A stretch of 42,131 nucleotides of DNA from Pseudomonadota bacterium (GTDB taxonomy: Bacteria > Pseudomonadota > Gammaproteobacteria > Tethybacterales > Persebacteraceae): positions 1 through 42,131 of the forward strand of contig JAHZKE010000002.1 of assembly GCA_022600535.1 (NCBI GenBank), given 5' to 3'. Below the pieces are notes generated by a model. It saw nothing but the letters and a program-made list of their open reading frames with translations, searched no databases and was not told where the DNA came from. This document shows positions 1 through 42,131 of this stretch, one piece after another; the first letter of the stretch is position 1, and each line of letters starts with the position of its first letter. Made by a program: the position numbers and the translations under genes.

Positions 1-702
1 GGGGCATTGCGCGTTGGTTTTTCAAGTTTTGTCCCGTGGGCAATGCGCAGCAAAGATGGCGAATTTATTGGCTTTGAAATAGATGTTGCTAAAGAAGTGG
101 CAAAAGATATGGGGGTTGAATTAGAATTAATCCCGACGGCATGGGATGGGATTATCCCGGCACTGTTGGCGAATAAATTTGATATTATTATCAGCGGTAT
201 GTATGTTACCCCGGCGCGTAATTTGCAGGTTAATTTTAGTATCCCTTACGATGAAAACGGTTTGGATATCGTGGCGAATCGCACATTGGCAGCGGGTTTT
301 GATAACATTGATGCTTTCAATAACAGCGAGATAACCTTTGCCTTGCGGCGTGGTTCTTATCCGGTCTCCTACACCAAAGAACGCTTGCCGGAAGCCAATA
401 TTGTGCAGTTTGATGACGATGCCACCGCGCGCTTGGAAGTGATTAATGGCAGAGCGCATGCGTGGATTACCGCCGCCCCGCAACCGCAATTTGCGGTGAT
501 TGATTATCCCGATGTATTGTTTAGACCGGTTGATCATTTGTTAACCATTAATAAACAGGGTATGGCATTACGTAAGGGCGATGCCGATGCACTTAACTTT
601 TTTGATAACTGGATTCGCGTTAAACAACAAAGCGGGTGGTTGCAAGAGCGCCACAATTACTGGTTTGGCGGGCGCGACTGGGCTGCACAGGCAGCGCAGT
701 AA
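1..702 (+). CDS. Amino-acid ABC transporter substrate-binding protein (5' end missing)
   Basis: The frame is open from the first base of the window, so the N-terminus and signal peptide lie upstream. The visible 233 residues match the periplasmic solute-binding protein family 3 (SBP_bac_3), which delivers polar amino acids to an ABC permease. Seen: a lobe I segment with FIGFEIDVAKEVAKDMG, then DIIISGMYVTPAR followed by NFSIPY, the usual ligand-pocket stretch, and a C-terminal lobe ending near YWFGGRDW. The TTG at position 7 is only the first possible start inside the window and should not be taken as the real start. No permease or ATPase gene follows, so the transporter partners are upstream or elsewhere. 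Ligand specificity cannot be read from the sequence. Confidence 0.85.
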   Translation, partial: GALRVGFSSFVPWAMRSKDGEFIGFEIDVAKEVAKDMGVELELIPTAWDGIIPALLANKFDIIISGMYVTPARNLQVNFSIPYDENGLDIVANRTLAAGFDNIDAFNNSEITFALRRGSYPVSYTKERLPEANIVQFDDDATARLEVINGRAHAWITAAPQPQFAVIDYPDVLFRPVDHLLTINKQGMALRKGDADALNFFDNWIRVKQQSGWLQERHNYWFGGRDWAAQAAQ

Positions 703-723
703 TATCCTCAATGATGGTTCGGC

Positions 724-2103
724 ATGCCCGATCGCGACGACTATAAACTGCGCGTAGATGATTTATTGCGCCGTTACGATGACGCGGAAGCGCCCCCGAT
801 AGAAGAGACGCACTGGCGTCAATCTATGCAGGAAGCACTGAGCGGACTGCACGAAGCCGATATTGCCGATGTTTTAGAACGGGTGCCCTTAGAAGAGCGC
901 AAAGTACTGTGGCAGGTGATGCCGCTGGAATTAATCGGCGAGGTGCTGTCAGAAGTATCGGAGCCGCTATTAGACCAACTGATTGAACTCACCCCCACCG
1001 AAACAATGGCGGATGTGTTGCGCGAGATGGATAGCGATAATGTCGCCGCTTTGGTGCGCACATTGCCAAAAAGCCACGCGGTGCGTTTGATGCGGCTGGC
1101 AGGGTTGGCAGAAAATGCCGAAGTGCGCGCCAGTTTGTCGTTTGAAGAAGACACTGTCGGCGCGTTGATGGATTTTTTCCCTGTACTGGCGCGCGAAGAA
1201 GAAACGGTTGCCGAAATTTGTAATCGCTTACGCAAGATGGCAAATCTCCCCAGCCATTGCGATAAATTATTTATTGTGGATGATTGGGAACGTCTCGCCG
1301 GCGTGCTACCACTGAAACAATTATTAATAAGCCCCGCCGATGCGTGTGCGCGGGCGATTATGGTTGCCGATAATGTTTATAGTTTTGATGCCGATGATGG
1401 TATTGAAGAAGCGACCAGTGCCTTTGAGCGTTACGATTTAATCTCGGCACCGGTACTCAACGACCAACACAAAGTCATTGGGCGTTTAACCATTGATGAA
1501 TTGTTTGGCGAATTGCACGAAACCAATAGCCGTAAATTACTCAACAGCGCCGGCTTACAGGAAGAAGAAGATCTGTTCGCCTCAGTATTGCGGCGTTTTG
1601 GCAATCGCTGGCGCTGGTTGTTTATCAATCTAATTGCCGCTTTTTTTATTTCGCGGGTGGTCGGTCTTTTTGAAGCGACGATTATGGAACTGGTGGCATT
1701 GGCATCGCTGATGCCGATTGTCGCCGGCATGAGCGGTAATATCGGCAACCAAACCGCAACGCTAACCGTGCGCGCATTGGCATTGGGGCAAATTAATAGT
1801 GATAACTGGAATTCCATCATGCGCAACGAAGCATTGACGAGTATTTTAAACGGCGTGGTGTGGGGCGGGGCGGTGAGTGTGTTTTCTTTTTTCTTGTATG
1901 GACGGTTGGATTTATCTATCGTGCTGGCAGTGGCGATGACGTTATGTTTTTTATCGGGTGCGACCGCGGGCTTTGCCGTGCCGATTATTATGCAGCGCAT
2001 GGGGCGCGACCCCGCACTGGGAACCACCGTCGTCATTTCTGCCGTTACCGATACTTTAGGGTTTTTAATATTTTTAGGGATGGGGGCATTGTTCTTAACG
2101 TGA
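724..2103 (+). CDS. mgtE: Magnesium transporter MgtE
   Basis: Inner-membrane Mg2+ channel/transporter gated by cytoplasmic Mg2+. The 459 residues have the family layout: an N-terminal superhelical domain (about residues 20-130), two CBS domains (about 130-260), a linking helix, and a C-terminal membrane domain of about five helices from residue 295. The signature PIVAGMSGNIGNQTAT, which lines the ion path in MgtE proteins, is intact. Length is normal. The ATG lies 21 nt after the transporter gene upstream, and moaC follows after 13 nt, so the gene is probably cotranscribed with its neighbours, although they are not functionally linked. Confidence 0.93.
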   Translation: MPDRDDYKLRVDDLLRRYDDAEAPPIEETHWRQSMQEALSGLHEADIADVLERVPLEERKVLWQVMPLELIGEVLSEVSEPLLDQLIELTPTETMADVLREMDSDNVAALVRTLPKSHAVRLMRLAGLAENAEVRASLSFEEDTVGALMDFFPVLAREEETVAEICNRLRKMANLPSHCDKLFIVDDWERLAGVLPLKQLLISPADACARAIMVADNVYSFDADDGIEEATSAFERYDLISAPVLNDQHKVIGRLTIDELFGELHETNSRKLLNSAGLQEEEDLFASVLRRFGNRWRWLFINLIAAFFISRVVGLFEATIMELVALASLMPIVAGMSGNIGNQTATLTVRALALGQINSDNWNSIMRNEALTSILNGVVWGGAVSVFSFFLYGRLDLSIVLAVAMTLCFLSGATAGFAVPIIMQRMGRDPALGTTVVISAVTDTLGFLIFLGMGALFLT

Positions 2104-2116
2104 TAATATTACCGCA

Positions 2117-2605
2117 ATGTCTAAAATGAGTTCTAAACTAAGCCACATTGATTCCCAAGGTGCCGCGAACATGGTGGATGTCGGCGATAAAGCCATCACA
2201 CGCCGCTGCGCACGGGCAAGTGGTGAAATTCAACTCACTGCCGCCACTTACGCCTTACTCAATGACGGCTCGCCCAAGGGCGATGTCTTTGCCGTTGCCC
2301 GTATCGCCGCCATTGCCGCGGCAAAACGCACACCCGAGTGGATTCCCCTATGCCATTTATTACCGTTGGAAAAAGTGCAAGTTGAATTTACCAATGATGA
2401 CCAACAGCGCTGTGTACACTGCACCGTAACAGTAATGGCGACTGCGAAAACGGGCGTTGAAATGGAAGCACTGGTAGGGGTAGGAGCGGCATTACTGACT
2501 TTATACGACATGCTGAAAGCCGCCGATAAAAGCATGGTGATTCAAAATGTGCGTTTATTAGAAAAGCACGGCGGTGCCAGTGGAGATTTTGTGCGCGATG
2601 CCTAA
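2117..2605 (+). CDS. moaC: Cyclic pyranopterin monophosphate synthase MoaC
   Basis: Second step of molybdenum cofactor synthesis: converts the MoaA product (3',8-cyclo-7,8-dihydro-GTP) to cyclic pyranopterin monophosphate. The 162 residues show the family motifs MVDVGDK near the start, KGDVFAVARIAAI, IPLCHLLPL, the catalytic-loop segment TGVEMEAL...LTLYDMLKA, and the C-terminal KHGGASGDF. A second ATG nine bases downstream is an equally plausible start. The last 8 nt overlap the purM start. No moaA, moaB, moaD or moaE is nearby; moeB at 17674 belongs to the same pathway. Confidence 0.93.
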   Translation: MSKMSSKLSHIDSQGAANMVDVGDKAITRRCARASGEIQLTAATYALLNDGSPKGDVFAVARIAAIAAAKRTPEWIPLCHLLPLEKVQVEFTNDDQQRCVHCTVTVMATAKTGVEMEALVGVGAALLTLYDMLKAADKSMVIQNVRLLEKHGGASGDFVRDA

Positions 2606-3671
2606 AACTACTCCCCCGTTGCCTCTGTTTAATCCCTATGCCGCCGCGGGCGTTGATATTGATGCCGGAAACCGTTTAGTACAACGCATTGCGCCATTGG
2701 CAGCAAAAACGCATAAAAATCTCCCCGAGGGTGTAAAAATATTAGGCGGAGTTGGTGGGTTTGGATCTGCTGTGGAAATCCCTGCGGGGATGAAAAAACC
2801 CGTATTATTGTCAGCAACCGATGGAGTCGGGAGCAAATTAGAATTAGCCAAACATCACGATGTACCGGAATGCATTGGGGTTGATGTTGTCGCCATGTGT
2901 GTGAACGATTTATTATGTGTAGGCGGCATGCCATTATGCTTTTTAGATTATATTGCTTGCGGTAAATTAAATGAAGATTTTATTACCAACGTTATTATTG
3001 GGATTCGTGATGCTTGTATAGAGAGTCATTGCGCGTTGGTCGGCGGCGAAACAGCAGAGATGCCCGGAGTGTATGATGCGCAAGGATTTGATATTGCAGG
3101 TTTTGCCGTTGGTATTGCCGAAAAAGAGGCGTTAATAGGACGTTCGGCGGAGGAGGGAGATGTATTGATTGCGTTGGCATCTAGCGGCGCACACAGTAAC
3201 GGTTATTCGTTAATTCGTAAAATATTGGCAGAACACCCCGAACTCGCGCAACAAGAGATTGAGGGTAAAACCGTGTTGGAGCGTTTGTTGGTACCAACGC
3301 GTTTATATTGTCGGACGATTAAAAAATTACGCGAAGATGTTAATTTGCGCGGTTTGGCGCACATTACCGGTGGTGGACTTCGCGAAAATTTAACACGGGT
3401 GTTGCCCGATAATACGAAAGCCCAAATTGATTGGGATACTTTACCTTTGCCACCGTTGTTTAAAAAACTACAGCAAGCAGGTAACATTACTGAACTTGAT
3501 ATGCGGCGTATTTTTAACTGCGGTGTTGGCATGGTAGCGGTTGTTGCAGCGGCAGAAGAAAAGCAGGCATTAAAACTATTAAACGAACCAGATACACAAC
3601 ATACACCAGCACCATCAACCGAAGCAGGCGAACAACGTGCTTGGACGATAGGCAAAGTAGCTGCCGCTTAA
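2598..3671 (+). CDS. purM: Phosphoribosylformylglycinamidine cyclo-ligase (AIR synthetase)
   Basis: Closes the imidazole ring in purine synthesis (FGAM + ATP to AIR). The chosen ATG overlaps the moaC stop by 8 nt and gives 357 residues; a further-upstream in-frame start (2574) would add eight residues with no family match. Motifs: YAAAGVDIDAGN at the N-terminus (the conserved Y-x-x-A-G-V-D start), LLSATDGVGSKL, GVDVVAMCVNDL, LVGGETAEMPG, ASSGAHSNGYSL and AHITGGGLREN. Slightly longer than the usual 345 residues because of a Thr/Pro-rich insertion near the C-terminus. Followed 4 nt later by purN, the standard purMN pair. Confidence 0.95.
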   Translation: MPKTTPPLPLFNPYAAAGVDIDAGNRLVQRIAPLAAKTHKNLPEGVKILGGVGGFGSAVEIPAGMKKPVLLSATDGVGSKLELAKHHDVPECIGVDVVAMCVNDLLCVGGMPLCFLDYIACGKLNEDFITNVIIGIRDACIESHCALVGGETAEMPGVYDAQGFDIAGFAVGIAEKEALIGRSAEEGDVLIALASSGAHSNGYSLIRKILAEHPELAQQEIEGKTVLERLLVPTRLYCRTIKKLREDVNLRGLAHITGGGLRENLTRVLPDNTKAQIDWDTLPLPPLFKKLQQAGNITELDMRRIFNCGVGMVAVVAAAEEKQALKLLNEPDTQHTPAPSTEAGEQRAWTIGKVAAA

Positions 3672-3675
3672 TATA

Positions 3676-4236
3676 ATGGCAAATGGCTTAGTAGTATTAA
3701 TTTCTGGACGCGGGAGCAACTTACAAGCAATTTTAGAGTCACCCTTAGGGGAACAAGTGGTCGCAGTCATTAGCGATCATCCAGATGCAGCCGGATTAGC
3801 AATTGCCCGCACTCATAATAAACCCGTAGCGGTGTGTTGTGCGAACACTCCAACAGAAGTAGAAGAACAATTGTTACAAACCCTCGCTCAGTATCAACCT
3901 GCCCTCATTGCACTGGCAGGATTTATGCGGATATTAAGTCCTCGTTTTTTAGCCGCCTGTTGTGCGCCACTGGTCAATATTCACCCGTCATTACTGCCCG
4001 CATTTCGCGGTTTAAATACACATCGGCGTGTGTTGGCAGCAGGCGAACGTGAACACGGTTGTAGCATCCACTGGGTGACGGCAGAGCTGGATGGGGGGGC
4101 AGTCATTGCTTGTGAAAAACTTACTGTGAGCAACGACGACGATGAAGAAAGTTTGGCAAATAGAGTATTGGCGATAGAACACCGCTTGTATCCGCGTATA
4201 CTGGTACAATTATTAAACAATAAGAAAGAACAATGA
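3676..4236 (+). CDS. purN: Phosphoribosylglycinamide formyltransferase (GART)
   Basis: Transfers a formyl group from 10-formyl-THF to GAR in purine synthesis. The 186 residues contain the substrate-binding ISGRGSNLQAI at the start, the catalytic NIHPSLLPAFRG (Asn and His) and ELDGG (Asp). It is about 25 residues shorter than the E. coli enzyme, the difference being at the C-terminus, but all catalytic elements are present. The stop overlaps the next start as ATGA. Confidence 0.94.
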   Translation: MANGLVVLISGRGSNLQAILESPLGEQVVAVISDHPDAAGLAIARTHNKPVAVCCANTPTEVEEQLLQTLAQYQPALIALAGFMRILSPRFLAACCAPLVNIHPSLLPAFRGLNTHRRVLAAGEREHGCSIHWVTAELDGGAVIACEKLTVSNDDDEESLANRVLAIEHRLYPRILVQLLNNKKEQ

Positions 4237-4898
4237 TGATACTTTTTCGTACACTTTTATTTGCGGTTGCTGTTTTGTTGCCCGCGGCGGCGGAGAAGCA
4301 AGCGGTATTAACAATGGAGATGTATTACGGCGATACTAAAATTGCCGATGTCCGCGACCAGCTGCAAATTGGCGCCGACCATTATGAAATTAACAGCACG
4401 GCAGCTGCGGTTGGTTTGGCAAAAATACTGCACGGCGATTCTTCTTTTTTCAGTAGTGGCGAAGTGGATTCTACCCACGGGTTACTCATGACCGTATATC
4501 AAGGCAACCGCGGACGGCGCGACCCGCAACAAGCCGTGCGCATGGGCGATCAATTACAATTACAACGCGGCGAGGAAACAAGAACCGAGCAGCTGAGCGA
4601 ACCACTGTTTGATTATCTGAGTGCAATTTATCGCTCGTACGCATTGGGAACTGTCGCCATCGGGAAACTTAAATTTACCAATGGTTGGCGCTTGCGAGAT
4701 TATGACTATGTGATAGAAGGGGAAGAAACGGTGATGACCGGCATGGGAGAAATAGCAACAGTGGTGATTCTCCGTGATAGCGAGCGCGGGGCGCGCAGAA
4801 TATGGCTGGCGCCCTCTTTGGATTATTTACCCGTGCGCCTATATGTTGACGAAAAAGGGCACGAATTTACGATGATTGTGCAGTCGGTAGAAAAATAG
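4233..4898 (+). CDS. DUF3108-domain periplasmic protein
   Basis: A 221-residue protein with an N-terminal signal peptide (hydrophobic FRTLLFAVAVLLPAAA, probable cleavage after AAA) followed by a beta-rich domain matching DUF3108, whose function is not established. The start overlaps the purN stop by 4 nt. A DUF3108 gene directly after purM-purN is a recurrent gammaproteobacterial arrangement, which supports the call. The C-terminal segment (APSLDYLPVRLYVDEKG) resembles the conserved end of the family. It is probably envelope-located; any tie to purine synthesis appears to be positional only. Confidence 0.78.
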   Translation: MMILFRTLLFAVAVLLPAAAEKQAVLTMEMYYGDTKIADVRDQLQIGADHYEINSTAAAVGLAKILHGDSSFFSSGEVDSTHGLLMTVYQGNRGRRDPQQAVRMGDQLQLQRGEETRTEQLSEPLFDYLSAIYRSYALGTVAIGKLKFTNGWRLRDYDYVIEGEETVMTGMGEIATVVILRDSERGARRIWLAPSLDYLPVRLYVDEKGHEFTMIVQSVEK

Positions 4899-5103
4899 TG
4901 GTTAAAAATGTGTGCAATGCACAATAAAAATAGAAAAAAGTGTGAAAAAAACACAAAAAAGTAAAAAATTTTCCAACTTTTTGAATAAAAATTTTAGTCA
5001 AATAAACTATTGTTAATACATCTATTATTATTTTATTGACATCATCTTATACCATTTTTTAATAAAAACAACGTTACTTTTTGCTGCGGTGCAATAAAAA
5101 CCC

Positions 5104-5132
5104 TTGAAAATGGTGTTTCCCTGCGCTATAAT
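5104..5132 (+). promoter_or_regulatory. Sigma70 promoter for the phasin gene
   Basis: TTGAAA (5104-5109), a 17-nt spacer and a perfect TATAAT (5127-5132). Transcription would start near 5139, leaving a leader of about 54 nt before the phasin ATG at 5193. The 294 bp between 4898 and 5193 is otherwise very AT-rich and holds no gene that I can see; a second TTGACA at 5036-5041 has only a poor -10 partner. Confidence 0.8.
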
Positions 5133-5192
5133 ATTACTAATTCGTCGCATTCAACCCTGATACGACTTTCACAACCTTTGAGGAACATTGCT

Positions 5193-5729
5193 ATGACCAA
5201 CTTATACAACACCAAACAAACTCAAGAATCTTGGGATTTCTTTAACGAAGCCGCCAAGTCCTCCATTAACGATTCCGTTACCTTGTGGGAACAAAATGTC
5301 GCTTTTGTGCGGGCAAACATGGAGCGTAATGTTTCGCGTTTGTTTTCTTTGCCGAAGTTTTCTTCTGCCGAAGAAGCATTGAGCTTTCAAAAAGAAACCA
5401 GCGAAACGGAACTTTCCGAATTGCAAAAAGCCGGGCAAACTTACTACGCATTAGCAAGTAACGCCGGTCAGAATTTCTTATCGGTCGCACAAAAAGGGCG
5501 CACCTTGGTAGAAAATTCTTTCAGCGAAGCGCTTGAGCAATCCACTCAGTTATTCCCGAATCAAAAAACTGCAGAGTTTTCTGATGTGGTGCGTAATTCG
5601 GTGCAAACCGCCAATGACTTCTTCCAGAAGAATTTTGATGTTGCGGTGCAAGCAACACGTGCAGGTGCTGACAATGTTGTCAATAGCCAGCCGGTTGTCG
5701 CCAGCAAGAAAAAAGCAAGCAAAAAGTAA
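5193..5729 (+). CDS. Phasin family protein (PHA granule-associated)
   Basis: Small amphipathic helical protein expected to coat polyhydroxyalkanoate granules. The ATG at 5193 is chosen over an upstream TTG at 5178 because AGGA (5181-5184) sits 8 nt before it; this gives 178 residues, a normal phasin length. The protein is almost wholly helical, with an N-terminal WDFFNEAAKSSINDSVTLWE segment, a middle ELSELQKAGQTYYALASNAG segment and a Lys-rich tail (ASKKKASKK). It has its own sigma70 promoter and a terminator at 5792, so it is monocistronic. The PhaR homologue at 23704 is the likely regulator of such genes. The PHA synthase is not in the window. Confidence 0.8.
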   Translation: MTNLYNTKQTQESWDFFNEAAKSSINDSVTLWEQNVAFVRANMERNVSRLFSLPKFSSAEEALSFQKETSETELSELQKAGQTYYALASNAGQNFLSVAQKGRTLVENSFSEALEQSTQLFPNQKTAEFSDVVRNSVQTANDFFQKNFDVAVQATRAGADNVVNSQPVVASKKKASKK

Positions 5730-5750
5730 TCCTTTTTTCTCTTTATAAAG

Positions 5751-5788
5751 ACCGCCAATTTATTCTCTCTCCTTAGGCGGCGGTTTTT
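5751..5788 (+). terminator. Possible secondary terminator after phasin
   Basis: ACCGCC (5751-5756) can pair with GGCGGT (5779-5784), followed by five T. The loop is long (22 nt), so this is much weaker than the hairpin just downstream and may only assist it. Confidence 0.35.
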
Positions 5789-5900
5789 CAGGCGCGGTGT
5801 TATTAACACCGCGCTTTTTTTTTGCCGGTAACGCCACCCATAAAACAATCCCCACCAACAGCGCCAGTGCAACCAGAGCTTCTAAAATAAGCCAAATCAT
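5760..5900 (-). CDS. Small single-pass membrane protein (46 aa)
   Basis: A short minus-strand ORF of 46 codons starting with ATG at 5900-5898 and ending with TAA at 5762-5760. The N-terminal half is one clear membrane helix (MIWLILEALVALALLVGIVL), followed by a Lys/Arg cluster (KKKR) and a Pro/Glu-rich tail (EKPPPKERE). The topology would be helix first with a basic cytoplasmic tail. It begins 33 nt after the stop of the Mth938-like gene on the same strand, so the two may be cotranscribed. No Shine-Dalgarno is evident. Small proteins of this design occur in gammaproteobacteria but have no assigned function. Its coding DNA also forms the phasin terminator. Confidence 0.6.
   Translation of the reverse strand: MIWLILEALVALALLVGIVLWVALPAKKKRGVNNTAPEKPPPKERE
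5792..5823 (+). terminator. Strong intrinsic terminator of the phasin gene
   Basis: A perfect 10-bp stem, GCGCGGTGTT (5792-5801) with AACACCGCGC (5805-5814), has a 3-nt loop and is followed by nine T (5815-5823). The T-run is on the plus-strand side only, so it acts on phasin transcription. It lies inside the convergent small ORF 5760-5900. Confidence 0.9.
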
Positions 5901-5933
5901 GGGGCGAATCTAACGGGCGGCACGCGGCAGTAT

Positions 5934-6317
5934 TTAAACATTCGCTTCCAGCACTAATAATGCCATCACCAAGCGCCCATCGGCATTGAGAAAATTGTAA
6001 GTGCGACACGCAGCAGAAAGCGACATAATATCTAAAGTCGCCCCCTTGTTGATAAAAGGAGCTTGCCATTGCGGTTGAATCGGCGGCGATTTTGCCCCGC
6101 CGCCGAGTAAAACAATCATCCCCTGACTGCTGTATTCCGCTGCCGCTTCTAATTGCGCCAGTGTGATGTTGTCAATCCCCACAGGTTGCCAAGCGGTAAT
6201 CAACGAATCGGGGCGGATGATTAAACTCGTGCTGTGGGCATCGCCATTGATATAAACGGTGTTATCGCGGCAAGCGGTAATACGGTTTCCGGCGCTGTTG
6301 GTGAGGTGCATTTTCAT
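5934..6317 (-). CDS. Mth938-like (DUF498) domain protein
   Basis: A 127-residue protein matching the Mth938/Xcc1710-like DUF498 family. Seen: an initial MKMHLTNSAGN strand region, RPDSLITAWQPVGIDNITLA, then MIVLLGGGAKSPPI, which is the conserved glycine-rich turn of the family, and a C-terminal SLSAACRTYNFLNADGRLVM stretch, where the family typically has an A-x-x-T-Y-N-x-L motif. No enzymatic role is established. It is transcribed divergently from hom across an 88-bp gap, and the 46-aa membrane-protein ORF follows it. Confidence 0.85.
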   Translation of the reverse strand: MKMHLTNSAGNRITACRDNTVYINGDAHSTSLIIRPDSLITAWQPVGIDNITLAQLEAAAEYSSQGMIVLLGGGAKSPPIQPQWQAPFINKGATLDIMSLSAACRTYNFLNADGRLVMALLVLEANV

Positions 6318-6405
6318 CGGTTTGCCTTGTTGTTTTGGTGGTTATATATCGGGGCGGTTATTGCTATAATTCCCTATTTTAACCGCAGATAGCATAAATA
6401 TATAA

Positions 6406-7752
6406 ATGTCTTCCGATTTTAGCAGTTCTCATTCTTCTCCTGCACTTGGCATCGCACTGATTGGAGCAGGTGTTGTCGGCGGCGGGGTGTTGGATATTCT
6501 CAAACAACAGCAACATTTATTGCAACAACGTTGCGGTCATATCCTAAACATCACCGCCGTTGTCAAGCGCGATTTAACCTTAGATGAACGCTTAACTCCT
6601 TATCGCGATTTATTGAGTAACGATTGGCGCAGTGCAGTCGCCAATCCGCAAACCGATATTGTGGTGGAACTCATCGGCGGTTGTACCACCGCTGCCGAAT
6701 GTATCCGCGCCGCTCTTGCCGCGGGAAAACCCGTCGTTACCGCCAATAAAGCGCTGTTAGCCGAAACAAGCAATACCGCCGATGATATTCTTGCTTATGC
6801 GGCAACACAATCATTACCGATTGCACACGAAGCGGCGATTGCCGGGTGCATCCCCGTAGTTAAAACCTTGCGCGAATCATTAGCCGGGGACTCGGTGCAA
6901 GCGATGTATGGCGTCATTAATGGCACTTGTAACTACATCTTAACCGCGATGGAAGCAGAACAAAGCACCTTTGCGGCAGCATTGGAAAAAGCGCAAGCAT
7001 TAGGATACGCCGAAGCCGCCCCCGCATTTGATATAGACGGCGTTGATACGGCGCATAAATTACTTTTAATGACGCGGATTGCCTTCGGTTGTCATGTTTG
7101 TATGGCAGATATTCCGTTGATAGGAATCCGCGATTTAGATTATTGCGATATTGTCTATGCCCGACAATTTAACTACCGCATTAAATTATTAGCAGTCGCC
7201 AAACGGGTCGCAAATGGTACAGCAAACGGACCCGTAGAATTGCGCGTGCGTCCGGCAATGGTCCCCGCAGCGCACATCATGGCATCGTTAGAAGGTGCTC
7301 TGAATGCCGTTACCATTCATTCGCAATTTTCCGGCGAAACCCTCTATTCTGGCGCCGGTGCCGGAGCGCATCCCACCGCTACCGCCGTCGTTGCCGATAT
7401 TGTTGATATCGCCCGACGCTATAAAGACAAACGTTATCAATCTAACAACGGCGGCGATAGCATTGCCGACAATTCGCTTACATTGCAGCAACATTTTTCT
7501 ACTCCTTTTTATTTGCGCGTGCGCGTGTTAGATAAACCCGGCGTCATCGCCGACATCGCGCAGATATTAGCCAAGCAAAATATTTCAATAGAAGCCATCA
7601 ATCAAGAAGCCATCGCGGTAGATACCGTTGATTTAATCATCCTGTTACACGAAAGCGAAGACGCAAAAGTAGAAGCAAGCATTGCCGCCATCATGCAACT
7701 CGCTGCCGTCACCCAACCCGTTGTCGCCCTGCCAATAGAGCGGTTAAATTAA
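6406..7752 (+). CDS. hom: Homoserine dehydrogenase
   Basis: Reduces aspartate semialdehyde to homoserine, the branch point to threonine and methionine. The 448 residues comprise an N-terminal NAD(P)-binding domain (IALIGAGVVGGGVLDIL), the catalytic domain with the Glu/Asp/Lys set in GYAEAAPAFDIDGVDTAHK, and a C-terminal ACT domain (LRVRVLDKPGVIADIAQIL) that normally binds threonine for feedback control. It is not fused to aspartate kinase. A TATAAT at 6365-6370 is the likely -10 box. The stop overlaps the thrC ATG by 1 nt (TAATG). Confidence 0.95.
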   Translation: MSSDFSSSHSSPALGIALIGAGVVGGGVLDILKQQQHLLQQRCGHILNITAVVKRDLTLDERLTPYRDLLSNDWRSAVANPQTDIVVELIGGCTTAAECIRAALAAGKPVVTANKALLAETSNTADDILAYAATQSLPIAHEAAIAGCIPVVKTLRESLAGDSVQAMYGVINGTCNYILTAMEAEQSTFAAALEKAQALGYAEAAPAFDIDGVDTAHKLLLMTRIAFGCHVCMADIPLIGIRDLDYCDIVYARQFNYRIKLLAVAKRVANGTANGPVELRVRPAMVPAAHIMASLEGALNAVTIHSQFSGETLYSGAGAGAHPTATAVVADIVDIARRYKDKRYQSNNGGDSIADNSLTLQQHFSTPFYLRVRVLDKPGVIADIAQILAKQNISIEAINQEAIAVDTVDLIILLHESEDAKVEASIAAIMQLAAVTQPVVALPIERLN

Positions 7753-8873
7753 TGCGTGGTCTCCTACATCGTTACGCCGACCGTCTGCCGCAAATAGGAG
7801 CGGATAGCAAACAATACGCCGCCTTATCGTTAGGGGAAGGTTCAACGCCGTTAATTCCGTTGCTCAATTTACCGCAAGCGATGGGCGTTGCCAATATTAA
7901 CCTGTGGGTCAAATACGAAGGGCTCAACCCAACCGCTTCTTTCAAAGATCGCGGCATGGCAATCGCCGTTGCCGCCGCGGCAGCAGATAACATCTCTTGC
8001 GTGATTTGCGCCTCTACCGGCAATACCTCGGCATCCGCCGCCGCGTATGCCGCGCGTGCGGGGATGGCCTGTTTAGTATTAATCCCACAGGGTAAAGTCG
8101 CATTGGGTAAAATCGCCCAAGCCGTCGCCCACAATGCCGTGATCGTGCAAATAGACGGCAACTTTGACGATGCCATGCGAGCCGTGCGGGTTTATAGCGA
8201 CAGCGGCAAAGTTGCCGTTGTCAATTCAATTAACCCGATGCGTTTGCAAGGGCAAAAAACCGCTGCTTTTGAAGTGATTGAAACCTTAGGAAGCGCGCCC
8301 GATTACCATGCCTTGCCCGTTGGCAACGCCGGTAATATCACTGCCCATTGGATTGGTTACAGCGAAGCCGCCAGCAGCGGCACTGCCGCCTGTCATTATT
8401 GTCAGGGCAACTGCACCACATGCCAACCAATTGCCGGCGGCGAAAAACGCCCACAGATGTTGGGCTATCAAGCCGCCGGTTCGGCGCCATTCGTCAACGG
8501 CAACCCCGTCGCCAATCCCGATACCGTTGCGACCGCAATTCGCATCGGTAACCCGCAATCATACGAGGCAGCACAAGTCGTACTGGCAGAATCAAACGGT
8601 TGGATTAGTGCAGTAGAAGACAGTGATATTTTACAAACCCAGCGCCAATTAGCAGCATTAGAAGGCGTATTTTGCGAACCCGCTTCTGCCGCTTCGCTCG
8701 CCGGTGTTATTAACGATGTCAAAAGCGGGCGCATTCCCGCCGGTGCGCGAGTGGTATGCACCCTCACCGGACACGGCTTAAAAGAACCCGATTTATTTCC
8801 GTTGCCGGCGCTTGCCAGTACTGCCGTTGGCGATTTAGCCGCCGTCATTGAGCAGCACCTCAACAACAGATAA
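7752..8873 (+). CDS. thrC: Threonine synthase with a four-cysteine insertion
   Basis: PLP enzyme that converts phosphohomoserine to threonine. Family motifs in the 373 residues: the lysine that binds PLP in NPTASFKDRG (Lys65), the phosphate-binding ASTGNTSAS, NSINPMRLQGQKT, and the Gly-rich LPVGNAGNITAHWIGY. Right after this last motif, residues 214-224 form C-HY-C-QGN-C-TT-C, a CxxCxxxCxxC cluster within an insertion of about a dozen residues that I do not expect in this family. The sequence then resumes normally with MLGYQAAGSAPFVNG. It is translationally linked to hom by a 1-nt overlap. The cluster could bind zinc or an Fe-S centre, which is inference only. Confidence 0.94.
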   Translation: MRGLLHRYADRLPQIGADSKQYAALSLGEGSTPLIPLLNLPQAMGVANINLWVKYEGLNPTASFKDRGMAIAVAAAAADNISCVICASTGNTSASAAAYAARAGMACLVLIPQGKVALGKIAQAVAHNAVIVQIDGNFDDAMRAVRVYSDSGKVAVVNSINPMRLQGQKTAAFEVIETLGSAPDYHALPVGNAGNITAHWIGYSEAASSGTAACHYCQGNCTTCQPIAGGEKRPQMLGYQAAGSAPFVNGNPVANPDTVATAIRIGNPQSYEAAQVVLAESNGWISAVEDSDILQTQRQLAALEGVFCEPASAASLAGVINDVKSGRIPAGARVVCTLTGHGLKEPDLFPLPALASTAVGDLAAVIEQHLNNR

Positions 8874-8877
8874 AACC

Positions 8878-9738
8878 GTGCCGACAGAAAAAAACGAATC
8901 GTTGGCGGCAATCGCCGCGACGTTAGCACGGATAGAACAACAACTCGGGCAACATTTTTCTCATCCCAGCGCGCAATCCTTAGCCAGCGGGCATTGCTGG
9001 CGTTGGCAGGTAACCTCCTTTGGCGGTAAACTCATCCCACTGCCCACTCCCACCACCGTTGCCCTACACGATTTAATCGGTTTAGAAGAAAACATTGCCA
9101 TCATAGACAAAAACACGCGCCAATTTATCGCCGGTTGCGAAGCAAACCACGCCTTACTCACCGGCGGGCGCGGTTGCGGTAAATCTACCCTTATCCGCGG
9201 TTTATTTAGCAAATATCAACGGCGCGGTTTGCGCCTCATTGAGACCGACGCCGCAGGGTTAGCGCAATTATCAATGTTGCAACCCTTGTTGGCGGGGCGC
9301 GAAGAAAAATATATTTTATACTGCGATGATTTATCCTTTCGCGAGAGCGATCAATTATTCAACCGTATTAAAAGCGCAATGGATGGCGCCCTGACCTCTG
9401 CCAGCAACATGCTGATTTATGCCACTTCCAACCGGCGTAATTTAGTTGCCGAAAAATATAGTGATAACCTATCGCCACTCACCGCCAGCGAAGACGACAT
9501 TCAACCCTTAGAAACGCTAGACGAAAAAATTGCCCTGAGCGATCGTTTTGGAATATGGCTCTCGTTTTACGCCCCCGATGCCGAGCACTACGACCATATT
9601 GTGCGGCATTGGTTGGCGCATTTTAAAATTAAACCCACCGATGTACTGATACAACAAGCGCGTAATTTTGCCGACCAACGCGGCTCCCGCAACGGTCGCA
9701 TCGCCCGCCAATTTGCGGTATTGCAAATTAAGCGTTAA
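8878..9738 (+). CDS. DUF815-family P-loop ATPase
   Basis: AAA-type ATPase of the DUF815 family, function unknown. The Walker A is TGGRGCGKST, and the Walker B/sensor region is YILYCDDLSF with the following LFNRIKSAMDGAL and YATSNRRNLV, all hallmarks of the family. The C-terminal part includes LSDRFGIWLSFY and a helical lid. The start is uncertain: GTG at 8878 (chosen, 286 aa, 4 nt after thrC) or TTG at 8848 (296 aa, overlapping thrC by 26 nt); neither has a clear ribosome site. Probably cotranscribed with hom-thrC. Confidence 0.85.
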   Translation: MPTEKNESLAAIAATLARIEQQLGQHFSHPSAQSLASGHCWRWQVTSFGGKLIPLPTPTTVALHDLIGLEENIAIIDKNTRQFIAGCEANHALLTGGRGCGKSTLIRGLFSKYQRRGLRLIETDAAGLAQLSMLQPLLAGREEKYILYCDDLSFRESDQLFNRIKSAMDGALTSASNMLIYATSNRRNLVAEKYSDNLSPLTASEDDIQPLETLDEKIALSDRFGIWLSFYAPDAEHYDHIVRHWLAHFKIKPTDVLIQQARNFADQRGSRNGRIARQFAVLQIKR

Positions 9739-9767
9739 CCGAATTGGACTATTCGCGGAGTGGGGTA

Positions 9768-10556
9768 ATGGGGAGACGTAGAAAAGAAAGTGGTTTAGGC
9801 AATTTAATTGTTGCTGCTATTATTTTTTTATTGTTGTCGCTTTTTCTATATCCCGAAAAGACGATTTCAGCGCTTCAGTTAATTTTTGGCATTGTGTTGG
9901 TTTGTTGTGTACTTGTTTTTATTTTTAAATATCGCTCTAATCACGCACAACAACCCACTTTACAAGATTTTTCTCCCGTTCAACGCAACGCAGTTATTTG
10001 GTCGGTAACACTTATTAAAGAATTAGATTGGAAGGTATTTGAACAATTATGCGCGGACTATTTGTCGGCGCAGGGCTACCAAGCAATAGTTACAAATACA
10101 GGAGCAGACGGCGGTATTGATATAAAAATTTATGGTAGAGATGCACCTGATGAAGTGATTGGCATTGCACAGTGTAAAGCGTGGAAAAAACAGGTTGGAA
10201 TAAAGGAAGTCAGAGAGTTATTGGGGATAATGGCAGACGCAAGCTATAAATTTGGTATTTATTTCGCCACATCAACTTATACACAAGAGGCAATAATATT
10301 TGCTAAGAATAACAATATTCAACTAATGGATGCCGTGCAATTACTGCATGACATAGAGCAATTTCCGATTAAAATACAAGAAAAAATTTTGATACGAGCG
10401 ACTGCTGGTGACTACACAACACCTTCATGCCCGAATTGTGATTCTAAATTAGTCATCAAAACATCACAAAAGGGGAGAACTGCAGGGGAGCAATTTTGGG
10501 CATGTCCTCAATTTCCACGTTGTCGCTATACAATGCGGATACGCAAGCCATCTTAA
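9768..10556 (+). CDS. Membrane-anchored Mrr-type restriction endonuclease with zinc ribbon
   Basis: ATG at 9768 is preferred because GGAG (9757-9760) lies 7 nt upstream; a TTG at 9744 is in frame but lacks one. The 262 residues show two N-terminal membrane helices (about 15-35 and 42-60), a Mrr_cat-type PD-(D/E)xK nuclease domain (FEQLCADYLSAQGYQA, then GADGGIDI and IAQCKAW, the D...QxK catalytic pattern), and a C-terminal topoisomerase-type zinc ribbon (CPNCDSKL ... FWACPQFPRC). Mrr-like enzymes often cut modified or foreign DNA; membrane-anchored versions have unclear roles. Base composition is somewhat more AT-rich than that of the flanking genes, and a DNA methylase lies at 12224. Confidence 0.85.
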   Translation: MGRRRKESGLGNLIVAAIIFLLLSLFLYPEKTISALQLIFGIVLVCCVLVFIFKYRSNHAQQPTLQDFSPVQRNAVIWSVTLIKELDWKVFEQLCADYLSAQGYQAIVTNTGADGGIDIKIYGRDAPDEVIGIAQCKAWKKQVGIKEVRELLGIMADASYKFGIYFATSTYTQEAIIFAKNNNIQLMDAVQLLHDIEQFPIKIQEKILIRATAGDYTTPSCPNCDSKLVIKTSQKGRTAGEQFWACPQFPRCRYTMRIRKPS

Positions 10557-10626
10557 TTTTCAATAGTTTGGGCTTTTCCTCGCCAACAAATCGCTGTGTG
10601 AGGTGCCATCACCATATTCTGAAAAC

Positions 10627-10641
10627 TTGCCGAATATGTGC
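10627..10641 (+). repeat. 15-bp repeat TTGCCGAATATGTGC, copy 1
   Basis: TTGCCGAATATGTGC recurs exactly at 13558-13572. This copy lies just after the endonuclease gene; the other lies just after the methylase gene. Here the GAATATG part can also pair with CATATTC at 10613-10619. Confidence 0.6.
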
Positions 10642-10681
10642 TGACGCTCCATAGTTTGTGCTAATTCATTATCTTTTAGTA

Positions 10682-10687
10682 TATAAT
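10682..10687 (+). promoter_or_regulatory. -10 box for the rpsP operon
   Basis: TATAAT at 10682-10687, 29 nt before the rpsP ATG. No good -35 hexamer is present at 16-18 nt upstream. Confidence 0.5.
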
Positions 10688-10716
10688 TAACGTTTTTTAC
10701 TACCTAATTTATCTTT

Positions 10717-11010
10717 ATGCTTAGCATTCGTTTGTCGCGTGGGGGGGCAAAAAAACGCCCTTATTACCGTATTGTTGTCGCCGAAAAATCTTTTTCGCGT
10801 GATGGAAAATTTATTGAGGTGATTGGCACCTCAAACCCGATGGCAGCCGGTCAGGAACCGCCATTGACGCTTAAATTAGAGCGTTACGAGCACTGGTGTG
10901 CACAGGGGGCGCAACCTTCATTATGTGTTAAACGCCTGTGGCGGCAATATCGGCGCACCAATAAAGCTGATGCCTCCAAAGCGTCCGCAACCACCGCTAC
11001 TGCTTCCTAA
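10717..11010 (+). CDS. rpsP: 30S ribosomal protein S16
   Basis: Small-subunit protein S16. The N-terminal MLSIRLSRGGAKKRPYYRIVVAEKS region and the RDGKFIEVIG segment are diagnostic. The 97 residues end in an Ala/Thr/Ser-rich tail (KASATTATAS), which varies in the family. It heads the rpsP-rimM-trmD cluster; rimM probably starts inside its 3' end. Confidence 0.96.
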   Translation: MLSIRLSRGGAKKRPYYRIVVAEKSFSRDGKFIEVIGTSNPMAAGQEPPLTLKLERYEHWCAQGAQPSLCVKRLWRQYRRTNKADASKASATTATAS

Positions 11011-11530
11011 TCGTAAAGTCACCATGGCGCGTTTTGGCGCGCCGCACGGGGTGCGTGGTTTATTGCGATTACATGTTTTTTCGCGCCAACCTGATTTTTT
11101 TACTACTCTTCCTGTTTGGTGGTGTCTGCCGCCGCAAGCCAATGCTGAACTAAACGGCAACTGGCAAACGCAACAAATAGAACGTTGCTACCAACACAGC
11201 GGGAATTGGTTAGTCAAATTATCCGGAGTAGACGATCGCGATGCCGCCGCATTATGGTGTCATGGATATGCGGCAGTAGAATATCAACAGTTGCCGGCAG
11301 TGGATTCCGATACCTATTATTGGTGCGATTTAATCGGCTTATCGGTGCAAACCATCCACGGCGAAACATTGGGCGAGGTCAGCGAAATAATGGATATCGG
11401 CGCGCACGATGTCTTATGTATTGCCGATGAAACAGACGAAAAAATATTAATCCCCTTTGTCGAGAAATACGTGCTGACGGTCGATATTGCACAGCAATTG
11501 ATTCAAGTGGATTGGCAACGCGATTGGTAG
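10970..11530 (+). CDS. rimM: Ribosome maturation factor RimM
   Basis: Assembly factor for the 30S head that binds S19, with an N-terminal RimM barrel and a C-terminal PRC barrel. Seen: ARFGAPHGVRGLLRLHVFS (the G-x-x-HG-x-x-G strand pair) and the PRC part from YYWCDLIGLSVQTIHGETLG to ILIPFVEKYV. The ATG at 10970 gives 186 aa with 41 nt of overlap with rpsP. ATG 11024 would give 168 aa but would leave almost no residues before the first conserved strand, so the longer form is preferred. No Shine-Dalgarno distinguishes them. Confidence 0.88.
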   Translation: MPPKRPQPPLLLPNRKVTMARFGAPHGVRGLLRLHVFSRQPDFFTTLPVWWCLPPQANAELNGNWQTQQIERCYQHSGNWLVKLSGVDDRDAAALWCHGYAAVEYQQLPAVDSDTYYWCDLIGLSVQTIHGETLGEVSEIMDIGAHDVLCIADETDEKILIPFVEKYVLTVDIAQQLIQVDWQRDW

Positions 11531-11533
11531 AAT

Positions 11534-12214
11534 ATGCGGATTGATATTATTACCTTACTACCGGAATTACTGCACCCCTTTATGCAACTGGGGGTATGCG
11601 GGCGCGCCATTGCCGCCGGAGCAGTGGCAGTAGAATGTTGGAACCCGCGCAATTATGCCTCCCCTCCGCACCGCATTGTGGACGACCGCCCCTTTGGCGG
11701 CGGTAGCGGCATGGTGCTGATGGCAGAACCGACATTAGCCGCCGCCCGCGCCGCACAAGCGGCAAACCCCGATGCGTGCCCGATTTATTTCACCCCGCGC
11801 GGCACGGTATTAAACGATAAACTCGCCCGCGAATTAGCCCAACAAGCAGGGTTGATACTATTATGCGGGCGCTACCGCGGCGTTGATGAGCGGGCAGTAA
11901 CCGCGTTTGGCGGGCGTGAAATATCCATTGGCGATTATGTTTTATCGGGCGGGGAGCCCGCCGCTTGCGTGTTGTTAGATGCCGTTTTGCGACACATCCC
12001 CGCAGTGTTGGGAAATGCCAATTCGGCAGAGGAAGACGCTTTTGCCGATGGTTTATTAGATGCGCCGTGCTATACACGCCCCGCTGTGTTTGAAGACCAA
12101 CCCGTGCCGCCGGTATTGTTGTCCGGCGACCATGCGGCAATTAAAAAATGGCGGCGGCAACAGGCAGAGCAAATGACTGCACAGCGCCGTCCGGATTTGT
12201 TAAAAAATAAGTAA
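11534..12214 (+). CDS. trmD: tRNA (guanine-37-N1)-methyltransferase
   Basis: SPOUT-class enzyme making m1G37, which prevents +1 frameshifting. It carries the trefoil-knot SAM site: LLCGRYRGVDERA and the REISIGDYVLSGGE stretch. The catalytic region ADGLLDAPCYTRP and the LLSGDHAAIKKWRR segment are intact. The 226 residues are shorter than E. coli TrmD (255) at the C-terminus. It lies 3 nt after rimM. The usual next gene, rplS, is absent here and a DNA methylase follows after 9 nt. Confidence 0.95.
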   Translation: MRIDIITLLPELLHPFMQLGVCGRAIAAGAVAVECWNPRNYASPPHRIVDDRPFGGGSGMVLMAEPTLAAARAAQAANPDACPIYFTPRGTVLNDKLARELAQQAGLILLCGRYRGVDERAVTAFGGREISIGDYVLSGGEPAACVLLDAVLRHIPAVLGNANSAEEDAFADGLLDAPCYTRPAVFEDQPVPPVLLSGDHAAIKKWRRQQAEQMTAQRRPDLLKNK

Positions 12215-12223
12215 AATCGTGCC

Positions 12224-13435
12224 ATGCCCGCGGCATCTTCCTCATCTCCTCCCTCTTGGTCTGCCGACTCTTTAAAACAGGTATTTGCCGCCCACAGCAG
12301 CGAGCCGATGCAAGAAAAGAGTGAAAACGGCATGACGTATTTGATTGGTAATTTATGGACCGCACGACAGCGGCAGGGGCATAGTATCCACGAAATCAGT
12401 TACCGCGCTTGCTTTAAACCGCAACTGCCGGAATTATTAATCTCCCTGTTGAGTGCGGAAAATGACCGTGTTTTAGACCCATTCATGGGGCGCGGCACCA
12501 CCGTGATTCAAGCGGCATTAATGAATCGCATTGCCTGCGGTAGCGATGTTAATCCGCTGTCGGCAATGCTCACTGCACCGCGTTTGGCAACGCCGACTCT
12601 AAAAGCAGTTGCTACCCGCTTAGCAGAAATCCCACTGACGAGCGAAGTGCCAACAGACGACACGCCGTTGCTGACATTTTTTCATCCGCAAGTATTGCAA
12701 CATTTAGTCGCGCTGAAAAATTGGTTTGCCCAACGCACGCACAGCAAGCAATTGGATGGAGTGGATGAATGGATACGCATGGTCGCGATTAATCGCTTAA
12801 CGGGGCACTCTACGGGTTTTTTCTCGGTGCATACCATGCCACCGAATCAAGCCGTTTCTATTAAAACGCAGCAGCACCTTAATCAAGTGCACCAACGTGT
12901 GCCATTGGCAAAAGATGTCAACGCGCTGATTTTGAAAAAAAGCCGCAGCTTGTTGCGTTCGGGGCATGTTGCCAATCGGCGTTTTCAACTGGCGTGCGCT
13001 CCTGCTGAGCGTCTTTCTTATTTAAAAGCAAACCGCGTACAGCTGATTGTAACGTCGCCGCCTTTTTTAGATATGGTGGACTATCATAAAGATAACTGGT
13101 TGCGTTGCTGGTTTGCCGCACTGGAGCAAGAAACGATTAAAATTGACCAACACCGCAACATCGCCGATTGGCAGGCATTTGTCCGCCGCACCTTTAGCGA
13201 ATTTGCCCGCGTGTTGCAAAGCGGTGGTATGGTAGCATTTGAAGTCGGCGAAGCGCGTAATGGCAAATTGTTATTAGAACAGTTGGTGGCAGAAGCAGTA
13301 CGCGGTTTGCCTTTTACCTTGTTGGCAGTATTGGTCAATCAACAGCAATTTACCAAAACAGCAAACTGCTGGGGAGTCAACAACAATGAAAAAGGCACCA
13401 ACAGCAACCGCATTGTATTATTGCAAAAACAATAA
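12224..13435 (+). CDS. N4-cytosine/N6-adenine DNA methyltransferase
   Basis: SAM-dependent DNA amino-methyltransferase of 403 residues. Motif I (SAM binding) is VLDPFMGRGTT near residue 88, and the catalytic motif IV is TSPPF near residue 278. The S-P-P-F form is more usual in N4-cytosine enzymes, and motif I precedes motif IV. The target-recognition region should be the long segment between them. It starts 9 nt after trmD and so may be cotranscribed with rpsP-rimM-trmD. No restriction enzyme is adjacent; the closest nuclease is the Mrr-like protein at 9768. Target sequence unknown. Confidence 0.82.
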   Translation: MPAASSSSPPSWSADSLKQVFAAHSSEPMQEKSENGMTYLIGNLWTARQRQGHSIHEISYRACFKPQLPELLISLLSAENDRVLDPFMGRGTTVIQAALMNRIACGSDVNPLSAMLTAPRLATPTLKAVATRLAEIPLTSEVPTDDTPLLTFFHPQVLQHLVALKNWFAQRTHSKQLDGVDEWIRMVAINRLTGHSTGFFSVHTMPPNQAVSIKTQQHLNQVHQRVPLAKDVNALILKKSRSLLRSGHVANRRFQLACAPAERLSYLKANRVQLIVTSPPFLDMVDYHKDNWLRCWFAALEQETIKIDQHRNIADWQAFVRRTFSEFARVLQSGGMVAFEVGEARNGKLLLEQLVAEAVRGLPFTLLAVLVNQQQFTKTANCWGVNNNEKGTNSNRIVLLQKQ

Positions 13436-13445
13436 AACCCTTACT

Positions 13446-13477
13446 TTAAATTCCACACCGAGAGGAGGGGAATTTAA
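13446..13477 (+). terminator. Hairpin after the methylase gene, built on the intergenic repeat
   Basis: TTAAATTCC (13446-13454) pairs with GGAATTTAA (13469-13477), leaving a 14-nt loop. No long T-run follows, so termination efficiency is doubtful. The left arm, TTAAATTCCACACCGA, recurs exactly at 38698-38713. Confidence 0.4.
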
Positions 13478-13557
13478 TTTGAACGCGCTGATGTTCGTAC
13501 ATTAAAGGAAAGGCGATACAATTTGCTTTTATATTCATAAGACGCAAGAGCCCCCCT

Positions 13558-13572
13558 TTGCCGAATATGTGC
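13558..13572 (+). repeat. 15-bp repeat TTGCCGAATATGTGC, copy 2
   Basis: An exact copy of the 15-mer at 10627-10641, in the 184-bp gap between the methylase gene and hemA. Confidence 0.6.
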
Positions 13573-13604
13573 CGGCACTGTAAATAATTTTTATCGCGTC
13601 ATAG

Positions 13605-13610
13605 TAAAAT
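13605..13610 (+). promoter_or_regulatory. -10 box for hemA, very close to the start codon
   Basis: TAAAAT at 13605-13610, only 9 nt before the hemA ATG, with no Shine-Dalgarno between. If used, the transcript would be leaderless or nearly so. No good -35 is seen. Confidence 0.4.
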
Positions 13611-13619
13611 AGCACTGTT

Positions 13620-14906
13620 ATGTCTGAAATTTATACTGTTGGTGTGAGCTATCACAATGCGCCGTTGGCGTTGCGTGAAATATTGGCGGTATCGGCAGAA
13701 GGAGTTGCCGAAAAGTTGCGTCATTTAAGTCGCCGCTGTCACCTACCGGAAGCGGCAATTTTATCCACCTGTAACCGCACCGAAATTTATTGCTTGTCGG
13801 ATACCCCCGAAGAAGTAGTGGCTTGGCTTAGCGAAGCCACCCATAATCACACCGCCGACATCAGCGAATATATTTATCACTTAAAAGCAGAAGATGCCGT
13901 GCGCCATTTATTTCGCGTGGCAAGCGGTTTAGATTCCCAACTCATTGGAGAACCCGAAATTACCGGACAAGTCAAACAATTTGCCCAGTTAGCACGGCAG
14001 GCAGGGTTTTCGGGCACGATTATCAATCGCTTGATGGAACACGCCCTCGCCACTGCCAAAGCCGTACGCAGTCAAACAGACATCGGCAAACATTCGCTTT
14101 CTTATCCGGCGTTGGTGGTGCAGGCAGCCAAGGGGATTTTTCCTGACGTGCGCGATTTAGCGGTTTTATTTGTCGGTGCCGGCGATATGGCGCTTGCCGG
14201 CGTGCCGATTTTTTCTGATAACGGTGTGCGCCGCGTGGCAATTGCCGGACGCAGTCACGAAAAAACCGAAAAAGTCGCACAACGTGTCGGCGCAGAAGCA
14301 TTGGCAATTTCCTGCTTGCCCGAAGTGTTAGCGGAGTTTGATGTTGTTGTCAGTGCCACCGCCAGCCAAGTGCCGATTATTGGCAAAGGCACGGTTGAAA
14401 GTGCGCTCAGTCGCCGCCACCACAAACCGATGTTATTTGCCGATTTAGCAGTGCCGCGCGATTTAGAATCCGAAATACAGCAACTGCCCGATGTATTTGT
14501 TTATCACTTAGATCAATTTGGCAAGATGGCAGAACAAAACAGCGAAAAACGCCGCACCGCCGCTAAACGTGGCAATGCCATTGTAGAAGAACATACCGAA
14601 CAATTTTGTCGCTGGTTGCGCGAGCATGGCAATCGCGGGCAAGTGCGCGGGTTTCGCGATTCCGCCATGCACATACAGGCAGAAGAAACAAAAGCAGCAT
14701 TAGCGCGTCTCACCGCTGGTGTTGCACCGGAGCAAGTGGTTGAGCAATTTGCCCATCGTTTAACGGGGCGCTTATTACATCCATTAACGCAATGCGCCCG
14801 CCAAAGCAAAAACTGCACTTTGCACCATTTTGCCGAGGGGCATCGCCCCATCACTTTTGAAAACGATCAGATTAATGCTCCCGTCAATACTAAAAAAATT
14901 AACTGA
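13620..14906 (+). CDS. hemA: Glutamyl-tRNA reductase
   Basis: First committed step of tetrapyrrole synthesis by the C5 route: glutamyl-tRNA to glutamate-1-semialdehyde. The N-terminal domain carries the catalytic Cys in [10 protein letters not shown], followed by [18 protein letters not shown]. The NADPH domain has [15 protein letters not shown], and a C-terminal helical dimerisation domain follows. 428 residues, normal length. The 3' end overlaps prfA by 32 nt. In many gammaproteobacteria lolB lies upstream of hemA; it is absent here. Confidence 0.95.
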
Positions 14907-15942
14907 TGCCGAACAACGACTGAATAAGTTGGAAGAACAAATGGCAGACGGGAGTGGCGTATTACAATCGCTGATGAAAGAACACGGCAAACTGTTGCCG
15001 TTGGTCACGATTTATCGCGAATGGCAAGCCGCCGATTCCACCTATCAAGAACTCACCGAATGGGAGACGAGCGAGGAAGATTCCGAATTACGTCAATTAG
15101 CCGCCACTGAATGCGCGATGGCAGTCACCGCCCGCGATGATGCTGCCGCCCGCATTCGCCGCTTATTGTCGCCCGAGGCGGCAGAAAATCGCCGTAATTG
15201 TTTTATTGAAATTCGTGCCGCTGTCGGCGGTAATGAATCCTGCTTATTTGCTGCCGATTTATTGCGTTTGTATACGCGGCTGGCAGAAAGACATCAATGG
15301 CGCAGTGAGCTGATTTCACATGCCGATGGCGAAGTCGGCGGTTATAAAGAGGTCATTCTTAAAATAGTCGGCGAAGGGGCGTATGGTTGGATGCAATTTG
15401 AATCAGGAGCGCACCGTGTGCAGCGTGTGCCGCAAACCGAATCGCAAGGGCGGATACACACCTCCATCGTGACCATCGCCGTGTTGGCAGAATCGGAAGA
15501 AGAAGATGACTTGGTGATTTCGCCGGCGGATTTGCGGATTGAAACCTTTCGCGCCAGCGGCGCAGGCGGGCAACACGTCAATACCACCGATTCAGCAGTG
15601 CGGATGACTCACCTTCCCAGCGGTATTGTTGCCGAATGTCAAGACGACCGCTCGCAACATAAAAATCGTGAAAAAGCCCTGTCAGTATTGCGGGCGCGCA
15701 TTGTCAGCCACCGCTTGCGCGAAAAACAAGAAAAAGAATCCAGCCAACGCCGTTCGTTAGTCGGCAGCGGCGACCGTTCCGACCGTATCCGTACCTATAA
15801 CTTCCCGCAAGGGCGGTTAACCGACCATCGCATCGGGCTGACATTATATAAATTACATCTGGCGATGGAAGGCGAAATTGATGAAATTTTAATCGCATTG
15901 ACAAAAGCCGATGAAGAAGACCGTGCCCTCGCAGACGGATGA
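14875..15942 (+). CDS. prfA: Peptide chain release factor 1
   Basis: Terminates translation at UAA/UAG. The start at ATG 14875 (355 aa, LPSILKKL...) matches the family length; an upstream in-frame ATG at 14830 would add 15 residues with no family match. The stop-codon recognition motif is PQT in [15 protein letters not shown] (the RF1-type P-x-T), and the peptidyl-hydrolysis GGQ is in SGAGGQHVN. The downstream QKESS-type region and [16 protein letters not shown] are also present. It overlaps hemA by 32 nt and prmC by about 30 nt. PrmC, encoded next, methylates the GGQ glutamine. Confidence 0.96.
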
Positions 15943-16828
15943 TACCGCGGCGATGTTTGCCGCCGCACCTGCTACTATCGGAGCGGCAATCCGTTGGGGG
16001 CGCGAACAACTTGCCGCCGGCAGCAGTAGTTCGGCAATAGATGCCCGCGCGTTATTATTAGATTGTTTGCACTATAACGAATACGCACAACTGTTAGCGC
16101 ATGAAAACGATGCCCTCCCGTCATCTGCCGCAACACGTTATCAGCAACACATTTGCAAGCGCGCGGCGGGGGAGCCCGTTGCCTATATTTTAGGGTGGCG
16201 CGAATTTTACAGCCGTCGCTTTAAAACCACCGCCGCCGCACTAATCCCACGTCCCGATACCGAGTTGTTAGTAGAAAGCGCCTTGCAACATTTGCCTGCC
16301 AGCACCGTGGCGCGGGTGTTGGACTTGGGGGCGGGTTGCGGCGCGATTGGCATTAGCATTGCTTTAGCGCGCGAAAACAGTCACGTTACGTTAACCGATG
16401 TCAGTGAACCGACACTTGCCTTAGCCCGCGAAAATGCGGCAATGCATAAAGCCAATGTCAGTTTTGTTTGCGGCGATTGGTACACGCCTTTATCTTGTGC
16501 AAACAACGATGAAACCAGCCAACAATTTGATTTAATTGTCAGCAACCCGCCCTATATCGCGCAAGACGATGCCCATTTAACCAGCGGCGATTTAAGATTT
16601 GAACCCTCATTAGCATTAGTTGCCGGCGCCGACGGCTTAGCGGCATTAGCGCCGATTATTCGCCAAGCGCCGCAAAACCTGCGCCGCGGCGGCACCTTAT
16701 TGGTAGAACACGGCAACACACAGGCAGCAGCAGTGCATCAATTATTTGCTGCCGCGGGGTTTTGCGGCACCCGCACCTTGTACGATATGGGCAAGCAACC
16801 GCGCGTTACCCTGGCAGTACTGCCTTAA
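15911..16828 (+). CDS. prmC: Release factor glutamine methyltransferase
   Basis: N5-methylates the GGQ glutamine of RF1/RF2. An N-terminal helical domain is followed by the Rossmann SAM site ([16 protein letters not shown]) and the catalytic NPPY in [12 protein letters not shown]. Substrate-binding [24 protein letters not shown] is intact. The start is uncertain: ATG 15911 (305 aa, overlapping prfA by 32 nt), GTG 15923, or ATG 15953 (291 aa, closer to the E. coli length of 277). It follows its substrate gene prfA, the standard arrangement. Confidence 0.92.
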
Positions 16829-16831
16829 GCC

Positions 16832-17674
16832 ATGCCGGAATTACCCGAAGTAGAAACCGTACGCCGCGGCATTGCCCCCGCCATTATCGGCAAAGCCGTT
16901 GATGCGGTCGTGGTGCGCCGTTGGCAGTTGCGCCAACCCATCCCCGCCGATTTTTGCGCCCGCCTGCAAGGTAAAAAAATCACCGCAGTAGAACGGCGGG
17001 GGAAATATTTATTACTTTCTATCCCCCCCGAAACCTGTATTATCCATTTGGGAATGAGCGGCGTGTTGTCTTTATCTGCATTACCGGCACATGAAAAACA
17101 CGCCCATGTTTGTTGGGAATTAGACGACGGCACTTTTTTAATTTACACCGACCCGCGCCGCTTTGGTTTGGTCACATTAACACAACAACCGCCCTTACAA
17201 CATAAACTCTTAGCCACGATTGGCGTAGAACCATTGACCCGTTCTTTCAGCGGCAAAAAGTTAGCGCAATTATTAGCAAATAAAAAAACACCCATTAAAA
17301 CCGCATTGATGAACGGACAATTAGTCGCAGGCATTGGCAACATTTATGCGTCCGAATCTTTGTTTCAAGCGGGCATTCACCCGCGCACCGCCGCCGGCGA
17401 GTTAAGCGATAGCCAATGCAAAAAATTGGTAGAAAAAATTAAACAAGTATTACGGCAGGCACTGCGCGCGGGCGGCTCCAGTATGCGCGATTTTGCCGCG
17501 GCTGACGGCAAACCCGGATATTTTCAAACCCAATGGGCGGTATATGAACGCAGCGGGCAAACCTGTTATAACAAACGTTGCGGCGCCGGGATAGAACAAA
17601 TACGACAGAATGGGCGCAGTAGTTATTATTGCCCCTCTTGCCAACCCTATCCACCGCCCGAGGAGTGTTCGTGA
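16832..17674 (+). CDS. mutM: Formamidopyrimidine-DNA glycosylase (Fpg)
   Basis: Removes 8-oxoguanine and FaPy bases and nicks the abasic site. Catalytic MPELPEVET (Pro and Glu after Met removal) and the Lys in ERRGKYLL are present, as are the MNGQLVAGIGNIYASE helix-turn region and the H2TH. The zinc finger has the C-x4-C spacing (CYNKRC) followed by CPSC 16 residues later. 280 residues. It starts 3 nt after prmC, and its stop overlaps the moeB start by 1 nt. Confidence 0.95.
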   Translation: MPELPEVETVRRGIAPAIIGKAVDAVVVRRWQLRQPIPADFCARLQGKKITAVERRGKYLLLSIPPETCIIHLGMSGVLSLSALPAHEKHAHVCWELDDGTFLIYTDPRRFGLVTLTQQPPLQHKLLATIGVEPLTRSFSGKKLAQLLANKKTPIKTALMNGQLVAGIGNIYASESLFQAGIHPRTAAGELSDSQCKKLVEKIKQVLRQALRAGGSSMRDFAAADGKPGYFQTQWAVYERSGQTCYNKRCGAGIEQIRQNGRSSYYCPSCQPYPPPEECS

Positions 17675-18423
17675 TGGATGACGAATTATTAATCCGCTAT
17701 AGTCGCCATGTCATGTTGGACGACATCGGCGAACACGGACAACAGCAACTCGCCGCCGCCCGCGTGTTATTGGTGGGGTTAGGCGGGTTGGGTTCGCCTG
17801 CCGCCCTCTACCTCGCCGCCGCCGGTGTCGGCACTTTGCTGTTATGCGATGACGATGCAGTAGAACTGACAAACTTACAGCGGCAAGTGCTACACCATAC
17901 CGATACCATTGGTTGGCAAAAAACAGAATCGGCAGCAGCAGAACTTCTCCGCATTAATCCGCATTGTCAATTACAGCAACACGGGCGCGTAACCGCCGCG
18001 AATGTCGATGCCTTAGTGGCGGCAGTAGATGTTGTGGTGGACGGCAGTGATAATTACGCCAGCCGTCATTTAATTAATCAAGCATGCGTACGCGGGAAAA
18101 AACCATTAGTATCGGGGGCGGCAATTGGCTTTGACGGACAAGTATCGGTATTTGATACGCGGCAGGAACACTCGCCTTGCTATCACTGCTTGTTTGCCGA
18201 AGAAGACGCGGCAGAAGATGTGCGCTGTGCTTTGTTGGGCGTGTTTTCGCCACTGACGGGGATCATCGGGATGATTCAAGCAGCGGAAACGATTAAGTGT
18301 ATCGCCACTTCTGGTGCGGGATTATTAATTGGACGCTTGCTGTTGGTGGATGCGCGTGAAATGCGCTTTCGTGAAATTTTATTACCGCGGGATACCGCCT
18401 GCCGAGTGTGCCATGCGCGTTAG
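17674..18423 (+). CDS. moeB: Molybdopterin-synthase adenylyltransferase MoeB (HesA/MoeB/ThiF family)
   Basis: E1-like enzyme that adenylates the C-terminal glycine of a sulfur carrier (MoaD for MoeB, ThiS for ThiF). ATG 17674 is chosen: GAGGAG (17660-17665) lies 8 nt upstream and the length becomes 249, equal to E. coli MoeB. Motifs: the ATP site LVGLGGLGS, DDDAVELTNLQRQVLH, DGSDNYASRHLIN, and the zinc pairs CYHC and CRVC. Position in the hemA-prfA-prmC cluster and moaC in the same window favour MoeB over ThiF, but specificity is inferred. Confidence 0.88.
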   Translation: MDDELLIRYSRHVMLDDIGEHGQQQLAAARVLLVGLGGLGSPAALYLAAAGVGTLLLCDDDAVELTNLQRQVLHHTDTIGWQKTESAAAELLRINPHCQLQQHGRVTAANVDALVAAVDVVVDGSDNYASRHLINQACVRGKKPLVSGAAIGFDGQVSVFDTRQEHSPCYHCLFAEEDAAEDVRCALLGVFSPLTGIIGMIQAAETIKCIATSGAGLLIGRLLLVDAREMRFREILLPRDTACRVCHAR

Positions 18424-19213
18424 CGAACAGTTAGCACAAGTTGCGGTGGTATTAAAAGATACAACCCACCCGGGAAATATCGGCTCGGTCGCACGGGCAA
18501 TGAAAACTATGGGGCTATCGCGGCTGTTGTTAGTTGCCGCCCGCACGCAAATAGATGCCACCTCACGCGCCTTATCGGCGGGCGCGACGGATATATTAGA
18601 CAATGCCGAATGGCAACAAACACTGCCGGAAGCATTAACTGAATTTACGCATGTTTATGCCTTTAGTGCGCGCCGCCGCGATATGTCGCCGCGCTGTTTA
18701 TCGCCGCAAGAAGCCGCAACAGAAGCAATGGGGCAAGTGCGCCAAGGCGGGCGGGCGGCATTTATATTTGGCGGCGAGCGCAGCGGGTTAGAAAATGAAG
18801 ATATTTTACAAGCAACAGCGATTATAGAAATTGCCGCCAATCCCGAATTCCCTTCCCTCAATTTAGCGCAAGCGGTACAAATTGCCGCTTATGAATTACG
18901 ACAAGCAACGGGCATTGCCCGCGCCGGCGACCGTAGGCAAATGCCAACCCGAGAAGAATTAGACGCGATGATTGAACATTTGCAGCAGGCATTGGCGGCA
19001 GTCGGGCTACCGAAAAAAAACGACACCCGCCCGTTAATGGCGCGCTTGCGCTTGCTGCTGACACGTGCCGATTTAGACCAAAGCGAAGTGCGGCTGTTGC
19101 GCGGCATTTGGCGCGCAATCCTTAGCCGCCCCGATGACGAGAAATTAAATTCCCCTCCGCCTGCGGGGAGCAACGAATGCTATGATGGTGAGGGCGGACC
19201 GTCAACTCCTTAG
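18413..19213 (+). CDS. trmJ: tRNA (cytidine/uridine-32-2'-O)-methyltransferase TrmJ
   Basis: SPOUT-fold SAM enzyme that 2'-O-methylates position 32 in tRNA. Motifs: VVLKDTTHPGNIGSVARAMK at the N-terminus, IFGGERSGLENEDI, and EFPSLNLAQAVQIAAYELR, which form the knot. The ATG at 18413 overlaps moeB by 11 nt and gives 266 residues. The family-like part ends near LLRGIWRAILSRP; the last 21 or so residues (NSPPPAGSNECYDGEGGPST...) are encoded by a copy of the intergenic repeat TTAAATTCCCCTCCG (19145-19159) and following DNA, so this tail is probably not ancestral. Confidence 0.92.
   Translation: MRVSEQLAQVAVVLKDTTHPGNIGSVARAMKTMGLSRLLLVAARTQIDATSRALSAGATDILDNAEWQQTLPEALTEFTHVYAFSARRRDMSPRCLSPQEAATEAMGQVRQGGRAAFIFGGERSGLENEDILQATAIIEIAANPEFPSLNLAQAVQIAAYELRQATGIARAGDRRQMPTREELDAMIEHLQQALAAVGLPKKNDTRPLMARLRLLLTRADLDQSEVRLLRGIWRAILSRPDDEKLNSPPPAGSNECYDGEGGPSTP
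19145..19159 (+). repeat. Intergenic repeat TTAAATTCCCCTCCG, copy inside the trmJ 3' end
   Basis: A perfect match to the 15-mer at 36317-36331; near copies lie at 28386-28401 and 36554-36568. Here it is translated as part of the TrmJ tail. A further degenerate copy of the CCGCTCGT...AGTTAAAGA...GCACT...TTTTAAA element is at 19283-19318. Confidence 0.6.
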
Positions 19214-19361
19214 AGGGCGTGCTAAAACCGCCAGATAAGCAAAGCCCAACATAACAAGCGGGCAGGGCAGATACAACTCGTCCCGCTCGTCAAGTTAAAG
19301 AAAGCGCACTATTTTAAAGACCGTCGCTCACCAAAGTTATGCCCAAAGGGGTCATTTATGG

Positions 19362-19367
19362 TATAAA
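19362..19367 (+). promoter_or_regulatory. -10 box for hrcA, close to the start codon
   Basis: TATAAA at 19362-19367, 8 nt before the hrcA ATG, with no Shine-Dalgarno. The -35 is not convincing. No CIRCE element (TTAGCACTC-N9-GAGTGCTAA) was found in this gap. Confidence 0.4.
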
Positions 19368-19375
19368 ATAAAAAT

Positions 19376-20443
19376 ATGACAACTGCACAATCCCGCTTAG
19401 ACGATAGAGCAAAACAGGTACTGCGCTACCTGGTGCAATCTTACTTGCACGATGGCAACCCCGTCGGCTCCCGCACCTTAGCCAACAACGCCGTGGTGCC
19501 GTATAGCCCCGCGACGATCCGCAATGTTATGTCGGATTTAGAAGACATCGGATTTTTAGTCAGCCCGCATACCTCTGCCGGACGTATCCCCAGCCCACGC
19601 GGGATTCGCTTTTTTATTGACCAACTCCTCACCGTTACCCCGCCGGAAAAAAATACCCTACACCGTTTAGAAAATAGTTTGCGGCGCGAAACAACAACCG
19701 AAGTACACACCGCCGGCGCCAACATTATTTCACAGCTGACGCAATACGTCGGTTTTGTCGCCATGCCGATTAGCGCGTTGCCGGTCGTGCGTAAATTACG
19801 CTTTGTAAAATTATCTTCCTGTCGCATTTTAGCGGTGATTGTTACCGATAGCGGCGATGTCCTCAATCGTATTTTTACCTACGACCGCGATGTCAGCGAA
19901 ACTGAACTCAACGCCGCCGCCACCGTCTATAACCGTTACTTTGCCGATATGACTTTTAGCGAAGCGCAAAAACTAATGTATAGCCAACTATTAGAGTTGC
20001 GCGAACAAATCGGCAATTTACTCAAATCGCTGTTAGAAAAAGTAGACGAAAAAGAACACGCCGCCGCCGATGAAAACAGCGGCTTATATATTGCCGGCGA
20101 AAGCAATTTATTGAAAGACGAAAATTTATCCGGCGATATGCACAAGTTGCGCGAACTCTATGATTTATTAGAACAGAAAAAAGAAATGCTGCGCTTGCTC
20201 AAACGCGGCGACAATGCCGCGGATGTCAGTATCTTTATCGGCAGTGAGTCGGGGTTGAGTGCATTAGATGAATGCAGCGTTGTTTTTTCTTCCTGCGGTC
20301 AAGAGGAGGACGGCAAACCGTTGGGATTAATCGGAGTCATCGGACCGAAACGGATGCGTTATAACCGGGTTATTCCCACCGTAGGGGTGGCAGCGAAATT
20401 ATTAGGCAATGTGTTGGAAACACTGCGTTTGCCTTCTCAATAA
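19376..20443 (+). CDS. hrcA: Heat-inducible transcription repressor HrcA
   Basis: Represses chaperone genes by binding CIRCE operators; activity depends on GroEL in studied species. An N-terminal winged-helix domain (RAKQVLRYLVQSYLHDGNPVG... through YSPATIRNVMSDLEDIGFL, then HTSAGRIPSPRGIRFFID) is followed by the HrcA GAF-like domain and a C-terminal VGVAAKLLGNVLETL. 355 residues, normal length. It stands alone; the 3' end overlaps convergent yraN by 7 nt. No groESL or dnaK is in the window. Confidence 0.94.
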   Translation: MTTAQSRLDDRAKQVLRYLVQSYLHDGNPVGSRTLANNAVVPYSPATIRNVMSDLEDIGFLVSPHTSAGRIPSPRGIRFFIDQLLTVTPPEKNTLHRLENSLRRETTTEVHTAGANIISQLTQYVGFVAMPISALPVVRKLRFVKLSSCRILAVIVTDSGDVLNRIFTYDRDVSETELNAAATVYNRYFADMTFSEAQKLMYSQLLELREQIGNLLKSLLEKVDEKEHAAADENSGLYIAGESNLLKDENLSGDMHKLRELYDLLEQKKEMLRLLKRGDNAADVSIFIGSESGLSALDECSVVFSSCGQEEDGKPLGLIGVIGPKRMRYNRVIPTVGVAAKLLGNVLETLRLPSQ

Positions 20444-20778
20444 GTCGCATCAAACGCATTTTGTAGCCATTGAATTTGCCCATTTTTGTCAATCAATAGC
20501 GCATCAAAGCGACAGGTCGGCGGGTTAGAATCGCCGGCAAGATAATACGCCGCGGTATTTTGTAAGCGTTGTTGTTTGTATTCATCTATGCTATTTGCTG
20601 CCGCTTGATGATGGGCGCGTTGGCGCACTTCAATAAATACCAAAGTGGCGCCGTCTTGCATAATTAGGTCAATCTCGCCGTGGCGGCAAAAATAATTGCG
20701 CTGTAATAACGTTAACCCCTGTTGCTGTAAAAAGTAGAGCGCCTGTCCTTCTGCGGCATCCCCGGCAGAGCGACTCAT
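20437..20778 (-). CDS. yraN: YraN family (UPF0102) protein
   Basis: A 113-residue protein with an endonuclease-like fold of the UPF0102 family. Motifs GDAAEGQALYFLQQQGL, RNYFCRHGEIDLIMQDG and LVFIEVRQRAH match the conserved G-E-I-D-L...F-V-E-V-(K/R) core, which resembles the PD-(D/E)xK catalytic pattern. It overlaps the LpoA-like gene by 4 nt (ATGA) and follows it on the minus strand, the typical order opposite rsmI. Cellular role not established. Confidence 0.9.
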   Translation of the reverse strand: MSRSAGDAAEGQALYFLQQQGLTLLQRNYFCRHGEIDLIMQDGATLVFIEVRQRAHHQAAANSIDEYKQQRLQNTAAYYLAGDSNPPTCRFDALLIDKNGQIQWLQNAFDATY

Positions 20779-22061
20779 TGGGAGAAAGGAGTTAAATATC
20801 CCGCTTCATATTGCGATAAAATCCCGCGGCGTTTCAAATGGTGCGCGGTCAATTCTAAGGTGCCGCTCGCCCCCAGCATTTCCCAACCTTCAAACCACTG
20901 CGGTGAGCGCTGTGCCGCACGACAGGCATCTGCCCCCAAGGCGTAAAACCGTTGCTGTAACGCTGGACGGGTACGGATGAGCAGGTTGGTAAAATTGCGA
21001 ATATGGTCGGCATTGGCATCGACAAACCACGGCATTTCTATCACGCGCAAGTTATCCAAAAATTGAGCATCACTTTTGCTGGAAAAAAATACACTACTGG
21101 CATAAAGCGGGTATCCTTGTGGGACAAAATTACGCGTGCGGCGAATAAAGTTACCGTTGCCGGCGGCAAAGATTGCCAGCGGCGGTAATGCCGCGGCAGC
21201 TTCTTTGTTTTCACTGGCAGCTTCTAATTTATCTTTTAATTCGTCAAACAAGCGTTGCCAATCGTTTTCGTTATCGTAGATATAAAAATATTCCAATAGC
21301 GGCGCATTGACTTCGTCATTCCATGCCCTTACAAATTCTTCTTTTTGTCGTTGCGACAAGGTGGATTTATTCAGCACAACAAGCGCACGATAATTTTGCT
21401 GTTTAATCGTGCGGGCTAATTCGGCGGCTTCTTCGCCAATGTCAATGGTGAGGACATAATAAGAGGAGGTATCGTTACGGTGCAACGGTTGTAACAGCAG
21501 CGTTTTTACTGGTGCTTGCGGATAGAGCTGCAGGAGCTGCCGCACATTATTTTTTTGCATGGGCCCAATAATAAAAGAGGCGCCATCGGTTACCGCATTT
21601 TGATACGCTACGATCGCTTGCTGCGGGCTGCCATCGTGGGCGTAGGTATCTACCCGTAAGGCAGTGCCAACGGTGCCAAGACCATCAACACACCCTTGTT
21701 GAAATGCTTCGGCGGCGGCAGCGGTATTACCGCTATTGTTGAGGGGAAGCACCAATGCTAACGTTTCTAGTGGGGCGAGTGCTCCTTCGGGAAGTTGGGG
21801 GGAGAGGGGGCGAAAAAGCAACTTCGCGGGGGGGGTCTCCGGTGTTGTTGAGGCGGGATTTTCTGGCGTCGGTGTATCCGGATTGACGGGGACAACAGGG
21901 CGCGTGACCGTAACACTGGGGCTAAATTGTCGAATTAGCGCTTCACGGTCAAAGCTACGATTATTGAGCAGGTCTATAAACGGGTCATCCTGCGCAAGTA
22001 GCGGTGGCGATAGTAAAACGACAGTCAACAAGAACGCAACTTTTTTTCTCATACGACACAT
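20775..22061 (-). CDS. LpoA/LppC-type penicillin-binding protein activator, short and without a lipobox
   Basis: In enterobacteria LpoA is an outer-membrane lipoprotein that activates PBP1A. This 428-residue protein has a signal peptide (KKVAFLLTVVLLSPPLLA, cleavage probably before QDD), a Pro/Thr-rich linker (about residues 48-80) and one periplasmic-binding-type LppC domain (LETLALVLPLNNSGNTAAAAEAF ... IGPMQKNNVRQLL ... PLYASSVFF). The long N-terminal TPR domain of E. coli LpoA (678 aa) is missing, and no Cys follows the signal peptide, so it should be soluble in the periplasm. An ATG at 22052 is an alternative start. Family assignment rests on domain likeness and the rsmI/yraN context. Confidence 0.8.
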   Translation of the reverse strand: MCRMRKKVAFLLTVVLLSPPLLAQDDPFIDLLNNRSFDREALIRQFSPSVTVTRPVVPVNPDTPTPENPASTTPETPPAKLLFRPLSPQLPEGALAPLETLALVLPLNNSGNTAAAAEAFQQGCVDGLGTVGTALRVDTYAHDGSPQQAIVAYQNAVTDGASFIIGPMQKNNVRQLLQLYPQAPVKTLLLQPLHRNDTSSYYVLTIDIGEEAAELARTIKQQNYRALVVLNKSTLSQRQKEEFVRAWNDEVNAPLLEYFYIYDNENDWQRLFDELKDKLEAASENKEAAAALPPLAIFAAGNGNFIRRTRNFVPQGYPLYASSVFFSSKSDAQFLDNLRVIEMPWFVDANADHIRNFTNLLIRTRPALQQRFYALGADACRAAQRSPQWFEGWEMLGASGTLELTAHHLKRRGILSQYEAGYLTPFSQ

Positions 22062-22066
22062 ACTCT

Positions 22067-22072
22067 ATTATA
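22067..22072 (-). promoter_or_regulatory. -10 box for the LpoA-like gene
   Basis: TATAAT on the minus strand at 22072-22067, ending 5 nt from the ATG at 22061 and 14 nt from the alternative ATG at 22052. No -35 is recognisable. A start near 22060 would favour the second ATG or a leaderless message. Confidence 0.4.
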
Positions 22073-22176
22073 ACCTGAACAGCGCGCTGCGCTTTTAGAT
22101 ATTAAAGGAAGTACGGCTCAGTGAGCGACTGTCTTTAATGTGAGATTGCGATTTTTTTATTTGTTGTCCGTTTATA

Positions 22177-22182
22177 TATAAT
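22177..22182 (+). promoter_or_regulatory. -10 box upstream of rsmI
   Basis: TATAAT at 22177-22182 in the 201-bp divergent gap between the LpoA-like gene and rsmI. A good -35 at the right distance is not seen. The gap also holds GCTCAGTGAGCGAC at 22116-22129, an inverted piece of the repeat at 36268-36280. Confidence 0.4.
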
Positions 22183-22262
22183 GTTTATCCATTCTATACG
22201 CCCGCAACGAAACAAAATAAAATGAAACAAAAATTTCCCACGCCGCCCGGGCGGCAAATGCC

Positions 22263-23120
22263 GTGAAATCATCGCCCGCCCCCTCCCTTCCTATTTTATA
22301 TATGCTGGCAACGCCCATCGGCAACTTGCAAGATATTTCGTTGCGCGGCGTACAGTTGTTAACGGCAGCAACAGTCATTGCCGCCGAAGATACACGTGTT
22401 GCGCGGCGTTTATTGGCGGGGCTAAAAATTCCGCTGGCGGCTCGTCTACTGTCGGCGCGGGCGCATAACGAACAACATGCCGCACAACAAATTTTACAAG
22501 AATTACAAGCAGGCAATGCAGTCGTCTATATTTCCGATGCCGGCACACCGGCTGTGAGCGATCCCGGCGCGCGTATTGTGGCTACCGTGCGTGCCGCGGG
22601 GTTTGAGGTGTCGCCGGTTCCCGGGGCTTCGGCGTTAACTGCACTGTTGGCAGTCGCCGCATTGCCGTTAGGGAGCGTGCATTTTTACGGTTTTCCCCCC
22701 GCGACTGCCACTGCCCGCCGGCGATTATTTGCAACCGTGGCGGCGTTAGATGGTTTTTCTGTATTTTATGAATCGCCGCACCGCATTGCAGCAATGTTGA
22801 ATGATTTGGCAGAAACATTAGGCAAGGAGCGGCGCATTGTATTGGGGCGTGAGCTCACCAAATTGCACGAACAAATTATTGACGCGCCATTAATGGATGT
22901 GATTGCAGCAGTCGCACAGGGGGAGATTCCCCAACGCGGCGAGTTTGTCTTCGCAGTGGAAAACCCTGCGCTACAAGCGCAAACGGTAGATGCGAAGCGG
23001 ATATTTTTGCAGTTAACCGCATGGTTACCGCCACGCAAAGCGGCGGCGGCAACCGCTAAAATCACGGGTGCCAACGCCAGCGAATTATATAAAGAACATA
23101 TTGCCGATAAATCTCAATAG
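22263..23120 (+). CDS. rsmI: 16S rRNA (cytidine-1402-2'-O)-methyltransferase
   Basis: Tetrapyrrole-methylase-fold enzyme that 2'-O-methylates C1402 in the 16S decoding centre. Motifs: YMLATPIGNLQDISLRGV, AAEDTRVARRLL, YISDAGTPAVSDPGAR, PVPGASALTALL and FYESPHRIAAML. The GTG at 22263 is the first start that preserves the N-terminus, giving 285 residues; no ATG is available upstream in frame. It is divergent from the LpoA-like gene and yraN, the standard arrangement in gammaproteobacteria. Confidence 0.95.
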   Translation: MKSSPAPSLPILYMLATPIGNLQDISLRGVQLLTAATVIAAEDTRVARRLLAGLKIPLAARLLSARAHNEQHAAQQILQELQAGNAVVYISDAGTPAVSDPGARIVATVRAAGFEVSPVPGASALTALLAVAALPLGSVHFYGFPPATATARRRLFATVAALDGFSVFYESPHRIAAMLNDLAETLGKERRIVLGRELTKLHEQIIDAPLMDVIAAVAQGEIPQRGEFVFAVENPALQAQTVDAKRIFLQLTAWLPPRKAAAATAKITGANASELYKEHIADKSQ

Positions 23121-23157
23121 CGCAGTCGTGCTTTTATCACGGTAAAATTCTGAATTT

Positions 23158-23177
23158 GTGGAATATTCCACTATAAT
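23158..23177 (+). promoter_or_regulatory. Palindrome GTGGAATATTCCAC abutting a -10 box
   Basis: A perfect 14-nt palindrome (23158-23171) ends exactly where TATAAT (23172-23177) begins, so it fills the spacer of the promoter for the ubiJ-like/phaR genes. It is well placed to be a repressor operator; the regulator is unknown. Confidence 0.5.
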
Positions 23178-23213
23178 CAATAATTATAAATAATAAATAG
23201 TAATAATTAAATT

Positions 23214-23702
23214 ATGTATTTCGTTTCTTCATTTTTGGCGCGCGCAATTAATGCCAGTTTAGGCAGTGAATTAATGCGCTTTGCCAACTGTTGTATTGCG
23301 GTGCATACTGCAGGGCAGCAATTTGTTTGGCGCATTAATGCGAATGGAAAATTAACAGCAGTATCGCCGCTCATTCATGCCGATTGCACCTTGCGTTGGA
23401 AAAACGGCAAGTTGCACATTAGCGGCGATGGCGAGTTATTAGCAATATTATCTGAATTCGTACGGCAGGGGGATTACCTCCTGATGATTAGTAACTGTTT
23501 TGGCGAACGCTTAGCCCCCTCGGTGTTGTACCGTTTAGAGCAAGCAAGCGAACAACTTAAAAATAAAGTGGCGCAGCATTTGGCAACGCCGCAAAAAGCG
23601 GCAGAATATCGCGACCAAGTGCAACAGTTACACAAGCGTGTTGTCCAAGTGGGGCAGCGTTTCGAATCCGTATTGGCAACTATTTCTCGAGAGGTGACTT
23701 AA
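23214..23702 (+). CDS. SCP2/UbiJ-like protein
   Basis: A 162-residue protein that looks like UbiJ, the accessory factor that helps assemble the ubiquinone-synthesis complex. Seen: a start FLARAINASLGSELMRFA, a lipid-carrier-like beta region with KNGKLHISGDGELLAILSE, a helical stretch with FGERLAPSVLYRLEQA, and a C-terminal coiled-coil (QVQQLHKRVVQVGQRFESVL) like that of UbiJ. Similarity is moderate and neither ubiE nor ubiB is adjacent, whereas phaR follows after 1 nt, so a link to PHA storage is also possible. Cotranscription with phaR is likely. Confidence 0.5.
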   Translation: MYFVSSFLARAINASLGSELMRFANCCIAVHTAGQQFVWRINANGKLTAVSPLIHADCTLRWKNGKLHISGDGELLAILSEFVRQGDYLLMISNCFGERLAPSVLYRLEQASEQLKNKVAQHLATPQKAAEYRDQVQQLHKRVVQVGQRFESVLATISREVT

Positions 23703-23703
23703 A

Positions 23704-24282
23704 ATGGCAAAAACTAAAAAAAGCAATTCACAAAAAGCAGATCACGCGAGCGGCGAGCGTATTATTAAAAAATACAATAACCGCCGTTTGTACGATAGCC
23801 AAAACAGCCGTTATATTACCTTAGACGAGCTCAAGGAATTAATCATTAATGGCGAAGAGTTTCGCGTTTGCACTGCCAGCGGCGAAGACGTTACCCGACA
23901 AACATTAATTAGTATTTTGTTAGCGGGGGAAGTGATGGGGCAGCCGTTATTTTCGGAACAAACATTACGCAACATGGTGATGTTTATGCAAGGACCGATG
24001 CGCGGACCGATGAAAGTTTTTTTTGAACAATGCTTGCCGTTGTTTGCGCGTAGCAATAGCGAATTAATTGAAAAGTTTGGTTCGCAAATCGGCAGTAAAG
24101 AGTTAGATAGTTTAGCCGTATTACAGGGCAACATGGTGCGTCAGTTGATGGAGCAATATGTTTTTCGCGGTTTAGAAAATTATTTAACGACACAAAAAAA
24201 TATGGAAAAAATGATGTCCATACAAAACCCGCTATCGTTTGCCAATATGTTCACACCGCCGACGGATAAGAGTCAAGAATAA
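23704..24282 (+). CDS. phaR: PHA accumulation regulator PhaR
   Basis: DNA- and polymer-binding repressor that controls phasin synthesis in PHA producers. The N-terminal PHB_acc_N domain is unmistakable: RIIKKYNNRRLYDSQNSRYI and TLDELKELI. Then come the accumulation-regulator repeats (RQTLISILLAGEVMGQPLFSE ...) and a Gln/Met-rich C-terminal region. 192 residues. A ribosome site (GAGAGGTGA) precedes the ATG, and the ubiJ-like stop is 1 nt upstream. The phasin gene at 5193 is a natural target, by analogy with other PHA producers; no operator has been shown here. Confidence 0.88.
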   Translation: MAKTKKSNSQKADHASGERIIKKYNNRRLYDSQNSRYITLDELKELIINGEEFRVCTASGEDVTRQTLISILLAGEVMGQPLFSEQTLRNMVMFMQGPMRGPMKVFFEQCLPLFARSNSELIEKFGSQIGSKELDSLAVLQGNMVRQLMEQYVFRGLENYLTTQKNMEKMMSIQNPLSFANMFTPPTDKSQE

Positions 24283-24308
24283 CTGCCGTACTATTATTGG
24301 GTACACAC

Positions 24309-24337
24309 TTGAATTTAGTCGGAATGGGTACTATATA
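24309..24337 (+). promoter_or_regulatory. Promoter of hsp20
   Basis: TTGAAT (24309-24314), a 17-nt spacer and TATATA (24332-24337), matching sigma70 at four of six bases in each box. It lacks a CIRCE element and a sigma32-type C-rich -10. Confidence 0.6.
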
Positions 24338-24372
24338 AATAGTAACATTCTTTTTTTATTCAGGAGGTTATT

Positions 24373-24777
24373 ATGAACACTAGAACAACTTTGTATCCCC
24401 ATTTTTTAAGCGCTTGGAATCCCGCGTATATCGCACAACGACAAAACAGCAATAAAAATTCCTTTTGTGTTGATGTGGAAGAAAGCGACACGGAATTTCT
24501 TATTTATGCCGATTTGCCCGGGGTTGATAAAAAAAATATCACGGTCAATATAGAGGATAATTTGCTCACCGTCGGTGCCGAATTTTCGCGCGCCGTATCG
24601 GAGAAAAGCAAACAAGCATTGCGGCGCGAACGGGTTAACGGTAAGTTAGAACGACAATTTATGTTGCCCGTTAATGTCCAAGCAGATGGCATCAAAGCAA
24701 CGCTGAAAAACGGAGTATTGACTTTGTCGCTGCCGAAAGGTGAAGACACAAGCAAGCGCAACATCGCGATTGCCTGA
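24373..24777 (+). CDS. Hsp20/alpha-crystallin small heat-shock protein
   Basis: ATP-independent holdase of 134 residues. The alpha-crystallin domain runs from about residue 35 to the end: FLIYADLPGVDKKNITVNIE, DNLLTVGAEF, then the strand ending LPVNVQADGIKATLKNGVLT (the conserved A-x-x-x-N-G-V-L) and LSLPKGE. The C-terminal I-x-I anchor appears as NIAIA. It has its own promoter, a very strong Shine-Dalgarno (AGGAGG, 24362-24367, 5 nt spacing) and a strong terminator, so it is an independent unit suited to high expression. Confidence 0.93.
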   Translation: MNTRTTLYPHFLSAWNPAYIAQRQNSNKNSFCVDVEESDTEFLIYADLPGVDKKNITVNIEDNLLTVGAEFSRAVSEKSKQALRRERVNGKLERQFMLPVNVQADGIKATLKNGVLTLSLPKGEDTSKRNIAIA

Positions 24778-24804
24778 TGGCTTGAAATAGGGTTGACCCG
24801 CGTA

Positions 24805-24830
24805 AAAACCCCCGCGTATGCGGGGGTTTT
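24805..24830 (+). terminator. Intrinsic terminator after hsp20
   Basis: An 11-bp stem, AAAACCCCCGC (24805-24815) with GCGGGGGTTTT (24820-24830), and a 4-nt loop. It could work on either strand. Its right arm ends only 3 nt before the aroC -10 box. Confidence 0.9.
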
Positions 24831-24833
24831 GCG

Positions 24834-24839
24834 TATAAT
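24834..24839 (+). promoter_or_regulatory. -10 box for aroC, immediately after the terminator
   Basis: TATAAT at 24834-24839, 9 nt before the aroC ATG. The position of a -35 box falls inside the terminator hairpin. GAGG (24842-24845) precedes the ATG by only 3 nt. Confidence 0.45.
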
Positions 24840-24848
24840 ACGAGGATT

Positions 24849-25916
24849 ATGCCAGGAAATAGTTATGGTGAGCAATTTCGTGTTAGTACGTTCGGGGAAA
24901 GCCACGGACGTGCGATTGGTTGCATTATTGACGGCTGCCCGCCAAAATTACCGATTGATCTCGCCGCGATTCAAACCGAGTTAAATCGTCGCCGTCCGGG
25001 GTCATCGCCGCATGTTACGCAACGGCGCGAGCCCGATAGTGTTGAAATTTTATCAGGAGTGTTTGAAGGGCAAACCACCGGCACGCCGATTGCAATGGTG
25101 ATTTTTAATCAAGATGCCAAATCAAAAGATTACGACAATTTGCGCGATACCTTTCGCCCCGGGCATGCCGATTTTACCTATCAGCAAAAATACGGCATTC
25201 GCGATTATCGCGGTGGCGGGCGTGCTTCGGCGCGAGAAACCGCTGCCCGCGTTGCCGCCGGTGCAGTTGCCCGCGCTTTGCTACAACAGCAAGCAGGGGT
25301 TTGTGTCCGCGCTTGTTTGGTGCAAATGGATGATATTACGATTCCGTTTAAAGAGTGGCAAGAGGTCAATCAAAACGCTTTTTTTGCCGCAGATAGCACT
25401 TATGAGACGCAACTGAGCGAACGTATTACTGAATTACGCCGTGCGGGGGACTCCTGCGGAGCGGTGGTGCAAGCCGTGGCAAGCGGTGTGCCCGCGGGGT
25501 TGGGCGAACCCGTTTTTGACCGTTTAGATGCAGACATTGCCAAAGCGATGATGAGCATTAACGCAGTGAAAGGGGTAGAAATAGGAGCAGGATTTGCCGC
25601 CGCCGCCATGCGCGGTAGCGCCCATAACGATGCGATGGAGGGGGATCAATTTTTATCAAACCACGCCGGCGGGGTATTGGGGGGAATTTCCAGCGGTCAA
25701 GACATTATTGTCCGTTTGGCAATCAAACCGACGTCAAGCATTCGTCAGCCGCAAGCAACACGAAACACCGCCGGAGACGCAACTACCGTAAGCACGACCG
25801 GGCGGCATGACCCCTGCGTTGGTATTCGTGCCGTGCCGATTGCCGAAGCAATGTTGTGTTTAACCCTTGCCGACCACCTCTTGCGTCAGCGTGCGCAATG
25901 CGGTAGTCCCGTATGA
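24849..25916 (+). CDS. aroC: Chorismate synthase
   Basis: Last step of the shikimate pathway: EPSP to chorismate, needing reduced FMN. Motifs: [37 protein letters not shown] with GGRASARET, and [17 protein letters not shown]. 355 residues, normal length. The 3' end overlaps the permease gene by 4 nt (ATGA), so aroC, the Lol permease, lolD and probably the phosphatase gene form one transcription unit. Confidence 0.97.
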
Positions 25917-27157
25917 ATCTGCCTTATGAAATTCGTATCGGTCTGCGTTATGCCTTAACCGGACGCAATGATCGTTTTGTTTCTTTTGTTTCGTTGATGT
26001 CGGCCGCCGGCATTGCACTGGGGGTGGCGGCGTTAATTGTTGTGTTAGCGGTGATGAATGGCTTTCATCAAGAGTTACGCGCCCGAATATTAAGTGTGGC
26101 ATCGCACTTAGAAGCACTATCGTTAGACCGTAGCGGCTTTAGCGATTGGAGCAGCATCGCCGATGATTATTTACAACATCCCGATGTTCTCGCTGCCGCA
26201 CCCAATGTTCAACAACAAGCGTTGTTAGTGGCGGGGGATAAAACACAAGGCACATTGGTTCGCGGCATTTTGCCGCAACAAGAACAAACAGTGAGCCGTC
26301 TGGGCGAATATATTACCGAAGGCGATTTGTCCGCACTCACCGCCGGTAGCTATGGTATTTTTATGGGAGAAAAACTCGCCCAACAGTTGCGCGTTGGTGT
26401 TGGCGATGACGTTATTTTGCTCGCCCCGCAGGGCAAACTCACCGCCGCTGGTTTTTATCCGCGCTTACGCCGTTTTCATGTTGCCGGTATTTTTGTTTCG
26501 GGGTTGTATCAATACGATTCGGGGCTGTCGTATATCAACCTCACCGATGCGCAAAAAATTTACCGCTTACAAGGTCCAACCTCTATCCGTTTGCAAGTGG
26601 AAGAACTCTTACAAGCGCCGGCATTGCGCGATAAATTATCCAACATTAACCCCAAGGTATTTTTACACGATTGGACAACAAGCCACGGCGGTTTATTTCG
26701 CGCTTTAGTATTTGAAAAAAAAGTGATGTTTATTATCCTAACACTCATTATCGCCGTCGCCGCATTTAATATTGTTTCGGCATTGGTCACCATGGTACGC
26801 AATAAACGCAGCGACATCGCTATTTTGCGGGCAATGGGAGCATCCAGCGGCGGCATTATGCGTATCTTTTTATTTCAAGGAACCATCATTGGTATTTTCG
26901 GCACCTTCATCGGCGTTGTAGCCGGCATTCCCATTGCTATTAACGCGGGGTTGATTTTAGAAACCATTGAAAATTTATTCGGACGCGATTTATTCCCCGG
27001 TTCCGTTTATCATTTAGATCGTTTGCCGTCGTTAATTTCATTTTCCGATTCCTTTCTTGTCGCCGGCATCGCCGTATTATTATCATTAGCGGCGACGGCT
27101 TTTCCCGCTTGGTATAGCGGGCGGTTGCGTCCGGTAGAAGCACTGCGCTATGAGTAA
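25913..27157 (+). CDS. Lipoprotein-releasing ABC transporter permease (LolC/LolE/LolF type)
   Basis: Inner-membrane permease that extracts outer-membrane lipoproteins and passes them to LolA. The 414 residues have the MacB/FtsX layout: one N-terminal helix (about 22-50, [21 protein letters not shown]), a periplasmic domain (about 50-265), and three C-terminal helices (about 270-300, 320-350, 375-400) with the conserved [24 protein letters not shown] coupling region. Only one permease gene accompanies lolD, so it may form a homodimer as LolF does in species lacking a LolC/LolE pair; a second copy elsewhere cannot be excluded. It overlaps lolD by 8 nt. Confidence 0.9.
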
Positions 27158-27857
27158 CAACAGCAGCAACAGTACCGCCACTGCGCCGTTGCTCACGTGC
27201 AATAATTTAAGTAAAGCATTTGAAAGCGGCGGCAACAAACAAATTGTATTAGACCATGTGTCCTGCACAGTAGAGCGCGGTGAAGTCGTGGCAATTGTCG
27301 GTTCTTCGGGGTCGGGCAAAACAACCCTGTTGCATCTTTTAGGCGGTTTAGATAGCGCCGATAGCGGCAGCATTTGTTATCACGGCGAAGATATTAATAC
27401 CTTATCAGACGGCGCCTTGACCCGTTGGCGCAATCGTCATTTAGCATTTGTATTTCAGTTTCATTTATTGCTACCCGAGTTTAGCGCCTTAGAAAATGTA
27501 GCAATGCCGTTGTTGTTACGCCGTCTGCCGCGTAAGCAAGCATTGGCACAAGCGGCGGAATGTTTGGCGGCAGTTAATTTATCGCAACACCAACACAAAA
27601 CTCCGGAAAAATTATCGGGCGGCGAGCGGCAACGGGCGGCAGTGGCACGCGCATTGGCGGGGCAGCCGGCATTTATTTTAGCCGATGAACCGACAGGAAA
27701 TTTAGACCGTAAAAATGCCGATGCCGTTTTTAATACTTTATTTCAGCAATGCCGTGCGCGTAAAATGGCGTTGATGGTTGTTAGTCACGATGAGCGTTTA
27801 GCCGAACAAGCAGACCGTAGATTAATGTTGCAAGACGGCGTGCTTACCTCAGTATGA
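27150..27857 (+). CDS. lolD: Lipoprotein-releasing ABC transporter ATP-binding protein LolD
   Basis: ATPase of the lipoprotein-release complex. Walker A VGSSGSGKTT, Q-loop VFQFHLLLPEFSALENV, signature LSGGERQRAAVARAL, Walker B FILADEPTGNLD and the switch His in VVSHDE are all intact. 235 residues. It starts inside the end of the permease gene. LolA is encoded nearby at 29405 on the other strand. Confidence 0.95.
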   Translation: MSNNSSNSTATAPLLTCNNLSKAFESGGNKQIVLDHVSCTVERGEVVAIVGSSGSGKTTLLHLLGGLDSADSGSICYHGEDINTLSDGALTRWRNRHLAFVFQFHLLLPEFSALENVAMPLLLRRLPRKQALAQAAECLAAVNLSQHQHKTPEKLSGGERQRAAVARALAGQPAFILADEPTGNLDRKNADAVFNTLFQQCRARKMALMVVSHDERLAEQADRRLMLQDGVLTSV

Positions 27858-27876
27858 TAATAAGAGGAGGAAAGAG

Positions 27877-28329
27877 ATGAAAAAAATATTATTTGTTTGC
27901 ACCGGAAATATCTGTCGCTCGCCGACTGCCGAAGCCGTGTTACGACAAATGGCGACAAACGAAAACAAAACAGTGCAAGTGGATTCGGCAGGCACCGGCG
28001 ATTGGCATAGCGGTGCCGCCCCCGATCCCCGCGCGTGTGATGCCGCCTCGTATCGCGGTTATCGTATGGACGGGATGATTGCCCGCCAAGTACAGCGTGA
28101 AGATTTTACAAATTTTGATGTACTGTATGCCATGACTGCCGAACATTTAGCGTATTTACACGAACTCGCCCCACGTGCTTTGCAACATAAAGCGCTATTA
28201 TTTCTCGCCGATACAATGGGCAAGGAGGAAGATGTCCCCGACCCTTATTATGGCGGTGATGTCGGCTTTGAACAAATGATGGATTTATTAGAAGCAGGGT
28301 GTGAGAACATCATTAAAAAAATCCCTTAA
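27877..28329 (+). CDS. Low-molecular-weight protein-tyrosine phosphatase
   Basis: A 150-residue phosphatase with the P-loop CTGNICRSP at residues 8-16 and the general-acid motif DPYYGG near residue 123. Bacterial homologues act on tyrosine-phosphorylated proteins, often exopolysaccharide kinases, but no kinase or polysaccharide gene is nearby. A strong ribosome site GAGGAGG (27864-27870) lies 6 nt before the ATG. It starts 19 nt after lolD. Confidence 0.92.
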   Translation: MKKILFVCTGNICRSPTAEAVLRQMATNENKTVQVDSAGTGDWHSGAAPDPRACDAASYRGYRMDGMIARQVQREDFTNFDVLYAMTAEHLAYLHELAPRALQHKALLFLADTMGKEEDVPDPYYGGDVGFEQMMDLLEAGCENIIKKIP

Positions 28330-28519
28330 TAAACAGTTAGCGCTCGCTGTGCTCGTAGCATTAAAAGCTATCAAAGTGGCACAGGTTAAATTCCCCCTCC
28401 GTTGGCAAACGGTTGGTTGCCTGTCAAAAACCACCTCGCCCCTACGGAGCACTCCTAATTAAAAAAGGGGTTGATAACTCTACGAGCGCAGAAAGCACGA
28501 GCGTGATATACTGCACGCC
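28330..28519. repeat. Non-coding gap made of intergenic repeat fragments
   Basis: Contains TTAAATTCCCCCTCCG (28386-28401), a small CCGTT-ggca-AACGG hairpin (28399-28412), and AACTCTACGAGCG (28476-28488), an inverted piece of the repeat CGCTCGTAGAGTT seen twice near 36200 and 36460. No gene is seen here. Confidence 0.5.
28507..28512 (+). promoter_or_regulatory. -10 box for the EamA transporter, close to the start codon
   Basis: TATACT at 28507-28512, 7 nt before the ATG at 28520, with no Shine-Dalgarno. No good -35 is present. Confidence 0.35.
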
Positions 28520-29404
28520 ATGTTGCGCCCCACCCACCTTGTTGCATTGATTGGCATTAATGTCATTTTTGCAGGCGCTTATATCGCCGGTAAATTCGGG
28601 GTTAATCATTTCCCGCCGCTGTTTTTTTCGGGCGCACGTTTTTTGCTGGTCTTTCTTGCTCTCTTGCCTTTTTTTCGTTGGCACCCCGTGCCGCGCACGC
28701 ATCTTAAACCGTTTCTTGGCTTTTGTTTCAGTATGGGGATTGGAGTTTATGCTTCTATGTATTTGGCGTTATCTCTTGCCGATGGCGTTTCGGGGATTTT
28801 AATCGGCACACAATTTTCGGTACCAATGGCGGCATTGTTGGGGATGTGGTGGTTGAAAGATAAAATCAGTCAAACAACATGGTTGGGGATTATCCTCGCA
28901 TTTGTCGGCGTAATGATTGTTGGTTTTGATGGCGCGATTTTAGGGTACGGCTTCGCGTTTTCGCTAATTATTCTCAGTGCGTTTTTTTATGCCAGTGCCA
29001 ATGTACTCTCGCAAAAGTTAAGCGGCAAAGTCAGCGTGCTCAATCTAAATGCGTGGATGGCACTGTTGTCGGCTCCGCCCATGTTTTTGTGTTCGCTCTT
29101 ATTTGAACAACAACAATGGCAGGCGCTCACCACTGCCGATAGCGGCGATTGGGCGGCCTTGTTGTATTCGGCATTGGTCGTAACCTTAGTTGGACATTGC
29201 GGTATGTTTGTTTTGTTGCGCCGTTATCCGGTGGCGTTAATTATGCCGTATTATGTATTAGTGCCGATATTCGGTGTTATCGGTAGTATTGTGATGTTTT
29301 CCGAAACCCCGACATTGAAATTTTATCTCGGGGCGGTCATTGCGTTGTCAGGCGTATGGGTGGTCAATGTTATCGGCAAGCGCCGTCGCTTGACGACAGC
29401 GTAA
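28520..29404 (+). CDS. EamA-family (DMT superfamily) exporter
   Basis: A 294-residue inner-membrane protein with about ten predicted helices and two EamA repeats (about residues 5-135 and 148-285). Seen: INVIFAGAYIAGKFGVNHFPP and SGARFLLVFLALLPFF in the first repeat, LSLADGVSGILIGTQFSVPMAALLG, and a second repeat ending LKFYLGAVIALSGVWVVNVI. Members export amino acids or other metabolites; the substrate cannot be deduced. It is convergent with lolA, with no gap between the stops. Confidence 0.88.
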   Translation: MLRPTHLVALIGINVIFAGAYIAGKFGVNHFPPLFFSGARFLLVFLALLPFFRWHPVPRTHLKPFLGFCFSMGIGVYASMYLALSLADGVSGILIGTQFSVPMAALLGMWWLKDKISQTTWLGIILAFVGVMIVGFDGAILGYGFAFSLIILSAFFYASANVLSQKLSGKVSVLNLNAWMALLSAPPMFLCSLLFEQQQWQALTTADSGDWAALLYSALVVTLVGHCGMFVLLRRYPVALIMPYYVLVPIFGVIGSIVMFSETPTLKFYLGAVIALSGVWVVNVIGKRRRLTTA

Positions 29405-30052
29405 TTATTGAATATCAATCACTTCGCTCCCTAACGGCGGCGTGAAAGAAAAAACATCTTCAGCATCGTGGATGTTATATTGAATATCGTTAATGTGCAT
29501 GATAATTTTACCGCCAAAATGATCCACCAATAAAACTTTTTGCAACGTGCCATCGGCAGTGGCAAAGGCGAGTGAGATGCGTTTCAATGGGCTATTTTGA
29601 TCTAAGGCGTTGGCGTTAATCCAGCGTAGGGTATCGTCAATACCGGCAGATAAAACGTAATCTTTTTTAAGTGCGTCCGCTGAGCCCGAAGTCAGTGTTT
29701 CTATTAGCCCGTTTTTTTCGGCACTGGCAAAAGGTTGCGCAGTGGCTTGTTCAATTTCGGCTTCGTAGATCCAAACAATTTCACCATCGGCAACAATCAG
29801 CGGTTGTTCGGGGGAGGCATATTGCAGACGAAATAAATTCGGACGTTGATACGATAACACGCCGGTGGTTTGATAAAGCAGGGCATCTTTACTGTTAAAT
29901 GCCTGTTGTTCAAAAGCAAGCGTAGCGACCGGTTGGGTGAGAAATTGCTCAAACAAAGCAAAGGCATCGTTTTGCTGTGCCGTTGCGGTATTACCCAAAG
30001 TCGCCGAAGCCGCCAATAGAGCGAGTAAGAAAAGTTTTATTGTTCGTCGCAT
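29405..30052 (-). CDS. lolA: Outer-membrane lipoprotein carrier protein LolA
   Basis: Periplasmic chaperone that carries lipoproteins from the LolCDE/LolF complex to the outer membrane. The 215 residues begin with a signal peptide (LFLLALLAASATLG, cleavage near TATA-QQ), followed by the LolA barrel with FEQQAFNSKDALLYQTTGVLS, RPNLFRLQYASPEQPLIVADG and the C-terminal VFSFTPPLGSEVID. It overlaps the fur gene upstream by 16 nt on the minus strand, so the two are probably cotranscribed. Confidence 0.9.
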   Translation of the reverse strand: MRRTIKLFLLALLAASATLGNTATAQQNDAFALFEQFLTQPVATLAFEQQAFNSKDALLYQTTGVLSYQRPNLFRLQYASPEQPLIVADGEIVWIYEAEIEQATAQPFASAEKNGLIETLTSGSADALKKDYVLSAGIDDTLRWINANALDQNSPLKRISLAFATADGTLQKVLLVDHFGGKIIMHINDIQYNIHDAEDVFSFTPPLGSEVIDIQ

Positions 30053-30444
30053 TCTTTTTTACGGCAATCGGCGTAGAGCAAAAGCGAATGATGTTCTTCT
30101 AATTGCCGTTGCTTCATAATGCTATTGTTATAGCGCAAGATATTCGGATCTTTAATTTCTTCTACTTTACCGCAGCGGGAGCAAATGAGTTGCGGCATGG
30201 TGTCGTTGCGGCTGCTTTCGTAAAGCGCATTATTTTCGGATAAAATTTTACGTGCCAACCCTGCGCTACACAATGCCGATAAGGTGCGGTAGACCGTAGC
30301 AAAGCCAATTTTTACGGCAGGTAACTGTTGCCATACTTCGCGCGCTGATAATGGAGAATCGTTATTGTGTAAAATTTCCAATACACTCAAACGGTTTGCA
30401 GTTGCTTTTAATCCGCTACTTTCAATGGTAGATTTTTTATTCAT
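30037..30444 (-). CDS. Fur-family metalloregulator with a degenerate metal-sensing site
   Basis: The ATG at 30444 gives 135 residues; a longer in-frame start at 30480 would add an unrelated 12-residue extension. The winged helix (LKATANRLSVLEILHNND, IGFATVYRTLSALCSAGLARK) and the structural zinc site (CSRCGK and C-x4-C in CRKKEC) are as in Fur. The usual HHDH motif before the first zinc pair is replaced by NDTMPQ, and the later Glu and Gly-His positions are also changed (ADC for GHC). It is divergent from bamE, the classic fur position, but the metal-sensing residues look lost. Confidence 0.85.
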   Translation of the reverse strand: MNKKSTIESSGLKATANRLSVLEILHNNDSPLSAREVWQQLPAVKIGFATVYRTLSALCSAGLARKILSENNALYESSRNDTMPQLICSRCGKVEEIKDPNILRYNNSIMKQRQLEEHHSLLLYADCRKKECDEQ

Positions 30445-30465
30445 GTTAGAATCTCGACATGTTTT

Positions 30466-30471
30466 ATTATA
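30466..30471 (-). promoter_or_regulatory. -10 box for the fur-like gene
   Basis: TATAAT on the minus strand at 30471-30466, 21 nt before the ATG at 30444. It lies in the 46-bp divergent gap shared with bamE, so both promoters must overlap. Confidence 0.45.
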
Positions 30472-30490
30472 CAGCAACATTACCGAGCTT

Positions 30491-30847
30491 ATGAATCGAC
30501 TAATCCCCCTCTCTTCCTTGCGTTTTTTATTGTTGGCGTTGGCACTGTTGGCAAGCAGTTGCGCCTATAAAGTAGAGATTAAACAAGGCGATGAAACCTT
30601 ATTAGAAGGTATAGAACAACTGCAAATCGGCATGACGCAAGATGAAGTTGTGCAACTGTTAGGGCCCGTACAAACCCCGCGTTTGTTTAAACAAAATATC
30701 TGGATTTACGCCTATCAGTTGCGTTCGGCGGGGTTTACTAGTAAGCCGCAGTTGCGTTCGGTAGAACTTGTGTTTGATGCCAACGGCACCTTGCAGGTGA
30801 TTCGTGAGTTACACAACGATTATGCCGAAACCGACGATGCCAATTAA
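30491..30847 (+). CDS. bamE: Outer-membrane assembly lipoprotein BamE
   Basis: Lipoprotein subunit of the BAM complex (SmpA/OmlA family). From ATG 30491 there are 118 residues: a signal peptide with a lipobox-like ALLASSC (Cys at residue 22), then the BamE fold with IEQLQIGMTQDEVVQLLG and WIYAYQLRS. Its divergence from fur is the standard gammaproteobacterial arrangement. It overlaps dapB by 11 nt. Confidence 0.92.
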   Translation: MNRLIPLSSLRFLLLALALLASSCAYKVEIKQGDETLLEGIEQLQIGMTQDEVVQLLGPVQTPRLFKQNIWIYAYQLRSAGFTSKPQLRSVELVFDANGTLQVIRELHNDYAETDDAN

Positions 30848-31646
30848 AATAGCCATCGCCGGTGCCAGCGGCAGAATGGGGGCAGAACTCATCAAAGCCG
30901 TTGCCGCCGACCCGGCTTTTACTTTAACGCTCGCCTTTGAACAAGCAGGACACGCCAGCATTGACACAACGGCAGCAGATGGAAAAACATTGATACAAGC
31001 CGAACCGATGTTGGGCGAAGTCGCTACTGATGTATTAATTGATTTTACCGCCCCCGTTGCGACCTTGCAATTTGCACAAATTTGCCGCGCACAAAAAACT
31101 GCAATGGTGATTGGCAGCACGGGTTTTGATGAGCAACAACTGCAACAACTAAAGCAAGCGGGAGAAGACATCCCCATACTCTTCGCCCAAAATATGAGTA
31201 TTGGCGTGAATGCACTGTATCGCATTGCCGCCTACGCCGCCCAGATATTAAAAGCGGGGCGTTTAGGTGGCGGTTACGATATTGAAATTTCCGAAGAACA
31301 TCACCGCCACAAAAAAGATGCCCCTTCGGGCACGGCATTGCGTTTAGGGCAGGAAGTTGCCCAAGCCAGCGGCAGCAATTTTGACGAAGATGCCGTATTT
31401 GCCCGCCACGGCGCCGATGCCTTGCGCGGCGAACACGATATTGGTTTTTCGGTGGTGCGCGGCGGCGATATTGTCGGCACCCATCGCGTGCAATTTTCCG
31501 GCAGCGGTGAGCAAATAGAAATTACCCATCGTTCTGCCAGCCGCGCAAACTATGTTGCCGGAGCGTTGCGGGCGGCAAAATTTGTCGCGCATGCCACGCC
31601 GCAATTTTATAACGGCATTGATGCAATTTTAGCAAGCGAAGCATGA
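30837..31646 (+). CDS. dapB: 4-hydroxy-tetrahydrodipicolinate reductase
   Basis: Reduces HTPA to tetrahydrodipicolinate on the way to lysine and meso-DAP. ATG 30837 places KIAIAGASGRMG at the N-terminus (269 aa, near the E. coli 273); ATG 30822 would add five residues. Seen: DFTAPVATLQF, VIGSTGFDEQQLQQL, ISEEHHRHKKDAPSGTALRLG (the catalytic His/Lys motif) and GDIVGTHRVQFSGSGEQIE. It overlaps bamE by 11 nt. Confidence 0.95.
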   Translation: MPIKIAIAGASGRMGAELIKAVAADPAFTLTLAFEQAGHASIDTTAADGKTLIQAEPMLGEVATDVLIDFTAPVATLQFAQICRAQKTAMVIGSTGFDEQQLQQLKQAGEDIPILFAQNMSIGVNALYRIAAYAAQILKAGRLGGGYDIEISEEHHRHKKDAPSGTALRLGQEVAQASGSNFDEDAVFARHGADALRGEHDIGFSVVRGGDIVGTHRVQFSGSGEQIEITHRSASRANYVAGALRAAKFVAHATPQFYNGIDAILASEA

Positions 31647-31764
31647 GCGCTCGCGCCCGCGCCTTCCCGATTAATTTCTATTTTTACCGCATTCGCTAAA
31701 TTCACTAACAGACCACGATAAAAACGGGTAAAATATCTATTCTCATTCCTATTAATAAAGAACA

Positions 31765-33150
31765 ATGACTGAACAACAACAAGAACATACTCCCGCTACT
31801 GCCCCTGTTGCCCCTGCTCCCGCTGCCGAGGCGCCGCCGAAAAACCCGCTATTACGTCATGCGGATTTTATTTTTCCGACAGCAGACATTGACCCGAAAA
31901 TAGATACCCGTCTGTTGCAGCAACAAGGGAAAGTATCGCTCCCCGGGTTTCGCCGCGGTAAAGTGCCGGTCTCGGTGATGCGCCAACGCTTTGGCAAAGA
32001 TACCTTGCACGAAATTCTGCAACAAGAATGCGGTGTTAAATTTCAAGAAAAATTGAAAGAAGAAAACGAACGCGCCGCCGCGCAACCTGAGTTACACTTG
32101 CCCGATATTGCAACCGACGGGCAGTATCGCGTCCATTGTCATTACGAGATTATTCCTGAGATTGCCGCCCCCGATTTGTCGGGCAAAGAACTTAAAAATC
32201 CTATTTTTTCGGTTACTGATAATGTTGTTGATGAAATGGTAGAAATTTTACGCAAACAACGCGGCACTTATGCCGTAACAGAGGGTGCGGTAGAAGATAA
32301 CGATTATCGTTTGCGGGTAGATTTTAGCAGTGTGCTGTTAGAAGCAGACGGAGAAAATAAAGGCAATGTTGTTGAAGAAGGCAAAGATAAAGTGATTGTA
32401 TTAGCCGATAAAACCTTGCGCCCCGAACTAAAAGAAACATTGCAGGGCGCGCGTGTTGGCGATAAACGCACTGCCGAATTACCCATGCCGGAAGGCGGCG
32501 ATAACCCGCAAATGCAAGGGCGGGTGATTGCGATGGAACTTACCGTCAATAGCATTGAGAAATTAGAAAAAGCAGAATTGAATGAAGAATTTTTTGGCGC
32601 GTTCGGCGATGAAGAAAAAACATTAGAAGCATTTCGTAAATCGGTGCAGGAACATTTACAACGCGAAAGCAAAATACGCTTGCGTAATTTTTTACATACC
32701 CGCGCAATGAATTTACTGATTGATGCGACTCCCGAATTTGCGCTACCGCAAGCCATGCTCATTAACGAATGCCATCGTTTAATGCACACCGCACAAGCGC
32801 AATGGAAAGAACGCGGTAGCCCTGAGACCGCCGCGCAATTATCATTGCCGATGTTTTATAACGATGCCGAACGGCGCGTGAAGTTAGGGCTTATTTTATC
32901 GGCTTGGCAGCAACGCGAAAAACCTGAAATTGGCAAAGAAGATATAGATGCCCGTCTGCAAGAAATTGTCTCGGCATACGAAGATCCGGCAGCTATGGCA
33001 ACACAGTTGCGCTCCAATCAAAACGAAATGGAAGCGGTGTATTTATCTATATTAGAAGATCGCATTACCGATTGGGTCTTGGCGAATTGCACCAGTAGCG
33101 ACGAAGCAGAAATGACGTTGTCTGATTTTCTAAATGAACAGGCAACATAA
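31765..33150 (+). CDS. tig: Trigger factor
   Basis: Ribosome-bound chaperone and prolyl isomerase. The ribosome-docking signature GFRRGKVP is present near residue 57, followed by the N-domain helices, a PPIase domain (about 175-265, VEDNDYRLRVDFS...) and the long C-terminal helical cradle. 461 residues. The N-terminus is unusual: the first beta-strand normally before GLERR is replaced by an Ala/Pro-rich stretch (TPATAPVAPAPAAEAPP). It heads the tig-clpP-clpX unit. The 118-bp gap upstream holds no clear promoter; TAAAAT at 31729-31734 is the best -10 candidate. Confidence 0.93.
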   Translation: MTEQQQEHTPATAPVAPAPAAEAPPKNPLLRHADFIFPTADIDPKIDTRLLQQQGKVSLPGFRRGKVPVSVMRQRFGKDTLHEILQQECGVKFQEKLKEENERAAAQPELHLPDIATDGQYRVHCHYEIIPEIAAPDLSGKELKNPIFSVTDNVVDEMVEILRKQRGTYAVTEGAVEDNDYRLRVDFSSVLLEADGENKGNVVEEGKDKVIVLADKTLRPELKETLQGARVGDKRTAELPMPEGGDNPQMQGRVIAMELTVNSIEKLEKAELNEEFFGAFGDEEKTLEAFRKSVQEHLQRESKIRLRNFLHTRAMNLLIDATPEFALPQAMLINECHRLMHTAQAQWKERGSPETAAQLSLPMFYNDAERRVKLGLILSAWQQREKPEIGKEDIDARLQEIVSAYEDPAAMATQLRSNQNEMEAVYLSILEDRITDWVLANCTSSDEAEMTLSDFLNEQAT

Positions 33151-33218
33151 TACAGCGAGTCACTGCATTTGCCTGATTTATTCGTGCGCGGTGTGCGCAT
33201 TGAAGGAAGTACAATATT

Positions 33219-33839
33219 ATGAACGAGATTAAAAATTTATCTTATGTGCCAATGGTCATTGAGCAAAGCGGGCGCGGCGAACGCGCTTACGATATTTATT
33301 CGCGCTTACTCAAAGATCGGATTATCTTTTTAGTCGGTGAAATTAACGACCATGTCGCCAATACAATTATCGCCCAAATGTTATTTTTAGACGCAGAAAA
33401 TAGCGAACGCGATATTCACTTATACATTAATTCGGGCGGCGGGATTGTTACTTCCGGGATGGCGATTTTTGATACCATGAGTTATGTTAAAAGCCCCGTC
33501 AGCACCATTTGCATCGGGCAGGCGTGCAGTATGGCAGCCGTTTTATTAGCCGCCGGACAACGCGGCAAGCGCCGTATCCTCCCCAACGCGCGGGTGATGA
33601 TTCATCAACCCTTGGGCGGTTTTTCGGGGCAGGCATCGGACATTGAAATTCATACGCGGGAAATTTTAGCCATGCGCGAAAAACTAAACGATTTGTTAGC
33701 GCGATTGAGCGGTAAAAGTAAAAAACGTATTGCCACCGATACCGAACGCGATCACTTTTTAACTGCTGAAGAAGCAACTGCCTACGGATTAACCGATATG
33801 GTGGTCAACAAACGCGAAGAAAAGGAGAAACGAAAATGA
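33219..33839 (+). CDS. clpP: ATP-dependent Clp protease proteolytic subunit
   Basis: Serine protease barrel of ClpXP/ClpAP. The triad aligns with E. coli by spacing: Ser104 (QACSMAA), His129 (MIHQPLGG) and Asp178 (DTERDHF). Two positions in very conserved blocks differ: the usual INSPGG is INSGGG (Gly73 for Pro), and the residue before the catalytic Ser is Cys instead of Ala (QACSM for QAASM). 206 residues. GAAGGAAG (33202-33209) gives a ribosome site. It overlaps clpX by 4 nt (ATGA). Confidence 0.95.
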
Positions 33840-35107
33840 GTAAAGAAAACGAATGGGAACACTATATATGCTCTTTTTGCGGGAGAACACGCAACGAAGT
33901 GGAGTGTCTGCTCACGGGGGCAAAAGACACCTACATTTGTAACGAATGCGTGAGCGCTTTTGAAGAGAAATTAGTCAAGCATAAAGAAAAGCGCGTTAAT
34001 GTTGGCGACAGTGAAAAAGAACTGCCGACCCCGATGGTAATTTGCAATCACTTAGACGATTATGTCATTGGACAAGACGAAGTGAAAAAAATTCTCTCAG
34101 TCGCCATGTATAACCATTACAAACGGCAACAATACAAAGATTCCAGCGGCGGTGTGGAATTGGCAAAATCCAACGTGTTGATTATCGGACCCACCGGCAG
34201 CGGTAAAACCCTGCTCGCGCAAACCTTAGCGCGTGCCTTAGATGTACCATTAGCCATTGTTGATGCCACGACATTAACCGAAGCCGGTTATGTTGGCGAA
34301 GATGTAGAAAATATCATTCAACGCTTAATGCAACAAAGCGACTACGACATGGATCGCGTTACCCGCGGCATTATCTATATTGATGAAATTGATAAAATCG
34401 CCCGTAAATCCGATAACCCCTCTATCACCCGCGATGTATCGGGAGAAGGCGTGCAACAAGCATTACTGAAATTGATTGAAGGCACGATTGCCTCAGTGCC
34501 GCCGTCTGGCGGGCGCAAACATCCGCATCAGGAATATGTGCAAGTGGATACCACCGAAATTTTATTTATCTGCGGCGGCGCATTTGACGGCTTAGCCAAC
34601 ATTGTGCAGCGGCGTTGTAATAAAACAGTCATCGGTTTTAGTGGCGATGCAGACGCAAAAAGCGAAGACAATACCGCCAGCTTTAATCAAGTATCGCCGG
34701 AAGATTTAGTCAATTATGGGCTCATCCCCGAACTCGTCGGCAGATTACCCGTGGTAGGAGAACTGCACGATTTAGATACCGATGCCTTGATTGATATATT
34801 TTCACGCCCGAAAAATTCACTCGCCAAACAATACACCGAAATGCTTTCTATGGACGGCGTGAAATTAGAATTTACCTTAGACGGCATTCGCGCCATTGTA
34901 GAAAAAGCCAAAAACCGCGGTAGCGGGGCACGCGGCTTGCGCGCAGTCACCGAAGAAACACTAATGGAAACCATGTTTGTCGTCCCCAATATGAAAACGA
35001 CAAATAAAGTCGTGATTGATAAAACGGCGGTCTTACAAAAACGCCCGTTGTTGATGACAAAAAGCGGCGCTAAAAAACGGATGCCCGTCAAACGCCGCGC
35101 GGCGTAA
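33836..35107 (+). CDS. clpX: ATP-dependent Clp protease ATPase subunit ClpX
   Basis: AAA+ unfoldase that feeds ClpP. The N-terminal zinc finger has four cysteines ([17 protein letters not shown], then CNEC). AAA+ motifs: Walker A GPTGSGKT, Walker [14 protein letters not shown], the RKHPHQEY pore-loop region, [11 protein letters not shown] (sensor/IGF-side region) and GARGLRAV (sensor 2). 423 residues, standard length. lon, which often follows clpX, is absent; a convergent cysB-like gene lies 17 bp away. Confidence 0.97.
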
Positions 35108-35124
35108 AAATTATTGCCTCGTTG

Positions 35125-36078
35125 TTAATCGTTAGTTAACGGTTTATCCGGTTTATCCGCAATTTGACAAAATAATTCAATAAACCGCTGCATACTGGCA
35201 GAAATAAACTTCTCGCGCTGATACGCCAAACGCACCTGCATTGCAGGAAATAACGCCTCCAAGGGGCGCATGACTAAATCCGCATCCTTTTTAGCATCGT
35301 ATGCCATTTCGGCAACCACACCAATACCAAACCCCAAACGCACGTATGTTTTAATCACATCGGCATCGGTTGCCGAAACCATGATTTTGGGAATAATGCC
35401 GGCAGTGGAAAAGGTATTATCAAAAGCAGGGCGTCCGGCAAAACCTTGGGTATAGGTAACAAGCGGATATTTCGCCAGCGCCGTTAGTGTGATTTTACGC
35501 ACCTTGACCAAAGGGTGAGTCGGCGGCAAGAGTAAGCAGCGATTCCAATTAAACGAAGTCATGGTGCGAAAATTGGTATTCGTTTCTAACGCCTCGGTGC
35601 AAATGACAAAATCCAACTGATTGCTATTGAGCATGCGTACTAATTCGACCGGTGCCCCTTGGCGAATACTGATGACAACATCGGGATAATCTTTCCGAAA
35701 CTTCTCCAACACTTGCGGCAAGACATAACGCGCTTGCGTGTGTGTGGTGCCAATCGACAATTCGCCGCTAATCGTGGTTTGGTCAAACGTCTCGCCTAAC
35801 ATCAGTAAATTATCGCATTTAAGCAATATTTCACGCGCCAGTTTGCTCACCTCGCGGCACAAATCGGTTTCGTATTGAAAACGCTTACCATTACGATAAA
35901 ACAGCGATTTGCCGATTGCTTGTTCTAAGGTAGATAATTTTTTACTCATAGACGGCTGCGCAATATTCAGCTGCTGTGCCGCTGCGGTTACATTTAAATC
36001 GTTATCGCAAATGGCAACTAAGGTGCGTAATTGCGATAGCTTAATTCGGGGAGTAGAGGGAGATTTTTTCTTAGCCAT
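35125..36078 (-). CDS. CysB-like LysR-family transcriptional regulator
   Basis: LysR regulator of 317 residues with the strongest match to CysB/Cbl, which activate sulfate-assimilation genes and sense N-acetylserine/APS. The N-terminal helix-turn-helix is LNVTAAAQQLNIAQPSMSKKLSTLE, and the effector domain has the CysB-typical GTTHTQARYVLP, YPLVTYTQGFAGRPAFD and ATDADVIKTYVRLGFGIGVVAE. The next gene on the same strand upstream, across 515 bp of repeats, is a homocysteine methyltransferase, so a sulfur-metabolism context is plausible. Sulfate-assimilation genes are not in the window. Confidence 0.88.
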   Translation of the reverse strand: MAKKKSPSTPRIKLSQLRTLVAICDNDLNVTAAAQQLNIAQPSMSKKLSTLEQAIGKSLFYRNGKRFQYETDLCREVSKLAREILLKCDNLLMLGETFDQTTISGELSIGTTHTQARYVLPQVLEKFRKDYPDVVISIRQGAPVELVRMLNSNQLDFVICTEALETNTNFRTMTSFNWNRCLLLPPTHPLVKVRKITLTALAKYPLVTYTQGFAGRPAFDNTFSTAGIIPKIMVSATDADVIKTYVRLGFGIGVVAEMAYDAKKDADLVMRPLEALFPAMQVRLAYQREKFISASMQRFIELFCQIADKPDKPLTND

Positions 36079-36114
36079 AATAAAGAAGAGGGGGTGATAT
36101 AAAAATTAAATATA

Positions 36115-36138
36115 GCACATGAAATGTGCAATATTATA
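36115..36138 (-). promoter_or_regulatory. CysB-like gene promoter with a dyad operator candidate
   Basis: TATAAT on the minus strand (36138-36133), followed just downstream by the perfect dyad GCACAT-N3-ATGTGC (36115-36129). The dyad covers the expected transcription start, the usual place for a repressor or autoregulatory site. The -35 is weak. Confidence 0.45.
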
Positions 36139-36192
36139 TTCCTTTTTTGCATTATTTAAAAAAAACAATAAAAATAATTAAATTCCCCACCC

Positions 36193-36450
36193 GCTCCGCT
36201 CGTAGAGTTAAAGACAAGTTCCAGTGCACTAAACTTAAAACAAGCCGCTCACCGAGCTTAAAATAAGTCGCTCACTGAGCTTGTCGAAGTGCCATAGAGC
36301 GTGCTACATCAACGTTTTAAATTCCCCTCCGTCGTGTGGAAATTACCACCTGATTAATTACAAGGATTTTTAAATTGCTGATTTTCCGTCAATAACGTTG
36401 CATTAGTGCCCAAAGAATAGTGCTTAGACATATCGGCGGAACATTTAGAT
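36193..36450. repeat. Tandem repeat unit A (distal, diverged)
   Basis: Starts GCTCCGCTCGTAGAGTTAAA and contains in order: AGTGCACTAAACTTAAAA, TCGCTCACTGAGCTTGTCGA, the 15-mer TTAAATTCCCCTCCG, and a copy of the last 90 or so bases of the downstream methyltransferase gene. It resembles unit B (36451-36688) along its whole length, with substitutions, small indels and an extra partial GCTCACCGAGCTTAAAATAA segment. Confidence 0.8.
36354..36450 (-). pseudogene. Decayed copy of the methyltransferase 3' end
   Basis: Translates as SKCSADMSKHYSLGTNATLL and so on, against SKYSADMSKHYSLGTNAALL in the intact gene. One T is missing near the end, which shifts the frame and moves the stop to 36354-36356. 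It has no start and is a by-product of the tandem duplication. Confidence 0.75.
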
Positions 36451-36688
36451 GCTCCGCTCGTAGAGTTAAAGACAAGTGTTTCCAGTGCACTAAACTTAAA
36501 ATAAATCGCTCACTGAGCTTGTCGAAGTGCCATAGAGCGTGCTCATCAACGTTTTAAATCCCCCTCCGTGTGTGGAATTTAACACCTGATTAATTACAAG
36601 GATTTTTTAAACTCCTGATTTTCCGGCAATAACGCTGCATTAGTCCCCAAAGAGTAGTGCTTAGACATATCGGCGGAATATTTAGATG
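36451..36688. repeat. Tandem repeat unit B (overlaps the intact gene's 3' end)
   Basis: Begins at GCTCCGCTCGTAGAG directly after unit A and runs into the methyltransferase coding sequence, sharing ATCGGCGGAA-ATTTAGATGC with unit A up to 36688. The stop codon of the gene (36594-36596) lies inside the unit. Confidence 0.8.
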
Positions 36689-37646
36689 CTTCGGGTTGGC
36701 GTCCTAATTCTTCTGCCATTGCGCGCACATGATGCGGGGCACCGCCGCAACAAACACCGATAAAACGAATGTCGTTATCCGCACAATCGCGGGCGAATTT
36801 TGCCATTTCATAGCGCGTGCAAACAAACGGGTCTAACGCCACGGGGAAAGAACGCATATCTGCCGGTAGGCAACATTGCGGATGATGATCTTCTAACGAT
36901 TGCATAGACGGATTGGTTTCATCGGTGCGATAGGGCACAGGCAAACCCGCTACCGGGCAGGATACCGCCTTACGCACTTCTAATAACTGCGGTAGCATTG
37001 TTGCCGGACCACGACAGCAATTCATCCCGACAACCGTTGCGCCGGCATCTGCCAGCTGTTTGCAGGCATCGGCAGGCGACATGCCATCGCGCAATAAACC
37101 CGTGGAATGCGTTACCACATTAACCACTGTTTCTAAACCCGCTTGTTGTGCCGCTTGCAGGGCAAGCAGGGCTTCGCCATACCACGAAAAAGTTTCCAAC
37201 AACATAAAATCAACACCTGCCTCAGCCGCCCACGTCACCTGTTCATCAAACATCTCACGCACTTCGCGGTGCGAATCGGCGTCATCCGGCAGGTAGATAT
37301 TGGTATTGCAGATATTGCCGGCAACCATCACTTTGCCGCTTTTGTCTTCGGCGGCGGCTTCTTTGGCTAAACGCAGAGCTTCTTTTTGTAATGGCTCTAT
37401 TAGGTGTTCTTTACCGATAATACGCATTTTTTCGCGGTGGGCGTAGTAGGTAAAAGCAACCATAACATCGCTACCGGCACGGAGAAAATCTCGGTGCAGT
37501 TGGCTCACCGCATCGGGATAATCTAACACCACCTCGGGCACAAACGCCCCCGCTTGCAAGTAACCGCGGCGTTCTAATTCAAATAAATAACCTTCGGCAC
37601 ACAATACAGTGCCAGCGGTTAATCGGTCTTGTAAAATACCCATCAT
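36594..37646 (-). CDS. Homocysteine S-methyltransferase, betaine-homocysteine methyltransferase-like
   Basis: Zinc-dependent methyl transfer to homocysteine, giving methionine. The 350 residues form the S-methyltransferase barrel with the three zinc cysteines in GMNCCRGP and FIGVCCGG. AEGYLFELERRGYL at the start and FTYYAHREKMRIIGKE are closer to glycine-betaine-dependent enzymes (BHMT) than to MmuM or the MetH domain, so betaine is the likely donor; this is inference. The ATG at 37646 has GGAG 4 nt upstream, and the next ATG (37643) has a better 7-nt spacing. A terminator separates it from the YccA-type gene. Confidence 0.85.
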   Translation of the reverse strand: MMGILQDRLTAGTVLCAEGYLFELERRGYLQAGAFVPEVVLDYPDAVSQLHRDFLRAGSDVMVAFTYYAHREKMRIIGKEHLIEPLQKEALRLAKEAAAEDKSGKVMVAGNICNTNIYLPDDADSHREVREMFDEQVTWAAEAGVDFMLLETFSWYGEALLALQAAQQAGLETVVNVVTHSTGLLRDGMSPADACKQLADAGATVVGMNCCRGPATMLPQLLEVRKAVSCPVAGLPVPYRTDETNPSMQSLEDHHPQCCLPADMRSFPVALDPFVCTRYEMAKFARDCADNDIRFIGVCCGGAPHHVRAMAEELGRQPEASKYSADMSKHYSLGTNAALLPENQEFKKSL

Positions 37647-37706
37647 TGTTCTCCAAACAGGAAGTAATAAAAAAAGAAGTGTAGCATAAATTTACCCTCA
37701 GCAAAT

Positions 37707-37738
37707 AAAAAAGCGCCCCGAAAAACGGGGCGCTTTTT
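37707..37738 (-). terminator. Intrinsic terminator between the YccA-type gene and the methyltransferase gene
   Basis: An 8-bp G/C stem, GCGCCCCG (37713-37720) with CGGGGCGC (37726-37733), flanked by A and T runs on both sides. Read on the minus strand it follows the YccA-type stop and ends in six T. Symmetry means it could stop both strands. Confidence 0.9.
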
Positions 37739-37757
37739 GTTCCAAAATAAATAATAC

Positions 37758-38450
37758 TTAGTCGCGGGCACCGCCAAACATCATGAGCAAGTGTAACAAG
37801 CTTTGAAACAAGTTGAGCACCATGATGTAGAGTACCATCGTTGCCATGATGTAGTTATCTTCGCCACCGCGGACAATGCGATTGATAGTGAAAAGAATCA
37901 AACCCGAAGAAATGACAATGACAAACGAAGAAACAGCGAGGGCAATCGCACTAGATTGAAAGAAAGAGTTAACAATCACAATCGCAAATAACATCCACAT
38001 CCCCATGCCGAGTGCTTTGCCAAATGAGATAGAAGAAAAATCGCGTTTGGTAACAGTGGCATAGCCCGCTAAACCGAAAAACATAGTAGCAGTGCCACCG
38101 ATTGCTAAACCGACTAATTCGGCACCATTGCTGTAGCTCCCTAAGGCATAACCAACAAGAGGACCGGTAAAATAGCCCATGACCAACGTAAAAAACAGCA
38201 ACCAAGCAATGCCTTTAGCACTATTGCGGTTTTTAATCACCATCGCTTGAATCCCAAACATGGCACCGATAAATACAATGATTGATATCCAACCTAATTT
38301 TTCCATAAGAGGAAATAAAGCCCCAAAATACGCCCCGGCAATAGTGGGGAGCAAGGTAATTGCCAGTAAAGTATAAGTGTTGCGCAGTACGCGGTTGGTC
38401 GTGCCAACATCTAATTGTGCTCTGCCAGCGGCAGGTAAGGTGTAACGCAT
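37758..38450 (-). CDS. Bax inhibitor-1/YccA family membrane protein
   Basis: A 230-residue integral membrane protein with seven predicted helices. The family core is visible: VLRNTYTLLAITLLPTIAGA, GLAGYATVTKRDFSSISFGK (the conserved loop after the fourth or fifth helix) and the C-terminal IMVLNLFQSLLHLLMMFGG. E. coli YccA is an FtsH substrate and modulator; the role here is inferred. It has a good promoter, GGAG before the ATG, and its own terminator, so it is monocistronic. Confidence 0.92.
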   Translation of the reverse strand: MRYTLPAAGRAQLDVGTTNRVLRNTYTLLAITLLPTIAGAYFGALFPLMEKLGWISIIVFIGAMFGIQAMVIKNRNSAKGIAWLLFFTLVMGYFTGPLVGYALGSYSNGAELVGLAIGGTATMFFGLAGYATVTKRDFSSISFGKALGMGMWMLFAIVIVNSFFQSSAIALAVSSFVIVISSGLILFTINRIVRGGEDNYIMATMVLYIMVLNLFQSLLHLLMMFGGARD

Positions 38451-38496
38451 TTTTTAGTTCTCCAATGTCTTAATCAAGGTATAAGGATATACTCTA

Positions 38497-38525
38497 ATTA
38501 TAATGGTTTGCAGGGTCAGATTCAA
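38497..38525 (-). promoter_or_regulatory. Sigma70 promoter of the YccA-type gene
   Basis: On the minus strand: TTGAAT (38525-38520), a 17-nt spacer and TATAAT (38502-38497). It gives a leader of about 40 nt that carries GGAG before the ATG. Confidence 0.75.
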
Positions 38526-38862
38526 ATATTTGCACAGTATCAGCCCATATTTGGCAAAGAGTGAGCATTTTTCAGCAAATTATAAGCCGCTACCAAAATA
38601 GCACCCTGCGCGGTAGCAACAGTTAAAAGAAAATTCGCCCACTGAGCTTGTCGAAGTGTCGTTAGTTAAATTAATAAACTTAGAAAAAAGCACAATCTTA
38701 AATTCCACACCGATGGAAGGGTGGTAACAAGGTCATCGGGGTGGTCTACGGCGAAGGCAAAAAACTGCAATCAAATATTTTTCTTTTTCGTTGCACTCTT
38801 TTGCTACCTTGCGTATTTTAGGCGAGAGTATTTTAAATTTCAATTTTTTTGAAAATAAAAAT
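38526..38862. other. Non-coding gap with repeat fragments
   Basis: Contains CACTGAGCTTGTCGAAGTG (38640-38658), also present twice near 36273 and 36511, and TTAAATTCCACACCGA (38698-38713), identical to 13446-13461. An AT-rich hairpin (TTTCAA/TTGAAA) near 38850 follows the KAP gene's extended stop. No complete gene is seen. Confidence 0.6.
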
Positions 38863-39030
38863 TTAAGTAACAAATAAATTATCCAGAGTTGTAATAATTT
38901 TATTTATATATTCAGACTTTTCGTGTATTTCATGATATTGATTTTTATAACATTCAACTGGTCTTGCTAAAGGATGTATTGTTTGATCTAACTCTAAATG
39001 TAAAATAAATAAATCTGCTAATACGTCAAA
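38863..39030 (-). other. Out-of-frame C-terminal extension of the KAP ATPase gene
   Basis: Directly after the nine-A run (39039-39031 on the minus strand) another frame stays open for about 56 codons to a TAA at 38865-38863. It begins FDVLADLFILHLELDQTIHP and ends INKIITTLDNLFVT. It has the same composition and charge pattern as the main ORF, and reading eight A instead of nine joins the two into a product of about 410 residues. Confidence 0.65.
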
Positions 39031-40096
39031 TTTTTTTTTCTGTAGTAATTTTTATTTTAGATTTAAATTCTTCATCTGTAATATTTTTGTTAGATAATTT
39101 TGTATAAAAACTGGGGAATTTATTTTTAATAATAATTATATAAGTGACAACGATAGCATTAGAAATAGGTTTTTGGGGGTCAAAATCTAATAAAGATAAC
39201 ATTATTTTGAGAGTGAGTAAATTTCTTTCAATTTCTCTAAATGATAATTGAAAATGGTTTGAAAATTTTTCTGATATTGTTATTATTTCATCAGTACGCA
39301 TTGAGTTAAATTTTAATCTATCCATACAATGATTTATATAGATTAAGTTATCAGTGCCATTTTTTTGTTTAGGCAATGGAAGGCGTAAATGTATAAATTT
39401 ATGTAAATAATTGTAACTGTCTATATCATTGCCGTATTCATGTTTAATAGATTGGCATAATTGTTCGCTGTTTGCTACTAAAAGAAAAACTATATTGGGA
39501 ACAGAGAATAAATGTTTAATGATTTCTAATATTTTAATAGCATAAGTTGGTTTGCATCTATCTAATTCATCAATGATAAATATAATCGGTTTGCTTTTAT
39601 AGTCTTTCGTCATATTATCTGGCAGTGCAGTTAGGTATTCTTTTAGTTTTTTTAGATTGTCTTCATTTTCATTAATTTTTTCCAATAATTTTTCAATGGC
39701 TTCAATACTATTACTTACTGCGCCAGCCGTGAATATATTCAAAAAATCTTTTGATACTGCGAGTATTATATTTTTTAATTTTTCTTTTTCTTTTTTAGAC
39801 GTTCCTTTTTCTGCTAAGCGATAAATTTTTTCCATGAAAGGTAATAAAGGTTGTTCATAATAATCGTCGGCAAAGACATCGTAATAGACAGTACAATGCC
39901 CTTCGTTTATAAAATATTTTTCAGACATTTTGGCAAATACAGTTTTGCCTTCACCCCACGGCGCATCAAGTAAAATTACCCGTTCATCAGGCATAGCGTT
40001 AATTATTTTTAATAACTGCTCCGCGAATGGTTTTCTATTAAAAATATCACTATTTTCAAATGTCATGTTTTCATTTGATGTAGGTTGATTCGTCAT
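39026..40096 (-). CDS. KAP-family P-loop NTPase (frame broken near the 3' end)
   Basis: A 356-residue ATPase as read. Walker A is DAPWGEGKT (about residue 45), Walker B is IIFIIDELDRCKP (about residue 175) with the D-E-L-D-R-C typical of KAP NTPases, and a sensor-like FLLVANSEQL follows. No clear transmembrane insertion is seen between the motifs. It is much more AT-rich than its neighbours, suggesting transfer. GGAG sits 7 nt before the ATG. The stop comes straight after a run of nine A; with eight A the protein continues to 38863. KAP proteins occur at membranes and in some anti-phage systems, but no such role is shown here. Confidence 0.82.
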   Translation of the reverse strand: MTNQPTSNENMTFENSDIFNRKPFAEQLLKIINAMPDERVILLDAPWGEGKTVFAKMSEKYFINEGHCTVYYDVFADDYYEQPLLPFMEKIYRLAEKGTSKKEKEKLKNIILAVSKDFLNIFTAGAVSNSIEAIEKLLEKINENEDNLKKLKEYLTALPDNMTKDYKSKPIIFIIDELDRCKPTYAIKILEIIKHLFSVPNIVFLLVANSEQLCQSIKHEYGNDIDSYNYLHKFIHLRLPLPKQKNGTDNLIYINHCMDRLKFNSMRTDEIITISEKFSNHFQLSFREIERNLLTLKIMLSLLDFDPQKPISNAIVVTYIIIIKNKFPSFYTKLSNKNITDEEFKSKIKITTEKKI

Positions 40097-40099
40097 AAA

Positions 40100-40234
40100 T
40101 TACTCCATTTCAATGCCTTCATTAGCGGTACTTTTTTGCAACTCTTTAACCTGATTATACGGAAGAAAAGCGCTGTAAAAATTATTAAATATGCTCTCCC
40201 AGTTGCTACTGGGGCGTTTGGTTTGCGTTGCCAT
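40100..40234 (-). CDS. 44-aa ORF preceding the KAP ATPase gene
   Basis: Starts with ATG at 40234-40232 behind a GGAG ribosome site and ends with TAA at 40102-40100, 3 nt before the KAP ATG. The product begins MATQTKRPSSNWESIFNNFY, then has a short SAFLPYNQVKELQKS helix and an acidic end (EGIEME). The KAP ribosome site (GGAG) lies in its last codons, so translation of the two is probably coupled. It has no recognised family and no signal peptide or membrane helix. It could be a partner, an inhibitor or a leader peptide. Confidence 0.6.
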   Translation of the reverse strand: MATQTKRPSSNWESIFNNFYSAFLPYNQVKELQKSTANEGIEME

Positions 40235-40316
40235 GCTGTTTTTTTCTCCACTCATTGAAATATATTCAATCATTAAAAGGGCGATTAATTATCAATATAT
40301 TTCGCCAATATTTGGG

Positions 40317-41483
40317 TCATTCAGTATCCGCCACTTCACTCCCAAATTGCTCCGCCCAAGCATCTGCAAAGCGTTCTTTATATCGGGTTATTGCGGTTTC
40401 CGATAAATTCCATGGGTCTTCTTCGTTGTGTAAAATCTCGGCGTATTCGCGGTCGCCCTCCGTCCAATAAAATGCCGATAAGGCAAGGGGCAAGGGGCAT
40501 AGTTGCGGCAGGGTGCGATAGATTGCCCCGGGGGGACCATCACGCCCGGGGAGTATGCGTTTTTCGCCTAAGTATCCTTCAAAGGTATAAAAGGCATCGT
40601 TGGCGGGTAAAAATTGCAGTTGGTAATCTACTTGCTGCTTGCCATTAGTAATATCGTAACTGCTGTATATGCCGTTACTGTCTTCTAATGCTAATAAATG
40701 GTTTATGGTGTTTGCCGACATAAAGCCCGCCGATCGCCACTGATGGCGTTGTTCATTATGCGGATACAGTTCGTTAGATGAGATTGCTGCATCTATCTTT
40801 ATGGTTTCGCCAGCGGTAAAATGCTCGCCGCCAATTAAATACGTGCGCATGTAGTTATGCTGTTGTAGGATGACAGCACGTGGTTGTTTATTTTCTAAAA
40901 CAATAAAAACAGCGGTGTAATGGTCTAATTGATGCCAATCTTTACTGTCGGCAACAAGGTTAATTAGTTGCTGTTGCCAAGGGGATATGCCGGCAGGCAA
41001 GCCCGAAGCGCGAAAGGTAAAGTGATAGGATAAAAATGTTAGCGCGCGGTTGCCAAGTCCGGGGAGTTCAACAGTGCTGTAGCTAACATTGCCGTAGGCG
41101 ACAGGTGGGCTTGGGCGCGATTCGCCGTGGTGGCGAAAGTACGCAGCGGGGTCGTGTTTGTGTTGATTTAATTGTGCGGCGGTCGGGTTGTTAATGGTGC
41201 CCTCGGCGGTGGTGAGTATGCCGTCGCCAATATAATCTTGATAAAAGTTCAAAGGTCCTTCGGCATCGTTGTCAATGAATAGTTGCGGTTGGTATTGTCG
41301 TAGTAGTTTTTGTTCCGCAGTGTTGGCGGCAGTGTCGGGCAGCGCAGAGCGGATTTTTTCGAACCCTTCTATTTGGGTGAAATTGGATTCTTGATTGCCG
41401 CAACCTGCAAGTAGCAGAGAGAGCAGGGCGAATAGCGGCAGGCGTAAAAGGTGGGATAGGGGCATGATAGTGAGTGTGGGCAA
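40317..41483 (-). CDS. Lipoprotein of unknown function
   Basis: A 388-residue protein with a lipoprotein signal peptide (hydrophobic LFALLSLLLAGC, Cys at residue 28). ATG 41465 would give a shorter and cleaner signal peptide and may be the true start. I do not recognise the mature domain. It has a repeated His/Tyr/Trp-rich pattern (SYHFTF, WHQLDHYTAVFIVLE, LQQHNYMRTYLIGGEH) and a beta-rich composition without repeats or obvious catalytic motifs. Base composition is like the chromosomal genes, not like the KAP cassette next to it. It is transcribed divergently from the GFA-domain gene. Probably anchored in the envelope. Confidence 0.6.
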   Translation of the reverse strand: MPTLTIMPLSHLLRLPLFALLSLLLAGCGNQESNFTQIEGFEKIRSALPDTAANTAEQKLLRQYQPQLFIDNDAEGPLNFYQDYIGDGILTTAEGTINNPTAAQLNQHKHDPAAYFRHHGESRPSPPVAYGNVSYSTVELPGLGNRALTFLSYHFTFRASGLPAGISPWQQQLINLVADSKDWHQLDHYTAVFIVLENKQPRAVILQQHNYMRTYLIGGEHFTAGETIKIDAAISSNELYPHNEQRHQWRSAGFMSANTINHLLALEDSNGIYSSYDITNGKQQVDYQLQFLPANDAFYTFEGYLGEKRILPGRDGPPGAIYRTLPQLCPLPLALSAFYWTEGDREYAEILHNEEDPWNLSETAITRYKERFADAWAEQFGSEVADTE

Positions 41484-41572
41484 ATTTTAGCAATAATTTT
41501 AAACTATTGTTGTTATTTATGGGAGATTTAACTGCATCGCTTTGCGCGTAGAATTTAAAGAGTAGCACGCGG

Positions 41573-41578
41573 TATAAT
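41573..41578 (+). promoter_or_regulatory. -10 box for the GFA-domain gene
   Basis: TATAAT at 41573-41578, 35 nt before the ATG, with AGGAG at 41598-41602 in the leader. No convincing -35. Confidence 0.45.
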
Positions 41579-41613
41579 ATTTAGCTATATTATTTATAGG
41601 AGAGGGTTGCGTT

Positions 41614-42131
41614 ATGCAAGAGACAAAAAATTTTTCAAGTCGCGGGCAATGCTTGTGTGGCGGGGTGCGTTTTAATGCAACGGCGGCAAATGGCGATATC
41701 GGCATGTGCCACTGCAAAATGTGTCGCCGCTGGGCAGGAGGGTTGCCGCTTACGGTGCTTAATGCACAAGTTACGTTACAAGCAGAGGATACTTTGACGT
41801 GGTGGAAAAGTTCCAGTTGGGGCGAGCGCGGTTTTTGTAATGCGTGTGGTTGTTCGTTGTTTTGGCGGGCGGTGGATATGCCTGAGTCGTGGGCGGTCTC
41901 GGTGGGGGCATTAGAGGAAGAGAATGCTTTAACGTTGAGCAAACATATTTTTTATGATGACAAAGCGGCGTTTTATAATTTCACCGATGATGCACCGAAA
42001 AAAACGGGAGCAGAATTTACTGCTAAGATTATGCGTGCATTGGGTGAGGAGCACGGGGCAACAGCACAAAAGCAAGCATTGGCGCAATGCCGTTTATCCA
42101 AAGGCGATGTATTTACCGATGAGGTGGAGAA
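41614..42131 (+). CDS. GFA/CENP-V domain protein (3' end cut by the window)
   Basis: Runs past the window end, with 172 complete codons visible. The zinc-binding cysteines of the glutathione-dependent formaldehyde-activating (GFA) fold are present: GQCLCGGVRF at residues 11-20, MCHCKMCRRW, and GFCNACGCSLFW. Many GFA proteins are annotated as formaldehyde-activating enzymes, but that activity has been questioned for the family, so only a zinc-binding GFA-fold protein can be claimed. After the usual domain the sequence continues with a helical C-terminal region (GAEFTAKIMRALGEEHGATA) that may be an extra domain. Confidence 0.85.
   Translation, partial: MQETKNFSSRGQCLCGGVRFNATAANGDIGMCHCKMCRRWAGGLPLTVLNAQVTLQAEDTLTWWKSSSWGERGFCNACGCSLFWRAVDMPESWAVSVGALEEENALTLSKHIFYDDKAAFYNFTDDAPKKTGAEFTAKIMRALGEEHGATAQKQALAQCRLSKGDVFTDEVE

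Follow-up and report, generated by a model that had tools for sequence, protein, structure and literature searches.

A frame-broken KAP-family ATPase gene of the PDC-S20 candidate family and an unconserved small ORF upstream of it in a Persebacteraceae genome

The window analyzed here is a stretch of 42,131 nucleotides from a Pseudomonadota bacterium of the family Persebacteraceae (GCA_022600535.1, contig JAHZKE010000002.1). Read in minus-strand order, a predicted lipoprotein-like gene (40317-41483) precedes a small open reading frame (ORF) of 44 aa (40100-40234, minus strand), which is followed on the same strand by the 356-aa ORF of a KAP-type P-loop ATPase (39026-40096). A C-terminal coding remainder of the latter continues in another frame past a run of nine A residues (38863-39035, minus strand) and gives way to a flank at 38451-38862 that is gene-free according to the ORF list and contains, according to a repeat search, one copy of a dispersed repeat; beyond it lies a gene for a Bax-inhibitor-like membrane protein (37758-38450). 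The small ORF starts with the ATG at 40234, can be extended to 57 aa at most by using in-frame upstream ATGs, and has its own GGAG at the rather long distance of 11 nt 5' of the ATG. Between its TAA and the KAP ATG at 40096 lies only TTT, so that a single stop divides two ORFs sharing one frame. The KAP ribosome-binding site, read directly from the sequence (GGAG, 40103-40106, minus strand), falls within the final two small-ORF codons and lies 6 nt from the KAP ATG. The original prediction had described this layout, a small ORF with its own GGAG ending 3 nt before the KAP ATG and carrying the KAP ribosome site in its last codons, and we found it as described. It had also placed the pair between stretches of non-coding DNA, which holds for the roughly 410 bases downstream, where no gene-like ORF was found, and for a short gap of ~80 nt between the 44-aa start and the next upstream gene. 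No convincing direct repeats or target duplications were found to flank the AT-rich block, and no RNA family matched at the locus. The dispersed repeat, a short ACTGAGCTTGTCGAAGTG-like sequence of REP type, occurs in gene-free stretches at 38635-38665, 36496-36529 and 36265-36291, with 11 further matches on other contigs of the genome.

The identity of the larger ORF as a KAP P-loop ATPase is borne out by its domain and motifs. The Pfam KAP_NTPase profile (PF07693) is matched over positions 1-291 of 293 with 147.7 bits against a cut-off of 20 (E 5.5e-43). Both Walker A (PWGEGKT) and Walker B (IFIIDELDRC) are intact; an alignment with 49 relatives has 22 invariant columns, among them W47, G48, G50 and K51 of the former and D176 and E177 of the latter. 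In PADLOC, the best family is PDC-S20 (E 1.7e-74, 250 bits), the next other family being PifA with 50 bits, and the protein also matches PHROG 8614, to which no function is assigned (E 4.7e-66). The AlphaFold2 model is confident (pLDDT 87.7, pTM 0.85) and predicts a P-loop core in which two long helices separate Walker A from Walker B; the C-terminal part is helical as well. Its best match among solved structures is RdrA of RADAR, followed by ORC/Cdc6-type AAA+ proteins; these structures are matched in part (TM-score 0.48-0.58 by query length), and the general AAA+/STAND architecture may account for the resemblance. Transmembrane segments are typical of many KAP P-loop NTPases and are not required for Pfam membership; hydropathy revealed none in the helical insert, where the highest 19-residue value was 1.42 (0.29-1.56 in relatives). 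Elsewhere in the window, positions 9157-9411, inside a 296-aa ORF, match the KAP model weakly and score under its cut-off; this is probably another P-loop protein.

Although the original prediction had the KAP gene extending to 38863 as a single gene, its frame ends at the stop at 39026, after 356 aa, and 38863 is reached only after a change of frame. From the nine-A run (about 39027-39035) to 38863 a different frame remains open for 55 codons, which occurs with P = 0.004 in shuffled sequences of that composition. GC by codon position in this tail is 0.40/0.19/0.09, as expected for AT-rich coding DNA, and falls from the first position to the third as it does within the KAP ORF itself (0.35/0.25/0.21). 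Relatives are 431-474 aa long, leaving the open KAP frame 75-118 aa shorter. Taken together, the open 55-codon frame, the coding-like GC by codon position and the greater length of the relatives indicate that, as assembled here, the gene has a frame break close to its 3' end. Sequence similarity between the tail and the tails of relatives was not found (mean z about 0), and the tails of relatives are poorly conserved even among themselves. PDC-S20 proteins span about 430-475 aa in one frame, whereas here 356 aa are open and the remainder lies in another; we have taken the short frame as a break in a PDC-S20 member, not as the mark of a different family. A nonsense codon cutting off an N-terminal extension of the KAP protein was also considered and rejected, because relatives start near the ATG at 40096 and none has similar upstream sequence.

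The break may stem from a sequencing or assembly error, from a real loss of function, or from a shift that slippage rescues. Homopolymer runs are common sites of both error and slippage, and this tempers the reading in which the KAP gene is the dead, decaying remnant of a transferred gene, truly broken in the living population. That reading draws on the position of the break at the nine-A run, on an open frame 75-118 aa short of the relatives' length and on the immediate surroundings of the KAP gene, where no mobile-element genes were seen; yet apart from the break there is no further stop and neither the ATPase motifs nor the KAP domain shows damage, and we regard this reading as possible and rather improbable. 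Slippage during transcription at homopolymer runs in AT-rich genes is itself established. Acting at the nine-A run, inside which the frame breaks and beyond which the coding signal resumes, it would yield a mix of short and full-length KAP protein from a gene that works despite the break, an explanation that we consider unlikely.

Composition sets the KAP gene apart from the chromosome around it. As the original prediction had it, the gene is clearly more AT-rich: its GC content is 0.27 compared with 0.489 (sd 0.038) in the other large ORFs of the window, about 5.7 sd lower, and its GC3 is 0.21 compared with 0.483 (sd 0.049). Only one genome of the same family (G002) has both flanking genes, and there they lie apart, neither adjoining a KAP gene and with no empty site identified between them; another (G001) carries a KAP gene that is 31% identical in a different setting. 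The low GC, the separation of the flanking genes in the first genome and the different location of the KAP gene in the second fit an acquired accessory gene, and by its look the KAP gene was horizontally acquired. The proposed transfer finds further support in relatives that reside in prophages and plasmids. A short KAP-like fragment with stop codons was also found in the first genome (G002:C3:335978-336163, E 5.7e-4) and may be what is left of a further copy, or else a match by chance.

The small ORF was the core of the original prediction, in which it formed a two-gene system with the KAP gene and a similar ORF was expected directly upstream of KAP homologues. Such an ORF was present at 0 of 185 non-redundant loci of KAP relatives, all of them at most about 43% identical to the window protein, an outcome that the original prediction had itself named as refuting it. 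ORFs of 35-90 aa of any kind abut the start of the KAP relative at 35 of the 185 loci; when the upstream DNA is shuffled the rate is 16.5%, so the arrangement alone is close to chance expectation. Searches for the small ORF itself returned no Pfam, PADLOC or NCBIfam match, a PHROG match at chance level, no copy in 20 relatives, no convincing copy in 369 genomes of the class (the best, with E 0.001 per genome over 369 genomes, was judged chance) and only chance matches in plasmids and phages (best E about 1, in Vibrio phages). Judged by the genes of the window, its codon use is coding-like at 7.0 bits, a value that none of 2000 shuffled open frames equaled; by the standard of the KAP gene it scores -4.3 bits, and its GC3 is 0.44 vs 0.21 in the KAP gene. 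With this host-like, rather than KAP-like, codon use, the small ORF may be translated as a real small protein, and its sequence looks to be the host's, not cargo brought in with the KAP gene.

If the 44-aa protein were dedicated to the KAP ATPase and translationally coupled to it, as an antitoxin, a regulator or a partner that binds the trigger, this would account for the 3-nt spacing on the same strand, the KAP ribosome site within the small ORF and the coding-like codon use. Toxin-antitoxin and two-gene defence modules are recognized by a conserved adjacent partner, and neither the 185 upstream regions nor the 369 genomes contained one; any small ORF occurs upstream of relatives near the shuffled rate, this one is without relatives anywhere searched, and its composition differs from that of the KAP gene. 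We therefore consider a coupled module very unlikely. Slighter still is the chance that a single-gene candidate system has here become a two-component one, the 44-aa ORF encoding a young regulator or antitoxin, specific to the lineage, that was recruited to control the PDC-S20 ATPase, possibly with tuning by slippage at the nine-A run. Judged from these comparisons, the small ORF and the KAP gene do not make a conserved pair, and the former is most likely incidental or a leader. The wider lesson is that a nearby small ORF is no evidence of a coupled module once conservation is tested, and a false lead has been removed.

Relatives of the KAP protein are 24-43% identical to it and scattered over many phyla, prophages and plasmids. 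None was found above about 43% identity, and single-sequence scans of genome and viral contigs did not find a close relative. The PDC-S20 model has matches, some of them weak, in 32 of 369 genomes of the class, and KAP relatives occur in plasmids and in phages or prophages, including 319 IMG/VR stretches; in a Vibrio phage, for example, one lies near an integrase and a methyltransferase. In a survey of neighbours at 37 chromosomal loci, 5 of 130 were type I restriction specificity subunits, and the others included integrases, a BsuBI/PstI restriction enzyme, AbiEii-like AAA proteins, Mu-like head genes and ordinary metabolic genes; the survey was run without a matched random control, so we treat it as supportive only. 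At 8 of 80 loci from the viral collection (L151, L152, L154, L158, L160, L161, L173 and L174, KAP start about 4986-4998), a secreted-looking, cysteine-containing protein of ~60 aa (KNYPCSGKKGGVSHC...) is encoded immediately ahead of the KAP gene. This viral protein also has relatives in Moraxella, Haemophilus and Acinetobacter phages, and it is unrelated to the small ORF of the window.

The original prediction had likened the locus to defence modules. That affiliation is supported by the PDC-S20 match and by relatives in prophages, in plasmids and beside restriction genes, and a defence role of the KAP gene, though inferred, is plausible. PDC-S20 is a PADLOC candidate single-gene anti-phage family whose defence status is that of a candidate only, and a literature search found no paper naming it. 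KAP proteins are mostly uncharacterised, and many of the surveyed neighbours are ordinary metabolic genes, as would suit a housekeeping or regulatory protein unrelated to phage defence; against this stand the patchy distribution and transferred composition of the gene and the prophage, plasmid and restriction-gene contexts, which make such a role improbable in our judgment. The suggestion that the locus is an undescribed system was not upheld, the KAP protein falling in a family already listed by PADLOC.

Taken as a whole, the explanation that we favor, with moderate confidence, is a single acquired PDC-S20 KAP gene, frame-broken, with no conserved partner in the small ORF and, if it works, likeliest a STAND/AAA+-like switch. 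Under this explanation, one KAP gene of the PDC-S20 branch would have been transferred in between two unrelated chromosomal genes, and the break near its 3' end would have come from a sequencing or assembly error or from real functional loss. The small ORF would be lineage-specific, with host-like codons, and at most a leader whose ribosomes could aid initiation at the KAP start. If functional, the KAP protein would act as a single-protein switch that is kept off at rest and triggered by a phage product; ATP-driven oligomerisation would follow, after which the infected cell would be stopped. As PifA and Tmn suggest by analogy, the insert of helices that separates Walker A from Walker B might bring this about at the membrane. 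We infer this mechanism from kinship with PifA and Tmn and from the RdrA-like fold. The PDC-S20 family, whose genes stand alone in prophages, in plasmids and at restriction loci and whose core is RdrA-like, would be worth testing via an intact member.

Several known systems share features with the window protein. QatA, the ATPase of the Qat system, has a related ATPase core (E 1e-11 in PADLOC and 1.3e-12), but the window protein reaches 47.2 bits against a QatA cut-off of 600 and its neighbouring genes are unrelated; a Qat system, defined by QatA above the cut-off together with its partner genes, is thus not what lies here. RdrA, the RADAR ATPase and best fold match, is about 800 residues long and acts with RdrB, whereas the window gene has no such partner beside it. 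PifA, the T7 exclusion protein of the F plasmid and a KAP-family member, shares the KAP domain through a weaker match (E 4e-14, residues 4-245), but its model of 720 positions is about twice as long and the window protein lacks a counterpart of the PifA C-terminal half. Tmn is likewise a KAP-family NTPase, a defence protein with two transmembrane domains (PMC11846954), in contrast to the window protein, for which no transmembrane segment is predicted. PDC-S20, finally, is matched over positions 10-376 of its 464-position profile, and its members likewise showed no conserved partner gene in the 185 upstream regions and the 37-locus neighbour survey; the window frame differs in stopping at 356 aa, at the frame break. 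The window gene is thus new but belongs to a candidate family already known, and it may be damaged; its protein, with a nearest relative at most about 43% identical, is a divergent addition to this widespread candidate defence family.
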